From: Allopseudospirillum japonicum
Lineage (GTDB): Bacteria; Pseudomonadota; Gammaproteobacteria; Pseudomonadales; Halomonadaceae
DNA length: 64,000 bases
Assembly: GCF_900108915.1 (NCBI RefSeq)
Contig: NZ_FNYH01000004.1
Location: 1 to 64,000 of the forward strand
Direction: 5' to 3'
A program made the position numbers and the translations under genes. Below, in pieces: positions 1 through 64,000 of this stretch. The notes beneath the pieces are model-generated. The model made no database searches and was not told the origin of the DNA. It saw nothing but the letters and a program-made list of their open reading frames with translations. Position 1 is the stretch's first letter. Each line of letters begins with the position of its first letter.

Positions 1-97
1 TGAACCACCTGAATCCATGCCGAACTCAGCAGTGAAACCGCGTCGCGCCGATGATAGTGTGGGGTCTCCCCATGTGAAAGTAGGTTATCGTCAAGCA
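1..97 (+). rRNA. rrf: 5S ribosomal RNA, 3' part
   Basis: The window opens inside a 5S rRNA. The block CCATGCCGAACTCAG near the start and the stretch GATAGTGTGGGGTCTCCCC at about 53-71 are hallmark 5S sequences and match the E. coli gene in order and spacing. Only the last ~97 bases are present; the 5' part lies outside. An rRNA operon therefore ends here on the plus strand. The exact 3' end is placed by analogy with E. coli. Confidence 0.95.
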
Positions 98-105
98 CCT
101 AATAG

Positions 106-139
106 AAAAACCCTCAAGCACCTGCTTGGGGGTTTTTTT
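106..139 (+). terminator. rRNA operon terminator
   Basis: An inverted repeat (arms CCCTCAAGCA and TGCTTGGGGG) is followed by a run of seven T. It lies directly after the 5S rRNA and is a standard intrinsic terminator. Confidence 0.85.
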
Positions 140-262
140 GTGCTTAAAGTAAGCTGTCAAACATGTAAAATTATCCCTGTTAGAGAGTGTCCATGTTAAG
201 ATGTTTTAGATTAACAAGATAAAATTTTCTGGGGTACTAATTTAAATTTTTAAGGTCAGGCT

Positions 263-1543
263 ATGGAATTCTTAAACGCTTTATCACCTCTGACCCAAAT
301 ATTTTCTGGGCTAATTATTATTTTAACCTTATATTTTCACGGACCTGTTTATTCATTGCGTACAGTAAATACAGCGCCCTCTATTTTAACAAGTTTAGGT
401 ATTTTAGGCACTTTTTTAGGTGTTGCTTTAGGGCTAATGGACTTTAATAGCGCAGATATAGAAGCTAGTGTTCCCGGATTAATAGAAGGTTTAAAAACGG
501 CTTTTTGGTCTTCTATCGTAGGTTTAATTGGTGCAATGACAATTAAATTACGTCATGTGCTGAACCATGTGCGTGGTTTAGATGGTACAAAAAAAGTAAC
601 AGGTGCAACTCTTGATGATGTAGCAACTTTGTTGGGGGATATACGCATGTTGCTAGATAAATCGAATTTGAGCCAGCTAGGCGCGCAAATGCAGAGCACA
701 CAAGTAAGCTTTGATAAAAATCTTCAGGAATTAACAAAGACTCTTAATAAACAACAAACTGACATTTTGCAGTACCAGAGCGAAGTCGCACAAAAAAATA
801 CACAGGCATTACAGGAAGCACTTAAATCCTTGTTAATAGAATTTAATGAAAAAATTAAAGTTGAGTATGGCGAAAATTTTAAACATCTTAATTCTGCTGT
901 AGAGTCGATGCTTGTATGGCAACAAAGCTATAAAGAAGAATTGAATAAGTTAATTCGCGAGCAAGAAGCTAATGGCAAAGTTCTAGATAAAGCAACAGAA
1001 GCTTATAAAACCATGGTAGAGCATACACAGGCCTTTAATCAAGTTTCGGCTTCTTTAGGAGATGTGATGCAAGGTTTACAGCAACAATCTAATGCCTTGG
1101 GTGCTTACTTAGAAGGTTTAGCAAAGCTTGTAAGTAAAGCTTCTGATGGCTTACCTGCTTTAGAGGGGCGTGTATTTGCTTTGACAGAAGAACTCGCGCA
1201 AGGTATTCAAATAAGTCATCAACAAATGAATGATCTTTTATTAAAGACAGGTAAGCATATTGAAAAAACAGTGATTCAGGTGACTCAGGATATGAGTATT
1301 AATATTGAAACTTTACAAGATAAACAGAAAAATTTACTTATTAAAATGTTAGACCGTAATGAACAACAACTTACAAGAATGGATCAAGCTTTAGAGTATG
1401 AGCTAACCCACTCATTACAAAGTTTTGGCTTTCAATTGGCGGCTTTATCGGAGAAATTTGTGAATGATTATATGCCCTTGACAGATAAGCTAAGAGATGT
1501 AGTAAGTTTAGCGGAACAAATTAATCCATCTAAAGATTCTTGA
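263..1543 (+). CDS. ZorA-like MotA/TolQ/ExbB-family membrane protein with long cytoplasmic tail
   Basis: A 426-residue protein with three hydrophobic segments in the first ~100 residues (about 6-26, 40-62 and 76-96), then ~300 residues of polar, glutamine-rich, probably coiled-coil sequence. The segment GLKTAFWSSIVGLIGAM matches the conserved helix of MotA/TolQ/ExbB proton-channel subunits. A short membrane part plus a long cytoplasmic tail is the layout of ZorA of Zorya anti-phage systems. The next gene, 13 bases on, encodes a ZorB-like stator partner. AAGGTCAGG precedes the ATG; a weak promoter TTAAGA-N18-TAAAAT lies at about 196-225. Base composition is AT-rich: 18 of 60 bases at 301-360 are G or C. 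A defence role is inference; a non-defence proton-driven motor remains possible. Confidence 0.75.
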   Translation: MEFLNALSPLTQIFSGLIIILTLYFHGPVYSLRTVNTAPSILTSLGILGTFLGVALGLMDFNSADIEASVPGLIEGLKTAFWSSIVGLIGAMTIKLRHVLNHVRGLDGTKKVTGATLDDVATLLGDIRMLLDKSNLSQLGAQMQSTQVSFDKNLQELTKTLNKQQTDILQYQSEVAQKNTQALQEALKSLLIEFNEKIKVEYGENFKHLNSAVESMLVWQQSYKEELNKLIREQEANGKVLDKATEAYKTMVEHTQAFNQVSASLGDVMQGLQQQSNALGAYLEGLAKLVSKASDGLPALEGRVFALTEELAQGIQISHQQMNDLLLKTGKHIEKTVIQVTQDMSINIETLQDKQKNLLIKMLDRNEQQLTRMDQALEYELTHSLQSFGFQLAALSEKFVNDYMPLTDKLRDVVSLAEQINPSKDS

Positions 1544-1556
1544 TAGTAGGTTATTT

Positions 1557-2273
1557 ATGTACTCGCAAGATGAAGAAGAAACCCAAAGCACAGCAGAAGA
1601 TGGTGCTCATTGGATTTCCGTAAGTGATTTAATGGCAGCACTTATGATGGTGTTTTTATTATTATCTGTTATTTTTATGGTGATTGTGCAAAAAGAATCA
1701 CAAAAAATAAAGGAAGTGGCTGAGCTTTATATTGATCTTCGTGAGAATCTGTATCAAGATTTATTGAAAGAGTTTGAAAAAGATTTGCCTCGTTGGGGTG
1801 CTGAATTAAAGAAAGATCTATCCTTACAGTTTTACAATACAGATATTTTATTTGAAGTTGGCTCAGCAGAGCTTAAATCTAGTTTTAAATTAATATTACA
1901 GGATTTTTTTCCACGTTATACAAAAATAATTACCTCAGATGCTTATCGTAACGAAATTGCTGAAGTACGTATTGAAGGTCATACATCAAGTGATTGGACT
2001 AATGCTGTTAATGAAGACGAAGCCTATATTAATAATATGCGTTTATCACAAGCACGTACACGTTCTACATTAGCTTATTTATTAAGTTTGCAAGCCGTAT
2101 TTAATCAAAAAATTTGGTTATTAGACCATGTAACTGCAAATGGACTTTCTTCTTCTAAGCTCATCTTGGATACTCAGGGACAAGAAGATTCTGAACGTTC
2201 ACGCCGAGTAGAATTTCGTTTGCGTACAGATGCTGATGCGAGGATACGTGCTATTTTGGAACGAGGGACTTAA
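1557..2273 (+). CDS. ZorB-like OmpA/MotB-domain stator protein
   Basis: A 238-residue protein with a short cytoplasmic N-terminus, one membrane helix (about 25-46) and a C-terminal OmpA-like peptidoglycan-binding domain. The segment before and into the helix, WISVSDLMAALMM, carries an aspartate (D24) at the place of the proton-carrying Asp of MotB and ZorB. The periplasmic part has the OmpA signatures EGHTSSDW (about 142-149) and SRRVEFRL near the end. Length and layout match ZorB. The stop codon is directly followed by the ATG of the third gene, so the three are translated as one unit. Membrane complex formation with the upstream ZorA-like protein is inferred from the families. Confidence 0.78.
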   Translation: MYSQDEEETQSTAEDGAHWISVSDLMAALMMVFLLLSVIFMVIVQKESQKIKEVAELYIDLRENLYQDLLKEFEKDLPRWGAELKKDLSLQFYNTDILFEVGSAELKSSFKLILQDFFPRYTKIITSDAYRNEIAEVRIEGHTSSDWTNAVNEDEAYINNMRLSQARTRSTLAYLLSLQAVFNQKIWLLDHVTANGLSSSKLILDTQGQEDSERSRRVEFRLRTDADARIRAILERGT

Positions 2274-2864
2274 ATGAAATTACCTAATTTCTTGGAGGAT
2301 GAAGCTTTTAATCAGCTGAGGAAAAAGATGGGAACCTCTAGGTATGGTTATTTTAAGCTCTTTAACCCAAAGTATCATCTGACTGGTCAAGAAAGGTCTT
2401 TATTAGAATTACAGGGGAAGAAAGTCTCAATTAGAAATTTGGTGCCTTTGGCAGATTCTACTTGGGCATTTAAAAATACTAGAGTGATTTTATACCTTCC
2501 AGAATCATCTGTTTACCATTTAGCACAGTGTCAAAAATTAAAACAACATGAATATGTTTATATTAGCACTAAACGCGAAGGTGATTTGCCTTTGATAAAA
2601 CAAGAGACACGTACAGCATCATTGAAAATATGTGAACACTGTTTACAAGTTTTAGGTTATAAAGGTTTCGATTTGAGAAAAAATAGAAAAGTGGCTTATA
2701 GCCAGAAAATATTACAAGAATTCTCGCGTAGTGAGTTTTTTCGTTTGTATCGTCAATACCCTATCAATATAGAAGCTTTACTAGAGAAGCAGGCTAATAT
2801 AACTCAGAATTTAACACCTGTATTGAGCCAACGTCAACACAGGCGTTTAAAAAATACGTTTTAA
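2274..2864 (+). CDS. Unrecognised small cysteine protein linked to the ZorAB-like pair
   Basis: I do not recognise this 196-residue protein. It starts on the base after the stop of the ZorB-like gene, so it almost certainly belongs to the same operon. Its middle holds H82 and C86 (YHLAQC) and a CxxC pair at C120 and C123 ([15 protein letters not shown]), which could form a single zinc site. No membrane helix or signal peptide is visible, and the C-terminus is basic and polar. It does not resemble the known Zorya effectors ZorC, ZorD (Snf2-type helicase) or ZorE (HNH nuclease), as far as I can recall their motifs. Its stop TAA shares four bases with the convergent cysN stop. A role as effector or adaptor is a guess. 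Confidence 0.7.
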
Positions 2865-4282
2865 CTTTTAATCAGTTGGCTAATATCTTTAGCTTGCCAA
2901 TGGGGGAAGTGTTTACGGATAAGTGCATTAAGTTCTAGTTCAAAGCTGGAATGGCTTGTCTCTTCTTGTAATTTATCTAGATTCTGAGTAATCATACCAG
3001 CTGCTAGCGTCAAGTTAGAGAGACGATCAATGAGAATAAAACTTCCCGTGTGTGGGCAAGCTTCATAGGTATCAAAAGCAACAGGCATTGTTAATTCTAA
3101 TCGACATAAAGCAATACCATTGAGAGATAAGTGATCGCTGGCTTCTTTTGCTAGGGTGTTAATATCTACTTGATAGTCAATATGGGTTACATAAGCAGAA
3201 GTAAACTGTGTACCTAACTTAATATGATATTGCTTGCCAATTTGTAAGGGGGTTTCATGCATCCATACAAGGTGTGCCTGCAGGTGCTGAGATAAATGAG
3301 TGTCTTGCTCAGCAGCAAGAATTAAATCCCCTCGGGAAATATCTATCTCATCATTTAATGTTAGGGTAATCGCTTGACCTGCATAAGCTGTTTCTAGCTC
3401 ACCTTCATAAGTAATAATAGATTTAATTGTAGACGTTTTTCCTGAAGGTAACACTTTGATTTTCTGGCCAACATTGAGGCTTCCGGAAGCTAGAGTACCA
3501 CAGTAGCCACGGAAATTTAAATGTGGTCGATTAACATACTGTACGGGGAAACGCACTGCATCATAGTTGATATCTTTAGCAATTTCGACTTCTTCGAGCC
3601 AAGACATTAGGGTGTTACCTTGATACCAAGGCATATGCGCGCTTGGGTGAACGACGTTATCACCTGCTAGGGCAGAAATAGGTACAAATTGAATATCTTG
3701 TACACCTAAATCTTGAGCAAAAGTTAAATAATCTGTTTTAATTTGCGCAAAGGTTTGTTCACTGTAATCAACTAAATCCATTTTGTTAATGGCAATCACA
3801 AAGTGTTTAATGCCTAGTAGGGAACAAATGAAACTATGGCGTCTAGTTTGCGTTTGCACACCGTAACGTGCATCAATTAATAAGATAGCCAATTGTGCGG
3901 TTGAGGCACCTGTAGCCATATTGCGAGTGTATTGCTCATGCCCTGGAGTATCTGCAATAATAAATTTACGCTTATCTGTAGAAAAATAGCGATAAGCAAC
4001 ATCAATGGTAATACCTTGTTCGCGTTCTGATTGGAGTCCATCAACCAGTAAGGCTAAATCAGGTGCTTCGCCTGTGGTACCAACCTTTTTACTGTCTGCA
4101 GTGACTGCTGCAAGTTGATCTTCATAGATCATTTTAGAATCATGTAATAAGCGCCCGATCAGGGTTGATTTGCCATCATCGACACTGCCACAAGTAATAA
4201 AACGTAATAAGTCTTTTTGCTCATGTTGCTGCAAATAAGCTTGGATAGTCTCAGGCGTAATTTGAGTGCTTGAAGTATGCAT
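2861..4282 (-). CDS. cysN: Sulfate adenylyltransferase subunit 1 (GTPase)
   Basis: CysN is the regulatory GTPase of ATP sulfurylase; it couples GTP hydrolysis to adenylyl sulfate formation by CysD in the cytoplasm. The 473-residue product has the translation-factor GTPase motifs in order: GSVDDGKST (residues 32-40), DTPGH (about 111-115) and NKMD (about 166-169), followed by two beta-barrel domains of the EF-Tu type. The length is that of free-standing CysN; there is no fused APS kinase (CysC). It lies 24 bases downstream of cysD. No terminator is visible at its end, and its stop overlaps that of the convergent cysteine-protein gene. Confidence 0.96.
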
Positions 4283-4306
4283 GATAGAAGCCTTTATAAA
4301 TATGAG

Positions 4307-5212
4307 TTAGAAATAACCTTCACGCTTTTTCTTTTCCATAGATCCAGCTTGATCATGATCTATAGCACGGCCTGAACGTTCAGACGTTCGTGCAACTAGC
4401 ATTTCTTGAATTATCTCAGGCAAGGTATTTGCACTGGATTCTACCGCCCCTGTTAAAGGATAACAGCCTAATGTTCTAAAGCGGACTTCTTTATATTCTG
4501 GGGTTTCACCTGCATTTAATGGCATGCGCTCATCATCAATCATAATTAGCATGCCATCACGCTCTACAATAGGGCGTTTTGCTGCTAAATAAAGGGGAAC
4601 AATGGGGATGTTTTCTAAATAAATATATTGCCAAATATCTAATTCCGTCCAGTTAGATAAAGGAAAGACACGAATAGATTCCCCTTGATTGACACGGCTA
4701 TTATAAAGATTCCAAAGTTCAGGACGTTGGTTTTTAGGGTCCCAACGATGGAATTTATCACGGAAAGAATAAACACGTTCTTTGGCACGTGATTTTTCTT
4801 CATCACGACGTGCACCACCAAAGGCAGCATCAAATTTATAATGATTTAAAGCTTGTTTTAAGCTTTCTGTTTTCATGATGTCGGTATATTTGCCGCCATG
4901 TTCAAAAGGGTTAATACCGGCATCCACGCCTTCTTGGTTGGTATGCACTATTAAGTCCATACCGGCTTCTTGCGCCATACGATCACGGAAGGTGATCATT
5001 TCACGGAATTTCCACGTAGTATCTATGTGCATTAAAGGAAACGGTGGACGCCCTGGGAAAAAGGCCTTGCGTGCAAGGTGCAGCATGACAGAAGAGTCTT
5101 TACCGATGGAATAAAGCATCACCGGATTATCAAACTCGGCGGCAACCTCGCGGATGATATGGATTGATTCAGCTTCAAGCTGTTTCAAATGTGTCAGGCG
5201 TTTCGGTGTCAT
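4307..5212 (-). CDS. cysD: Sulfate adenylyltransferase subunit 2
   Basis: CysD is the catalytic PP-loop subunit of ATP sulfurylase, making adenosine 5'-phosphosulfate from sulfate and ATP. The product matches E. coli CysD almost throughout: the N-terminal [20 protein letters not shown], the PP-loop [26 protein letters not shown] and the C-terminal [15 protein letters not shown]. An in-frame ATG lies 18 bases upstream (5230), but the ATG at 5212 has GGGG at a suitable distance and gives 301 residues, close to the 302 of E. coli. It heads the cysDN operon. A TTGACG-N17-TTAACT promoter lies at 5322-5350; CysB control would be expected from the family but no CysB site was assigned. Confidence 0.95.
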
Positions 5213-5321
5213 GCTGGTGAACCCCATCATACAAAAGCGAATAACTCTGTGTGCTTGGCAAGGTTTTTAAGTCTGCAAAAGCGGCCGAGTTGATCAACAA
5301 AAAGCACTAAAAAACGCAGCT

Positions 5322-5350
5322 AGTTAACCTGCTTCTTCTTATTTCGTCAA
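5322..5350 (-). promoter_or_regulatory. Candidate cysDN promoter
   Basis: On the minus strand TTGACG (5345-5350) is followed after 17 bases by TTAACT (5322-5327). The -35 is good and the -10 is weak, as expected for an activator-dependent promoter. It lies about 110 bases before the cysD start. Confidence 0.35.
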
Positions 5351-5377
5351 AGTATTTAAAAATATTTTATTATAACT

Positions 5378-5695
5378 TTAAGTTTGCTTGGTCAGGCTGA
5401 GGAGATAATGATATTGGTTTTGATCATCCTGCCCTTGATGCAACAAAGGATACCGCAAAAAAGTGCAAAACTTGGGAATATCTCTTTGCGTGGCCGGATC
5501 GGTTGCTATGACATGCAAAATGCTTTGACTATCTAAAGCGCGCACAGCTTGATGTAAAAGCATAATGGGCTCGGGACAATACAAGTGACAAGTGTCTAGT
5601 ACGTGGCTTGCTTTGGGTAGGTCGGTTTCACAGATCAGGGGGTAATCTGCTTCGGCACAGGTTAATAAAGGAAGGGAAGATAAGGGATTTGTCAT
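5378..5695 (-). CDS. tusA: TusA-family sulfurtransferase
   Basis: A TusA-type sulfur carrier of 105 residues. The motif LDTCHLYCPEPIMLLHQAV holds the persulfide cysteine in CPEP, and the segment ATDPATQRDIPKFCTFL matches TusA closely. TusA relays sulfur from cysteine desulfurase to tRNA thiolation and other sinks in the cytoplasm. A longer in-frame reading starts at a TTG at 5728, but that codon lies inside the terminator hairpin after glyA; the ATG at 5695 with upstream GGGG is preferred. It lies downstream of glyA but beyond a terminator, so read-through or its own promoter would be needed. Confidence 0.88.
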   Translation of the reverse strand: MTNPLSSLPLLTCAEADYPLICETDLPKASHVLDTCHLYCPEPIMLLHQAVRALDSQSILHVIATDPATQRDIPKFCTFLRYPLLHQGQDDQNQYHYLLSLTKQT

Positions 5696-5709
5696 CGCTT
5701 GGCCCCATA

Positions 5710-5739
5710 AATAAAAGGATGCCCGCAAAGGACATCCTT
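5710..5739 (-). terminator. Terminator after glyA
   Basis: On the minus strand a ten-pair hairpin (AAGGATGTCC / GGGCATCCTT, one G-U pair) runs into TTTTATTT. It follows the glyA stop by about 37 bases. Confidence 0.75.
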
Positions 5740-5775
5740 AATGATTACCTAAATGCTAAAAATAGCAGGGAATGG

Positions 5776-7032
5776 TTAGTTCGCATACACAGGGAAACGC
5801 GCACACAAGGCAGAAGCTTGTGCTTTGACACGTTCAATGGTTTCTTCATTGTGAATATCGTCGAGAATATCACAAATCCAAGTGGCAAGTTCGCGACACT
5901 CTACTTCCGTGAATCCACGGGTTGTAACCGCAGGGGTACCAATGCGCAGACCTGAAGTGACAAAGGGGCTTTGTGGATCATTTGGCACAGCATTTTTGTT
6001 CACTGTGATATGGGCACGACCCAGCGCTGCATCGGCATCCTTCCCTGTAATCCCTTGACGGATCAAAGAAAGCAAGAAGAGGTGATCATCTGTGCCTTGG
6101 GAAACCACATCATAACCACGGTCCATCATCACGCTGGCCATCGCACGCGCATTTTTCACTACTTGTGCTTGGTACGTTTTGAAGTCTTCACCCATGGCTT
6201 CTTTAAAACAAATGGCCTTTGCAGCAATCACATGCATTAAAGGACCGCCCTGCCCACCAGGGAAAACTGCAGAGTTGAGCTTTTTGTGTAGCTCAGGATC
6301 ATCTTTTGCCAAAATCAAACCGCCACGAGGGCCGCGTAAGGTTTTATGTGTGGTCGTGGTGACGACATCTGCATAAGGCATAGGTGAGGGATAAACACCC
6401 GCTGCCACCAGGCCGGCAATGTGTGCCATATCAACAAATAGATAAGCGCCGACTTGATCTGCAATCTCACGGAATTTTGCCCAATCAACAATCCGCGAGT
6501 AAGCAGAAAAACCAGCCAGAATCATTTTAGGCTGATGTTCTTTTGCTAAGCGTTCAACTTCGGCGTAATCAATTTCGCCGGTTTCAGGATTTAAACCGTA
6601 CTGAACAGCATGATAAATTTTGCCGGAGAAATTAGGTTTAGCACCATGCGTGAGGTGACCACCATCCGCAAGGCTCATCCCTAATACAGTATCACCTGGT
6701 TGTAAAAGTGCCATGTAAACTGCACTGTTGGCTTGTGAACCAGAGTGTGGTTGTACGTTGGCATAAGCCGCGCCAAATAATTCTTTTGCACGATCAATGG
6801 CTAATTGCTCCACCACATCGACGTGCTCACAGCCGCCATAGTAACGCTTGTAAGGATAACCTTCTGCGTATTTATTGGTCAGTACGCTACCTTGGGCTTG
6901 GAGGACACGTGGACTAGTGTAGTTTTCAGAGGCGATCAGCTCGATGTGATCTTCTTGACGTTGAGCTTCAGCTTCCATCGCTGCCCAAACCTCAGGATCA
7001 AAGTCAGCAACGCGCATATCAGGTGTAAACAT
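5776..7032 (-). CDS. glyA: Serine hydroxymethyltransferase
   Basis: GlyA is a cytoplasmic PLP enzyme that interconverts serine and glycine with transfer of a one-carbon unit to tetrahydrofolate. The 418-residue product is full length, with [12 protein letters not shown] near the N-terminus, the substrate and PLP segment PHSGSQAN, and the PLP-lysine motif [15 protein letters not shown]. It is monocistronic or nearly so, with a terminator just downstream, and is divergent from ettA across a ~260-base spacer. No riboswitch of the glycine type is visible in that spacer. Confidence 0.97.
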
Positions 7033-7298
7033 AAAAGCGGGCCTCGAATTACGGGGATAAAGATAAAAGCATCAGTCGCCAGATAAGTACTAGCGAAGCA
7101 AAGATAAAGATTCTTTATTCTACCCTACTCAAGTCGGCAAGGCATAATGAAAAGAAAGTGCAAATAACACGAGTTTTTTTCAACTTGCTAAGGTGCTCAC
7201 TGGCATTCCCTTGAGGAAATGTCTATGATCTGCGCCATCTATACCCTGAGCAAATAGGCTCTTTTGACCTTTGACCAAAATGATAAATGGGTGAACGC

Positions 7299-8960
7299 AT
7301 GGCTCAATATGTATTTACAATGAATCGTGTGGGCAAGGTGGTGCCCCCGAAACGTGAAATCTTAAAGGATATTTCCTTATCCTTCTTTCCAGGCGCAAAA
7401 ATTGGGGTTCTAGGCCTCAACGGTGCGGGTAAATCGACTTTATTACGCATTATGGCAGGCGTTGACCAAGAATATAATGGTGAAGCTCGCCCTATGTCAG
7501 GGATTAATATTGGCTATTTACCACAAGAACCTCAACTTGATCCGCAAAAACAAGTGCGTGAAATTGTTGAAGAAGCCGTTTCTGGCATTAAAGAAGCGCA
7601 AGCACGTTTAGATGAAGTGTACACAGCCTATGCAGATCCAGACGCAGATTTTGATGCCTTAGCCGCTGAACAGGCGCGTTTAGAAAACATTATTCAAGCG
7701 GCAGATGCGCACAACCTAGAACGCAAGTTAGAGGTTGCTGCAGAGGCATTACGCTTACCCCCTTGGGATGCGAAAGTAGAGCATTTATCGGGCGGGGAAA
7801 AACGCCGGGTTGCCCTGTGCCGTTTGTTACTTTCTAGCCCAGATATGCTGTTACTGGATGAGCCAACCAACCACTTGGATGCGGAATCTGTGGCTTGGTT
7901 AGAGCGCTTTCTGCATGAATATCCAGGCACTGTGGTCGCCATTACTCACGATCGTTACTTCTTGGATAATGTGGCGGGTTGGATTTTAGAGCTCGACCGT
8001 GGTCAAGGAATTCCTTGGCAAGGAAACTACTCGTCTTGGTTGGAGCAAAAAGAGCAGCGCTTAGAGCAAGAAGCTAAATCTGAAGTGGCACGTCAGAAAA
8101 CGATCAAGCAGGAGTTAGAATGGGTTCGCCAGAATCCGAAAGGACGTCAAGCAAAATCAAAAGCCCGCTTGAAGCAGTTTGAAGAATTGCAATCGCAAGA
8201 TTATCAAACACGTAATGAAACTAACGAAATTTATATTCCACCTGGCCCGCGTCTTGGCGATAAAGTGGTGGAGTTTAATCAAGTAAGTAAAAGTTTTGAT
8301 GGTCGTGTTCTGTTTGAAGATCTTTCTTTCAGTCTACCTAAAGGGGCGATTGTCGGGATTGTTGGGGGTAATGGTGCGGGTAAATCGACCCTGTTTAAAT
8401 TGATTGCAGGGGTTGAGCAGCCAGACCAAGGCCAAGTCGTGATTGGTGAAACCGTACAAATGGCTTTTGTAGATCAGTTACGTGATGGGCTTGATGGCAA
8501 CCAGAGTGTTTGGGAAGCTGTGTCCGAAGGCCAAGATATTTTGCGTATTGGCAGTTATGAAGTGCCTTCGCGTGCCTATGTTGGGCGTTTTAACTTCAAA
8601 GGCCAAGATCAGCAAAAACGTGTGGGAGAGCTTTCCGGTGGGGAGCGCGGCCGTTTGCATTTGGCCATGGTACTTAAACAAGCGGCTAACTTGTTGCTTT
8701 TGGATGAGCCTTCCAACGACTTGGATATTGAAACCTTGCGTGCTTTGGAAGAAGCTTTGTTAAGTTTCCCCGGTTGTGCCATGGTGATTTCGCACGATCG
8801 TTGGTTCCTTGATCGGATCGCGACCCACATTCTTGCCTATGAGGGAGATTCTAAAGTGGTGTTTTTCGAAGGTAACTACAGCGAATACGAAGAAGACCAC
8901 AAAAAGCGGGTGGGTGATGATACACCGCACCGCATTAAGTACAAGCGTATTGATGCTTAA
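7299..8960 (+). CDS. ettA: Energy-dependent translational throttle protein EttA
   Basis: EttA is a soluble ABC-F ATPase that binds the ribosomal E site and gates the first peptide bond according to the ATP/ADP ratio. The 553-residue product has two ABC domains with Walker A motifs GLNGAGKST and GGNGAGKST, two LSGGE signatures, and the linker/arm region between them; the C-terminus RIKYKRI matches E. coli EttA. The long reading frame starts at 7287, but the ATG at 7299 begins MAQYVFTMNRVGK, which aligns with E. coli EttA, and has GGGTGA upstream. A bidirectional terminator follows. Confidence 0.96.
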   Translation: MAQYVFTMNRVGKVVPPKREILKDISLSFFPGAKIGVLGLNGAGKSTLLRIMAGVDQEYNGEARPMSGINIGYLPQEPQLDPQKQVREIVEEAVSGIKEAQARLDEVYTAYADPDADFDALAAEQARLENIIQAADAHNLERKLEVAAEALRLPPWDAKVEHLSGGEKRRVALCRLLLSSPDMLLLDEPTNHLDAESVAWLERFLHEYPGTVVAITHDRYFLDNVAGWILELDRGQGIPWQGNYSSWLEQKEQRLEQEAKSEVARQKTIKQELEWVRQNPKGRQAKSKARLKQFEELQSQDYQTRNETNEIYIPPGPRLGDKVVEFNQVSKSFDGRVLFEDLSFSLPKGAIVGIVGGNGAGKSTLFKLIAGVEQPDQGQVVIGETVQMAFVDQLRDGLDGNQSVWEAVSEGQDILRIGSYEVPSRAYVGRFNFKGQDQQKRVGELSGGERGRLHLAMVLKQAANLLLLDEPSNDLDIETLRALEEALLSFPGCAMVISHDRWFLDRIATHILAYEGDSKVVFFEGNYSEYEEDHKKRVGDDTPHRIKYKRIDA

Positions 8961-8970
8961 CCGAGAAACC

Positions 8971-8998
8971 AAAAAACCCCGCAAATGCGGGGTTTTCT
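8971..8998. terminator. Bidirectional terminator between ettA and HiPIP gene
   Basis: AAAACCCCGC-AAAT-GCGGGGTTTT forms a GC-rich hairpin with A and T runs on each side, so it can stop transcription from both convergent genes. Confidence 0.85.
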
Positions 8999-9020
8999 TA
9001 TTGACCAAGGCGGGAATAAA

Positions 9021-9335
9021 TCAGCCTGGTTTTTTGGTCCAAGATTGACACCAGCCAGCAGGTGCAACCGAGTTCTGTGGGAAAAGCGCACAACCATTGT
9101 TGTCTGCTTTGAAGAACATGCAGTTTTCACAGGTTTGGCCTGCAGCATATTTTGCATGAGTAGAAGTCGTTGCGTCGACGACATAGTGCAGTGCTTTAGC
9201 CTGTGGGTGATCTTCTGGCAGCTCAGGTAAGGTGGCAGCGAAAGCTTCGCGGCTCATTACGCCCATACCGAAAGGCAGCGCAGCTAAACCTAATAAACCT
9301 GCTTTCATGAAATTACGACGGCTTTTATTGGCCAT
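9021..9335 (-). CDS. High-potential iron-sulfur protein (HiPIP), Tat-exported
   Basis: A small periplasmic electron carrier with one [4Fe-4S] cluster. The 104-residue precursor has a twin-arginine signal (KSRRNFMKAGLLGLAALPFG, cleavage probably after AFA) and the HiPIP cysteine pattern: CENC, GCALF and GWCQSW, four cysteines in all. The ATG at 9335 has AGGA upstream and starts the Tat signal; the longer reading to 9356 lacks support. HiPIPs donate electrons to cytochrome oxidases or photosynthetic centres; no partner gene is nearby, so its partner here is unknown. A stretch of ~245 bases upstream holds no gene that I can see. Confidence 0.93.
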   Translation of the reverse strand: MANKSRRNFMKAGLLGLAALPFGMGVMSREAFAATLPELPEDHPQAKALHYVVDATTSTHAKYAAGQTCENCMFFKADNNGCALFPQNSVAPAGWCQSWTKKPG

Positions 9336-9601
9336 GGTTTGATTCCTCATCATCAAGTCTTAAGGCTAGGTCAGTAGCCTTTGGAGTTTTTCCCAAACCG
9401 CGACTCTTCTGAATGAGAGCTGATTAGATGCGGCGTGGATTTCGCTTAGCTTGTTAGAGGGTCAGCTCGAACAAGCACATTAGCTAATATATTAACAAGC
9501 ACTGATTTGATCGAATTATACGCTGATTTTAGCAGATGACCAAGCAAGGTTTGCCTGTCACGGATCAAAATTAAGCATAAAAATATCAATAAGATATCTG
9601 C

Positions 9602-10570
9602 TTACCCTTCAGGTCTTGGACCTAAGTCGTAGTCTTGTGCAGGTTCTAACACCTGCATTAATTGTGCCCAGGTGATAAAGGTGACAGGGGTTTCCTCCTG
9701 TGCGCCTGTTTGCGCTTGGACACATAAAATCCCTTGAGGTTGCGGATAATAACGATACACCTGCTCAGGTTTATCCCAAGATAAGGCTTGTTCAAGATAA
9801 TAACGTGGCTCAAGTAAAGGTAAGCTGGGTTCTGTATGTAAATCAGGTGTATATAAAGGGTAATCTTGCGGACGCAACTGAGTATGTAAACGCCCCTCCG
9901 AATCTACCATTAATTCTCCGGTTAAGCTGTCTTGCCAGCTTTGCCGCAAGATCAAAGGCGTTGCTAGTGATTGCTGCGTTACACGTAAATATTTAATGGC
10001 TAACACTAATTGTGGGCTATCTAACAATAAGGGGCGGAAATTTTCGCCCACAAAGTGGGCCGCTAAGGCATGAATAAATAAGGGAGCAGGTGTGCTTTGC
10101 TTGGGGAAGTGTTCAGGATCTAAATGGACTAAAAAACCCTGACGCTTGGCATCATAGCCAATTAAAACTTGGCTAGTTTGTGGCTGTAACACAGGTTTAA
10201 GTGCCATTTGACTGGCTTGAGGTACTAGACGTGCATAAGGTGCAGAATGCATTTCTACAAGCAAAGCGGTCCCTTGTGTTTGCGGGTCCAAAACTAAAGA
10301 AACCTGCCCCTCTTGGTTGCTAATATTTTGTTTGAGCTGATTTTTTAGTTTTTCTAAAGGTTCTGCAAGCTCATATTGCTCAAAGCTCACTAGCTGAGGC
10401 GATGTATGCAAGCTCGGCGGTGTAAATGCGAGTGCAGGTGTACTTATCAAGGTCAATACGCTGATCAAAATCCAGTCTTGCTGCCGTCCGGGAAAAATCT
10501 CGCCCAAATCGGCTAAATAAAGTGTCAGCGCAAGGGGTTGCCATCTGCGTCCAAGGCTTATTTGCATCAT
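9602..10570 (-). CDS. Hypothetical protein with possible N-terminal export signal
   Basis: I do not recognise this 322-residue protein. A hydrophobic stretch at about 34-48 (ILISVLTLISTPALAF) looks like the core and cleavage site of a signal peptide, but it lies far from the annotated start. A later TTG start within that stretch would make it an ordinary secreted protein. The rest is rich in leucine, proline and glutamine with no motif I can name. The ATG at 10570 has ACAGG six bases upstream. Its neighbours (HiPIP and a patatin-like lipase, the latter divergent) do not suggest a role. Confidence 0.6.
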   Translation of the reverse strand: MMQISLGRRWQPLALTLYLADLGEIFPGRQQDWILISVLTLISTPALAFTPPSLHTSPQLVSFEQYELAEPLEKLKNQLKQNISNQEGQVSLVLDPQTQGTALLVEMHSAPYARLVPQASQMALKPVLQPQTSQVLIGYDAKRQGFLVHLDPEHFPKQSTPAPLFIHALAAHFVGENFRPLLLDSPQLVLAIKYLRVTQQSLATPLILRQSWQDSLTGELMVDSEGRLHTQLRPQDYPLYTPDLHTEPSLPLLEPRYYLEQALSWDKPEQVYRYYPQPQGILCVQAQTGAQEETPVTFITWAQLMQVLEPAQDYDLGPRPEG

Positions 10571-10673
10571 TCTGACCTGTCCCGGTATTCACTCTTGATA
10601 TGTGTCTTATGTATGCTCAAAGGTAGCTTAATACAAAATTAAGTGGGTCTATCATCCTTTAAGGATCTTCAAG

Positions 10674-11681
10674 ATGCAAACAAATAAGACAGTCGCTTTA
10701 GTTTTGGGAAGTGGGGGTGCGCGTGGCTATGCGCACATTGGTGTGATTGAAGAGTTAGAAGCCAGAGGCTACGAAATTATTTGTGTTTCTGGGTGTTCTA
10801 TGGGCGCTTTAGTCGGCGGTGTTTATGCTGCTGGACAACTAAAAGCTTTCAAAGAGTGGGTCACTCGCCTAGATTACTTGGATGTATTGCGTTTAGTGGA
10901 TATCACTTGGAGTCCTATGGGGGCGATGCGCGGTGAACGTGTGATGGAGGTGATTAGTGATTTATTAGCTGGAATGCGTATCGAAGATTTACCCATCGCG
11001 TTTACAACCGTGGCGACTGATTTATTAGAGCAAAAAGAGGTCTGGTTTCAAGAAGGCAGTTTAGAAACTGCCATTCGTGCTTCAATTGCTGTACCTGGGG
11101 TGATCACCCCAGTACATGCGGGGAATCGTATTTTAGTCGATGGCGGTTTAGTGAACCCCCTACCTATTATTCCTACCGTATCAAGTCATGCGGATTTAAT
11201 TCTCGCAGTGAATGTAACCGCACAAAAAGGACGTGCGACTTTAAATGAACTCATGCCAGATTGGATTAAACGCCACAGAACCCCAGATATGCAGCAGCCA
11301 GCTAAGGGATTAAGTGAATGGGTAAAACGGGTACAGGGGTTAGCGGGACAGCTATTAAATAAGCAAGCCTCGAATGAGGTCTTAAAAGAAATCAAAACAG
11401 AGGAGCAAACCCCGCTAGGATCGGAAATGAACTGGAGTAAGTTGGATTTAATGTTGCAATCCTTTGAGATCACCCAAGCGGCGTTAGCACAATATAAGAT
11501 GGCAGGTTATCCCCCAGATATCGTAGTGGAAATTCCTAAAACTGTATGTGCGGGTTATGAGTTTCATAAAGCGCCTGAATTAATCGAATTAGGGCGGCGT
11601 ATGGCACGGGACGTTTTGGATAATTATGAGCAAGTCACGCCACTTCCCGGTGGTGATTTAGACGATATTCTTGGAGTTTAA
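10674..11681 (+). CDS. Patatin-like phospholipase (RssA/NTE family)
   Basis: A serine hydrolase of the patatin fold with a Ser-Asp dyad. The N-terminus LVLGSGGARGYAHIGV is the oxyanion-hole glycine motif, GCSMG at about residue 43 is the nucleophile elbow, and VDGGLVNPLP (about 158-167) carries the catalytic Asp. The length of 335 residues and similarity to E. coli RssA support a soluble lysophospholipase or esterase; the actual substrate is unknown. An AAGGATC ribosome site lies just upstream of the ATG. It stands alone, divergent from the hypothetical gene before it. Confidence 0.88.
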   Translation: MQTNKTVALVLGSGGARGYAHIGVIEELEARGYEIICVSGCSMGALVGGVYAAGQLKAFKEWVTRLDYLDVLRLVDITWSPMGAMRGERVMEVISDLLAGMRIEDLPIAFTTVATDLLEQKEVWFQEGSLETAIRASIAVPGVITPVHAGNRILVDGGLVNPLPIIPTVSSHADLILAVNVTAQKGRATLNELMPDWIKRHRTPDMQQPAKGLSEWVKRVQGLAGQLLNKQASNEVLKEIKTEEQTPLGSEMNWSKLDLMLQSFEITQAALAQYKMAGYPPDIVVEIPKTVCAGYEFHKAPELIELGRRMARDVLDNYEQVTPLPGGDLDDILGV

Positions 11682-11798
11682 TTGACAAAAGGAATAAAAA
11701 ACCCAATGCTTATAGCTAGTTTTTTGTAAGCCTGACTTTTATACTAGGTTTCCACGCTGTCGACCTTGGTTCATTTCGCCGTCATTTTAGGAGTAAGC

Positions 11799-12761
11799 AT
11801 GAGCATCTTTGCCGATAATTCCTTAACTATAGGCCGTACCCCTTTAGTGCATCTGTCACGCATTGCGCCTGGTAAAAAAATCTTCGCTAAAATTGAAAGC
11901 CGCAACCCTGCTTTTTCAGTGAAATGCCGTATTGGCGCCAATATGATTTGGGATGCAGAACAGCGTGGTGTGCTCAAGGCAGGGATGGAAATTATTGAAC
12001 CCACCTCAGGCAATACAGGTATTGCCTTGTGTTTTGTGGGTGCTGCACGCGGTTATCCAGTGATTTTAACTATGCCAGCTTCTATGAGCCTAGAGCGTCG
12101 TAAAGTGATGAAGGCTTTGGGTGCCAATATTATTTTGACCGAGCCAGCGAAAGGAATGCAAGGTGCGGTGGATAAAGCACGCGAGCTGGCGCAAGCGGAC
12201 CCAGAACGTTATTTTATGCCACAACAATTTGAGAATCCTGCCAATCCTGCGATTCATGAACAAACGACAGGTCCAGAAATTTGGCAAGATACCCAAGGCG
12301 AAGTGGATGTCTTTGTCGCCGGCGTAGGCACAGGCGGCACTTTAAGTGGTGTCTCGCGTTACTTAAAACAGCATAAAGCAATTACGAGTGTGGCTGTTGA
12401 GCCGCAAGATTCTGCCATTATTGGGCAAGCGTTGCGTGGCGAGAAGATCACACCCGCACCTCATAAAATTCAAGGTATAGGAGCCAACTTTATTCCTAAA
12501 AACTTGGATTTAAGTTTGGTCGATCGTGTGGAAGCTGTGAGTAATGAAGAGGCAATTGCTCAGGCACGTCAACTCATGCTCAAAGAAGGGATTTTGTGTG
12601 GGATATCCTGTGGTGCTGCGCTGGCGGCGACATTACGCTTAAGCGAATTGGACGAGTTCAAAGACAAAACCTTAGTGGTTATCTTGCCTGATTCTGGCGA
12701 GCGTTACTTGTCTAGTGTGTTATTTGAAGGGATCTTTACCGAGCAAGAATTACAAGCCTAA
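11799..12761 (+). CDS. cysK: Cysteine synthase A (O-acetylserine sulfhydrylase)
   Basis: CysK is a PLP enzyme that joins sulfide and O-acetylserine to cysteine. The 320-residue product aligns with E. coli CysK from [14 protein letters not shown] onward; the PLP lysine is in [15 protein letters not shown], the substrate loop is [10 protein letters not shown] and the PLP-phosphate loop is [14 protein letters not shown]. The frame opens at a TTG at 11766, but the ATG at 11799 has AGGAG upstream and matches the family start. A -10-like TATACT at 11740-11745 lies upstream with no clear -35. Together with cysDN it completes part of sulfate-to-cysteine assimilation. Confidence 0.96.
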
Positions 12762-12800
12762 TGCCCTGAAGTCCCTGCTCTAAGAAGTGGGGGCTCTTTC

Positions 12801-14873
12801 CTATAATACGTGAAAACTGCGCTGTTTAATAAAGTCCGCTAAAGCCTCTAAAGGCAGTGGTGGACTATATAAATAGCCTTGGGCTTGTGAGCATCCCATA
12901 TCTAATAAGGCACCTGCTTGTTGTGCTGTTTCTACGCCTTCGGCAATGATTTCTAAATCCAAAGCTTTTGCCATACCAATAATAGCTTGCACAATCGCAG
13001 TATCTTGGTGGGCAAGTTGGTCAATAAAACTTTTATCAATTTTTAAAATATCTAAGGGCAAACGATGTATTTGGCTTAAAGAGGAATACCCTGTACCAAA
13101 ATCATCAATAGAAAGTTTTACTCCCTGTTCACGAATACTCGTTAATGTCTGTAAAACGGTATCTGCTTGATGAATAAAAAAGTCCTCAGAAATTTCTAAT
13201 TCTAAAAGGCTAGGATCAAGCTGGTTTTGTTGTAATGCACTATCTAAGGTAGCTAATAAAGTCCCTGCCTCAATTTGTACACCAGAAACATTGACGGCTA
13301 CCTTGGGAATCGCGACTCCTTGTTGTTGCCACTGGCGCATTTGATGGCAGGCAGTTTGCAAAACCCAAGCACCGATTTCAATAATTAAGCCGGTTTCCTG
13401 GGCGACAGGAATAAATTGTGCTGGTGAGACCAAGCCACGCTTAGGGTGTTGCCAGCGGATTAAAGCCTCTACCCCTGTGATTTGTTGTAAGCGCATATCA
13501 ATTTGTGGCTGATAAACCAAGAAAAATTCTTCGTTATCGAGTGCTTCTCTGAGTTCGCCTTCAAGTTGTAAGCGTGCGCTCGTATGTTGATCAAGTACTG
13601 GGGTGTAAAAAGCACATTGTTGTGAGCCTAAACGTTTGGCTTGATTTAATGCACTATGCGCTTTTTGAATAAGGGCTTCTAAATCAAAATCTGTATAAGT
13701 GGCATCTTCGATGACACCTGAACTGGCCGTAATGTATAAACGCCGATCACGCAGTTGAAATGGACGGACAAATAAAGTACGCAAAAAATCGAGTGTTTTT
13801 TGAATACTTTCTTTCTCAGTAAAAGGCACTAAAAGTAAAAATTCGTCAGCAGCAAGATGGGTGACAAGAATTTCTTCAGGAAAAGATTCTAATAATCGTT
13901 GTGCAACGGCCTGCAATAATAAATCACCGTACCCATAGCCAAAGCTGTGATTAATATTTTTAAAACGATCTAAATCGAGATAAATATAAGCAACTCGAAT
14001 GCCATATTCGTGCCAACGTGCCCGCCAAGTGTCGCCTTGACGCTGTAAATAATGTCGATTAACCAAGCCTGTCACATGATTATGTTCTGCGATATGGCTT
14101 AAGCGCTCTTCTAAGTGCTTGCGGTCACTAATATCACGAAACCCACCGACCATGCATAATTCGCCGCGAATAGGAATGCAGGTTGCAGAAACGAGTACCG
14201 CACGTAGCTGACCTTGGCGGTTACGATAACGAGTTTCTAGCCCTGTGACTTTATTGTGTAAGGTAAGCTGAGTACGCAAGGTTTCGCGAAAATGTGGGTC
14301 TGCCCAGATTTGTAGCTCGGCGGGTGTGCGCCCCAAAGCCTCCTCACGTAAATATCCAGTGTATTCACAAAAAGCACGATTGACTTCGATATAACATCCA
14401 TCGCTTAAGCGGGTAATGGTGACAGCATCTGGAATCGTGTCAAAAATCACCGAAAAAAATTGATCATCTTGATAAAAACTATCAGTGCGTAAATGTGCAT
14501 GCCGCAATAAACGGCCTAATTGATCAGCAGCCCCTTGTAAAAATAAATCCTCGCAGCGCCGATATTCTTCAAAACTATTAAAGCCCAGCGCGCGACAAGC
14601 TTCCAAACGAATATCTGGGTTTAACGTTAGGACTAAAGCTCTATGCTCAGGGTCTAAGTGAATCGGGTAAATGAGGCTTTTATCTTCGGGATGAATTTGA
14701 TAAGAAGGACGACTTAATTCAAGTTGATGAGAGAAAAATAAACCTTGGCGCAACAAATGCAGGGCTTTTTGTAAAGAAATATCCGTCGGTAAATGACGTT
14801 CAAATAAGAGCGGAAGAGCGACGAAAATCAGATGCGTAGCACTGTGTTGAGAGTAAGGTGTTTCTTCAGGCAT
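12801..14873 (-). CDS. PAS-GGDEF-EAL protein, degenerate GGDEF, intact EAL
   Basis: A 690-residue cyclic-di-GMP signalling protein, probably soluble. After an N-terminal region without a clear family there is a PAS domain with PAC (about 140-255), a GGDEF domain (about 265-425) and an EAL domain (about 435-680). The GGDEF signature is replaced by LAADEF, so cyclase activity is unlikely. The EAL domain has EAL in GVEALIRW, ELEISEDF, IDDFGTGYSSL, LKIDKSF and AEGVET, so phosphodiesterase activity is expected, possibly gated by the GGDEF remnant. The ATG at 14873 is chosen over a TTG at 14897 because AGGGCGA precedes it. It lies downstream of the DUF748 gene, past a strong hairpin. Confidence 0.88.
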   Translation of the reverse strand: MPEETPYSQHSATHLIFVALPLLFERHLPTDISLQKALHLLRQGLFFSHQLELSRPSYQIHPEDKSLIYPIHLDPEHRALVLTLNPDIRLEACRALGFNSFEEYRRCEDLFLQGAADQLGRLLRHAHLRTDSFYQDDQFFSVIFDTIPDAVTITRLSDGCYIEVNRAFCEYTGYLREEALGRTPAELQIWADPHFRETLRTQLTLHNKVTGLETRYRNRQGQLRAVLVSATCIPIRGELCMVGGFRDISDRKHLEERLSHIAEHNHVTGLVNRHYLQRQGDTWRARWHEYGIRVAYIYLDLDRFKNINHSFGYGYGDLLLQAVAQRLLESFPEEILVTHLAADEFLLLVPFTEKESIQKTLDFLRTLFVRPFQLRDRRLYITASSGVIEDATYTDFDLEALIQKAHSALNQAKRLGSQQCAFYTPVLDQHTSARLQLEGELREALDNEEFFLVYQPQIDMRLQQITGVEALIRWQHPKRGLVSPAQFIPVAQETGLIIEIGAWVLQTACHQMRQWQQQGVAIPKVAVNVSGVQIEAGTLLATLDSALQQNQLDPSLLELEISEDFFIHQADTVLQTLTSIREQGVKLSIDDFGTGYSSLSQIHRLPLDILKIDKSFIDQLAHQDTAIVQAIIGMAKALDLEIIAEGVETAQQAGALLDMGCSQAQGYLYSPPLPLEALADFIKQRSFHVL

Positions 14874-14992
14874 CGATACGCTCGCCCTGGGCGTCAAAGG
14901 CTAAAATAGGAAGGCTTATTTGGAATACGAAAGGCTAGAATCTAGCAAAATGCGCTAGGGTGTGCAACAAAAAGCCTGATCAAAGCTAGAAG

Positions 14993-15022
14993 TGCAGGCC
15001 TCCTTGGATCAAGAAGGCCTGC
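14993..15022. repeat. Strong hairpin downstream of the DUF748 gene
   Basis: Arms TGCAGGCCT and AGGCCTGCA pair perfectly and continue with CTTG/CAAG around a three-base loop. There is no T run, so it may be a mRNA-protecting or transcript-processing hairpin rather than a terminator. Confidence 0.55.
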
Positions 15023-15036
15023 ATAAGGTGGGAAAA

Positions 15037-17952
15037 TTACTGAACAATCCCCATACGCACTTGGCTTTGTTCGGGCATTTGGGATGCAGGAGAGCACAGG
15101 GCAAGACGTTGGTTTTCAATATTGGCAGCGAGTAAAAATTCTCTCACTAAACGTTGGCGAATTTTTTGTAGACTGGCTGCTAATTCCTCTGCTTGGGTGA
15201 TTTGTGCAAGTTGTGGATAAGCCGCTAACAAAGGTGCCCTAGTTTGTGGGTTTTCTAAGGCTTGTACCTCCTCGCTACCAGCATCAGCACAATAGCTAAA
15301 ATGTAGGCTTGGCCTGTCGTTAAGCATTTTGACAATTTTCGTGAGATAGTCTTGTTGGCGATCATTTAAACCAACTTGTGCGGGGGGAAAAGTCAAGGGA
15401 TCTAACTTCACTTGCGTTAAGTATTCAGCCCCTTCTAATGCGAGCTGGCCTAAAGTAATGAGCCCTGTATAAGGTTGCAAACTATTACGCAAATAATATA
15501 AGGCAGCTTGCTGTGCTGCTTTACGGGTGACTAATAACAAAGCATCTTCTAAACCGACCTTGGTTTTACCTGCTTGGAAATCGAAGGGAATATCCAGGGC
15601 AATTTCACCATCGGAATCTTCTAAAACAGAAATGACCAAGCCCAAAGGCATAGATAGCAAACGGTTAATCTTTTGGGCGGCCTGATCAGAAATGGGATTG
15701 GCATCCAAATGATATAATTGCAGTTTAGTATTACCGCGTATCCCTTGCGTATCTTGTTGCGCATCTAAAGTCAGCTGTAATTGGCCACTGGCAAGATTAA
15801 TCCCTGCATAATGGCGGCTATAGGCATCGAAACTACTTAAAGCCAGATCCTGTAACCGAACCCCAGTTTGCCAGCGAAGTTCAGGTGTTAAAGTGACTTG
15901 GCCTTGGACTTTAAAAGGGGTTTGTTCATCTAAAATACCCTCAACTAGCCAAGGCGAGGCTTGCGCATGGGGCATACCTAAATCATCAATACGCATCTTT
16001 TGTAGACTAATTTGCGTGTATTCTGGACGTTGCAAATTTAAATCACGCAAGCTGATATATTGGGGTTGCTGAATCGCGATAGATTCTACAAACCATTCCC
16101 AAGGCGCACTGGGCGCTGGGGACTTCTCCGCTGGAGGCGCTGGATCTGTCGGTTGTAAGGCTTGTTGCCATAAGGTGATGCGGCTTTGCCAAGGTTCGAG
16201 TTGATTTGTTTGGGTCCAGCTGAGGCTTTGGCGACTTTCCAACAGATGCACTGTACCGATAGCCGCTTGGGATTTTGCTAGATCTATGGCCACTTGGCCT
16301 ACCTCTAATCCCGCAAGATAAAAAGCCTTATCAGCACGGCCTAGATTGAAAGCACCTACTTGTACACCGGCTAAGGTGATTTTGGGCGTCTGTAATACGG
16401 CGCCTAAATCCAGTTCACGGAGGCTTAAAGATTCGAGTGCTAAAGGCTCAGGTGTGTTTTTTCCCGTGATGTTTGCGATCTGCAGGGCTGCCAGCGTGCT
16501 GGATTCTGGGGTGGTGTGGATTTGCTTAAGCTGAACATCTTGCACTTGGATGTAGGCTTGTGCTGATAAGGGGACTTGTATGTTTTGCAGCCCGAGATCA
16601 GCTTGCATCGACCAAGCCTGATGGGCCGTTTTCCAGCCACTTTGACCTTGCCAGCGCAATTGATCTACTTGTACATAAGGGCTATTAAGGCCGCTCAGTT
16701 GGAATTGACCCTGATAATCCAGGATAGGTGATGCTAAGGAAGCAACTTGTACCTTTCCTTCTAAGGCAAAATCTTTAAGTTGATGCTTTTGCTGTTCTAA
16801 CTGGGCTTGTAGGCCGGTCAACTGCACCTTGCCTTGGTAGTTAAGCTGAGGATCGGTGAAAGAAGCCAATTGCAGATCACCTGCTAAAGTCAACTGATCG
16901 AGCTGGTGTTTTTGTTGCGCAAGCTGGAGACTTAAATCTGCAAGCTGTAATTTGCCTTGGGTGTTGATCTTGGGTGCATTTGTCTGTGGATCTAAAGGCC
17001 AATCAAGTGCCACCTTGCCTTGCCAGCGTAAGTCTTGTAAAGCGACGGCGACATCTTCAGGGATTTGTAAGGCGAGTGCTTGGGTACCAATTTGGCCTTG
17101 CGTGGCTACTTGCCAACTTTGAGATTTTTGCACCAGATGAAAGGCTTGTTGTAGATTAACTTGCGTTTTTGCACTGACAGGTAGGCCCCATGCATTCAGT
17201 GCTTGCGCCTGCAAGTGGACTTGTCCTTGTACTGGTAAACTAGCGAGTAGCGGTTGAATTTGCGCCTCTAATTGCACTCGGCCCAACTGGGTATCGGCCT
17301 GGTACCAAGCAAGATCGAGATGTACTGGGCTGGCAATTTCCGGATAAGCAGAACGCAGTTGACTAATTTCTAACTTGTGCAATGCCAGATCCGGATAAGC
17401 TTGGGCAAAACTGAGCTGAATATCTTGTAGATGAAGACTAGATAAACTGATTCGCCAAGGCCAATCACGGCTCGCATCGAGCGCCCATAGATTAGAGGGC
17501 GCTTGTTCAGGCGTTGGGCTAGGTGCTTGTAATTGCTGCCAAAGCGGTTCGGGAAGACTTTGTGCTAGTTTTTGTTGCCATTGGATTGGCGTCCACCCGC
17601 CGATTTGGGTGATTTGGGTTTTATCTGCATTGAGCTGCAAAGGCACCTGAACACCGCGCCAATGTGCTTGTAACCAAAAGTGTTGGTCTTGTAGGGTATC
17701 CCAGCGCCAGCGCAGGGAGAGTTTTTCTGATACGAGTGGATGCTCCACCGCGCCTAAACGTACGCCGTAAAGATCAAAAGAACCAGCAAACCAGCGTATA
17801 TCTAAACTTTCTACCTGCAAATTAAAGGCTTTACCCCAAGTATTGAGCGCATAAGTGCCAACGGGGTTAATGGCTGCTAGCAAAGCAAGCACAATGCCTA
17901 TCACCAGCAGCACACTCATGAACAATCCTCGTAAGAGTGTGAGTAACCACAT
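15037..17952 (-). CDS. DUF748 / AsmA-like envelope protein
   Basis: A 971-residue protein with an N-terminal membrane anchor (about 4-28) followed by a very long region of repeated short beta strands rich in Q, L and D, typical of AsmA-like/DUF748 proteins. The C-terminal part (LDPLTFPPAQVGLNDRQQDYL... and a Cys-containing SYCADAG segment) fits the DUF748 end. Proteins of this group span the periplasm and are linked to lipid transport or outer-membrane upkeep; that role is by family only. It is divergent from trpG and followed, after a hairpin, by the GGDEF-EAL gene. Confidence 0.8.
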   Translation of the reverse strand: MWLLTLLRGLFMSVLLVIGIVLALLAAINPVGTYALNTWGKAFNLQVESLDIRWFAGSFDLYGVRLGAVEHPLVSEKLSLRWRWDTLQDQHFWLQAHWRGVQVPLQLNADKTQITQIGGWTPIQWQQKLAQSLPEPLWQQLQAPSPTPEQAPSNLWALDASRDWPWRISLSSLHLQDIQLSFAQAYPDLALHKLEISQLRSAYPEIASPVHLDLAWYQADTQLGRVQLEAQIQPLLASLPVQGQVHLQAQALNAWGLPVSAKTQVNLQQAFHLVQKSQSWQVATQGQIGTQALALQIPEDVAVALQDLRWQGKVALDWPLDPQTNAPKINTQGKLQLADLSLQLAQQKHQLDQLTLAGDLQLASFTDPQLNYQGKVQLTGLQAQLEQQKHQLKDFALEGKVQVASLASPILDYQGQFQLSGLNSPYVQVDQLRWQGQSGWKTAHQAWSMQADLGLQNIQVPLSAQAYIQVQDVQLKQIHTTPESSTLAALQIANITGKNTPEPLALESLSLRELDLGAVLQTPKITLAGVQVGAFNLGRADKAFYLAGLEVGQVAIDLAKSQAAIGTVHLLESRQSLSWTQTNQLEPWQSRITLWQQALQPTDPAPPAEKSPAPSAPWEWFVESIAIQQPQYISLRDLNLQRPEYTQISLQKMRIDDLGMPHAQASPWLVEGILDEQTPFKVQGQVTLTPELRWQTGVRLQDLALSSFDAYSRHYAGINLASGQLQLTLDAQQDTQGIRGNTKLQLYHLDANPISDQAAQKINRLLSMPLGLVISVLEDSDGEIALDIPFDFQAGKTKVGLEDALLLVTRKAAQQAALYYLRNSLQPYTGLITLGQLALEGAEYLTQVKLDPLTFPPAQVGLNDRQQDYLTKIVKMLNDRPSLHFSYCADAGSEEVQALENPQTRAPLLAAYPQLAQITQAEELAASLQKIRQRLVREFLLAANIENQRLALCSPASQMPEQSQVRMGIVQ

Positions 17953-18101
17953 AAGATATCCTATTGCTTAAAAAAATGGATGCTGATAAACAAGCAGATC
18001 GAGAGAAAACTTCGATAAGCTAGGCAATCAGCAGGTTATTTTTATTCTAATCTGTGAAAAAATGGCGCTTAGACCGTCAATTGGAGGAGGTTTACCCCCA
18101 G

Positions 18102-18695
18102 ATGTTGTTAATGCTTGATAACTACGATTCCTTTACTTACAACCTTGTTCAGTATTTTGCTGAGTTGGGTGCTGAAGTGAAGGTAGTGCGTAACGATGAA
18201 ATGTGTGTTGAAGAAATTCGTGCGCTAAATCCTAGTCACTTGGTTATTTCTCCCGGTCCTTGTACCCCGAATGAAGCAGGGGTTTCTTTAGCCGCGATTA
18301 AAGCCTTTGCTGGTCAATTACCGATTTTAGGGATTTGTTTAGGTCACCAAAGTATAGCGCAAGTCTTTGGTGGACGTGTTGTACGGGCTTCCCAAGTGAT
18401 GCATGGCAAGGTGTCACGGATTGCTCATGATGGCCAAGGGGTATTCCAAGATTTACCACAAAACTTACAAGTAACGCGTTATCACTCCTTGGTGGTTGAA
18501 CCGGCAAGTGTGCCACAGGATTTTGTGGTCAGTGCCTGGGTGGGTGAAGACGATGTGACCCCAAATGCCATTATGGGCATTCGTCATCAGCATTTGCCGA
18601 TTGAGGGCGTGCAGTTCCACCCTGAATCCATCCTCTCCGAGCATGGCCATGCTATGCTCGCCAACTTTCTAAAAATGACTTGCCTGCCTGCTTAA
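18102..18695 (+). CDS. trpG: Anthranilate synthase component II (glutamine amidotransferase)
   Basis: TrpG hydrolyses glutamine and passes ammonia to TrpE to make anthranilate; in many gammaproteobacteria the same subunit also serves PabB. The 197-residue product starts [19 protein letters not shown], as in Pseudomonas TrpG, with the nucleophile Cys in GICLGHQ and the His-Glu pair in HPESIL. The frame opens at 18054, but GGAGGAGG lies 11 bases before the ATG at 18102, which is the family start. trpD follows at 24 bases and then trpC; no trpE is nearby, as in pseudomonads. Confidence 0.95.
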
Positions 18696-18718
18696 GCAAG
18701 CCTTTTGTGGAGACCTTC

Positions 18719-19744
18719 ATGTTATTTAATCAAGCATTAGAAAATCTCATTCGACGACAAGATTTAACACCTACACAAATGCAGCACCTGATGCGTACTC
18801 TGATGCGTGGTGAGGCAACTTCTGCACAGATTGCGGCTTTTTTAGTCGCTTTGCGTATGAAAGGCGAAAGTGTCAGTGAGATTACTGCCGCTGCCCAAGT
18901 GATGCGCGAGCTGGTGACCCCTGTTGAGATTGCTGATAAACAACACTTAGTCGATATTGTGGGTACTGGGGGCGATGGCGCTAATTTATTTAATGTCTCC
19001 ACGGCGTCAAGTTTTGTGGTGGCTGCTGCAGGTGGTCGTGTTGCTAAACATGGTAATCGTTCGGCGTCTTCCTCCAGCGGGAGTGCAGATTTAATCGAAG
19101 CTGCCGGTATTCGTCTTGATTTAAATCCCGAGCAAGTTAAAGCCTGCATTGAGCAAATTGGCGTCGGTTTTATGTTTGCGCCTCAGCATCACACCGCAAT
19201 GAAGCATGTGATTGGTCCGCGTAAAGAAATGGGCGTGCGCACCCTCTTTAATGTCTTGGGACCCTTAACCAATCCTGCGCAAGCACCGCATATGCTACTT
19301 GGGGTATATAGCCAATCTCTAGTGTCGCCTTTAGCGCAAGTGCTCCACGGTCTGGGGGCTAAGCATGTGTTAGTGGTGTGTTCGGATGAAGGTTTGGATG
19401 AGCTTTCGATTGCCGGAAGTACGCGGGTTGCTGAACTTAAACATGGGCATATTGAAGAATATAGTATTACCCCAGAAGCGCTAGGTTTAAGCCGTCATCC
19501 ACTTGATTCCCTGAAAGTGGCTAATGCGCAGCAAAGTTTGCAAAAAGTGGTTGCCGCCTTGCAGGGGACAGAGACTGCAGCCAGCGAGATGCTCGCGCTC
19601 AATGCTGGGGCAGCCCTTTACGCCGCGGATATTGCTGATACTTTAGCTGCGGGTGTGCATATGGCACAAGATGCGATTGCCTCCGGCATGGCGTATCAAA
19701 AGATGCAAGAGCTTGCTAGTTTTACCGAGGCTTGCCAAGCCTAG
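18719..19744 (+). CDS. trpD: Anthranilate phosphoribosyltransferase
   Basis: TrpD transfers phosphoribosyl from PRPP to anthranilate, the second step of tryptophan synthesis. The 341-residue product has the PRPP-binding loop GTGGDGANLFNVST, the anthranilate-side segments KHGNRSASSSSGSAD and GPRKEMGVRTLFNVLGPLTNP, all conserved in the family. The frame opens upstream at 18680 inside trpG, but the ATG at 18719 has GGAG in front and matches the usual N-terminus LFNQALENL. Middle gene of trpGDC. Confidence 0.96.
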   Translation: MLFNQALENLIRRQDLTPTQMQHLMRTLMRGEATSAQIAAFLVALRMKGESVSEITAAAQVMRELVTPVEIADKQHLVDIVGTGGDGANLFNVSTASSFVVAAAGGRVAKHGNRSASSSSGSADLIEAAGIRLDLNPEQVKACIEQIGVGFMFAPQHHTAMKHVIGPRKEMGVRTLFNVLGPLTNPAQAPHMLLGVYSQSLVSPLAQVLHGLGAKHVLVVCSDEGLDELSIAGSTRVAELKHGHIEEYSITPEALGLSRHPLDSLKVANAQQSLQKVVAALQGTETAASEMLALNAGAALYAADIADTLAAGVHMAQDAIASGMAYQKMQELASFTEACQA

Positions 19745-19778
19745 CGTACTGAACAGCCATTGATGAAAAGGAAGGCGT

Positions 19779-20606
19779 ATGTCTACTGAAGTTCCCACCA
19801 TTTTAAGAAAGATCTTACAGCGTAAACGAGAAGAAATCGCCAGTGCGCAGCAAACCCAATCTGTGCAACAAATGCGTGAGCTAGCCGAGCAATCCATCGC
19901 AAGCCGAGGCTTTGTCGCCGCTTTGCAAACCAAGTTAGATGCAGGTTTGCCAGCGATCATCGCCGAGATTAAAAAAGCCTCGCCGAGTAAGGGCGTTTTG
20001 CGAACAGATTTTATCCCTGCAGAGATCGCCCAAAGTTACCAGCAAGCTGGGGCAGCTTGTTTGTCTGTGTTAACTGATCGAGACTTTTTTCAAGGGCAAG
20101 ATGCTTATTTACAAGCTGCGCGTGCTGCCTGTGATTTACCTGTGATCCGTAAAGATTTTTTGATTGATGAATACCAAATTTATCAAGCGCGTGCGCTTGG
20201 TGCGGATGCTATTTTATTGATTGTGGCGGCTTTAGATTTGCCGCAGTTGCAGGATTTCTCCTTATTGGCGCAAGAGCTGGGTTTAGACGTGTTGGTAGAG
20301 GTCCATAACGCACAGGAATTAGATGTTGCCTTGCAAGTACCCAATCCTATGGTGGGGATTAATAATCGTAACCTGCATACCTTTGAGGTGAGTCTACAAC
20401 ACACCCTGGATCTGGTGGCGAGTGTACAAGCAGCGGGCCGTTTATTAGTGACCGAAAGTGGCATCTTAACCCATGCAGATGTGCAGTTAATGCGTAATCA
20501 TAGCGTACATGCTTTCCTTGTTGGGGAAGCCTTTATGCGTGCTCCTGATCCTGGATTGGCGTTACAAGATTTATTTTTCTCACCCGCGCAACAGGGAGCA
20601 CACTAA
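19779..20606 (+). CDS. trpC: Indole-3-glycerol phosphate synthase
   Basis: TrpC closes the indole ring to give indole-3-glycerol phosphate. The 275-residue single-domain enzyme (not fused to TrpF) has [13 protein letters not shown] with the catalytic Lys, [21 protein letters not shown] and ESGI in TIM-barrel order. AAGGAAGG precedes the ATG. It is the last trp gene of the cluster; the tsaB GTG start lies one base after its stop, so tsaB is probably co-transcribed. Confidence 0.97.
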
Positions 20607-20607
20607 G

Positions 20608-21303
20608 GTGAAATCCCCAGTGCCTTTACTTGCGATAGATACCTCAGGTGCTGCTTGTAGCCTTGCGCTTTGTGATACGCAAGGCCAAGTGTGGACACAT
20701 CACCAAGCCGCAGAGCGTCAACAGGCGAAGTCCCTTGTGCCACAAATTCATGCCCTGCTTGAACAAGCACACATGCCCTTACAGGCCTTACAAGGGATTG
20801 CTTTTGGTGCAGGCCCTGGGTCCTTTACTGGGCTACGTATTGCCTGTATGTGTGCGCAAAGTTTAGCTTGGGCATTACACATTCCTGTCTATCCCATCTC
20901 GACCTTAGAAGCCTATGCATGGCAAACCTACCAAAGTACCTATGCACGTTATTTAGCGGTCGCCTTGGATGCCCGCATGGGTGAAGTCTATTGGGGCTTG
21001 TACCAGATACAAGAGCATAGCTTACAGACTTTGGTGCCTGCGCAAGTGTGCCCACCAGATCAAGTCCAATGGCCACAAGCCTATCAAGACCAAGACTGGG
21101 TTGGTGTAGGTTCTGGATGGCAAAATGCGCAGGCATTCTCGCCTTGGATACAAGGACAGATGCAACAGCTTTATCCTGATGCTGACCTAAAAGCACAAGC
21201 CATACTCGCATTGGCTGAGCAAGCTTGGGCACGCGGTGAAGGCATGGCGGCGGCACAAGCCCAGCCGTTTTATATTCGTGATCAAGTCACCCATCGTAGT
21301 TAG
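20608..21303 (+). CDS. tsaB: tRNA threonylcarbamoyladenosine biosynthesis protein TsaB
   Basis: TsaB is the ASKHA-fold scaffold partner of TsaD in making t6A37 of tRNAs. The product (about 231 residues) begins with PLLAIDTSGAACSLAL and holds GAGPGSFTGLRIA, both family hallmarks. The frame is open much further upstream inside trpC, but a GTG at 20608, one base after the trpC stop and with GGGAG upstream, gives the normal length. A GTG start and tight spacing suggest translational coupling to trpC. Confidence 0.93.
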   Translation: MKSPVPLLAIDTSGAACSLALCDTQGQVWTHHQAAERQQAKSLVPQIHALLEQAHMPLQALQGIAFGAGPGSFTGLRIACMCAQSLAWALHIPVYPISTLEAYAWQTYQSTYARYLAVALDARMGEVYWGLYQIQEHSLQTLVPAQVCPPDQVQWPQAYQDQDWVGVGSGWQNAQAFSPWIQGQMQQLYPDADLKAQAILALAEQAWARGEGMAAAQAQPFYIRDQVTHRS

Positions 21304-21329
21304 GCGCATTGATAGAGGATCTTGCAAGC

Positions 21330-22145
21330 GTGATAGAGGTATCACAACAACTGGATATCACTCAGGTGATCATTCTTGCCTTAATTCAAGGCCTTACGGA
21401 GTTTCTACCCATCTCCAGCTCTGCCCATCTTATCTTGCCTTCTCAGCTATTGGGCTGGCCGGATCAAGGGCTCGCTTTTGATGTGGCTGTGCATGTTGGC
21501 ACCTTATGCGCGGTGGTTTTGTATTTTATTGTTGATTTATGGAAGATGCTGCTGGGCTGGTTTAAAAGCTTTACTGGAAAACATAGTGCCCACAGTCAAT
21601 TGGCATGGGCGGTGATTTTAGCGACCATCCCCGCAGGTGCAGTAGGTTATTTATTAAGTGATTGGATTGAAGCTTGGCTGCGCTCGGCGATTGTTATTGC
21701 CATTGCGACTTGTGTTTTTGGCCTGCTTTTAGGTTGGAGTGATCGTGTCCGTGGGCGGCGGACGCTAATGCAACTGAACATTGTCCATGCGCTTTTTATT
21801 GGTGTGGTGCAAATTCTGGCATTAATTCCTGGGACTTCGCGTTCAGGAATCACCATGACCGCTGCTTTAATGCTGGGTTTTGATCGCCAAGCCGCGGCAC
21901 GTTTTTCCTTTTTGCTTTCCATTCCTCTGATTGCAGCGGCTGGCGGTTTAAAAGGAGTGCAATTGTACCAAATGGGGACAAGTACCGAATGGGAATTAAT
22001 TGGGATGGGTTTTGCGACCTCTTTTGTGGCCGCTTTAGTCTGTATCCATTTATTTTTACGTATCCTAGATAAAATTGGTATGTGGCCCTTTGTCATTTAC
22101 CGCCTGATGTTAGGTACGGTCTTGTTAGCATTATTTTGGAACTAA
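21330..22145 (+). CDS. uppP: Undecaprenyl-diphosphatase UppP (BacA)
   Basis: UppP recycles undecaprenyl diphosphate to the monophosphate lipid carrier at the inner membrane. The ~271-residue product is mostly membrane helix and has the two active-site motifs: GLTEFLPISSSAH near the start and PGTSRSGIT in the middle. The frame begins with a TTG at 21309; the GTG at 21330 has GAGGAT ten bases upstream and gives a more usual N-terminus, so it is preferred, but either is possible. It follows tsaB closely and may share its transcript. Confidence 0.93.
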   Translation: MIEVSQQLDITQVIILALIQGLTEFLPISSSAHLILPSQLLGWPDQGLAFDVAVHVGTLCAVVLYFIVDLWKMLLGWFKSFTGKHSAHSQLAWAVILATIPAGAVGYLLSDWIEAWLRSAIVIAIATCVFGLLLGWSDRVRGRRTLMQLNIVHALFIGVVQILALIPGTSRSGITMTAALMLGFDRQAAARFSFLLSIPLIAAAGGLKGVQLYQMGTSTEWELIGMGFATSFVAALVCIHLFLRILDKIGMWPFVIYRLMLGTVLLALFWN

Positions 22146-22175
22146 ATTGCCTGTAAACTAAGGACGCCTGCTTGT

Positions 22176-22991
22176 ATGTCGATTTCCATCCATATCCACC
22201 CACAAGCCTGCACACTGGCCTTATCCTATGTGCCGCTTTTGCAAGAAAACTACCCTTGTTTTGTACATGAAGCAGCCACAGCCACCCCTTGTATGGCATG
22301 TGGGGCACAGATGCAGCTGCATGTACAAGCGGAAGGACTCTTCTTATATTGGCAGGCACAGCCACGCTGGGCTGGTGTGAAAGCGGATTTTTTACAAGGT
22401 CAAGTAGCACATAGACAAGCCTTTGGAGGAGGCAAAAGCCAAGCTATTGCTAAAGCGGTGGGTATTGCACAAGGTATCCAGCCTTGTATTGTCGATGCGA
22501 CTGCAGGTTTAGGACGTGATAGTGCGGTTTTTGCTGGGCTTGGGTGTCAGGTGCTTATGTTGGAACGCCATCCTGTAGTGCACGCTTTATTAGGGTATGG
22601 ATTACAGCAAGCGCAACACCAGCTGGCGGCGCAAGCTTTTGTACATCAAATGCAATGTCAAAGGGTGAATGCAGGGGATGATTTAGCCACAAAAATACAG
22701 GCTTGGGCTTGGCCTGCGGAAGTGATTTATCTGGACCCTATGTTTCCTCATCGGGATAAATCTGCCGCCGTCAAAAAAGAAATGCAGTTATTTCAACATT
22801 TGGTTGGGCCAGATATAGATGCAGATGCACTGCTTGAGCCAGCATTGGATTTAGCAGAGTATCGCGTTGTGGTGAAACGGCCACGCCATGCCCCTTGTCT
22901 TGCTGCAAGAACACCGGAAATGCAACTCAAAGGGCAAAGCTGCCGTTTTGATATTTATATTAAGCGTTCGCTGAAATATAAAGCTAGGTGA
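22176..22991 (+). CDS. rsmJ: 16S rRNA (guanine1516-N2)-methyltransferase RsmJ
   Basis: RsmJ methylates G1516 of 16S rRNA using SAM. The 271-residue product has the SAM motif I DATAGLGRDSAVFAGLG, YLDPMFPHRDKSAAVKKEM with the DPMF-type catalytic motif, and RFDIYI near the end, as in E. coli RsmJ (YhiQ). AAGGA lies upstream of the ATG. Its stop codon lies at the very edge of the TnpB element that follows, so the last few residues or the stop may be supplied by that element. Confidence 0.93.
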   Translation: MSISIHIHPQACTLALSYVPLLQENYPCFVHEAATATPCMACGAQMQLHVQAEGLFLYWQAQPRWAGVKADFLQGQVAHRQAFGGGKSQAIAKAVGIAQGIQPCIVDATAGLGRDSAVFAGLGCQVLMLERHPVVHALLGYGLQQAQHQLAAQAFVHQMQCQRVNAGDDLATKIQAWAWPAEVIYLDPMFPHRDKSAAVKKEMQLFQHLVGPDIDADALLEPALDLAEYRVVVKRPRHAPCLAARTPEMQLKGQSCRFDIYIKRSLKYKAR

Positions 22992-23150
22992 CTGCTCCCC
23001 GCCCTAACAGGCGAGGCTTCCAACTTCTCAGGCCGCAACCGGCGCGTGACCGGATTGACGCAAGCCTCCATTGGCAGGCACCGACAGTCCTTCGGCCCTT
23101 AGTTTAATCATGCCCTGCTGACGGATATTGATCGCGGCGTTAACGTCGCG
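22992..23150 (-). ncRNA. Probable omega RNA region of the TnpB element
   Basis: In IS200/IS605 elements the guide (omega) RNA of TnpB spans the 3' end of tnpB and the right end of the element. Here that region carries the right-end hairpin at 22997-23016 downstream of the tnpB stop. The guide itself would be read from sequence beyond the right end, that is from rsmJ. This is family knowledge; no RNA fold was computed and limits are approximate. Confidence 0.35.
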
Positions 23151-24197
23151 GTCAAGCTCTACTGTACAAACAGGGCACATCCACTTGCGTACTGACAAGG
23201 GCAGAGTGTCTACCTTGTGCCCACAGCAAGAACAGGTCTTGGAGCTGGCAAACCAGGGGTCAATTTTAACTAGGTACTTGCCTTGCGCCTTGGCTTTATA
23301 TTCCAACTTCTGGATCAAAGCTGACCAGCTGGCATCTGCGATGTGCTTAGATAGCTTCCGGTTTTTCAGCAGGTTTTTGACTTTTAGTGTCTCGACGATC
23401 ACCGCTTGGTTTTCGTCAACAATCGTTCGAGACAGCTTGTGCTGAAAATCAGCACGGGCGTTTTTCAGCCGCTCATGCGCCTTAGCAAGTTGAAGACGCG
23501 CTTGCGCACGGCCCTTGCTGCCTTTCTGGCAGCGTGATAAGGCTTTTTGCTTACGGCGCAGATTGGCACTGGCTTTCTTCAAAAAGCGTGGATTCTCTAT
23601 TTTGTTGCCGTCTGAGTCGATAGCAAGATGGGTCAGCCCCATATCAAGGCCCAATAGGGTAGCAAGCGTTTGCATGGGCGCAGGTGTGTCTAGGCCATTA
23701 TCAATGAGCAGCGAGGCATAATATTTGCCCGTCACAGTTCGGGATAGGGTGATGCTTTTCAGCTTGCCCTCCACCTTGCGATGAATCCTCGCCTTAATCG
23801 GTTCCATCTTCGGCACCTTGATCCAGTTTTCTCCAGCACTCACACTCATACAGTGATAACTGGATTGCTTACCATGTTTGCGCTTGAACTTGGGATAACG
23901 GGCGGGGCGCTTGGGATCAAAAAAGTTCTGGAAGGCTTTGTCCAGATTGATACAGGCTTGTTGGAGTGCAATTGAGTCAAAATCCTTGAGCCAGGGATAC
24001 TTGCGGGACTTTTTCGCCACCGCGAGCAGCGGCTTAAGGTCTTTCTTGGCTTTGAGTTTTAGGCCATGGCGTTTGTATTGTAAGCTGATGATATGTAAAG
24101 CCTTGTTGTACGCAAAGCGCACAGCACCGAACTGGCGGTTTAAAGAATCCGCCTGCTCGGGTGTGGGGTAGATGCGTACTTTTGTGGCTTTGATCAT
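23028..24197 (-). CDS. tnpB: RNA-guided endonuclease TnpB
   Basis: A TnpB of ~389 residues, near full length. It begins MIKATKVRIYPTPEQ, the usual TnpB start, and has the RuvC residues in order: Asp in LLGLDMGLTHLAID, Glu in VIVETLKVKNL and Asp in ELDRDVNAAINI. A zinc-ribbon pair CSCCG and CPVC lies before the last motif. All three catalytic residues are present, so the nuclease looks active. The frame extends upstream to a TTG at 24233 and an ATG at 24224; 24197 is chosen from the family start. TnpB cuts the empty donor site under guidance of the omega RNA and so favours element retention. Confidence 0.92.
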   Translation of the reverse strand: MIKATKVRIYPTPEQADSLNRQFGAVRFAYNKALHIISLQYKRHGLKLKAKKDLKPLLAVAKKSRKYPWLKDFDSIALQQACINLDKAFQNFFDPKRPARYPKFKRKHGKQSSYHCMSVSAGENWIKVPKMEPIKARIHRKVEGKLKSITLSRTVTGKYYASLLIDNGLDTPAPMQTLATLLGLDMGLTHLAIDSDGNKIENPRFLKKASANLRRKQKALSRCQKGSKGRAQARLQLAKAHERLKNARADFQHKLSRTIVDENQAVIVETLKVKNLLKNRKLSKHIADASWSALIQKLEYKAKAQGKYLVKIDPWFASSKTCSCCGHKVDTLPLSVRKWMCPVCTVELDRDVNAAINIRQQGMIKLRAEGLSVPANGGLRQSGHAPVAA

Positions 24198-24301
24198 GCT
24201 GTAAATCATGCCCGTATTATTCATGAGTAGCAACCCATGACGGCTTCGCAGTCATCCGTTGATATCCCCGCCCGATTGGGCGAGGGTTTACGCGGTTTTT
24301 G

Positions 24302-25492
24302 CTAAAGGCTTACAGCTAAATCTGCTTGGATATCTGCCAAGGCTTCTAAGCCAACGGCAATCCGGATAAGGCCGTCTTCAATCCCTACTTGTGCTCTTTG
24401 TTCTGGAGTGAGTTTGCCATGCGTGGTGGTGGCTGGATGGGTGATCGTGGTTTTGACATCCCCAAGATTGCCTGTGATCGAGAGCATTTGCGTTTGATCA
24501 ATCACAGACCAAGCGGCTTCGCGGCCACCACGTACCACAAAAGATAATACCCCCCCAAAACCGCCATGCATTTGTGCTTTTGCTAAGGCATGTTGCGGAT
24601 GTGAAGCTAAACCAGCGTAATGGACTTTTTCAACCTTGGGTTGCTCGCTAAGCCAAGTCGCTAGCGCCAGTGCATTAGCACTGTGTGCACGCATTCTTAA
24701 TTCTAGGGTTTCTAAGCCTTTTAAAAATACCCAAGCGTTGAAAGGACTCATGCAAGGGCCGCATGTCCGTACCACGTTAAAGACTTGGGCCATATCTTGC
24801 GCATTGCCAACGACAGCTCCACCTAGGGCACGTCCTTGACCATCTAAATATTTGGTGGCTGAGTGTACGACAATGTCTGCACCTAAACTTAACGGACGCT
24901 GTAAAGCTGGGGTGCAAAAACAGTTATCTACGACGAGCTTGCAAGCATGTGCGCGTGCTAATTGGCTAAGCGCTTGTAAATTTGCTAATTCACATAAAGG
25001 GTTGGAGGGCGTTTCTACGAAAAGGAGACGCGTTCTAGGCGTCATTGCCGCTTGCCAAGCCGATAAATCCTGTAAATCCACAAAGTGCGTTTGTATGCCC
25101 CACTTGCTCACAAATTTACTAAATAGGCTAGCAGTAGAACCAAAGACGCTGCGTGAACAAATGACTTCATCCCCTTGGCTTAAAAAAGCTAAACAGGTTG
25201 CCAAAATCGCGGCCATGCCTGAGGCTGTTGCTACAGCTGCTTCGCCGCCTTCTAGACAAGCAAGACGTTGCTCAAAAGTACGTACTGTGGGATTAGTAAA
25301 GCGTGAATAAATGTTGTGTTCGCCGGTTTCTTCCGCAAAGCGTGCAGCGGCTTCTGCAGCACTAGAAAAGACGAAACTGGAGGTGGTGAAGATAGGTTCG
25401 TTGTGTTCATTTTCTGCCGTGCGTCTGTGACCGGCACGGATGGCTTGGGTAGCAAACGCAAATTCTGCCGATAGATCATCAAAGTTTTGCAT
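24302..25492 (-). CDS. metZ: O-succinylhomoserine sulfhydrylase
   Basis: MetZ is a PLP enzyme of the Cys/Met metabolism family that makes homocysteine directly from O-succinylhomoserine and sulfide. The 396-residue product has the family segments IYSRFTNPTVRTFEQRLACLE, ASGMAAI and the PLP-lysine motif VHSATKYLDGQGRALGG, and resembles pseudomonad MetZ more than MetB or MetC. It lies downstream of purF past a terminator. The TnpB element abuts its 3' end. The exact acyl donor (succinyl or acetyl) cannot be proven from sequence. Confidence 0.9.
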   Translation of the reverse strand: MQNFDDLSAEFAFATQAIRAGHRRTAENEHNEPIFTTSSFVFSSAAEAAARFAEETGEHNIYSRFTNPTVRTFEQRLACLEGGEAAVATASGMAAILATCLAFLSQGDEVICSRSVFGSTASLFSKFVSKWGIQTHFVDLQDLSAWQAAMTPRTRLLFVETPSNPLCELANLQALSQLARAHACKLVVDNCFCTPALQRPLSLGADIVVHSATKYLDGQGRALGGAVVGNAQDMAQVFNVVRTCGPCMSPFNAWVFLKGLETLELRMRAHSANALALATWLSEQPKVEKVHYAGLASHPQHALAKAQMHGGFGGVLSFVVRGGREAAWSVIDQTQMLSITGNLGDVKTTITHPATTTHGKLTPEQRAQVGIEDGLIRIAVGLEALADIQADLAVSL

Positions 25493-25517
25493 AAGAGCAT
25501 CTCAAATAAATTAGGTA

Positions 25518-25541
25518 TGTAAAAGGCGGCCTAGGCCGCCT
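25518..25541 (-). terminator. Terminator after purF
   Basis: The 18-base perfect palindrome AGGCGGCCTAGGCCGCCT at 25524-25541 is followed on the minus strand by TTTA. It lies between purF and metZ. Confidence 0.7.
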
Positions 25542-25570
25542 GATGGTGTCCATGTGCTCAAGAAAAGGAC

Positions 25571-27085
25571 TTAATCTGCAGAGCTATCATTGTGCAAATC
25601 AATGACGGCATTGTCCTCATCTTCTTGGTGCTTGGCGGCATCATTACGCTCGGCTTCTAAGCGTGCCAAGTAGTGGCTGTCGATATCCCCTGTGACATAT
25701 TCGCCATTAAACACAGAGCAATCAAAACCTTCTAAGCTGGGGTTTTCCTCGCGGCATGCGCTAATCAGATCTTCTAGTTCTTGATAGATCATCCAGTCAG
25801 CGCCGATCAATTCGCCAACTTCCTCATCTGTGTGTCCATGTGCGATTAGCTCATGCGCAGCAGGCATATCAATCCCATAGACATTAGGGTAACGCACCGC
25901 CGGTGCCGCGGAAGCAAAAAAGACTTTTTTAGCACCGGCATCGCGTGCCATTTGGATAATTTGTTTGCAGGTGGTGCCACGCACAATCGAATCATCCACC
26001 AGCAGAACGTTTTTATCTTTGAATTCAAGGTCAATCGCATTGAGCTTTTGACGCACAGATTTTTTACGTAATTGTTGCCCTGGCATAATAAAAGTGCGCC
26101 CAATATAGCGATTTTTAATAAAGCCTTCGCGGAAAGTCACCCCTAAATGCTGGGCTAGTTCAAGGGCAGAGGTACGGCTGGTATCTGGGATAGGGATCAC
26201 TACATCAATATCATGGTTGGGGCGCTCGCGTTTAATTTTTTCTGCGAGGCGTTCGCCCATACGCATACGCGCACGATAGACGTGAATGCCATCCATGATG
26301 GAATCAGGGCGTGCTAGATATACGTGTTCAAAAATGCAAGGATGGCCTTTGGCATGATCGGCACATTGACGCGTGTGTACCTTGCCTTCAAGGTCGATAA
26401 AAATAGCTTCGCCCGGTGCAATATCACGCACTAGCTCAAAATCAGCGACATCCAAAGCGACAGACTCAGAGGCCAGCATATATTCTGTGCCTTGTTCGTG
26501 ATCACGCTTTCCAAGCACGATAGGGCGGATACCATGTGGATCACGGAATCCGACCAGACCATAACCACTAATCATGGCCACCGCAGCATAACCACCTAAG
26601 CAGCGACGATGTACACGGCGAATCGCATCAAAAATGTCTTCGGCAGATAAAGGATGGACTTGTTTGCCGAGTTCGTGTGCAAAGACGTTGAGTAGCACTT
26701 CTGAGTCTGAATTCGTATTAATATGGCGCAAATCTGTGGTGAATAAATCTTGGGTGAGTTGCGCTGAATTGGTCAAGTTGCCATTGTGGGCTAAGGCAAT
26801 CCCATAAGGTGAATTCACATAGAACGGCTGAGATTCTGCCTCGCTAGAACTCCCTGCAGTAGGATAGCGCACATGGCCGATGCCCATATTGCCAAGAAGG
26901 CGTTTCATATGGCGTGTGCGGAACACATCGCGAACTAGGCCGTTGCTTTTACGCAGGAAAAAGCGCCCCTGTTGGCAAGTCATAATTCCAGCGGCATCCT
27001 GTCCACGGTGTTGTAAAACCGTTAAGGAATCAAATAGGACTTGGTTGACATGGCCATTAGCCACGACGCCGACAATTCCGCACAT
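25571..27085 (-). CDS. purF: Amidophosphoribosyltransferase
   Basis: PurF makes 5-phosphoribosylamine, the first committed step of purine synthesis. The 504-residue protein starts MCGIVGV with the Cys2 nucleophile of the glutaminase domain, has [24 protein letters not shown] and the PRPP loop [12 protein letters not shown] in the phosphoribosyltransferase half. GAGGG precedes the ATG. In many relatives cvpA lies upstream; here a lipoprotein nuclease gene on the same strand takes that position, 278 bases away. The C-terminus is acidic. Confidence 0.97.
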
Positions 27086-27251
27086 GCGTTATTACCCTCG
27101 ATTGCTTTGCAAGTTGGAGCCATACAGGTGGCTCAAGGATCGAAAAATGATGAGGCAAGGAAGGCGCTTAGTTTACCTGAATTCGTAAAGTGAGTAGAGA
27201 TTAATTTATCTAGGGGTAAAGCGAAGCCACGTAGGATGGGTAAAGCCTAGC

Positions 27252-27296
27252 AAAACCTATGCAACCCTGCGGCCAAAGTTGGGGTGTCATAGGTTT
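27252..27296. repeat. Long imperfect hairpin upstream of purF
   Basis: AAACCTATG pairs with CATAGGTTT across an inner ACCCT/GGGGT stem. It lies in the 278-base gap between the nuclease gene and purF. No T run follows, so its role (processing, termination with Rho, or leader structure) is open. Confidence 0.4.
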
Positions 27297-27363
27297 AGCG
27301 ATCAATCCGTCTTTATGCCAAAGATTTGGGGCATATTCAGGCCACTTTACCCAGTCTAGGTTG

Positions 27364-28197
27364 CTATTTAAGCTTAGCAATTTGCCAAGATCGGGTGTCG
27401 ATTTGGCGTTCGAGATTTTCTTCGAGGGTATCTGGTAATTCGGTCAGAAAATCTAGGCCAGTCAAAGTTTCTAAAGTATCAATATTGACGACAAAATCCG
27501 CCAGCTTCTCTTTACCTGTCACCTCTTGTGGAATCATAAAGGCCAACAAGTGTGGCGGTTGTTTGCCTTGGCTTGGCACAATAAAAATCTTATAGAAAGC
27601 TTCTGGGACTTGTACCCAGCTCGTATCTAGAAAATGAAAGCCGGAACCAAAAATCGGTCCAGTAATCACCCAAATTTGACGATGTAAAGGCGCAAAATGA
27701 TCTAAAGCCGCTTCTTCTAAGCGTCGCCAAATACCACGATTTAACTTAGGACTTTGTGGGCTAATGTTGGTCATCCAAAAGGTTTCTAGTTGGGCTTTAC
27801 GGCCATACAGTTGCGCAATTGCATGGTTGGGTGCCATATGACCACGATCATAACCACTGCGTGTATAATCTTCATGCTCTAACCAAGGCACTCGCCAATC
27901 GGTTTCAAACTGGCTAGGGCGTGGCATACTACGACGCTCTTCTAAAGGCTGGAGCTGGTAGCTGACCCACAAAGGGTTTAAGCGTATATCCGAATAACCG
28001 ACACTAAAGGCTTCATTGTGTAGCACACGATGCCAAGTTTTCCAGCCACCTTGTGCTTGTGGAAAACCAGCGAAAGGTGCGTTTTCACTGTCGCTACAGG
28101 CACTTAATAAGACAGCGAACACGCTTACCAAAGTGACTTTAAACCAAGTTTTGAAAGACGTGCCTTGCATTAAGCGAAAAGGATGTTGAACTTGCAT
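27364..28197 (-). CDS. DNA/RNA non-specific endonuclease, putative lipoprotein
   Basis: A 277-residue nuclease of the beta-beta-alpha-metal (NucA/Serratia type) family. The catalytic motif DRGH is in SGYDRGHMAPNHA, with the metal-side Asn in MTNISPQ. The N-terminus is a signal with lipobox LLSAC (about residues 30-34), so the enzyme is probably anchored in the cell envelope and acts outside the cytoplasm, where it would degrade external nucleic acid. GAGG lies five bases before the ATG. It is 13 bases downstream of an alpha/beta hydrolase gene, so it is probably the third gene of that operon. No immunity protein is evident. Confidence 0.9.
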   Translation of the reverse strand: MQVQHPFRLMQGTSFKTWFKVTLVSVFAVLLSACSDSENAPFAGFPQAQGGWKTWHRVLHNEAFSVGYSDIRLNPLWVSYQLQPLEERRSMPRPSQFETDWRVPWLEHEDYTRSGYDRGHMAPNHAIAQLYGRKAQLETFWMTNISPQSPKLNRGIWRRLEEAALDHFAPLHRQIWVITGPIFGSGFHFLDTSWVQVPEAFYKIFIVPSQGKQPPHLLAFMIPQEVTGKEKLADFVVNIDTLETLTGLDFLTELPDTLEENLERQIDTRSWQIAKLK

Positions 28198-28210
28198 TGA
28201 GACCTCATGC

Positions 28211-29092
28211 CTAGGGTTGATGGGGATGCCAAAAATCGACTAATGCCTGCCTGACGGCAGGTGCTGTGTCTTCTTCTAGATGCAAATGATGCCCACCTTC
28301 TAAGGTGAGAAGTGTTAAATTCTGTAAATACTGCCAACGTGCAAGCATCTTGGGGCGTTGAACAAGAAAACCTTGTTGCGCTTGAATACCGCAAACAGGT
28401 GCTTGAATTTTGCTTAACCAAGCAAGGTTATGCGCTTCACTGAGGCGCAAGCTGGAAGCTTGGCGTAATCGAGGATCTGTGCGCCAGCGATACCCTTGGG
28501 GATGCGCTTGTAAACCGCGCGTCAGCAAGATTTCAGCCGCTTGATAAGAAACAGCGCCTAAACCTTGCATCCGTGCGCGGATATAGAGCTCTTTTTCTTT
28601 GTAAATCGCTTGTTGCTGTACTGGGCTTTTTGATAAACGCATGTGTATGCTCTCGGCCAAAGCTTCTGGGGCTTGCTCGGCCTCTGTGGCCAAAGTCCCT
28701 ATACCCTCGATCAAAGCAAGTTGACCAATACGTTCGGGAAAGCTACCAGCAGTTAAGCAAGCGATGCCTGCCCCCATAGAATGACCAAGCAAATCAAAGT
28801 GTGACCACTGGCAAAATTGCGCGATGGCGAGCACTTCGTATACATGCTCCCAAATTAAATAAGGCGTTCCTGTTGGGCGCCAATCTGAATATCCGTGACC
28901 AGCGAAATCAGGTGCTAAAACATAGTAGCCTTGTGCGGCTAATGCAGGGGCAATCAGGCTAAAAGTCGCCGCATTATCTAACCAACCATGTAAAGCTAAA
29001 ATGGGTGGATTTTTCGCGTGTCCCCAAGCGAGTGCATTTAAAGTTAAATGTTCTAGAGGGAGGCAAATTTCTTGTGCTGATAAAGTGTTCAA
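28211..29092 (-). CDS. Alpha/beta-fold hydrolase
   Basis: A 293-residue alpha/beta hydrolase with LHGWLDNAATF (oxyanion region), the nucleophile elbow GHSMGAGIA and a late His in EGGHHLHLE. No signal peptide is seen, so it is probably cytoplasmic. Its ATG overlaps the stop of the upstream hydrolase gene by four bases (ATGA), which couples their translation. The substrate is unknown. Confidence 0.88.
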   Translation of the reverse strand: MNTLSAQEICLPLEHLTLNALAWGHAKNPPILALHGWLDNAATFSLIAPALAAQGYYVLAPDFAGHGYSDWRPTGTPYLIWEHVYEVLAIAQFCQWSHFDLLGHSMGAGIACLTAGSFPERIGQLALIEGIGTLATEAEQAPEALAESIHMRLSKSPVQQQAIYKEKELYIRARMQGLGAVSYQAAEILLTRGLQAHPQGYRWRTDPRLRQASSLRLSEAHNLAWLSKIQAPVCGIQAQQGFLVQRPKMLARWQYLQNLTLLTLEGGHHLHLEEDTAPAVRQALVDFWHPHQP

Positions 29093-29907
29093 GAGGATTC
29101 CCTTATATCAAGCCGTTGCCATGCTTGAATTTGTGCATGAATGGCTGCCGCTGTGGCTTGTGGGTATTGAAAAGGAAACATATGGTCGCCGGCAATTTGG
29201 CTCATACAAAATCCAGCCGCTTGGAATTGACGAAAACGTCTCGGAGTGACCACATCCGAATTCTGGCCTGCAATGACGGCGACAGGGCAGGCTAAGCGCT
29301 TGTGTGTCCCTTGTAAATGATCTGCCAAATGGCGAAAAATAGCTAATTCTACCTCAGGTTGAAAACGTAAGCGAATGCCGCCTTGTGGATTGGGTTGTGT
29401 CCCTGCTTGGATATAATCAGCCAGTGCTTGTGGGTGAAAATGTCGAAACAAAGCTTTCTTGTGTAAATGCTGATACATAGCTTCTGTGCTGGGCCAGACA
29501 GTACGCCGCCCTTGGGTTTTGGCAGCAGGTGTTAAACGATCAATCCAACCTAAACGCTTGGCTAATTTAATTAGATAAGCATCTATCCCCAGCATCAAGG
29601 GGGGATCAAGCAGAATAATGCCCTTAAATAGATGAGGCTGCTCCAGCATCGCCATATAAGTTAATACGCCGCCTAAAGAATGCCCCACGCCCCAAACCGC
29701 TTGGTGTTGTTTTTGATACAAGTGAGTGACTGAATCCAGCACCTCTTGGCATAAGCCCTGCCAATTAGGGGCAATTTGGGCTGGCTTTGCATGTCCTACT
29801 TGGTCAATCCAATGTAGCTGATAATCAGGTGCTAAATGAGTGAATAAGCTCTGGTAGCTTGCACCTGGAAAGCCGTTTGCGTGGGCAAAATGTAATGCAG
29901 GTGTCAT
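29089..29907 (-). CDS. Alpha/beta-fold hydrolase
   Basis: A 272-residue alpha/beta hydrolase, unlike its neighbour in sequence but of the same fold: HFAHANGFPGASY near the start, the nucleophile elbow GVGHSLGGVL and a final His in AGDHMFPFQ. The frame opens at 29949, but the ATG at 29907 has AAAAGGA at good distance. First gene of a likely three-gene operon with the next hydrolase and the nuclease lipoprotein. The substrate is unknown. Confidence 0.87.
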   Translation of the reverse strand: MTPALHFAHANGFPGASYQSLFTHLAPDYQLHWIDQVGHAKPAQIAPNWQGLCQEVLDSVTHLYQKQHQAVWGVGHSLGGVLTYMAMLEQPHLFKGIILLDPPLMLGIDAYLIKLAKRLGWIDRLTPAAKTQGRRTVWPSTEAMYQHLHKKALFRHFHPQALADYIQAGTQPNPQGGIRLRFQPEVELAIFRHLADHLQGTHKRLACPVAVIAGQNSDVVTPRRFRQFQAAGFCMSQIAGDHMFPFQYPQATAAAIHAQIQAWQRLDIRESS

Positions 29908-30100
29908 ATAAGGTCCTTTTGAAAAATAATGTGTCTTCGTTGCTATCAATTATCAAACGCTTGTTTTATATGCAAGGATAAAATTTTGTGACCGTATCGC
30001 CAAGACCGCTAAACCTTAGGGGTTTTTGGACGATAACCTTCTAATGTATTTCTTTCCTATGTTTACCGGTCACAGAGATGTTTCCCTAGGATAAGCCCTT

Positions 30101-30979
30101 ATGCTGAAAGTCTTGGTTGCCTCCGCCAATATTGACCTTAAGCCTTTAAGCGATCGTTTATGGGCACAGCAAATTGAACACAAAATTTTAAAAGATGCCC
30201 TTGGTGAACAAGTCATTTTTCTGATGCATGCGCAAGACGTACAGCGTACCCAGCCATTAATTCAGCGCTGGCAGGCGGAGCAGGATACGCGGGCATGGAC
30301 AGCAGCAGTCACAGATAGATCTCAAGCAAGGCCAACAGATCCTGCAGCAAGCATTGATTGGCGTAAAATTCCTGTAGTGTGGCTGTTTGTTTTACCCAGT
30401 TTGCTCGCTAGCTTTCTTGTCTTGCGCGGGTTTGAAGCTTGGATTATGCCGCAATTAAGCTTGGTGCCTGTATGGATTGAAGGTGGTCAAGTGTATTGGG
30501 CAAGCTTGGAAACCACTTTTATGCAAGGAGAAATTTGGCGTTTGCTGACGCCTATTTTTCTACATTTTAGCTGGATGCACTTAGTTTTTAATATGCTGTG
30601 GCTAGTGTATCTAGGCCGTAGTATCGAACATTTGCGTGGTCATGGTGCGTTGTTAAACTTGGTGTTAATTACTGGCGTTGGTGCCAATTTGGGGCAATTT
30701 TTGTGGGATGCTAGCCCTTTATTTGGCGGTATGTCAGGCGTAGTTTACGGTTTACTTGGTTATATTCTGGCTTGGACTGTTTTTGATCGGCAAAGCCATT
30801 TTGGTGTCCCTCGTGGCTTGGTTGTTTTTATGCTCGCTTGGTTACTGCTTGCTATGACACCTATCACCACTTGGCTAGGTTGGCAGATTGCTAACGCGGC
30901 CCATGTAGTTGGTTTATTACTTGGAGTGCTTGTGGGTGTCTTTTCTGTATGGAAAGCACGCTTATTAAAATCTTGTTAA
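30101..30979 (+). CDS. glpG: Rhomboid family intramembrane serine protease
   Basis: A GlpG-like rhomboid of 292 residues. A ~85-residue cytoplasmic N-terminal domain precedes about six membrane helices. The motif WRLLTPIFLHFSWMHLVFN is the family L1/helix 2 region, GGMSGVVYGLLGY carries the catalytic Ser in GMSG, and NAAHVVGLLLG carries the catalytic His. Rhomboids cut membrane proteins within or near the bilayer. Here the gene stands apart from any glp regulon, so the symbol reflects fold similarity to GlpG only. Confidence 0.87.
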   Translation: MLKVLVASANIDLKPLSDRLWAQQIEHKILKDALGEQVIFLMHAQDVQRTQPLIQRWQAEQDTRAWTAAVTDRSQARPTDPAASIDWRKIPVVWLFVLPSLLASFLVLRGFEAWIMPQLSLVPVWIEGGQVYWASLETTFMQGEIWRLLTPIFLHFSWMHLVFNMLWLVYLGRSIEHLRGHGALLNLVLITGVGANLGQFLWDASPLFGGMSGVVYGLLGYILAWTVFDRQSHFGVPRGLVVFMLAWLLLAMTPITTWLGWQIANAAHVVGLLLGVLVGVFSVWKARLLKSC

Positions 30980-31053
30980 TATATAGAAAATACGAACTTT
31001 ATCCGGCAACTTGGGTATCATAATCGAGCCTTTTTCTCGATGGAGACACGTAA

Positions 31054-31299
31054 ATGACTTTTGATCAAATGATTAACCACATGACGGCAGATATTTACCA
31101 CAACCTCAAGCGGGCGGTTGAGTTACGTAAATGGCCAGATGGACGCCGGTTGACCGAACAGCAAGTCGAACTCTGTATGGAAGCGGTTCTTAAGTATGAA
31201 ATTAGCCACCAAATTCCAGAGCAAGAGCGCGTGGGCTTTTTAGATCGTCGTAGCTGTAAAACAAACGAGCAGGCGGATACAATTCGCTGGGCGAATTAA
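31054..31299 (+). CDS. DUF1315 (YeaC-like) protein
   Basis: An 81-residue protein of the family of E. coli YeaC. The pattern MTADIYHNLKRAVELRKWPDG near the start and LTEQQVELCMEAV match that family. Its function is unknown. GGAGA precedes the ATG, and the EAL gene begins 18 bases after its stop, so the two may be co-transcribed. Confidence 0.85.
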   Translation: MTFDQMINHMTADIYHNLKRAVELRKWPDGRRLTEQQVELCMEAVLKYEISHQIPEQERVGFLDRRSCKTNEQADTIRWAN

Positions 31300-31317
31300 T
31301 CAAGGAGTTGTGCTTGT

Positions 31318-32088
31318 ATGTCTGCATCTGATGGATGTCAACGTTGCCGTAATGCCCCCGCGTTGGGGTTTGAATTTAGTATGGCGTTCCAGCCGATTAT
31401 CAACGTACATACACACGAAATATTCGCCTATGAGGCTTTAGTTCGTGGTACGCAAGGTGAAGGTGCAGGCTTTATTTTGGCGCAAGTGGATGAGGCAAAC
31501 CGTTATCAGTTTGACCAAGCGTGTCGCGTCAAAGCCATTGAGCTTGCATCGACCTTGGGGATGCAGGCTAAATTAAGTATTAACTTCTTACCCAATGCCG
31601 TGTATGAGCCTAAAGCCTGTATTCGTGCGACCTTGGCCGCTGCAGAAAAATACGCTTGGCCACTTGAGCGTCTTATTTTTGAAATTACTGAGGTAGAACA
31701 AGTTCGGGACCAAGGCCACCTCGCACGTATTGTGAATGAATATCGTAAGATTGGCCTAGGTACCGCTATTGATGATTTTGGTTCTGGGTATGCAGGACTG
31801 AATTTATTGGCAGATTTTCAGCCTGATTTATTAAAGCTAGATATGCAGCTGATTCGTGGTCTTCATCAAGACTCGGTGCGTCATTTATTAGTGCAGCACC
31901 TGGTCGAAATTGGGCGTGCTTTGGGTTGCCAAATTCTTGCTGAGGGAATTGAAACGCTAGCAGAAGCGCGTGCTTTGTATCAGTTAGGCATCCATCTGCA
32001 TCAGGGATATTGGTATGCCAGACCTGCCTTTGAAACCTTACCTGAAATTGATCCGCACGCGTGCAAACAAGTACAAGCAGTATCATAA
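31318..32088 (+). CDS. Stand-alone EAL-domain cyclic-di-GMP phosphodiesterase
   Basis: A 256-residue protein that is almost entirely an EAL domain. It has EALVRG, NFLPN, FEITE, IDDFGSGYAGL, KLDMQL and LAEGIET, so the metal and substrate residues appear complete and c-di-GMP hydrolysis is likely. The first residues hold a CxxC pair (C7, C10) that may bind metal or sense redox. No membrane segment or signal is seen. It follows the DUF1315 gene by 18 bases. Confidence 0.9.
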   Translation: MSASDGCQRCRNAPALGFEFSMAFQPIINVHTHEIFAYEALVRGTQGEGAGFILAQVDEANRYQFDQACRVKAIELASTLGMQAKLSINFLPNAVYEPKACIRATLAAAEKYAWPLERLIFEITEVEQVRDQGHLARIVNEYRKIGLGTAIDDFGSGYAGLNLLADFQPDLLKLDMQLIRGLHQDSVRHLLVQHLVEIGRALGCQILAEGIETLAEARALYQLGIHLHQGYWYARPAFETLPEIDPHACKQVQAVS

Positions 32089-32121
32089 ATACCAGCGGAA
32101 CCGAGATTCCGCTGTGCCATC

Positions 32122-33339
32122 TTAGGCAACGGCATGTGCAACAAAACGTTCGCCTGCTAGAGAAAGTAATTCGTGCTCGCATTCACGAATGGCTAAGCCT
32201 GCTGCAGTTAAATCACCTTGTTGATCGGCTAGCGTCCATACCCGCATTTGAAAATGCTCACCCTGTGCATTTTTTGGCATAGGGTGATAAGCCTGGTAAA
32301 CACAAGGTTGATTGGCATAAGCACCTTCTGAGGCAAGGATCTGCTCGCCCTGTGCATTATAAAAACGGATATTATTGCTCATGCGTCCAAACCAGGGCTT
32401 AGCGACATAGGCTTGCCCTTGGAAATCCGCGACGTCCAAGCTGGTTTTAGGGAATAAATCCGTGCGATGACCAAACTTCTGGTACACATAAGCTAGCAAG
32501 GCTTTATTGGCACTGAGAAGTTTATAAGCCGGTTCAATAAGCCAATGGCGTTGCGGATCTAGCTTACTGAAGTAAGACGTATCCACTAGCTCCTCCCAAG
32601 GTTTGAGGAGAAATAAGGTATCGACTCTAGCTTGTGGATCTTGGATAAAAAACTCGCGGCTATCGCTACGATAACCCACCTCATCAATAGATGAAAAATC
32701 GACAAATTGTCCGTAAGGCGGTACTAAAGCTTCTTGCGCAACACCGGCTAGAAGCTCATAGGTTAAATAATCTTCTAATGCAGGATCGCAAGCAAAGCCC
32801 ACACGGCGTCCGCGTAATTGCGCGCGCATACTTTGCAGCAATTGCGGCCAAATTTCATTGTATTGTTGGCAAGGCCCTAAATGCGCTTGCAAGCCGGGTT
32901 GATAGTGATTAAATAAGGCATCTTGCAAGATACAAGACTCAAACAGCATCACAGGCGTATTGCCGTTATATTCATAAATTTTGGCTGCTTGGCCATCAAA
33001 AGCGATATCAAAAGCACCATAAAAACAAGGCTGTTGATAGCGCCAACTCGCACGAATGAGTTCAATCAATTTAGGGTGTGTTATGCCCATGTTTTTGAGG
33101 GTAGCTTCATCTTCTATGACTTCTGCTAAGGTGGCAAAAATCATCTCTAAAGCTTGGTTCGCACTGGCATATAAATAGTCAGCTTCTGCTTGGCTGAGGT
33201 GGTAAAAGCGTGTTTTTGCAGTTTCGTGGGCAGCAAAATGGGTTTTCAGGCTTGCATGATCAAAAAATTGACCTGCATAGGTTTGTTGTTTAAGAAAATT
33301 GGCTAAATCAAAGGTATTGGGAAAGTGCAGTATTTGCAT
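32122..33339 (-). CDS. Glutathionylspermidine synthase-like ATP-grasp protein (YgiC/YjfC type)
   Basis: A 405-residue ATP-grasp enzyme of the C-terminal glutathionylspermidine synthase family. YEYNGNTPVMLFES is a family hallmark, KPWEELVD and YVAKPWFGRMSNNI are nucleotide and metal binding regions. Unlike E. coli Gss there is no amidase domain, so it fits YgiC/YjfC, whose ligase substrate is not established. It starts three bases after the stop of a serine-rich protein gene, which recalls the E. coli ygiB-ygiC pair. Confidence 0.9.
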   Translation of the reverse strand: MQILHFPNTFDLANFLKQQTYAGQFFDHASLKTHFAAHETAKTRFYHLSQAEADYLYASANQALEMIFATLAEVIEDEATLKNMGITHPKLIELIRASWRYQQPCFYGAFDIAFDGQAAKIYEYNGNTPVMLFESCILQDALFNHYQPGLQAHLGPCQQYNEIWPQLLQSMRAQLRGRRVGFACDPALEDYLTYELLAGVAQEALVPPYGQFVDFSSIDEVGYRSDSREFFIQDPQARVDTLFLLKPWEELVDTSYFSKLDPQRHWLIEPAYKLLSANKALLAYVYQKFGHRTDLFPKTSLDVADFQGQAYVAKPWFGRMSNNIRFYNAQGEQILASEGAYANQPCVYQAYHPMPKNAQGEHFQMRVWTLADQQGDLTAAGLAIRECEHELLSLAGERFVAHAVA

Positions 33340-33342
33340 AAA

Positions 33343-33927
33343 CTAGCTTCCAAAGCTGCCGGAATAGGAGCTTGAGCGTGATGAACTTGAGGAACTAAAA
33401 CCGCCTTTGCTACTACTGGAAACGCTACTGGTATTATTAGACAAATTGCCTGTGCTCACGCGTGAGCTGGTGGAACTTGTCGAGGAGGCATTATTGGTAT
33501 AGGGCGTACGTTGTTTGGCTTGATAACGGGTTTCTAAATCAGCACGTAATTGCGCTTTTTGTGCTGCACTACCGAGCATATAAGCGGCGGCAAGTGCCAT
33601 ACCGCCAGCTAATAGCCAAGGCATAGCAGAAGTATCTGTGACTTCTTGGTTATCCCCACGCTCAATAATTAAACGTTCATCTTGCATATAAACAGCGGTG
33701 ATGCTGGGGTCATCCTGCATTAATTGGCTACGTAACTCACCTAGACCATCATTTTGTAAATCTTCTGTTGCCTCAAGGATTTGGGAATTTTCGGCTTGTT
33801 CTGGTTGAGGGAAAGACTCTGGTAAAGGGGGGAGGGGTTGGGATTCTGTACGTGGATCATCCATTAAATACATGACCACAGCCGCAGTGCCGAAACCTAT
33901 TAGCATACCTTTGGTGAGGGTTTTCAT
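33343..33927 (-). CDS. Membrane-anchored protein with serine-rich tail, partner of the YgiC-like enzyme
   Basis: A 194-residue protein with an N-terminal hydrophobic segment (about 5-21), an acidic middle, a second hydrophobic segment (about 103-120, MPWLLAGGMALAAAYMLG) and a C-terminal ~50 residues composed mostly of Ser, Gly and Thr, ending SYSGSFGS. I find no named domain. Its layout and its place directly before a YgiC-like gene resemble YgiB/YjfM (DUF1190) proteins, but it lacks their cysteine-rich start, so the link is by context only. AAGGAT lies upstream of the ATG. Confidence 0.7.
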   Translation of the reverse strand: MKTLTKGMLIGFGTAAVVMYLMDDPRTESQPLPPLPESFPQPEQAENSQILEATEDLQNDGLGELRSQLMQDDPSITAVYMQDERLIIERGDNQEVTDTSAMPWLLAGGMALAAAYMLGSAAQKAQLRADLETRYQAKQRTPYTNNASSTSSTSSRVSTGNLSNNTSSVSSSSKGGFSSSSSSRSSSYSGSFGS

Positions 33928-34019
33928 GGGGGCAAAGATCCTTACAGAAAGCTTGTCAATAAGTAGATTTTCTTCAAGTTAAACACCCAAGCCCATTTTT
34001 TCAACCTAAATTACCAGCA

Positions 34020-35243
34020 TCAATATGATCTTTGATGCGCTTGCGGTAATTTGAAGGAAAACCACCAAGCGAACATTAACATCACCACAGAAGCCCATAA
34101 ACAAGCCTGCAAACCTGCGCTGGCCTGTCCACCTAATTGAAACATCCACCCAGATAATAAAGTGCCTAATAAGCGTCCTAACGCATTGGCCATATAATAA
34201 AAGCCAATATCTAAGGAAACGCCATCCTCGTTAGCATAACGCACAACGAAGTAGCTATGCAGGGAAGAATTGACTGCAAATACGGCACCGAAAATCAGCA
34301 AACCCCCGATGAGGATTTCTTCTGTATAGGCAGTTAGCTCTAACCCCAAAGCCATAAGTGCAGGAATTACAGTTAATACGCTAACCCAAAAAACAGCGGA
34401 ATGTTGAGTATTGTGTGCATCACGGGTGATTTTGGGGGCTAAAGCCTGCACCAGGCCATAGGCGATGATCCATAAGGCTAAAAAGCTGCCTGTTTGGCTT
34501 GGGTTCCAGCCGAGGCTTTGGGATAAAAACACAGGTAAGGCCACGACAAACCAAACATCACGGGCACCAAATAAAAATAAGCGTGCTGCTGAGAGTAAGT
34601 TAATCGCTGGGCTTTTAGAAAAGATGTCACGGAATTTGGGCTTATATTTGGCTTTGCCTAAATTTTGTTTCAGTCGTGCCAAACTCAACAGCCAGATGAA
34701 AGTTAACATCAAGGCCATTAAGGCAAGAGCACCTGTAAACCCCAAGGTCATTAATAAAAAACCACCCATGAAAAAGCCGACGCCTTTCAAGGTGTTTTTC
34801 GAACCCGTGAGCAAGGCAACCCATTGGTATAAGGTGCCTTGTGCGTGGGCAGGTACCAAGGATTTGATCGCGCTTTTAGCACTCATTTTATTTAAATCTT
34901 TGGCAATGCCTGACAGTGCCTGTGCCGCCATCACCCAAGGGACACTCAGCCAGCTTGCAGGTACGAGAAGTAAGGCTAAGGCAAGAATTTGCAACGCTAA
35001 GCCGATATTCATGGTGCGATTTAAGCCCCAATGCGCACCTAGCCAGCCTCCTACTAGGTTAGTGATCACACCAAAAATTTCATAAAACAGAAATAGCAAA
35101 GCAATGTCTAGTGGCGAGTACCCCAAGCTGTGAAAATGCAGCACTACCAGCATCCGTAAGGCACCATCAGTGAGGGTAAAGGCCCAATAATTGCCCGTGA
35201 TCACTAAATATTGGCGGATTTCAGGAGAAAGCTGGCTCAGCAT
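34020..35243 (-). CDS. arsJ: Organoarsenical efflux MFS transporter ArsJ
   Basis: A 407-residue major-facilitator protein with about twelve membrane helices. The start (ITGNYWAFTLTDGALRMLVVLHFHSLGYSP) and SGIAKDLNKMSAKSAIK are characteristic of ArsJ. ArsJ exports 1-arseno-3-phosphoglycerate, which the partner GAPDH makes from arsenate and glyceraldehyde-3-phosphate; the product decays outside and so arsenate leaves the cell. Its ATG directly follows the GAPDH stop (TAAATG), so the pair is translationally coupled. Last gene of the arsenic operon. Confidence 0.93.
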   Translation of the reverse strand: MLSQLSPEIRQYLVITGNYWAFTLTDGALRMLVVLHFHSLGYSPLDIALLFLFYEIFGVITNLVGGWLGAHWGLNRTMNIGLALQILALALLLVPASWLSVPWVMAAQALSGIAKDLNKMSAKSAIKSLVPAHAQGTLYQWVALLTGSKNTLKGVGFFMGGFLLMTLGFTGALALMALMLTFIWLLSLARLKQNLGKAKYKPKFRDIFSKSPAINLLSAARLFLFGARDVWFVVALPVFLSQSLGWNPSQTGSFLALWIIAYGLVQALAPKITRDAHNTQHSAVFWVSVLTVIPALMALGLELTAYTEEILIGGLLIFGAVFAVNSSLHSYFVVRYANEDGVSLDIGFYYMANALGRLLGTLLSGWMFQLGGQASAGLQACLWASVVMLMFAWWFSFKLPQAHQRSY

Positions 35244-36245
35244 TTAGGTGCGTCCTATTTTGAGGGCAAGTTCCGCAGTCCGGTTGGCATAGCCCCATTC
35301 GTTATCGTACCAGGCATAAATTTTCACTTGAGTACCATTGACGACCAGGGTTGATAGGGCGTCGATAATGCTGGAACGCGGATCGGTTTTATAGTCAATC
35401 GACACGAGCGGGCGTTCTTCGTACCCTAAAATGCCTTGTAACTCACCTTCCGCAGCGGCCTTAAGTAGGGCATTGACTTCCTTTGCGCTGGTAGCGCGTT
35501 GTACTTCAAAAACACAATCTGTGATGGAAGCATTCGCTAATGGAACTCGAATGGCATGGCCATTGAGCTTGCCTGTGAGCTCAGGAAAAATTTGTGCAAT
35601 CGCCGTGGCCGAACCTGTCGTGGTAGGAATTAAGCTCATACCGCAAGCACGTGCGCGGCGTAAATCTTTATGGGGTGCATCCAAAATGGTTTGGGTGTTG
35701 GTGATATCGTGAATTGTCGTGATGGTGCCATGATGAATCCCTAAGTGGGTTTGGATCACCTTGACGATAGGTGCTAAACAATTCGTGGTACAGGAAGCGG
35801 CAGTGACAATTCTGTGTTGTTGCGGATCATACAAATGATCATTGACACCAAGGACAATATTCAACACACCAGCTTCTTTGATGGGCGCTGTGACTAAGAC
35901 GCGCTTTACACCCTGGTCTAGATAGGTTTGTAATACGGCCTGGTTTTTCAGTTTGCCAGAGGCTTCAATGACCAGATCACAAGCTGACCAATCCGTTTCT
36001 GCTAGGTGTTGGTTCGCAGTGACAGTGATGGGGTGTCCTGCAATCAGTATGTGAGAGCCTTCGGCCTTAGCCTCGTGATGCCAACGTCCATGCACAGAAT
36101 CAAAATTGAGTAAGTGGGCTAAAGTAGCGGCATCTCCCGCTGGATCATTGATGTGCACTAGGTGAATGTCTGCTTGGTCATACAGGGCACGTAAGGTTAA
36201 ACGCCCCATGCGTCCAAATCCATTAATCCCAACTTTGATGGTCAT
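35244..36245 (-). CDS. ArsJ-associated glyceraldehyde-3-phosphate dehydrogenase
   Basis: A 333-residue GAPDH with NAD-binding [13 protein letters not shown], the catalytic Cys in [11 protein letters not shown] and the C-terminal [11 protein letters not shown]. Its place between an ArsC-ArsR gene and arsJ marks it as the dedicated GAPDH that forms 1-arseno-3-phosphoglycerate. The frame is open upstream to 36416, but the ATG at 36245 has AAGGAG and matches the family start. The upstream part of that frame runs across a broken acr3 gene and is not coding. Confidence 0.92.
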
Positions 36246-36295
36246 TTTAGGCTCCTTTGATCGCAATGTTTGAGAGCAGAGTATGTATGGATTAA

Positions 36296-36447
36296 CTAGT
36301 GATTGGGGAACCCGTCTTGTGTGTGTTTGGCTAAGGCGACTAATGAGAGCATCACAGGAACCTCCACCAAAACACCAACCACAGTCGCTAAGGCCGCGCC
36401 TGCATGGAAAGCACATGGTGTGTCAGATAGCGCTCAAAGATCCCCAT
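36296..36447 (-). pseudogene. acr3: acr3 arsenite efflux pump, internally deleted remnant
   Basis: The gap between the ArsC-ArsR gene and GAPDH holds both ends of an ACR3-type arsenite permease. An ATG at 36447 opens MGIFERYLT, the usual ACR3 N-terminus, and then drops out of frame. Shortly after, another frame reads [20 protein letters not shown] and stops at TAG (36296-36298), which is the ACR3 C-terminal helix. The remnant is 152 bases where the gene is normally ~1050, so about 900 bases are missing and the join is out of frame. A functional pump cannot be made. Confidence 0.82.
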
Positions 36448-36466
36448 ATTGCATTCCTTAAACAGA

Positions 36467-37222
36467 TCAACACTTCGAAGGGCGATTGTGCATTGCTTGT
36501 AAACGTGCGCAAGCTTGGGTGAGTAAAGCAGGGTTATGTTGGCGTGTTTGCTGTAATACCTCCCGCATCCAGTCATTTAATAGCGGGTGTAAACGATAGA
36601 AGACCCACTGACCTTGACGACGATCTAATAATAAGCCGGCTTTACGTAACTGACTTAAATGACGAGAAATTTTGGGCTGCAACTGGTCTAATGCTTCCAT
36701 TAGTTCACATACACATAACTCACCTTCTTGCTCAATCAGTAATAGGCTCAATAGGCGGGTTTCATCGGCTAACAGCTTATAAAAATCAACGGCTTGTAGT
36801 GGTTTTATTGCTGAATCTACGCTTTTTTCATTCACCATAATAAACAAGCGAATGCGGTCACTTATTTCTTGCAAGATGCGTGCGAAAGCTTTGGGATCTG
36901 TACTAGTTTTAGGGTCAGGAAAATCCCATGCCATGGTGACGCCTGTATGAGGCCAATAACGGCAGTCTTGATGGGCTTTCTCGCAGAGGCTAATCACATA
37001 ATCAAAATGCTGATCTTGGTAATCCTTAACGTTTTTTGCATATGAATCTTGCGCAGGTAAACCAAAGGCTTGGATTGCCGCTAAGCTTCTTGGATCCACC
37101 GGCTCAGGTTCAGTACCTGCGCTATGCACTTCAAACTGGTCACCCGCATAATGCCTTAATAAAGCTTCAGCCATGATGGAACGTGCGGAATTTGCCGAAC
37201 ACAAAAAAAGTACGCGTTTCAC
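36467..37222 (-). CDS. ArsC-ArsR fusion: arsenate reductase and arsenite-responsive repressor
   Basis: A 251-residue two-domain protein. Residues 1-~135 form a low-molecular-weight-phosphatase arsenate reductase of the thioredoxin-linked type: the CX5R loop is C8-R14 and C80 and C87 have the spacing of the Bacillus-type Cys triad. Residues ~140-240 form an ArsR winged-helix domain with the As(III) site ELCVCEL (C170, C172) and recognition helix KISRHLSQLRKAG. One protein thus reduces arsenate and senses arsenite. It is the first gene of the arsenic operon and probably represses it. Confidence 0.92.
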   Translation of the reverse strand: MKRVLFLCSANSARSIMAEALLRHYAGDQFEVHSAGTEPEPVDPRSLAAIQAFGLPAQDSYAKNVKDYQDQHFDYVISLCEKAHQDCRYWPHTGVTMAWDFPDPKTSTDPKAFARILQEISDRIRLFIMVNEKSVDSAIKPLQAVDFYKLLADETRLLSLLLIEQEGELCVCELMEALDQLQPKISRHLSQLRKAGLLLDRRQGQWVFYRLHPLLNDWMREVLQQTRQHNPALLTQACARLQAMHNRPSKC

Positions 37223-37258
37223 AAGGAAAACCCTCTTGCTACATTCTTCAAAGAAGAT

Positions 37259-37287
37259 AATTTAAAATTCAGATATTCACAATGCAA
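37259..37287 (-). promoter_or_regulatory. Candidate arsenic operon promoter with possible ArsR operator
   Basis: On the minus strand TTGCAT (37282-37287) and TAAATT (37259-37264) are 17 bases apart. The spacer contains two TGAAT units three bases apart, a plausible ArsR contact site. Both hexamers are weak. Confidence 0.35.
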
Positions 37288-37357
37288 GCCATTCGATTTA
37301 ACAAATATTTAATTTTTGTCATATAAGGCCTGCTTCTTTAAGTGAAGCATGCGAAAA

Positions 37358-37385
37358 TTGACCTTGTTAGAAAGGGACGTAAACT
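37358..37385 (+). promoter_or_regulatory. Candidate promoter for flgN
   Basis: TTGACC (37358-37363) and TAAACT (37380-37385) are 16 bases apart, a fair sigma70 promoter. A short hairpin GTCTT/AAGAC with six T follows at 37398-37417. No sigma28 box was found. Confidence 0.4.
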
Positions 37386-37466
37386 GCTATCAGGCGTGTC
37401 TTATCAAGACGTTTTTTGGTGTGAGATCTCAGCAAACGTATTTGGCAACCTTGAAAGGTGAAAGCG

Positions 37467-37958
37467 ATGAATCAAGTACAGGATTTCAAAAATCTACTGC
37501 TACAAAGTATTAAACACTTACAGGTATTAAAAACTTGTTTGGAAGAAGAAGAACGCTTGTTATCTCAGCGTGATTTAGAAGCACTAGAGGCGTGCACGCA
37601 ACGTAAACAAGCGGCATTACAGCAAGTACATACAGATATTGATACGCGCCGTGATTTTCTACAAGCACAAGGGCAGGAAGCTTCTGAAGCTGGAGTGCAG
37701 GCTTGGCTGGCTGATCAAGATCCTAAATTGGCACAGGCACTAGGAAAAGGTTGGGCACAATTAGTGAAGCTGCTAAGCCAAGTCCATCAACACAATAAAC
37801 AAAATGGGATTTTGGTGATGCGTGCACAACAGCAAGTGGGTGTTTTGCTGAATTTGGTGAAAAACTCGCAAGGTGGTACCCCTTCAAGCGGCAAGGTATA
37901 CAGTGCGAAAGGGGCTTCTCGTGATGTCAACAATGGGCGTACTTTGGGAAGTGCATAA
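37467..37958 (+). CDS. flgN: FlgN-family flagellar export chaperone
   Basis: A 163-residue, helical, glutamine-rich protein that fits FlgN: a long coiled helix with EEEERLLSQRDLEALEACTQRK, then HNKQNGILV, the short Asn-Asn/Gly motif of the family, and a flexible C-terminus. FlgN holds the hook-filament junction proteins FlgK and FlgL before export. The ATG at 37467 has AAAGGTGA and is preferred to a GTG at 37458. FlgM or FlgA, its usual neighbours, are not present. Weak sequence conservation in this family keeps confidence below that of the enzymes. Confidence 0.72.
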   Translation: MNQVQDFKNLLLQSIKHLQVLKTCLEEEERLLSQRDLEALEACTQRKQAALQQVHTDIDTRRDFLQAQGQEASEAGVQAWLADQDPKLAQALGKGWAQLVKLLSQVHQHNKQNGILVMRAQQQVGVLLNLVKNSQGGTPSSGKVYSAKGASRDVNNGRTLGSA

Positions 37959-38081
37959 AAAAATTAAAACACCTGTTTTATTTTGCGACTAAAGTAGCCT
38001 AGGATAGGAAAGTTGCTCGTTAAGCCAAAATCACAATAACAAAAAAGAAGTTGGGATCTCGCCCACTTCAAAGGAGGCTTT

Positions 38082-39758
38082 ATGAATTCTTTACTATCTG
38101 ATGCGCATCTTACTGCAAGCGAGACTTTAGATTTTACACCTTACACCTCAGTGTTAGATGTGTTTGATCGTGCTTGCCAACGCTTTCCCCAGCAGCCTGC
38201 TTTTACGTGCTTAGGGCATACGCTGACTTACCAAGCATTAGAGGCTTATAGTCGCGCTTTTGCGGCGTATTTGCAGTTTGAAACAGATCTAGATCCAGGC
38301 GATAGGATTGCTATCCAGCTTCCGAACTGTTTGCAATATCCGATTGTTGTTTTTGGTGCTTTACGCGCGGGTTTGGTGGTGGTCAATACCAATCCTTTGT
38401 ATACAGAACGTGAAATGCAGCATCAGTTTGACGACTCTGGCGCTAAGGCTCTAGTGGTATTGGCCAATATGGCCCATCTTGTACAAAAAATACTTCCCGC
38501 AACCAATATCAAACACATCATTATTACAGAAATTGCGGATTTACATCCTTGGTGGCAAGGTTATGCGTTGAATGCCGCGGTCAAATATCTCAAAAAACAA
38601 GTGCCTGCCTATCATCTGCCGCAAGCTGTGCGTTTAAAACATGCATTAGCAGTAGGGAAGCGTCATCAAGTGCATCCGCTAACCTTCCAGCTTGATCAGT
38701 TGGCTGTGTTGCAATACACAGGCGGGACAACGGGCGTGGCTAAAGGCGCTATGCTCACCCATGCCAATCTAGTCGCGAATATGTTGCAAGCGCGTGCTGT
38801 GATTACACAGATCTTAGAAGAAGGGCAAGAAACCGTGATTGCACCTTTGCCCATGTATCATATTTATACCTTCACAGTGAATTGTATGGTCTTGGTGGAT
38901 CTGGGCAATCACAGTGTGTTGATTCCTAACCCAAGAGATATCCCTGCTTTTATTCGCACTTTAAAAAAAATACGCTTTAGCGGCTTTGTCGGCTTGAATA
39001 CCTTATTTGTGGCCTTGTTAAATCAAGCAAGCTTCCGTGAAGTAGATTTCTCTGCACTGAAGCTCACGATTTCTGGGGGGATGGCGTTAACCCATGCCAC
39101 TGCAGAAGAATGGCAAGCCTTAACTGGTTGTGCAATTGCTGAAGGTTATGGCATGACAGAAACGGCCCCGATTGTGACCTTTAATCCACCCAATGCGATT
39201 CAAACCGGTTCGATTGGGCGGCCTGTGCCTGCCACTGAGGTAAAAATTATTGACTCAACAGGACACAAGATACCTAAAGGGGTACCTGGCGAACTCTGTG
39301 TCCGTGGGCCACAGGTGATGCAGGGTTATTGGAACCGGCCGCAGGAGACACAAGCGATCTTAGATCAGGAACATTGGTTACACACAGGCGATATTGCCAT
39401 TTTGCAAGAAGATGGTTTCCTGCGTATTGTTGATCGCAAAAAAGATATGATTAACGTCTCTGGGTTTAATGTGTACCCCAATGAAATTGAAGATGTCGTC
39501 ACTGAGCATCCAGATATTATTGAAGCGGCAGCGATTGGCGTACTGGATGCGAAAAGTGGGGAGGCGATTAAAATTTTTGTGGTGGCACGTAACCCGCATC
39601 TGAATGTTGAAGATGTCCGTACTTATTGCCGAGAGCACTTGACTGCGTACAAGGTGCCTAAATTCGTCGAGTTTCGCAATGAACTGCCTAAAAGTGTCGT
39701 GGGTAAGATTTTGCGTCGCCAACTGAGAGATGAAGAACGCAGTAAAAGAGCACAGTAA
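38082..39758 (+). CDS. fadD: Long-chain fatty acid-CoA ligase
   Basis: A 558-residue AMP-forming ligase of the FadD type, peripheral to the inner membrane. It has the AMP-binding P-loop YTGGTTGVAKGAMLTH, EGYGMTETAP, the ribose-binding HTGDIA and the RKKDMINVSGFNVYPNEIE region, with the catalytic Lys near the C-terminus in KSVVGKILRRQLR. It activates fatty acids to acyl-CoA for beta-oxidation or lipid use. AAAGGAGG precedes the ATG. Single gene between flgN and the convergent proB. Confidence 0.93.
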   Translation: MNSLLSDAHLTASETLDFTPYTSVLDVFDRACQRFPQQPAFTCLGHTLTYQALEAYSRAFAAYLQFETDLDPGDRIAIQLPNCLQYPIVVFGALRAGLVVVNTNPLYTEREMQHQFDDSGAKALVVLANMAHLVQKILPATNIKHIIITEIADLHPWWQGYALNAAVKYLKKQVPAYHLPQAVRLKHALAVGKRHQVHPLTFQLDQLAVLQYTGGTTGVAKGAMLTHANLVANMLQARAVITQILEEGQETVIAPLPMYHIYTFTVNCMVLVDLGNHSVLIPNPRDIPAFIRTLKKIRFSGFVGLNTLFVALLNQASFREVDFSALKLTISGGMALTHATAEEWQALTGCAIAEGYGMTETAPIVTFNPPNAIQTGSIGRPVPATEVKIIDSTGHKIPKGVPGELCVRGPQVMQGYWNRPQETQAILDQEHWLHTGDIAILQEDGFLRIVDRKKDMINVSGFNVYPNEIEDVVTEHPDIIEAAAIGVLDAKSGEAIKIFVVARNPHLNVEDVRTYCREHLTAYKVPKFVEFRNELPKSVVGKILRRQLRDEERSKRAQ

Positions 39759-39805
39759 ATAGCTAGATAAGAGAAGCCAGCTAGGCTTCTCTTTCAACGC
39801 CTTTG

Positions 39806-40942
39806 CTAACCAATTAATACCAAATTATCGCGATGGATTAACTCAGGTGATTCCATATAACCGAGCAGGTTTTGGATATTTTGACTCGGCTGTCCCAGTA
39901 ATTTACGCGCATCTTCAGCATCATAATTGACAAGACCCTTGGCAATGCGCTCACCATCTTCCGCGACACACAGCACCATATCCCCACGGCGAAAATCGCC
40001 CTGTAATTGACGCACACCAACAGGAAGTAAGCTGCGTCCAGAATCACGCAATACACGTACAGCACCTGCATCTAATGTCAGGGTGCCACGCACCTGTAAA
40101 TGCCCTGCAAGCCAGCGTTTGCGTGCAGCCATAGGCTCATGATCAGGTAAGAGTAGGGTACCAAGGTGTTCACCTGCTAAAGCACGTGCTAACACTTGCG
40201 GTTGGCGGCCACTGGCAATTAAAGTCACTGCCCCTGAACGTGCCGCTAAGCGTGCCGCACGTATCTTAGTGATCATGCCACCACGGCCTAAGGCACCGCC
40301 ATCACCAGCAACTTGTAGCAGTTGCGGGTCATCTGCGCGGGCTTGCTCAATTAACTGTGCGTGTGCATGATGTCGAGGATCTGCATCGAACACGCCTTCC
40401 TGATCGGTGAGAATCAGTAACGCATCCGCTTCTAACAGATTGGCGACCAGAGCACCTAGGGTGTCATTATCACCAAAGCGAATTTCGTCGGTAACGACAG
40501 TGTCATTCTCATTGATGATGGGGATGACTTTGAGCTCCACTAAAGTGCGCAAAGCACTACGTGCGTTTAAATAACGGCGCCGATTCGATAAATCGTCATG
40601 GGTGAGCAAAATTTGTGCGGTACGAATCCCGTGTTGTTGAAACGCGCTTTCCCAAGTTTGCACTAAGCCCATTTGCCCCACAGCCGCGGCCGCCTGTAGT
40701 TCGTGGACGGCACTCGGTCGAGTGCGCCAGCCCAAACGCACCAAGCCTTCTGCCACAGAACCCGAGGACACGAGAATCACTTCGCGTGCTTGTGGCCCTT
40801 GACACAGATGGGCAATTTGCTCAACCCAAGCAGCAATGGCGCGTCTATCTAGTCCTTGGCCGTCATTGGTCAACAAAGCACTACCGATTTTGATCACAAT
40901 CCGGCGTGCTTGAATTAATGCATCACGTTGTTGCTGTGCCAC
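39806..40942 (-). CDS. proB: Glutamate 5-kinase
   Basis: ProB phosphorylates glutamate in the first step of proline synthesis. The 378-residue product has an amino-acid-kinase domain ([41 protein letters not shown]) and a C-terminal PUA domain (about 285-365). The usual proline feedback site lies in the kinase domain. It lies 24 bases downstream of obgE, as in many gammaproteobacteria. Confidence 0.96.
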
Positions 40943-40966
40943 CTTAGTATCCTTAAGCGTTATAAA

Positions 40967-42382
<1,416 letters not shown>

Positions 42383-42446
42383 CTAGCACAAGCCTAGATT
42401 CGCTGGATATGCTTGTGATAGGTTTGGGTAGGTCATACACAGACAA

Positions 42447-42473
42447 AAAACCCCGCAATACTGCGGGGTTTAA
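42447..42473 (-). terminator. Terminator after rpmA
   Basis: On the minus strand AAACCCCGCA and TGCGGGGTTTTTT form a hairpin with a T run. It lies between rpmA and obgE, so obgE needs read-through or its own promoter. Confidence 0.85.
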
Positions 42474-42511
42474 GAAACAAAACGTGCCAGTTAAGGCCAG
42501 CTTATCTCTGC

Positions 42512-42769
42512 TTAGGCAGGGACAACACTAACAAATTTGCGGCTTTTAGGGCCTTTAACTTCAAATTTGATCACGCCATCTGCTTTGGCAAATAAAGTGT
42601 AATCTTTGCCTACACCTACGTTGGTGCCAGCGTGGAATTTAGTACCACGTTGACGCACGATAATGTTACCAGCCTTTGCAGCTTGGCCACCAAAGAGTTT
42701 CACACCTAAGCGTTTACTTTCGGAATCGCGACCGTTACGGGTACTACCACCAGCTTTCTTGTGAGCCAT
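42512..42769 (-). CDS. rpmA: 50S ribosomal protein L27
   Basis: An 85-residue L27 that starts [19 protein letters not shown], as in E. coli, and keeps [11 protein letters not shown]27 contacts the tRNA acceptor ends at the peptidyl transferase centre. It follows rplU in the standard operon. AGGAG precedes the ATG. Confidence 0.98.
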
Positions 42770-42860
42770 TGCTTACTCCTCACGTGCCCTACTACTTGAT
42801 CAACAAAAACGCAGTAGGTGCAAAAATTAATAGGATATCCGCCAAGGAATGGGGAAGGAA

Positions 42861-43172
42861 TTAACCGTTAATACCGGTAATACGTACCTCAGTGTACCAC
42901 TGACGGTGACCTTGACGCTTCATGTGGTGCTTACGACGACGGAATTTGATGATAGTCACTTTGTCGCCACGGCCATGCTCAAGGACTTCTGCAGTCACTT
43001 TAGCGCCTTCAACCAAAGGGGCACCTACTTTAATTTCGTCATCAGAACCTAAAAGCAGGACTTGGTCAAAATCTAAGCTCTCGCCTGTAGGCACTTCAAG
43101 CTTTTCTAGCTTGAGTACTTGACCTTCTTGAACACGATACTGTTTGCCGCCGCTTTTGATCACTGCGTACAT
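42861..43172 (-). CDS. rplU: 50S ribosomal protein L21
   Basis: A 103-residue L21 starting [17 protein letters not shown], with [19 protein letters not shown]-like C-terminal basic region (here [18 protein letters not shown]). It binds 23S rRNA. The frame opens at 43211 but the ATG at 43172 has GGAG and the family start. First gene of rplU-rpmA, divergent from ispB. Confidence 0.98.
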
Positions 43173-43426
43173 GAAATTTACTCCAGATAGAAAAGGAATC
43201 TTACTTAGCACTTGGGGCTACTTACAACCAGGTTTGACTGGAGGCGCTTTGGCAACCATCGCAACTGGGAGCCGGTAAGTAAGAAGGAGGCATATTCTAG
43301 GCAATCTACCGCTAGGGCACAAGTGTTTCTGTCTTGGTTTTGTTTGCCCAAGTGCAAGGCTTGACACCCCCCAAGGGGCTGCATAGGATGCCTGCCATTC
43401 TTCGTTTGCTGACCTAGGGCGTATTT

Positions 43427-44413
43427 ATGTCGTCATCTTCTTCTGTGCCTGCCTCTGAAATTCATGCAGTTGTTGCCACTCAGTTCGCTGCAGTGAACCA
43501 AAGTATTTATGCACACCTCAATTCAGATGTTCCCCTAGTGGAAAAAATTGGTGAGTATATTATTCAAAGTGGCGGCAAACGTTTGCGCCCGCTTATTGCG
43601 TTGCTGGGTGCCCATGCCCTTGGTTATCAAGGGGATAAGCATATCCTGTTAGCGGCTCTGATCGAGTATATGCATACTTCCACCTTACTGCATGATGATG
43701 TGGTCGATGAATCTACATTAAGACGTGGCCGCCCCACGGCCAATACCCAATGGGGAAATCAAGCCAGTGTTTTAGTTGGTGATTTCTTATATTCACGCTC
43801 GTTTGAGATGATGGTGAAGGTAGGGAGTATGCGGGTGATGGAAATCCTCTCCGCAGCGACGTGCGTGATTGCTGAAGGGGAAGTCCTCCAGCTATTAAAT
43901 ATTGGTAACGCAGATATTGATGAAGCGGCCTATATGCAAGTGATTCATGGCAAAACCGCCATGTTATTTGAGGCGGCTGCGCAAAGTGCGGCTGTGTTGG
44001 CGCAAGCCACGCCGGAACAAGAAGAGGCTTTGCAAATCTATGGACGCAAGGTAGGGATGGCCTTTCAAGTGATTGATGATTTGCTGGATTATCAGGGCGA
44101 AGCGGCCACTATGGGGAAAAATGTCGGTGATGATTTGGCCGAAGGTAAACCCACCTTACCCTTGATCTATGCTTTAAGTGTGGGCACAGAGGAGGAGCAG
44201 GCTTTAATCCGTACCGCGCTAGGTGAAGGCGGTTTGCAATACTTACCACAAATCATGGCGATTATTGAGCGCACTGGAGCCTTGGCTTATACACAGCAAA
44301 CAGCGGAGCGCTTAGCAGATGAGGCAATTGCAGTGCTCAAGGTGCTGCCTGCTTCTACCTATAAAACCCAGTTAGAAGCTATCGCACATTTATCTGTAGC
44401 ACGCAAAAATTAA
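43427..44413 (+). CDS. ispB: Octaprenyl (polyprenyl) diphosphate synthase
   Basis: IspB makes the long prenyl chain of ubiquinone and menaquinone. The 328-residue product has both aspartate-rich motifs of trans-prenyltransferases, LLHDDVVDES and VIDDLLDYQGE, and the substrate site GGKRLRPLI. Its position divergent from rplU-rpmA is the standard one. The chain length made cannot be read with certainty. A bidirectional terminator follows. Confidence 0.95.
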   Translation: MSSSSSVPASEIHAVVATQFAAVNQSIYAHLNSDVPLVEKIGEYIIQSGGKRLRPLIALLGAHALGYQGDKHILLAALIEYMHTSTLLHDDVVDESTLRRGRPTANTQWGNQASVLVGDFLYSRSFEMMVKVGSMRVMEILSAATCVIAEGEVLQLLNIGNADIDEAAYMQVIHGKTAMLFEAAAQSAAVLAQATPEQEEALQIYGRKVGMAFQVIDDLLDYQGEAATMGKNVGDDLAEGKPTLPLIYALSVGTEEEQALIRTALGEGGLQYLPQIMAIIERTGALAYTQQTAERLADEAIAVLKVLPASTYKTQLEAIAHLSVARKN

Positions 44414-44414
44414 C

Positions 44415-44458
44415 GACAAAAAAACACCAGCTAGCAGTGACTAGCTGGTGTTTTTGTC
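44415..44458. terminator. Bidirectional terminator between ispB and kinase gene
   Basis: ACACCAGCTAG and CTAGCTGGTGT pair around a six-base loop and the arms continue into A and T runs on both sides. It serves both convergent genes. Confidence 0.88.
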
Positions 44459-44468
44459 TTGATCCTGT

Positions 44469-47315
44469 TTAAACGTTGACGATCTCCTTGATCACATTCA
44501 CCATTTTGGGCACATCAATGGGTTTAGTGTGGTAAGCCATAAAGCCTGCGGCCATACCACGCTCGATGTCATGTTCCATGGCGTTGGCAGTCAGTGCAAT
44601 CACAGGAATGCTTGAGGTACGCGCGTCCTGTTTGAGGATTTCTAAGGCTTGATAACCATCCATCCCCGGCAAGTTAATATCCAGAATAATCAGATCTGGA
44701 TGTTGTTCTTGTGCCAAGACTAGGCCTTCTTCCGCATTATCTGAGCTTAACAACATGCAACCTTCGATCATACCGACAACATGCTGAATTAAACGCATGT
44801 TCGCGGGATTATCTTCCACATACAGCACTTGTTTAGGCGCTCTAGGGGCTTGCGGCTCGGTTGTCACTTTAGCTGTTGTGGGGGGAGGTGTTGCGATACT
44901 TGGTGAAGCGGCAGCGCTACGTTCTTTACGTAACTGTTCTGGATCTAATTGCGGGCGTGGCACTGTCTCACCTAGGGCACGGCCAATATTAGCACTCTGG
45001 GCAACCTCTGCGTTGGCAGTCGTTTGCACGCGTTCAAGTGCACGCAAATTAGCTAAATCTTTATCACCGCTGAGGGGTAACTCAACCCAGAAGGTAGAGC
45101 CTAAACCTGGCTGGCTGACAAAGTTGATTTCCCCTTCCATCAAGGTGACCAGTTGGCGAGAAATAGTTAAACCAATCCCAGTTCCTTTCACATTAGAAGA
45201 TTCGTAGCCTAGGCGATTAAAGGGTTTAAAGAGTTCTGCTTGCTGTTCCAAGCTAATCCCTGGCCCGGTATCCTGCACGCTAATTCGTAACCGCTGATCT
45301 TTTTGTTCGACAAAAACAAACACCTCACCGCGTTCCCGATTGTATTTAATCGCGTTGGATAAGAGGTTTAAGATCACTTGGCGTAATCGAATATGGTCAG
45401 CTTGGACCATATAGCTTTGTTCTGGCCAGCGTCCTTGGACCCCGACTTTATGTTGTTGCGCCAAGGTGCGTACCATTTCGGTACATTGTCTGGCCACCTG
45501 AACGGCATCCACTGGCTCGATGGATAAGGACATGCGGTTAGATTCAATGCGGGATAAATCCAGAATGTCATCAATCAGATGCAAAAGGTGATCACCAGCA
45601 CTGAGAATTTCACCCACATATTCGCCACGCTCGCTATCAGGCAAGCTTACATCGGCTTTGAGTAGCTGCCCAAAACCTAAAATGGCATTTAAAGGGGTGC
45701 GTAACTCATGGCTGATACTCGAGAGGAATTGGCTTTTGGCACGGTTTGCTGCGTCTGCCGTTTCCTTGGCCAAGCGTAGTTGGGTTTCTGCCTCTTTGCG
45801 TGCACTAATATCAACATAGGTACCAACAAGGCGTTTAGGTTGGCCTTGTGCATCATGCTCAACGATCTTACCGCGCGATTGCAACCAGATCCATTGATCT
45901 TGGGCGTTTTTAATCCGATATTCTGCCTCAAAAAGATCCACATCACCCTTAACGACAAAGGCGCGCATTTGCTGAACATCACGCAAATCATCAGGGTGAA
46001 TCAGGGCATCTAGCGTGGAAAGCTCGATATACTCCTGCGACTCTTTGACGCCAAGTTTCTCACGCATGAGGTGGTTGATAAAGAGACGCTGTTGGGGAAT
46101 ATCCAAATCCCACAGGGTATCTGTGGTGCTTTCTAAAGCTAGTTGCAGACGATTTTCACTGATTTGCAAAGCTTCCGCTGTATGACCCAGCTCATGCCCC
46201 ATTTGGCTGATCGCATCCCCTGTATCTTGTAATTCGTGGATGCTGACCTTAGGTGCGGTTTGGTAATAATTCCCTATCCCTATGGCCTGTACCATCTGTT
46301 GTAAGGCTTCCAAGGGTTGCGAAATCATGCGGCTCATACTTTTAGAACGACGCCACATATAAGCAAAGAAGACCAAATAGAAGACGACTAAACCGGTAAT
46401 CAGTAAGTAACCAATTTGGGTAAAACGGGTGGCTAGCTCATTGGCTTTACTATAAACGGCTTGTTCTGCCACGATAGTCACCAGCTTCCAGCGGGTTTCA
46501 GGGATGGTCTCCCAAGCGACGAGTTTGCTTTCTCCATTGAGCAATAGTTCAAAATGCCCAGCGCCTTGGGTACGCATTTGTTCCCCTAAGGCTTGCGTAT
46601 CTTGGCGCTTATACAAGTTGAATTGATCAGGTTTAAAACTTTCTTGGCGGATGGCTTCTTGATAAGAATGTTGTGTTAACTCGCTTAAGCCAAAATCTTT
46701 TTCACCCTGAGGTGGTAAGGCCATAATGTTGCCGCTGCCGTTGAGCAAAATGGCATAACCTTCCCAAGGAATATTCAGGTTTTGAATATTTTGGATAATG
46801 GTTTGCACGGTAATATCTAAGCCCACCACACCTTCAAGGAAGTTACCACGATAGACAGGCGCAATGGCAGAGGTCATCCAACCTTGGCCCGCAGGATCAA
46901 TATAAACATCCGTCCAGACTACTTTGCGTTCTGGGTTATGTACCGCATCGGCATCGTAATAAAAGTTGTATTGCGGAATATCCATATCGGCTGGATATTG
47001 TGAGGGAGTATCGAAAAATGGATAAATATGGTTGTAAGAATCCCAAGTATTAAAATAAATCGAGGTTACCAAGGGATTGGCATCATGAATGGCTTTCATT
47101 AAGTTATCCGTTTGGGATAACCGAAATACTTTATCATGATCTTGTTCGGATGCTGGGGTAAATCCGGAATAAAAAGAGGCCGCTTTGCCATTGTCTTCTG
47201 TGGTATAGAAGACGCCCTGTTCATTTAATGCACGGCGTTGGATTTCTTCTGGTGCTGGTTTGAAATCCGTATCTAAAAGCGCTTTTTGGGTTTCTCTACG
47301 GTAAATTTCTGTCAA
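44469..47315 (-). CDS. Hybrid sensor histidine kinase, main part (N-terminus cut off by an in-frame stop)
   Basis: A 948-residue piece with a periplasmic dCache-type sensor (about 40-290), one membrane helix (about 297-318), a PAS/PAC domain (about 385-510), HisKA with the phospho-His in SHELRTPLN, HATPase_c with LNLLSNAIKYNRERG, DTGPGIS and GTGIGLTIS, and a receiver domain (about 825-945) with LILDINLPGMDGY. The same frame continues upstream without shift through 15 more codons to a TAA at 47361-47363, beyond which the missing first membrane helix is encoded (47361-47600). The intact gene would give ~1040 residues. The TTG at 47315 is only the first possible start after the stop; expression of this part is uncertain. 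Confidence 0.8.
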   Translation of the reverse strand: MTEIYRRETQKALLDTDFKPAPEEIQRRALNEQGVFYTTEDNGKAASFYSGFTPASEQDHDKVFRLSQTDNLMKAIHDANPLVTSIYFNTWDSYNHIYPFFDTPSQYPADMDIPQYNFYYDADAVHNPERKVVWTDVYIDPAGQGWMTSAIAPVYRGNFLEGVVGLDITVQTIIQNIQNLNIPWEGYAILLNGSGNIMALPPQGEKDFGLSELTQHSYQEAIRQESFKPDQFNLYKRQDTQALGEQMRTQGAGHFELLLNGESKLVAWETIPETRWKLVTIVAEQAVYSKANELATRFTQIGYLLITGLVVFYLVFFAYMWRRSKSMSRMISQPLEALQQMVQAIGIGNYYQTAPKVSIHELQDTGDAISQMGHELGHTAEALQISENRLQLALESTTDTLWDLDIPQQRLFINHLMREKLGVKESQEYIELSTLDALIHPDDLRDVQQMRAFVVKGDVDLFEAEYRIKNAQDQWIWLQSRGKIVEHDAQGQPKRLVGTYVDISARKEAETQLRLAKETADAANRAKSQFLSSISHELRTPLNAILGFGQLLKADVSLPDSERGEYVGEILSAGDHLLHLIDDILDLSRIESNRMSLSIEPVDAVQVARQCTEMVRTLAQQHKVGVQGRWPEQSYMVQADHIRLRQVILNLLSNAIKYNRERGEVFVFVEQKDQRLRISVQDTGPGISLEQQAELFKPFNRLGYESSNVKGTGIGLTISRQLVTLMEGEINFVSQPGLGSTFWVELPLSGDKDLANLRALERVQTTANAEVAQSANIGRALGETVPRPQLDPEQLRKERSAAASPSIATPPPTTAKVTTEPQAPRAPKQVLYVEDNPANMRLIQHVVGMIEGCMLLSSDNAEEGLVLAQEQHPDLIILDINLPGMDGYQALEILKQDARTSSIPVIALTANAMEHDIERGMAAGFMAYHTKPIDVPKMVNVIKEIVNV

Positions 47316-47360
47316 TTCAGCGACAGCAAGTAGTTGCTCCCGTACGATACGTGCTTCACG

Positions 47361-47600
47361 TTATGCAGAAACTGTCAATTCATGATCTGCTTGCGTACGT
47401 AAGTAATCAATATTGGCATCACGTATCGTCGCGTTAGTCAGCAGATACACGGCAATCAGCACTGTTTCTACTAACACCAAAGGCACGAGGGCGCTTTTGG
47501 CAAAGGCATGCCAAACCCATTTTTGCGCGCTGGTCCCTGCGCGTGGTGGGCTATCTTGTTTCTTAGCCGCACCACTTGGCGAGGTGTCAGACAAGGACAT
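47361..47600 (-). pseudogene. N-terminal fragment of the hybrid histidine kinase, ended by TAA
   Basis: A 79-residue reading with a polar start, one membrane helix (about 36-54, LVPLVLVETVLIAVYLL) and the beginning of a periplasmic helix ending HELTVSA. The following codons are in the same frame as the large kinase part: TAA, then 15 sense codons that lead into it. A single CAA-to-TAA change would explain the break. AGGAGACC lies upstream of the ATG, so this end looks like the true gene start. Either the kinase is a pseudogene or the stop is read through. Confidence 0.75.
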
Positions 47601-47887
47601 AAGAGGTCTCCTAAATGAAAATCCCCAATATGGAAAAGATGGCGTACAGCTTAAAAGAAATGGAAAAATAAAGCGCTTTCAAGATACCCTGTTATTTTTT
47701 GTGTTTAAAGCGTTTCTTGTAGCGGCAAATGCCTTGAAGTGGCTAAGGTTTGACCCAAGCAAGGTTTTGGATAAAGTTTTGCAAACGTATGCAGCTTGCT
47801 GGAATCGACAGGAAGCCACATAAATTTTGCAATGCATCTTGCACATACACAAGGTACACTTGTGGGTGTTAACTTTGCTAATGTTGC

Positions 47888-47921
47888 AAAAAATCTCTCT
47901 GCAAATGCAGGTGATTTTTTT
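47888..47921 (+). promoter_or_regulatory. Terminator-like hairpin in the metK leader
   Basis: AAAAAATC pairs with GATTTTTT around an inner TGCA/TGCA stem and the right arm ends in seven T. A second small hairpin AAGCC/GGCTT follows at 47930-47942. It lies 68 bases before metK in the ~390-base gap (47601-47989) that otherwise shows no gene. It could be an attenuator or the end of a short upstream transcript. Confidence 0.4.
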
Positions 47922-47989
47922 ATGCCTGTAAGCCTTAGGCTTGAGGTTTCTTCTAACCCGCTTTGATGATATTAGGGTGATCGGTAACT

Positions 47990-49180
47990 ATGAGCGAATA
48001 TTCCCTCTTTACCTCTGAGTCTGTTTCTGAAGGCCATCCGGACAAGATTGCGGACCAAATTTCTGACGCCGTATTAGATGCCATTATTGCTGAAGATAAG
48101 CATGCCCGTGTGGCCTGTGAAACTATGGTAAAAACGGGTGTTGCCATTGTTGCGGGTGAGATCAGCACCTCAGCGTGGATTGACCTAGAAGACCTAGTAC
48201 GTAAAGTCATCTGTGATATTGGCTATACCTCTTCTAGCGTAGGTTTTGATGGTGAAACTTGTGGCGTGATCAATATTATTGGTAAGCAGTCTGTTGATAT
48301 TGCCCAAGGGGTAGACCGTCAAAAGCCTGAAGACCAAGGGGCAGGTGACCAAGGTTTGATGTTTGGTTATGCCAGCAATGAAACCGACGTTTTGATGCCA
48401 GCACCGGTTTGCTATGCGCACCGTTTGGTTGAGCGTCAAGCAGAAGCCCGCAAATCCGGTTTATTACCTTGGTTGCGTCCAGATGCTAAATCCCAAGTGA
48501 CCTGCCGTTATGAGAATGGCCAAGTGGTTGGGATTGATGCTGTGGTGTTATCGACGCAGCATAATCCAGAAGTCTCGCAAAAAGACCTTGAAGAAGCTGT
48601 GATGGAACTGATTGTAAAACATGAGTTGCCAGCACATTTATTGACGAAAGACACCCGTTTCCATATTAATCCAACAGGTAAATTTGTGATTGGTGGCCCT
48701 GTTGGGGATTGTGGTCTGACAGGACGTAAAATTATCGTAGATACCTACGGTGGTATGGCACGTCACGGTGGGGGGGCTTTCTCTGGTAAGGATCCTTCTA
48801 AAGTTGATCGTTCAGCGGCTTATGCAGGTCGTTACGTGGCTAAAAATATTGTAGCGGCAGGTTTGGCAGATCGCTGTGAAATCCAAGTGTCTTATGCTAT
48901 CGGTGTGGCTGAGCCAACCTCGATTTCAATTAACACCTTTGGGACTGGGAAAATTGCCGACAGCGAGATTATCAAGCTGGCGCGTGCGCACTTTGATCTG
49001 CGCCCTTACGCAATTACACGTATGTTAGATTTGTTGCATCCTATGTATCAAGCCACAGCAGCTTACGGACACTTTGGCCGTCAGCCTGTAGAAATGACTG
49101 TAGGTAATGACACCTTTATTAGCTTCCCATGGGAAAAAACCGATAAAGCCGATGCCCTAAAGGCAGATGCGAATCTGTAA
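47990..49180 (+). CDS. metK: S-adenosylmethionine synthetase
   Basis: MetK makes SAM from methionine and ATP. The 396-residue enzyme has the family motifs [33 protein letters not shown] and [19 protein letters not shown]. It is full length. The start ATG follows a weak ribosome site (AGGGTGATCGG). ahcY follows after an SAH riboswitch, so SAM formation and SAH removal are neighbours. No known SAM riboswitch class was recognised in the leader. Confidence 0.97.
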
Positions 49181-49244
49181 TTTCCTGTGATTAAGGCAGA
49201 TTGGGGAAACTCCCCCAGTTGCCTGGGGTCTTAAGACCCTGCCA

Positions 49245-49318
49245 CCTAAATGAGGGGCGCTGCAACGGAAGAAGACTTCCGCCACGCTCATTTAGGATCG
49301 ACCTCAGCAAGGGCGCCC
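49245..49318 (+). promoter_or_regulatory. SAH riboswitch upstream of ahcY
   Basis: CCTAAATGAG (49245-49254) pairs with CTCATTTAGG (49287-49296) as P1. Inside lie the conserved core GAGGGGCGCTGCAAC and the P2 hairpin GGAAG/CTTCC, and GCGCCC at 49313-49318 can pair with GGGCGC at 49255-49260 as the pseudoknot. This agrees with the SAH riboswitch consensus (GAGGAGCGCUGCAAC). Downstream CCATTCA/TGAATGG (about 49318-49338) forms a hairpin beside the ahcY ribosome site, a likely expression platform. SAH binding would raise ahcY expression. Confidence 0.88.
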
Positions 49319-49350
49319 ATTCACTAACCATGAATGGAGATATTGTGAGC

Positions 49351-50736
49351 ATGAGCGACTATAAAGTGGCTGATATCACCCTAGCTGACTGGGGCCGTAA
49401 AGAAATCCGTATTGCTGAAAGCGAAATGCCAGCTTTAATGGCGATTCGTGAGAAATACCGTGCCCAGCAGCCTTTAGCCGGTGCCCGTATTGCCGGCTGT
49501 ATCCATATGACAATTCAAACCGCCGTCTTGATCGAAACCCTTGTCGCTTTGGGTGCGGAGGTGCGTTGGTCATCTTGTAACATTTTTTCTACTCAAGATC
49601 ATGCTGCTGCCGCGATTGCTGCCGCTGGTATTCCTGTGTTTGCTTGGAAAGGGGAAACAGAAGAAGAATATTGGTGGTGTATTGAGCAGACCCTAGGCCA
49701 TGCCCAAGGCTGGGAGCCTAATTTGATCCTTGATGACGGTGGTGATTTAACCGAATTGCTGCATGAGAAATATCCGCAGATGTTAGCGCATATCCATGGG
49801 GTTTCTGAAGAAACCACCACAGGCGTACACCGTCTGCTGGACATGCTCAAACAAGGCACTTTGAAAATTCCTGCAATCAATGTCAATGATGCGGTCACTA
49901 AGTCGAAAAACGACAACAAATATGGTTGCCGTCATTCGTTAAATGATGCAATCAAGCGGGGCACAGATCACCTCCTGTCTGGCAAGAAAGCCTTGGTCAT
50001 AGGGTATGGAGATGTGGGTAAGGGTTCAGCGGCTTCTTTGCGCCAAGAAGGCATGATTGTGAAAGTCACTGAAATTGATCCAATCTGTGCCATGCAAGCG
50101 TGTATGGATGGCTATGAAGTCGTTTCTGCGTATAAAAATGGCATCAACACAGGCACTGCAGCAGGCATTAATACCGATTTGCTCGGCCAAACGGATTTGC
50201 TGGTCACAACGACAGGCAACAAAAATGTCTGTGATGCACACATGCTAGCGGCGCTGAAAAAAGGCTGTGTGGTCTGTAACATTGGTCACTTTGATAATGA
50301 AATTGACACCGCCTTTATGCGTCAACACTGGGCATGGGAAGAAGTCAAACCTCAGGTACACAAGGTGTATCGAGATGCACCAGCAGGGACACCAGCTAAT
50401 GAAGCGAGCGACGATTACTTAATCCTGCTTTCTGAAGGTCGTTTGGTGAATCTAGGGAATGCGACAGGTCACCCAAGCCGCATTATGGATGGTTCCTTTG
50501 CTAACCAGGTTTTGGCACAAATTCACCTGTATGAAGGCCAATTTGCAGCCTTGCCGGAGGCAGAAAAAGCCACGCAAATTCGTGTTGATTTGCTGCCGAA
50601 GCAGTTAGATGAAGAAGTAGCGCGCTATATGGTGCAAGGCTTTGACGGGGTGATGACCCAGCTTACGCCAGAACAAGCTCAGTATATTGGGGTAGAGGTT
50701 GCAGGTCCTTATAAGCCGGAAAGCTATAAGTACTAA
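49351..50736 (+). CDS. ahcY: Adenosylhomocysteinase
   Basis: AhcY splits SAH to adenosine and homocysteine, relieving inhibition of methyltransferases. The product (about 461 residues) has [18 protein letters not shown] at the start, [20 protein letters not shown] around the active site, the NAD-binding [10 protein letters not shown] and the C-terminal PYKPESYKY. The frame is open up to 49201 across the riboswitch; starts at 49330 (ATG), 49345 (GTG) and 49351 (ATG) are possible, and GGAGA at 49336-49340 favours 49345 or 49351. It is controlled by the SAH riboswitch just upstream. Confidence 0.97.
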
Positions 50737-50764
50737 TCTATATCTTAATAAATGTCTTGTGAAG

Positions 50765-50797
50765 ATAACAGAGGCCCCAAAAAGGCCTCTGTTATTG
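50765..50797. terminator. Bidirectional terminator between ahcY and efp
   Basis: ATAACAGAGGCC and GGCCTCTGTTAT pair perfectly around a seven-base loop; T-rich sequence follows on the plus strand. Confidence 0.8.
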
Positions 50798-50807
50798 TTT
50801 ATTAGGC

Positions 50808-51374
50808 CTAGGCGCGACTGACGTACTCGCCGGTGCGGGTGTCAATTTTCAGCAAATCACCTTGGTTAACAAATAGGGGAACACGTACCACAGCACCTGT
50901 GGATAAAGTAGCAGGTTTAGAGCCGCCTTGTGCCGTATCCCCTTTCACACCTGGATCGGTTTCTGTGACTTCCAAAACCACAAAGTTCGGCGGTGTGACA
51001 CTAATTGGGCTGCCATCCCATAATGTCAGCGTATAGGCTTCCTGTTCTTTTAACCACTTAGTACAATCACCGACAGCTTTGGCATCGGCAGCAAATTGCT
51101 CGTAAGAGCCATCTGTTTTCATAAAATGCCAAAACTCACCATCGGTATACAGATATTCCATCTCCAAATCCATCACATCCGCACCTTCAAGGCTTTCACC
51201 GGATTTAAAAGTACGTTCCCAGACCCGCCCTGTCATTAAATTACGTAAGCGCACACGGTTAAAGGCTTGGCCTTTGCCAGGTTTGACAAACTCGTTTTCT
51301 AAGATGGAGCAGGGATCACCATCGAGCATGACTTTAAGACCGGATTTAAATTCGTTGGTAGAATAGCTAGCCAT
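50808..51374 (-). CDS. efp: Elongation factor P
   Basis: EF-P relieves ribosome stalling at proline runs. The 188-residue protein matches E. coli EF-P across its three barrel domains; the modified Lys is in [10 protein letters not shown], and [16 protein letters not shown] and GEYVS close the C-terminus. The divergent neighbour epmB makes beta-lysine for its modification, so lysylation of that Lys is expected; epmA is not in this window. A terminator-like hairpin lies in its short leader. Confidence 0.97.
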
Positions 51375-51395
51375 ATCAACCTCAAAAGTTAAGCC

Positions 51396-51422
51396 AAAAA
51401 AATACCCCTGCGCTATGCAGGG
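51396..51422 (-). promoter_or_regulatory. Terminator-like hairpin just upstream of efp
   Basis: On the minus strand CCCTGC and GCAGGG pair around a five-base loop and are followed by TATTTTTTT, then 21 bases later by the efp ATG. A promoter would hardly fit between, so efp transcripts may pass through this hairpin, which could act as an attenuator. Confidence 0.5.
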
Positions 51423-51440
51423 ATTTAAGGAGCGAAAAGG

Positions 51441-52535
51441 GTGCTAATCATAGCGCGAACTGAGCCGAGTGTGGACTTAGAACCGACGAATTTACCAGCA
51501 GGGCCACAGCCTGCAACGCCAGAACCTCAAGCCCACTGGCAGCAAATACTGGCGCAAAGTATTCGTGATGCACACGTTTTATGCCAGCGTTTACAATTGC
51601 CTGCGATAGATACGGCGCACATCCAAGCCGCTAGCCGAGATTTCCCTTTATTGGTGCCTGAACCCTTTTTGCAAAGAATGCACGTTGGGCGCTTGGATGA
51701 TCCTTTATTGTTGCAAGTGCTGCCGCAGATCCAAGAAATCAACACTCAGCCACAAATGCAGCTTGACCCTTTGCAGGAGCGAGAGTATACGCCAGTTGCT
51801 GGGATTATTCACAAATACCGAGGGCGCGTTTTGTTGATTACGCAAGGTGCTTGTGCCATTAATTGTCGTTATTGTTTCCGTCGCCACTTCCCTTATCAAG
51901 AACATACCTTAAGCCGTGCACAGTGGCAGGCCTCTTTACAATATATTGAGGAACGTCCTGATATTCATGAGGTCATTTTAAGCGGTGGTGATCCGTTAGC
52001 AACCAGTGATGCACGCCTTGCGTATTTGACACAAGCGATTGCCAAGATTCCTCATGTTAAGCGTCTACGAATTCACACACGCTTACCCGTAGTGATTCCA
52101 CAACGTATTGACGCGGCTTGTTTGGCTTGGTTGGCGGATTTACCTATACAAGTGGTGATGGTGCTGCATATTAATCATGCACAAGAAATTGATGCCCAAG
52201 TGCAAGCAGCGGTGGCACGTTTACGCGCTTTGGGTGTGAGCTTGTTGAATCAAAGTGTACTCCTTGCAGGAATCAATGATAGCCTACAGGCGCAAATTGA
52301 TTTGAGTGAAGCCTTGTTTGCTTGTGGTATTTTACCTTATTACTTACATACGCTGGATCCGGTACAAGGGGCGGCGCATTTTGATTATCCTGATGAGCAA
52401 GCGCAAATCTTAGTGAGTGAGTTGCTAGCGCACTTGCCGGGATTTCTGGTACCGCGTTTGGTGCGGGAAATCCCTGAACGTGCCAGCAAAACCCCCCTAG
52501 TCTTAACCAGCCCAAGTTTGTCGGAGTGTACGTGA
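51441..52535 (+). CDS. epmB: EF-P beta-lysylation protein EpmB (lysine 2,3-aminomutase family)
   Basis: EpmB is a radical SAM, PLP enzyme that converts lysine to (R)-beta-lysine for EF-P. The 364-residue product has the CX3CX2C cluster motif in [15 protein letters not shown], the SAM-side SGGDPL and the PLP-region sequence near the C-terminus. A GTG start at 51441 is used; AAGGAG lies nine to ten bases upstream. It is divergent from efp and its stop lies four bases before the PilZ gene. Confidence 0.94.
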
Positions 52536-52539
52536 GTCC

Positions 52540-54360
52540 ATGTCAGGGTTAAAACTAAAAATTCCTACGCCGACACAAAAACACCTGAGTTTTTGTGCGA
52601 CCCAGTTAGATGCAATGAACGACTGGGTGAAAGCCCTCCCCATGGCCCATTTGGGGGAAACCTCACGTCAACTGTATGCGGCCATTACTGAGCTCAATCA
52701 GGTGCGCATGCTGCCGAATATGCGTTTGCAAATGCTAGAAATTTTGCGTTCCCCTATTTATTACGTCAGTGTGGCGTTAGGGAGCCAAAATGTTGCTAAA
52801 GGCTCAGATCAAGAAGCACAAATTGCAGATTTAACCCAAGCTTTACAAAATGAGCTAGCGACAGGGTATAAATTAGTCATCGAGCATACGCTGGCGCTCA
52901 AAGATAAATTACCCAAAGCCGCTTTGATGAAGATTTTAGCCTTGGCCTGCTATCGTGCTCTCAGTGAATTAGGTGCTTTGGTATTAAGGGCGTGTCAACT
53001 CTATGTAGATACACCGCCGCTTGTGTGGATGGAATTGCACCGGATTTTTTATCTTGCACGTAAAATGCGCCTAGATCAGGTATATTTATCGGATACAGAA
53101 CGCCAGTATCGTAGTAAATCTAGTATTGCTGATGTATATATTCAGGTGCTTTTGCTCGCAGCAGCGCGCCCAAATCAATTACGTCAAAATGATTTGGCCA
53201 CTATCTACCGCAGTTTAGAGCTTTGGACACCCTATACGCATTTGCTCAGTGGCCAAGATGAACAGGCCTTATTTGTGGTGGATTTGGCAGGGAATGCGCC
53301 GCCCAAATATCGCGCCCTGATGCCGCATCTCAATAGTCCGCATTTGTTAGGGGTGGATTGTCAACCCTTGGTTGATCAGCTGCAAGCCTATGCGCAGCAT
53401 TTGGACGATCCAGAACAGCATCCAGCGCCGCAAGGCTTTAATCCACCGGCAGATTTTAATAGCCGTTTAGCACATCATGTTTTGTTTGCATGGAGTCGTC
53501 CGACTAAGCGCAGTCACAACCGTGTACCAGCGCGTGGGAAAATTCGTGTCACTTTAGGGTTAAGCAATGCACATTTTTATATCGGCCACGAGCAAGAGCT
53601 CAATGATTTATTAGGGGATGAGGCTGCCTCTCCTTTAAGTGCTCAGAAAAAAGGCAATCCTTTTTTAAGTACGCAAAGCCGTGTTGGTAGCAGTTTTTCC
53701 AAAGTAGGTGAAATCCTTGAAGATGATGTTTGGGGCGATGCCTTCGATACCAATATAGAAAACCGCATGATGCCGCAAGGTGGTGTAGAAGTAGAGTTTG
53801 AAGCCGAACCAGACGAGGCTCAACAAAAGGCACACAAACGCGCGCGTTACCCAACACACGAGGTCCAACTGGTCAATACCAGCCCAGGCGGTTATTGTTT
53901 AGCTTGGACGACAGAAATCCCCGAGCGCTTGATCACAGGGGAATTGATCGGTCTGCAAGAAAAAGATACCCAAGATTGGCTGATCGGAGTGGTACGCTGG
54001 GTACGGCAAAATGTAGAAACAGAACAAACCCAAGTAGGGGTCGAGCTATTAGCCCCCCATGCGATTGCTTGTGCGGTTAAGCCCGTGATTAAAAGCGGTA
54101 GCGATGTCGGGTATATGCGTGGCCTCCTATTGCCAGAGATGAAAGTTGTTAACACACCACCGACCATTATTACCCCAACCTTGCCTTTTAAAGCAGGGCA
54201 TAAAGTGATGATTCAACACGAAGGGCGCAATTCGCGCAGCCGCTTGCTGGCCTTGCTGGCTTCCCCGGGGGAATTTAATCAATTTGAATTAGAACCTTTA
54301 GGCACCCGTCGCGAAGCACGTGCTAATCAGTTTGATACGCTTTGGCATACGTTAAACTAA
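52540..54360 (+). CDS. Large PilZ-domain protein
   Basis: A 606-residue cytoplasmic protein. The first ~320 residues are helical and leucine-rich with no named domain I can assign. The C-terminal third has PilZ features: an arginine-containing segment KRARYPTHEVQLVN and the NTSPGGYCLAW stretch that corresponds to the D/NxSxxG c-di-GMP motif, followed by a beta-barrel-like region. Proteins of this size with a C-terminal PilZ are found beside efp/epmB in related bacteria, as I recall. It starts four bases after epmB, so it is probably co-transcribed. Confidence 0.72.
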   Translation: MSGLKLKIPTPTQKHLSFCATQLDAMNDWVKALPMAHLGETSRQLYAAITELNQVRMLPNMRLQMLEILRSPIYYVSVALGSQNVAKGSDQEAQIADLTQALQNELATGYKLVIEHTLALKDKLPKAALMKILALACYRALSELGALVLRACQLYVDTPPLVWMELHRIFYLARKMRLDQVYLSDTERQYRSKSSIADVYIQVLLLAAARPNQLRQNDLATIYRSLELWTPYTHLLSGQDEQALFVVDLAGNAPPKYRALMPHLNSPHLLGVDCQPLVDQLQAYAQHLDDPEQHPAPQGFNPPADFNSRLAHHVLFAWSRPTKRSHNRVPARGKIRVTLGLSNAHFYIGHEQELNDLLGDEAASPLSAQKKGNPFLSTQSRVGSSFSKVGEILEDDVWGDAFDTNIENRMMPQGGVEVEFEAEPDEAQQKAHKRARYPTHEVQLVNTSPGGYCLAWTTEIPERLITGELIGLQEKDTQDWLIGVVRWVRQNVETEQTQVGVELLAPHAIACAVKPVIKSGSDVGYMRGLLLPEMKVVNTPPTIITPTLPFKAGHKVMIQHEGRNSRSRLLALLASPGEFNQFELEPLGTRREARANQFDTLWHTLN

Positions 54361-54418
54361 GCAGCTTGTGCCTAACCCAAAGGAATGCAGATTCTTGCTT
54401 TAACGAAAAGCGCGAAGT

Positions 54419-54576
54419 TCTCCATCCAGAGTCGCATTGTGTCGCTTTGCGATTTGGGTGGAGATAGATAGCGCATCGCCCGCTAGGGCGATAAGGTGCG
54501 CCTTTGCTGATCTTGTATTGGGTGTGTTAGCACTTGCCGACCTAGAGAAAAGTTCCCCCTCCTACGAAGGAGGAGG
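54419..54576. other. Cluster of three hairpins in a 343-base gene-free gap
   Basis: The gap 54361-54703 has no convincing gene. It holds three hairpins in a row: TCTCCATCC/GGGTGGAGA (54419-54464, with inner TCGCA/TGCGA), ATCGCCC/GGGCGAT (54475-54492) and CCTCCT/AGGAGG (54558-54573). They could be parts of a structured RNA, a 3' UTR of the PilZ gene, or the relic of a mobile element; the last resembles IS200/IS605 ends in style. A TATAAT at 54665-54670 is the probable -10 of the next operon. Confidence 0.5.
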
Positions 54577-54703
54577 TTGGTTATCTTCGATGAAGCTTGA
54601 TCACTAACTTTTATCTCCTTTTAGGGGTTTGGCTTCTGTTCAGCTTGATTTCAGGTAAATAATTTATAATAGACCGCTTATTATCTTGCTAAAGAGGTGA
54701 AGC

Positions 54704-55006
54704 ATGCCTGCTTTTTATTTCTATCTTATTGCGGGGCTTTTGTGGCCTGGTTTGACCTTGTATGCAGATGATATTCCTGTCACCCAGATTCAAACGTGGA
54801 TTCAACAAGGTAAACTCACCCCTTTAGAAACCCTACGCGCTTTGCATCCACAAACTCTAGCAGGTTATTTATTGGATGCAGAACTTGAATATAAGGATGG
54901 CCATCTAGTTTACGAACTAGAAATTTTAGGTACAGATAGTATCGTACGTGAATTTTATTTAGATGCCAAAGATGGCACAGTTTTACATCAAGAAATAGAA
55001 GATTAG
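54704..55006 (+). CDS. PepSY-domain periplasmic protein
   Basis: A 100-residue protein with a short signal peptide (about 1-20) and one PepSY domain: the segment GYLLDAELEYKDGHLVYELEIL and the closing YLDAKDGTVLHQE are typical. PepSY proteins often sit before two-component genes and may inhibit peptidases or modulate the sensor. GAGGTGA precedes the ATG. The response regulator starts 12 bases after its stop. Confidence 0.85.
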   Translation: MPAFYFYLIAGLLWPGLTLYADDIPVTQIQTWIQQGKLTPLETLRALHPQTLAGYLLDAELEYKDGHLVYELEILGTDSIVREFYLDAKDGTVLHQEIED

Positions 55007-55018
55007 GGAAGTGAAAGG

Positions 55019-55696
55019 ATGCGGATTCTACTTGTTGAAGATGATCTTTTATTAGTTAAACAATTAAAACCAGAATTACAAGCAGTTGGTTTTGCTGTTG
55101 AACATGCAGATAATGGAATTGATGGGGAGTTTTTAGCCCAAGAAGAAGACTTTGGTGCTATTGTTTTGGATCTAGGCTTGCCGGGAAAATCTGGATTAGA
55201 GGTATTAACAAATCTAAGAAATCAAAAAATGATGATACCTATTTTAATCTTAACCGCACGGGATAGCTGGCAAGAACGTGTGGATGGTTTAAAAGCGGGT
55301 GCAGATGATTATCTAGGTAAACCCTTTTATACACCAGAATTAATTGCACGCTTGCATAGTTTAATTCGCCGTCATTATGGGCAAGCACAAAATAGGCTCC
55401 AAGTGGCGGGTTTAGAATTAAATATTCACCAACAAGAAGTGATAGATACACAAGGCAAGCAACATGCCTTAACAGGGAAAGAATTTCGCTTATTACGCTA
55501 TATGATGCTTAATGCGGGTAAAATTCTTTCTAAAAATCAGCTGAGTGAACATATTTATGAGGAGGATGCTTTAAAAGATAGCAATGTCATAGAAGTCTAT
55601 ATTAATCGCTTACGGCAGAGGTTAGGCAAAGCCCATATTAAAACTAAGCGTGGACAAGGTTATATTTTAGTCAAAAACCTTCAGGAAGAAACTTAA
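55019..55696 (+). CDS. OmpR/PhoB-family response regulator
   Basis: A 225-residue regulator with a receiver domain (about 1-115; phospho-Asp in IVLDLGLPGKSGLE, Lys in LGKPF) and a winged-helix DNA-binding domain (about 125-220; EVYINRLRQRLG and GQGYILV). It resembles PhoP/QseB-type regulators. The following kinase gene overlaps its stop, so they form a pair. The signal and targets are not known; with a PepSY partner, envelope or metal sensing is a guess. Confidence 0.93.
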   Translation: MRILLVEDDLLLVKQLKPELQAVGFAVEHADNGIDGEFLAQEEDFGAIVLDLGLPGKSGLEVLTNLRNQKMMIPILILTARDSWQERVDGLKAGADDYLGKPFYTPELIARLHSLIRRHYGQAQNRLQVAGLELNIHQQEVIDTQGKQHALTGKEFRLLRYMMLNAGKILSKNQLSEHIYEEDALKDSNVIEVYINRLRQRLGKAHIKTKRGQGYILVKNLQEET

Positions 55697-57054
55697 TGAG
55701 TTTTTTAAATCATCCAGCAAACGCGCAACCAAGTCTTGCTATGCAATTAAAGCGGCAGCTTTTTTTGCTAAGTTTAGCTTTGATGGTGATTTTTTTAGTC
55801 ATTTTACACTGGGGTCTAAATCGACTCACGCAAGACGTAGTGCTCGCTAGGTTAGAGCGTCAAGCAGCAAATCTTATCAGTGCGCTTGTCTATCAAACCG
55901 AGCAACAAAGTTGGCAGCTCAGAACTGCAGGAATTGATGAGATTTATCATAGAGTGCATTCTGGCGCTTATTATTATATTGATAGCGAGCAAGTACAATA
56001 TTCTTCCCGCTCTTTGTGGGATATTCAGTTAACCTTGGATAAAATGCCTTTAGATCAACAAACCCACTACCTGGATACCAGATTACAAGGGCAAACTTGG
56101 CTGGTATTACAGCAAGGTATTCAAAAGCATAATACGCATTTTACTATCTGGGTTGCTGAGGATATTAGCGAGCTAAAAATAAGTATTTATATCTTAGAAA
56201 TAGCCTTGGTTGGGGTGTTTTTGTTTGTATTGGCAATTCAAGTGAGTTTGCAGCAGAAAATTATCTTGGGGGCTTTTGCTCGGCTCACTCCATTACAAAA
56301 TGCCATTACTGCCCAACGTATGGGAGAAACCTTTGATCTGCCGAAAAATACACCGCAAGAAGTGACCCCCTTAGTCGAAGCGATTCGTCAGTTATTACAA
56401 ACTTCAAGTGCACAAATAAAGCGGTCACGAATGGCATTAGGGAATTTAGCGCACGAGCTTAAACATCCTTTACAACATTTGGCGCATATTTCTCAGGGAT
56501 TAGAAAGCAAGGAGCAAGCGCAACTTTTGCAAGCGATTTACCAAGAATTACATTATAAAATTGAGCGTGAATTAAAGCGTGCTCGGATTGCAGGGACACC
56601 AAATCCAGGGCAATACTTTATGCCAGATCAGGAAATATTACATATTGTCAATTTTTTGCAAATGATGCGAGAAACTCCATTAGACTTTACTTATCAGAAT
56701 TTAGCATCACAAGGTAAAACCCAATTACCCTTTGATCGCGATGACATGTTGGAGTTATTCGGTAATTTATTGGATAACGCATGGCGTTATGCACACCAGC
56801 AAGTACGCCTGAGTTGGACGTTAGAGGCGCATCAACTACAAGCGCAGATTGAAGATGACGGGGAGGGGGTGGCGGCGGCTTCATTGGCATTGTTGACCCA
56901 ACGTGGTGTGCGCCTTGATGAGCAAGCAGGGGCGGGGCATGGCTTGGGGTTATCGATTTGCCAAGCCATTGTGGAAAGCTATCAAGGTGAACTGGCGTTT
57001 CAAGCGAGCCCTTTAGGCGGCTTGCAAGTCAATGTCCGCTTACCCTTGCCCTAG
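55696..57054 (+). CDS. Sensor histidine kinase, partner of the preceding regulator
   Basis: A 452-residue kinase with two membrane helices (about 18-40 and 160-182) that frame a ~115-residue periplasmic sensor, then a dimerisation region with the phospho-His in GNLAHELKHPLQ and an ATPase domain with FGNLLDNAWRYA, DDGEGV and GHGLGLSICQAIVE. Its ATG overlaps the regulator stop. The layout is close to PhoQ/QseC-type kinases. Its 3' end overlaps the convergent psd gene by 15 bases. Confidence 0.92.
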   Translation: MSFLNHPANAQPSLAMQLKRQLFLLSLALMVIFLVILHWGLNRLTQDVVLARLERQAANLISALVYQTEQQSWQLRTAGIDEIYHRVHSGAYYYIDSEQVQYSSRSLWDIQLTLDKMPLDQQTHYLDTRLQGQTWLVLQQGIQKHNTHFTIWVAEDISELKISIYILEIALVGVFLFVLAIQVSLQQKIILGAFARLTPLQNAITAQRMGETFDLPKNTPQEVTPLVEAIRQLLQTSSAQIKRSRMALGNLAHELKHPLQHLAHISQGLESKEQAQLLQAIYQELHYKIERELKRARIAGTPNPGQYFMPDQEILHIVNFLQMMRETPLDFTYQNLASQGKTQLPFDRDDMLELFGNLLDNAWRYAHQQVRLSWTLEAHQLQAQIEDDGEGVAAASLALLTQRGVRLDEQAGAGHGLGLSICQAIVESYQGELAFQASPLGGLQVNVRLPLP

Positions 57055-57909
57055 GCTAGCCAAGGCTTGCCCCATGCGTACAGGTGTTCCCGCTTGTACA
57101 TGCGCTTGCCATTGAACTTGGGCTTTGGCAGGCCATAACATAATCACCGTCGAGCCTAGGCAAAAACGTCCCATTTCTGCTCCCTTGGGTAAATCAATAA
57201 TTTGTACTTCTTGCTGGGCATAGCGGGTTTCTTGGATGCTTTGATTCACAGGTACCACGCGTCCCGCCCAAGGAGTTTCAATCGCGGCGACAATCATAGC
57301 GCCGACTAAGACCATCACAAAGGGCCCTTGTGGGCTATCAAAATGACAGACAAGGCGTTCATTGCGTGCAAATAAGCTGGGGACATGCGCTGTCGTGGCT
57401 TGATTGACTGAAAATAAACGCCCTGGAATATAACGCGTTTGCTGTAAACGTCCACCCCAAGGCATATGAACGCGGTGATAATCACGCGGTGAGAGATAAA
57501 TGGTGGCAAATTCGCCAGCGCGATAGGTTTGGGCTTCCGCAGGATTACCGCCTAATAAGGCTTCCACGCTAAAATCGTGTCCTTTAGCTTGCAAAAGACG
57601 CCCATCCTCAATCCGGCCTATTTGGCTAATCACGCCATCAGCAGGGGAAACTAGGGTATGAGCACCTGCATCCACCGGACGCGCGCCGGCTTTCAGTTGG
57701 CGCATAAAAAAATCATTAAAACTGGTGTAGGCTTGAGGTTCAGGGCGAGCCGCTTCACTCATATCAACTTGATATTGCTTAATAAAAGCCTTGATTAGTG
57801 GGTTTTTTACCCAAGAAAATTCGCAGCTTGCTACCTGACCTAGGGTACGTGAGAGTAAATGCTGAGGCAGGAGATATTGTAATTGAGCGAAGGTTTTTGC
57901 CTTGGACAC
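57040..57909 (-). CDS. psd: Phosphatidylserine decarboxylase
   Basis: Psd makes phosphatidylethanolamine at the inner membrane. The ~289-residue proenzyme aligns with E. coli Psd: SFNDFFMRQLKAGARPVD, SPADGVISQIG, the HRVHMP region and the self-cleavage site LGST in GRFCLGSTVIML, which yields the pyruvoyl group. The frame opens at 57978, but a GTG at 57909 with AAAGG upstream gives the family start. No asd or rsgA neighbour is seen. Confidence 0.95.
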   Translation of the reverse strand: MSKAKTFAQLQYLLPQHLLSRTLGQVASCEFSWVKNPLIKAFIKQYQVDMSEAARPEPQAYTSFNDFFMRQLKAGARPVDAGAHTLVSPADGVISQIGRIEDGRLLQAKGHDFSVEALLGGNPAEAQTYRAGEFATIYLSPRDYHRVHMPWGGRLQQTRYIPGRLFSVNQATTAHVPSLFARNERLVCHFDSPQGPFVMVLVGAMIVAAIETPWAGRVVPVNQSIQETRYAQQEVQIIDLPKGAEMGRFCLGSTVIMLWPAKAQVQWQAHVQAGTPVRMGQALASLGQG

Positions 57910-58010
57910 TGTGATCTTACCTTTGGAAAACGACGGAATAGATAAGCATACCAGTCTTGCTATGCCAGAGGTAGCCAAAAGGCCACCTCGAAAAAAGCGA
58001 TAGGTTCGTA

Positions 58011-59237
58011 TTAATCGTCGGCATTGGCCCCAATTTTATGGATGCTTAAATCTGCACCATTGAACTCTTCTTCATCCGATAAACGAATCCCCATCGTCGC
58101 TTTGACCAGTGCATAAATAAAATATCCCCCAGCAAAAGCAAAAATAACGCCTAATAAGGTACCCATAATTTGTACACTGAGGCTTAAACCACCTAGGCCC
58201 CCTAAAGCAGGTGTTGCAAAAATACCCGCAGCAATTCCACCCCAAGCACCACATAAACCGTGTAAAGGCCAGACCCCCAAAACATCATCCAGTTTAGGCC
58301 AGCGGTTTTGTGCAAGGGTAAACATGTGTACAAAGAGAGCACCAGCAATACCGCCTGTGATTAAAGCACCTAAAGGGTGCATTACATCTGAACCAGCACA
58401 TACAGCAACCAAGCCGGCTAAAGGTCCGTTATGGATAAAACCTGGATCGTTTTTGCCCAGCACCATAGAGGCAAGGACACCGCCAACCATTGCCATTAAA
58501 GAGTTGACAGCCACCAAACCGCTGATGCCTTCAATACTTTGTGCCGACATGACATTAAAACCAAACCAGCCAACCGTTAAAATCCAAGCGCCTAAGGCCA
58601 GAAAGGGAATATTAGAAGGTGCGAAAGCCACTACCTTGCCACCACGATAACGCCCGTTGCGACTGCCTAATAATAGAACTGCCGCCAGAGCAATCCAGCC
58701 ACCAACTGCATGTACGACCACAGAACCTGCAAAATCATGGAAGCTGGCACCAAAGTTGTCGCTAAACCAAGCTTGTAGGCCGAAATTACCATTCCAAACT
58801 AAGCCTTCAAAAAAGGGATACACTAAGGCCACACATAAACTTGCAGCAATCAGCATAGGATAAAAGCGTGCGCGCTCGGCCACGCCACCAGAAATAATAG
58901 CCGGAATGGCGGCGGCGAAGGTTAAAAGGAAGAAGAATTTCACTAGATCATAGCCATGCCCTTCAGCCAGTAAGCTGGCACTTTGAAAAAAGTGCGTATC
59001 ATAAGCAATCCAGTAGCCAACAAAAAAGTACGCCATGGCAGACATGCCAAAATCTGCCATGATCTTGACTAAAGCGTTGACCTGGTTTTTATGACGCACG
59101 GTTCCCACCTCAAGGAAGGCAAAGCCTGCGTGCATGGCCAGCACCAAAATGGCGCCAATCAGAATAAACATGGTGTCAGTGCCTTGTGTTAGGGCACTGA
59201 CGTTTGCTTGTACTTGATCGAGAGAAAGACTTTCCAC
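58011..59237 (-). CDS. amt: Ammonium transporter
   Basis: An Amt-family channel of ~408 residues with about eleven membrane helices. It has FAFLEVGTVRHKNQVNALVK, the substrate-path residues in DFAGSVVVHAVGGW and the late twin-His region LGVWPLHGLCGAWGG. The frame opens at 59300; a GTG at 59237 with AGGAT upstream is the better start. No glnK lies beside it. A sigma54-type promoter at 59385-59399 points to nitrogen control. Confidence 0.94.
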   Translation of the reverse strand: MESLSLDQVQANVSALTQGTDTMFILIGAILVLAMHAGFAFLEVGTVRHKNQVNALVKIMADFGMSAMAYFFVGYWIAYDTHFFQSASLLAEGHGYDLVKFFFLLTFAAAIPAIISGGVAERARFYPMLIAASLCVALVYPFFEGLVWNGNFGLQAWFSDNFGASFHDFAGSVVVHAVGGWIALAAVLLLGSRNGRYRGGKVVAFAPSNIPFLALGAWILTVGWFGFNVMSAQSIEGISGLVAVNSLMAMVGGVLASMVLGKNDPGFIHNGPLAGLVAVCAGSDVMHPLGALITGGIAGALFVHMFTLAQNRWPKLDDVLGVWPLHGLCGAWGGIAAGIFATPALGGLGGLSLSVQIMGTLLGVIFAFAGGYFIYALVKATMGIRLSDEEEFNGADLSIHKIGANADD

Positions 59238-59384
59238 AGGCAAGATCCTAAGTGTTGAGGTGCCTTTTTCCTCTAAGATTGCTGCTAAGATTAAAGGCAC
59301 TAGTATTAGGCTTGAGCCACTTCGCAGCGTTTAATGATTCCCTGTAAGCGCCATTTTGAAGCAACCACTTAGCACAAAAAGTAA

Positions 59385-59399
59385 GCATAGAGTGTGCCA
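59385..59399 (-). promoter_or_regulatory. Sigma54-type promoter for amt
   Basis: On the minus strand TGGCAC-N5-ATGC differs from the -24/-12 consensus TGGCAC-N5-TTGC at one base and has exact spacing. It lies about 150 bases before the amt start. Confidence 0.65.
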
Positions 59400-59450
59400 A
59401 AATGGGGAAAGTCTTTAGAAAAAACCTGATTTTTATCTAGGTCTGCTCAC

Positions 59451-60728
59451 TTAAGCACCGACAACCCTTGGCGTTAGCAGCTTATTTAAGGTCTCTACAA
59501 TCGCCTGCATTCCAGCATATACAGGCGCAGCAACCACATCAATTTGTTGATCTGAGGCGGCTTCTAGCGCGGCTTGACCATCAAAATTGACATACGCAAG
59601 GCGGGCAGCTAATACGGAAGCGGGCATACCAAAAGCACTTGCCGGCAACAAGACTACCCCAGCTTGTTCCAGCAAGTAAGCACACAGATCGGCTGAGGTA
59701 AAAACGCCCACGTGCGCCAATTGAGTGCGCCATGCCTCAAAATTGGGAAAGAGATAAAATCCTCCGGTAGGTTGCGGGGTTTCTACGGCAACTTGTGCCA
59801 AGATAGCGGCGCTTTGCTGACCAATACGCGCGAGCACGCGTCTTTCTTGGGCGACAAAATCCGCAATAGCTTGTGGATAAGCATAGGCTTGGATGGCTGC
59901 ATATTGCACGGGGGCTGCCACGCTCGACCAGGTTTCCGAAGCTACGCCTAAAATACGTGGCAGCAAATGTGCACGTAAAGGTTTAGGGATATGCAAAACA
60001 CCTAGGCGCCAACCACCTAAAGCACCCCACTTGGATAAGCCACCAGTGACTAAAGTCCCCTCAGGATAAAAGCGTGCGAGCGATTGGTGTGCGCCTTGAT
60101 GGTGCAAAACACCATAAATTTCATCACTGATCACTATGATTTGGTGACGGCGTAATACTTGTGCTAATTCGGCAAGCTGTTCACCTGTGTAAGTATCGCC
60201 CGTGGGATTGTTGGGATAATTGAGCACCAAAATTAAGGGGAGATGCGGATTTTCCCTATGTTGACAAAAAGCCTCTAAAGCTTCAGGCGTTAACCGCCAT
60301 TGCTCGTGTGCTTGGGTGTAGATTCGGGCTACGGATAAGCCTGCAAGCTCGGCTTGTGGCTGATAAGAGACCCAGCTTGGTGAGACAAGCAAGACTTGAG
60401 CACGCACAAAAGAGGCGAGTACCGCGTAAATAAGGAGTTTACTCCCAGGACCAATCACGACGCCTTGTGCATCCCAAGTGACTTGATCTTGTTGACGATG
60501 AAATTCGGCGACTTGCGCACGCAAAGCAGGTAAACCCTGCACAGGTAAATAAGATTTTTCTGCACGTGCAGCGTTCAAGGCTTCTTGCAGCAAAAGAGGT
60601 ACAGGGAACGGTGATTCGCCAAAGCCAAAACGATATAAGGTACGTGTGCTTGCTAAGGCACCAGAACGTTCGTTAATGAGTAAGGTTTCTGAGTGGCTAA
60701 TCGGACGGAGATCTGCGGCAGTCAACAT
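59451..60728 (-). CDS. PLP-dependent class I/II aminotransferase
   Basis: A 425-residue fold-type I aminotransferase. It has NYPNNPTGDTYT, ISDEIYG and the PLP-lysine motif GGLSKWGALGGWRLG, and the Arg for substrate carboxylate near the end. It is closest in style to the aspartate aminotransferase group; the substrate is unknown. It is divergent from an RpiR-type regulator across a region with two FNR-type sites, so the two genes may be controlled together. Confidence 0.88.
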   Translation of the reverse strand: MLTAADLRPISHSETLLINERSGALASTRTLYRFGFGESPFPVPLLLQEALNAARAEKSYLPVQGLPALRAQVAEFHRQQDQVTWDAQGVVIGPGSKLLIYAVLASFVRAQVLLVSPSWVSYQPQAELAGLSVARIYTQAHEQWRLTPEALEAFCQHRENPHLPLILVLNYPNNPTGDTYTGEQLAELAQVLRRHQIIVISDEIYGVLHHQGAHQSLARFYPEGTLVTGGLSKWGALGGWRLGVLHIPKPLRAHLLPRILGVASETWSSVAAPVQYAAIQAYAYPQAIADFVAQERRVLARIGQQSAAILAQVAVETPQPTGGFYLFPNFEAWRTQLAHVGVFTSADLCAYLLEQAGVVLLPASAFGMPASVLAARLAYVNFDGQAALEAASDQQIDVVAAPVYAGMQAIVETLNKLLTPRVVGA

Positions 60729-60822
60729 ACATCACCTATTTATGTGAGGATTTATACTGACTATCGCAAAAGATGCTTTCTTTGACTAAGGTCGAATAAA
60801 AATAAAAATAAATTTTCATTAT

Positions 60823-60836
60823 TTGATCTTGATCAA
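60823..60836. promoter_or_regulatory. FNR/Anr-type site 1
   Basis: TTGATCTTGATCAA is a perfect match to the FNR consensus TTGAT-N4-ATCAA. It lies between the divergent aminotransferase and RpiR genes. Confidence 0.7.
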
Positions 60837-60857
60837 AAAAATAACTAGGCTAAATCT

Positions 60858-60871
60858 TTGATTTATATCAA
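60858..60871. promoter_or_regulatory. FNR/Anr-type site 2
   Basis: TTGATTTATATCAA is a second perfect TTGAT-N4-ATCAA site, centred 35 bases from the first. A -10 TAAAAT at 60891-60896 would put a plus-strand start near 60906 and this site at about -41.5, the classic FNR activator position for the RpiR gene. Confidence 0.72.
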
Positions 60872-60941
60872 ATTAATGTTTGGCAGCTTATAAAATTGCA
60901 AATGCATGAAAATTTACCTAGTTGATACAAGGGTTTGCCTT

Positions 60942-61838
60942 ATGTCTACCGCCTCGACCTCTGAGTTTCCTCCCAAAATACTCAGTGATATTTATCAAAT
61001 CTTGGGTGATTTGCAGCAAAAGCATCTAGATTTAGGGCTAAGCCCCAAGTTAGTGCGTGCCTTACATTTAATGTGTGAACAGCCTAAACTGGCAGCAACC
61101 TTAAATATTACGCAGTTAGCGCCCCATACAGGGATTAGTCCAGCGTCTTTAACACGCTTGGCCAAAGCGCTTGGACTCAGTGGCTTTCCTGCGTTGCAAG
61201 CCTTATTTACTCAGGCCTATACGCAACCCAAGCGCTTTTACAGCCAAAACGCGCACCATTTGCTACAAAGCCAAACCCAGCATCTACAGACACAAATCCA
61301 TGCCTATTGCGAAACTTTACAGGCGTTACCTCGTCATTGGGCTGCAGAAGATCTGGAAATGGCTGTCTTTCATTTGTGTCATGCGCGGCGCATTCGTATC
61401 GCTGGGCGGCGTCAATCTTACGGCTTGGCTGTGAGTCTAAGTTATATGTTGGGGTTGATTCGCGATAATGTGGCCGTCGTGGGGGCTGCTGGTGAAGGGC
61501 AAGCACAGACGTTAACCGAGCTGAAAGGGCAAGATTTAGTCGTAGTGTTAGGAATGCGACCTTATAGCCGAGATACCGTAGTTTTTGCACAAATTGCCCG
61601 CCAGCAAGGCATTCCCATTTTAGCTTTGACAGATACCAAGGCTTCTCCCTTAGTGCCTTTAGCAGATACGGCCTTATTTGCGCCTTGTGACTCGCCTTTG
61701 TATACCAATAGTATGCTGGCGGCGTATGTCTTGATGGAGGTTTTGTTATTACACACAGCAAGGCGCTTGGGGGAACCAGTAGTCAAGCGTTTAAGTGCGC
61801 GTGAAGAAATGATTAATCGACTAAATGATGAGTTCTAG
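60942..61838 (+). CDS. MurR/RpiR-family transcriptional regulator
   Basis: A 298-residue regulator with an N-terminal helix-turn-helix of the RpiR type (about 30-90, ITQLAPHTGISPASLTRLAKALG) and a C-terminal SIS sugar-phosphate domain (about 130-265, RIAGRRQSYGLAVSLSYML and VVLGMRPYSRDTV). Such proteins sense phosphosugars or related ligands. The frame opens at 60906; the ATG at 60942 has AAGGG and is preferred. It probably controls itself or the divergent aminotransferase. Confidence 0.9.
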   Translation: MSTASTSEFPPKILSDIYQILGDLQQKHLDLGLSPKLVRALHLMCEQPKLAATLNITQLAPHTGISPASLTRLAKALGLSGFPALQALFTQAYTQPKRFYSQNAHHLLQSQTQHLQTQIHAYCETLQALPRHWAAEDLEMAVFHLCHARRIRIAGRRQSYGLAVSLSYMLGLIRDNVAVVGAAGEGQAQTLTELKGQDLVVVLGMRPYSRDTVVFAQIARQQGIPILALTDTKASPLVPLADTALFAPCDSPLYTNSMLAAYVLMEVLLLHTARRLGEPVVKRLSAREEMINRLNDEF

Positions 61839-62121
61839 GCGCAGCATTTTTTTGTATTTTTGATAAAAAAAGGTGATTTTTGCTTTATTTATCCAGTTTG
61901 TCAGCATCCTAGTGATTGTATGCACACAAAATAATAAAAAATCACTTAAGCGCCAACTAAAGACGGAAAAAAACACCAGCTTGCTGAGTTTAATCCTAGG
62001 TATAAAGTTGGCAAACTCTGCACACATGTCCATCTTGGTGCAGAGACTTCACCCTAAGCTTGAGTTTTTCTTGGTCTTTTATGATCTAAGACGCAGCACT
62101 ATCCTGCTTTTAAGGTAAAGA

Positions 62122-62136
62122 TGGCACTGATTTTGC
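62122..62136 (+). promoter_or_regulatory. Sigma54 promoter for livJ
   Basis: TGGCAC-TGATT-TTGC is an exact match to the sigma54 consensus with exact spacing, 122 bases before livJ. An inverted repeat TGCAC/GTGCA at 62019-62042 lies about 120 bases upstream of the expected start; the half-sites recall NtrC boxes but the spacing is longer than usual. The 419-base gap 61839-62257 shows no gene. Confidence 0.72.
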
Positions 62137-62257
62137 CTTTTATCTTAGGGCAACTAGGTGACAATCTGGTGACTCAAGGACACAGCAAAGGGCTTAGGCT
62201 TTCACTTGGCTGTCAATGCAAACTGGTTAATAACGAAAATAATAGGATATTCCCTCT

Positions 62258-63397
62258 ATGAAAACCCTGCTTAAAAAGACACTCTTAGGCACTTCTATCG
62301 CACTGGCTAGCTTGGGAATGCAAGTCCAAGCTGCAGATACCATTAAAATTGCCATGGCAGGCCCAGTTTCTGGTCCTGTAGCTCAGTATGGCGACATGCA
62401 ATTTATTGGTGCGCAAATGGCCATTGAGCAAATCAATGCACAAGGCGGCGTCAATGGTAAGCAGTTGGAAGGTGTCATTTATGATGATGCTTGTGAGCCA
62501 AAGCAAGCCGTGCAAGTGGCTAACAAAATTGTCAATGATGGTATTAAGTTTGTCGTTGGCCACCTATGTTCAAGCTCGACCCAGCCAGCATCTGATATCT
62601 ATGAAGATGAAGGCATTTTAATGATTACTGCCGCATCAACTAGCCCTGATATTACTAATCGTGGCTATGAGTTAATTTTCCGTACAATCGGTCTTGATGA
62701 CCGCCAAGGCCCAGTGGCTGGCCGGTATATTGTTGAGCAAATTAAGCCTAAGCGTGTGGCTGTGATTCATGATAAGCAGCAATATGGTGAAGGTATCGCG
62801 CGTGCAGTCAAAGCGACCGTTGAAGAAGCTGGGATCTCTGTGGTGATGTTTGAAGGGGTCACTGCAGGTGATAAAGACTTTTCTGCTCTAATCGCTAAAA
62901 TGCAAAAAGAAGATGTAGATTTTGTTTATTATGGTGGTTATCACCCAGAATTGGGCTCTATTTTGCGTCAATCCAAAGAGTTAGGCTTTAATGCGGGCTT
63001 TATGGGGCCTGAAGGCGTTGGTAATCCAGATATTAGCGCAATTGCTGGGGAAGCTTCCGAAGGCTTGTTAGTGACTTTGCCACCCTCCTTTGATCTTGAT
63101 CCAAAAAATGCTCAGCTTGTAGAAGCGTTTAAAGCCAAAGGTCAAGATCCTTCTGGTCCTTTCGTGATGCCCGCTTATACTGCAGTTGAGCTGATGGTTC
63201 AAGGCATGAAAGGTACAGAAGGCACGGATCCTTTAGACGTTGCTGATTACCTACGTAACCAAGGGCCTTTCGAAACGCCTATCGGTACCGTGGAATATGA
63301 TGCTAAGGGCGATCTGAAAGAATTTAATTTCGTAGTCTACACTTGGCACGCAGACGGCACAAAAACACCCGCCGCCACGCAAGAAGCTGCTAACTAA
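62258..63397 (+). CDS. livJ: Branched-chain amino acid ABC transporter, substrate-binding protein
   Basis: A 379-residue periplasmic binding protein. It has a signal peptide (about 1-25, ending VQA), then the LivJ-type start IKIAMAGPVSGPVAQYGDMQ, a disulfide pair (DDACEP and HLCSSS) and two-lobe fold features (GPEGVGN). It delivers Leu, Ile, Val or related compounds to a LivHMGF transporter, the first gene of which follows. The ligand is inferred from family; amides or other nitrogen sources are possible given the sigma54 promoter. Confidence 0.92.
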   Translation: MKTLLKKTLLGTSIALASLGMQVQAADTIKIAMAGPVSGPVAQYGDMQFIGAQMAIEQINAQGGVNGKQLEGVIYDDACEPKQAVQVANKIVNDGIKFVVGHLCSSSTQPASDIYEDEGILMITAASTSPDITNRGYELIFRTIGLDDRQGPVAGRYIVEQIKPKRVAVIHDKQQYGEGIARAVKATVEEAGISVVMFEGVTAGDKDFSALIAKMQKEDVDFVYYGGYHPELGSILRQSKELGFNAGFMGPEGVGNPDISAIAGEASEGLLVTLPPSFDLDPKNAQLVEAFKAKGQDPSGPFVMPAYTAVELMVQGMKGTEGTDPLDVADYLRNQGPFETPIGTVEYDAKGDLKEFNFVVYTWHADGTKTPAATQEAAN

Positions 63398-63514
63398 GTA
63401 AGTAGGCCACGACAAGGTTAGGCGCTGAGCGCGTCACTTTCGCGGTAAACTGAATCGGCCTCTTATCGGCCTCGCAGTTATTTTATCCCTCAACTGTAGA
63501 AACCAAACCCTGCC

Positions 63515-63537
63515 TTGGGCCACAAGCCTAAGGCTCG
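63515..63537 (+). other. Intercistronic hairpin between livJ and livH
   Basis: GCCTTGGGC and GCCTAAGGC pair with one mismatch around CACAA, flanked by AAACC/GGTTT. There is no T run. It may protect the livJ message, so that the binding protein is made in excess over the membrane subunits. Confidence 0.5.
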
Positions 63538-63563
63538 GTTTACTTGTTTTGGACGACCTACTT

Positions 63564-64000
63564 ATGACCGAATCCTTGCTCTATTTCACCCAGCAAGTGA
63601 TCAATGGCCTTACCGTGGGCAGTACATATGCCCTGATTGCGATTGGTTACACTATGGTGTACGGCATTATCGGCATGATTAACTTTGCACACGGTGAAGT
63701 CTATATGATAGGCACTTACCTATCTTTTATCGTGATTGCTGGTTTAACCATGCTCGGTTTGGAAAATCTTCCTTTTATTTTACTTACCGCCCTGATTGTG
63801 AGCATGATGGTTGCTGGTGCCTATGGCTTTACGATTGAACGGGTTGCTTACCGTCCTGTACGTGGTAGCAAACGTTTAATTGCGCTGATTTCTGCCATAG
63901 GGATGTCGATTTTCCTGCAAAATTATATGCGTTTAGCGCAAGGACCGCGTGACATTGCCATGCCCGGCCAAATCCAAGGGGGCTGGAGTTGGACACTGGA
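63564..64000 (+). CDS. livH: Branched-chain amino acid ABC transporter permease LivH, 5' part
   Basis: An open frame from the ATG at 63564 runs off the window end. Its 145 visible residues are membrane helices with NGLTVGSTYALIAIGYTMVY, GMINFAHGEVYMIG and ERVAYRPVRGSKRL, hallmarks of LivH. It forms the channel with LivM. It follows livJ by 166 bases and is probably in the same operon. Confidence 0.94.
   Translation, partial: MTESLLYFTQQVINGLTVGSTYALIAIGYTMVYGIIGMINFAHGEVYMIGTYLSFIVIAGLTMLGLENLPFILLTALIVSMMVAGAYGFTIERVAYRPVRGSKRLIALISAIGMSIFLQNYMRLAQGPRDIAMPGQIQGGWSWTL

Follow-up and report, generated by a model that had tools for sequence, protein, structure and literature searches.

A remnant of the arsenite pump gene acr3, very probably left by an internal deletion, in the arsCR-gapdh-arsJ operon of Allopseudospirillum japonicum

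Introduction

The window (the whole stretch of 64,000 bases of Allopseudospirillum japonicum DNA analysed here) contains an operon in which a gene for an ArsC-ArsR fusion protein is separated from gapdh and arsJ by pieces of acr3, a gene for an As(III) pump. ACR3 transporters have ten membrane helices with a conserved cysteine. The locus raises two questions, namely what has become of acr3, and why the cell should keep an arsenate reductase domain whose toxic product has no recognised exit.

Results

The features of the operon are as follows, all on the minus strand.

36296..36447, minus strand: acr3 pseudogene with both gene ends kept and the interior lost, from profile matches and alignment with relatives
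36421..36447, minus strand: first nine acr3 codons (MGIFERYLT), with a Shine-Dalgarno-like AAGGA at 36455-36459
36388..36447, minus strand: mini-ORF of 19 codons plus stop resulting from the deletion, contained in a longer open frame (36388-36576)
36401..36420, minus strand: join region, a clean match to neither end of intact acr3, with invariant W, F, G, L and S altered
36296..36400, minus strand: last 34 acr3 codons plus stop, with 19 of 20 invariant columns retained (exception Asn to Lys)
36467..37222, minus strand: arsC-arsR fusion gene, coding for an arsenate reductase domain of the low-molecular-weight-phosphatase type (C8, R14, C80, C87, D103) and ArsR (C170, C172)
35244..36245, minus strand: gene for ArsJ-associated glyceraldehyde-3-phosphate dehydrogenase (NF033735, 571.8 bits, cut-off 450)
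34020..35243, minus strand: arsJ, coding for an organoarsenical efflux MFS permease (NF033734, 598.2 bits, cut-off 400)

A sequence-only reading of the window had placed the start of an ACR3 pump and its last helix within 152 bases in different frames, and both were located here, from 36447 to 36296. The ATG of the remnant (36447) lies 19 bp past the stop of the arsC-arsR fusion gene (37222-36467). The C-terminal piece, read from 36400 to 36296 in a frame other than that of the ATG piece, matches positions 301-327 of the NCBIfam acr3 profile TIGR00832 (E = 1.5e-7, 31.1 bits; E = 2.4e-6 in the whole-genome scan), its score lying below the curated cut-off of 282.8 bits. A second profile, which represents 55 intact Acr3 proteins of relatives (matches of the Acr3 query of locus L017), gives the piece an E-value of 7.9e-12; in the reversed-sequence control of this profile, 105,201 ORFs gave two matches with E < 10 and none with E < 1. 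The nine residues of the N-terminal piece are too short for the profile and were instead scored as an identity of at least seven in nine, a match found a single time in the 64 kb window and not at all in 1.93 Mb of reversed sequence. These controls rule out a chance origin of the nine-residue start, and likewise of the C-terminal piece. No PDB entry matched the 36-residue remnant.

The surviving ends are therefore homologous to ACR3 and are located at the acr3 position of the operon. Compared with intact members of the ACR3 family of arsenite efflux transporters (TIGR00832), to which both gene ends match, the remnant lacks about 290 of 340 codons, its ends are out of frame and, without the interior that would hold the ten helices and the conserved cysteine, it is no transporter. 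The acr3 copy at this locus is, as judged from its sequence, dead, and it is very probably a pseudogene formed when an internal segment of roughly 0.87 kb was deleted from the acr3 of an arsCR-acr3-gapdh-arsJ operon.

Since the intact Acr3 proteins of relatives have 336-359 residues (median 340), the loss comes to 859-928 bp (median approximately 871), in agreement with the 900 or so bases that had been suggested earlier. In an alignment with the intact acr3 genes of relatives, which had been proposed as a check, both ends match, while the join of approximately 20 bp cleanly matches neither. The 19 columns retained in the C-terminal piece do not vary in the 55 intact proteins. Close to the join, all four invariant columns (F, G, L and S, each in 55/55 intact proteins) differ in the remnant, and a Trp of the N-terminal side that is present in 48 of the 48 readable starts (of 55) has become a His. 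Changes at invariant columns beside the join indicate that it gained filler bases or decayed after the event, and they have blurred the exact end points of the deletion and any microhomology.

These changes also bear on the possibility that a full acr3 is present and that its middle was skipped during assembly. A draft genome of 30 contigs leaves room for such an error; however, the join is inside a contig of 203,771 bases, an intact Acr3 query matches only the place of the remnant with no loose middle piece in the genome, and the altered invariant residues include W (48/48) together with F, G, L, S and N (55/55). As a clean skip would not produce changes at invariant sites, an assembly slip is unlikely, and a complete acr3 hidden behind it is highly improbable.

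The arsC-arsR, gapdh and arsJ genes have open frames and family matches. ArsJ and an adjacent ArsJ-associated GAPDH, the two sequence hallmarks of the GAPDH-ArsJ arsenate efflux system, are both present with scores above the curated cut-offs, and the pair is predicted to provide arsenate resistance by export of an arsenate adduct or of arsenate. The proposal that As(III) export by ACR3 was given up at this locus while the ArsJ route is intact is borne out to this extent, the acr3 being dead and its neighbours open and matched to their families. The GAPDH frame is open through the remnant to an ATG at 36416 (35244-36416, 390 aa), with the family model fitting from 36245, and a gene caller could therefore overextend GAPDH. 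Scans for promoters and terminators between 36100 and 37500 gave no more than was found in shuffled sequence. The best matches of arsJ in this operon (34020-37222) are at 73-76% in four other families of the same order (f37, f40, f44 and f41), compared with 63-70% in its own family (f1), a pattern suggestive of horizontal acquisition of the operon.

The genome has 2,744,234 bases and is 99.24% complete. A search of it for another acr3 or arsB, also proposed with the first reading, found neither, the control for arsB being weak. No second acr3 scored above the cut-off of TIGR00832 genome-wide, and a search with the whole Acr3 protein found no loose acr3 piece. For arsB there was no match to PF02040 in the genome, nor in the E. 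coli control genome, which makes this a weak control, as E. coli K-12 carries arsB. The full ArsB protein of another genome (G313) gave no match in a search run without a positive control. The ArsP_1 permease was not found in the genome, the aquaporin family PF00230 gave only matches below cut-off, and the best match to the ArsM model NF008823 genome-wide had 63.7 bits (cut-off 263). A weakly acr3-like gene on contig C25 was rejected as a replacement, being of the bile-acid:sodium-symporter type with TIGR00841 as its best match (below its cut-off). The loss of acr3 thus seems, from these searches, to extend beyond this locus to the whole genome, and the remnant itself shows a true loss rather than an ancestral absence; on the tree described below, the window is placed among operons of which most have an intact acr3.

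For comparison with related operons, loci were collected by their ArsJ and ArsCR proteins, giving 181 sequences: the window, 100 loci (L065-L164) and 80 loci (L166-L245). The 100 comprise 98 ArsJ places hand-picked mostly, though not strictly, from the top of the list, and two genomes with acr3 fragments (G082 and G044); the 80 are the kept relatives of the window's ArsCR. Sequences without one of the genes and five duplicates were dropped, which left 124 distinct operons with ArsR, GAPDH and ArsJ (>300 aa matched), a non-random sample. With acr3 scored between arsR and gapdh, 44 of these operons have an intact gene, two a frameshifted gene and four a stub (the window, L065, L116 and L167), and 74 have none, a class that includes operons possibly never having had acr3 and several with an intact acr3 nearby, mostly on the other strand. 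The corresponding counts among the 49 operons with fused ArsCR are 23, two, three and 21. The order arsCR, acr3, gapdh, arsJ is found in Oceanospirillum maris (L085), Haliea (L087), Zobellella (L089), Neptunomonas (L090), Marinobacter (L091) and Marinobacterium (L092), with an extra 750-770 bp or so between arsCR and acr3 in L085, L089 and L090.

A tree of GAPDH and ArsJ was made for 61 of the 124 operons (the 49 fused and 12 hand-chosen unfused). On it, the distribution of intact acr3 requires 14 changes, at least eight of them being forced by well-supported branches, with gains and losses undistinguished. The window falls within a group of 14 operons (SH-aLRT 98), 11 with intact acr3, two with stubs (the window and L065) and one with none; its branch is long (0.43) and its exact neighbour in the tree is therefore not fixed. 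Judging from this tree, acr3 has been gained or lost repeatedly in this type of operon and its loss there is ordinary. As a pseudogene the remnant is unremarkable, and it lies in a kind of operon that often has no acr3.

The other remnants, in arsJ operons (L065, L116 and L167/L125) and outside them (L084 and L083), are likewise truncated or internally deleted acr3 genes. The three stubs in arsJ operons other than the window's have modest scores with the Acr3 profile (E = 0.0005 for L065, 0.0057 for L167/L125 and 0.037 for L116) and were also read by eye. Approximately the first 19 residues are kept in L065; in L125/L167 approximately the first 25 are joined to the last nine (read by eye), and L116 has C-terminal pieces. 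As their end points differ, the remnant of the window and these others represent separate events. L168 was rejected as a stub, being a near-complete acr3 with a frameshift. In L115 and L157 acr3 is split by frameshifts; L115 and L168 were not placed among the stubs, and L157, a locus without arsJ, is outside the 124-operon count.

The remnants of L084 (2683-2969) and L083 (4950-5259), both in loci other than arsJ operons, are internally deleted acr3 genes. One adjoins a stand-alone arsC-like gene and the other is on a 6,974-base contig of G082, the genome of L083, which has an intact acr3 elsewhere. In L065 (approximately 2224-3896) and L116 (approximately 6958-8222), which are distant arsCR-gapdh-arsJ operons, genes for an ArsP_1 permease (PF03773) and a small thioredoxin-like protein (by eye) adjoin the acr3 stub, the pair being positioned as if it were a pump replacement. 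In L098, L108 and L183 a dual-specificity-phosphatase-like gene (the family scan covering L098 only) occupies the acr3 position between arsCR and gapdh, and it is possibly comparable to VarH of the Vibrio cholerae var operon.

The ArsC domain of the window's fusion protein has the CX5R loop and two further cysteines of thioredoxin-type arsenate reductases (C8-R14, C80 and C87). It matches solved arsenate reductases (e.g., 1jl3, E = 2.4e-14), the best match being 8p5n, a 'low molecular weight phosphatase family protein'. Its scores are below the equivalog cut-offs of TIGR02691 (66.8 vs 174.3 bits), PRK13530 (73.1 vs 215) and TIGR02689 (60.4 vs 157.6), and its arsenate reductase activity is for this reason a prediction. 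The ArsR part has the ELCVC-type pair (C170 and C172) of As(III)-responsive regulators and exceeds the cut-offs of NF033788 (84 vs 55 bits) and NF007528 (112.3 vs 97 bits).

All seven ArsC and ArsR residues are present in each of the fused operons with intact acr3 (23/23) or frameshifted acr3 (2/2), in 21 of the 24 without intact acr3, and in the six fused loci outside the operon count (6/6). Three loci deviate: C87 is Tyr in L116, the ArsR residue C172 is Tyr in L185, and in L225 D103 is Ala and both cysteines of ArsR are changed. The genome of L225 (G069), whose operon has no acr3, holds a below-cut-off acr3 match that is missing its first third (positions 100-327).

Whole genomes were searched for 29 operons without intact acr3 (G044 being included for its remnant); completeness is given for four of the 29, and absence is firm in these four only. 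An acr3 above cut-off was found elsewhere in G407 and G413 and arsB in five genomes (G313 and G391-G394), with neither found in 22. Fourteen of the 29 have fused ArsCR (the window, G238, G313 and G390-G400): none has an acr3 above cut-off, five have arsB and nine have neither. Sorted by genome, the 24 fused operons without intact acr3 comprise eight with another acr3 (L166, L173, L180, L185, L193, L194, L196 and L234), five with arsB, three that are unclear (L183, L188 and L225) and eight with neither; the ninth fused genome with neither is that of L117, a locus that does not count among the 24 as its ArsJ is cut. Of these nine genomes, in which searches gave no acr3 and no arsB, eight retain all five ArsC residues and all nine retain the ArsR cysteine pair.

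ArsC has diverged faster than expected from ArsR in L117 (z = -2.8), L119 (z = -3.1) and L225 (z = -2.1), with no such drift in the pump-less L065, L098 and L108 (z = 1.5, 1.5 and 1.1). The value of the window is -0.5 (mean of acr3-bearing operons 0.85, sd 0.85), which is compatible with some relaxation. The catalytic residues are thus mostly held, and the rest of the ArsC domain may be loosening in some lineages.

Discussion

Arsenate resistance in this organism would now be provided by GAPDH and ArsJ alone, and the deletion of acr3 may have been tolerated because this pair, according to published work on relatives, can confer arsenate resistance where no As(III) pump is present. The ends of acr3 would have stayed because signals of the adjoining genes had to stay. 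As for the ArsC domain, it is possible that it is kept for making the As(III) signal sensed by ArsR: the fused ArsC would turn a little arsenate into As(III), so that arsenate would still induce gapdh-arsJ. A more tentative suggestion is that after loss of the pump the ArsC-ArsR fusion acts as a self-contained arsenate sensor, with As(III) made on the spot switching on the ArsJ route. The residues held in the nine pump-less genomes speak for a sensor. Against it, ArsC is fast-drifting in two of the nine (L117 and L119) and L116 is without one ArsC cysteine; it is because of this drift, and because just nine fused genomes were found to lack both acr3 and arsB, that the self-contained sensor is put forward with such reserve.

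About as likely as a sensor is an ArsC domain without a present role, a passenger held by its fusion to ArsR that will decay in time. As ArsC and ArsR form one protein, stops and frameshifts in ArsC would be selected against whatever ArsC does. The faster divergence of ArsC in L117, L119 and L225, to a small degree seen in the window too, is in keeping with a passenger, as are the cysteine gone from L116 and the precedent of V. cholerae, for which the available part of the published account describes an inactive ArsC that is kept while ArsB is absent (PMC9601151). However, a passenger would not readily account for the five ArsC residues held in eight of the nine genomes.

It is rather unlikely that ArsC still detoxifies, with the As(III) it makes leaving by an unrecognised exporter or channel. 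Sinorhizobium reportedly uses the channel AqpS without a pump, and the ArsC residues of the window are intact; on the other hand, the genome yielded no arsB, ArsP_1 or second acr3, and its PF00230 and NF008823 matches are below cut-off. Highly improbable is a use for the 19-codon stub itself, for instance as a leader peptide coupling translation to gapdh, since, even though its Shine-Dalgarno-like sequence and ATG persist and L065 likewise retains an N-terminal stub directly ahead of gapdh, gapdh has its own AAGGAG and begins 50 bp past the stub, the retained end varies (the N-terminal one in L065 and both in L125 and the window, with C-terminal pieces left in L116), and 74 of the 124 operons have no trace of acr3 at this place.

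Arsenate resistance by arsR-gapdh-arsJ is known from Pseudomonas aeruginosa DK2, from the var operon of V. cholerae (PMC9601151) and, as mfs1-mfs2-gapdh, from Halomonas GFAJ-1 (PMC5930303); as far as the available parts of these sources go, the window shares with them the occurrence of gapdh and arsJ together in an operon. V. cholerae is like the window in having ArsR control and no As(III) pump. The accessible sections on that organism describe an absence of ArsB, an inactive ArsC and altered As(III)-site residues in ArsR, with an operon that functions without an As(III) pump, and report that replacement of the inactive arsC by that of E. coli inhibits growth unless E. coli ArsB is co-expressed (PMC9601151). 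The window differs in its fused ArsC with intact catalytic cysteines, its intact ArsR cysteines and the acr3 remnant within the operon. Halomonas GFAJ-1 has, according to the part of its description available, a GAPDH-ArsJ pair, no arsenate reductase genes and an acr3 operon (PMC5930303), whereas the window has an ArsC domain fused to ArsR and acr3 only as a remnant. In a 2015 survey, again as represented by its available portion, 35 MFS transporters always adjoin ArsB or ACR3 (PMC4435449); in contrast, ACR3 is often absent beside ArsJ in the operons collected here, which are a non-random sample. No description of acr3 stubs in arsJ operons, or of a sensor role of an ArsC-ArsR fusion, was found in a non-exhaustive search of the literature covering available parts of sources that include PMC5930303, PMC9601151, PMC6947025 and PMC4435449.

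What sets this operon apart is that its ArsC-ArsR fusion keeps both the catalytic and the arsenite-sensing cysteines in a genome in which no As(III) pump was found. The operon appears to have been caught after a switch from reducing arsenate and pumping out As(III) to the ArsJ route. If the fusion does serve as a sensor, the repeated loss of acr3 in such operons would mean that the pump was lost while the generator of the signal was retained.
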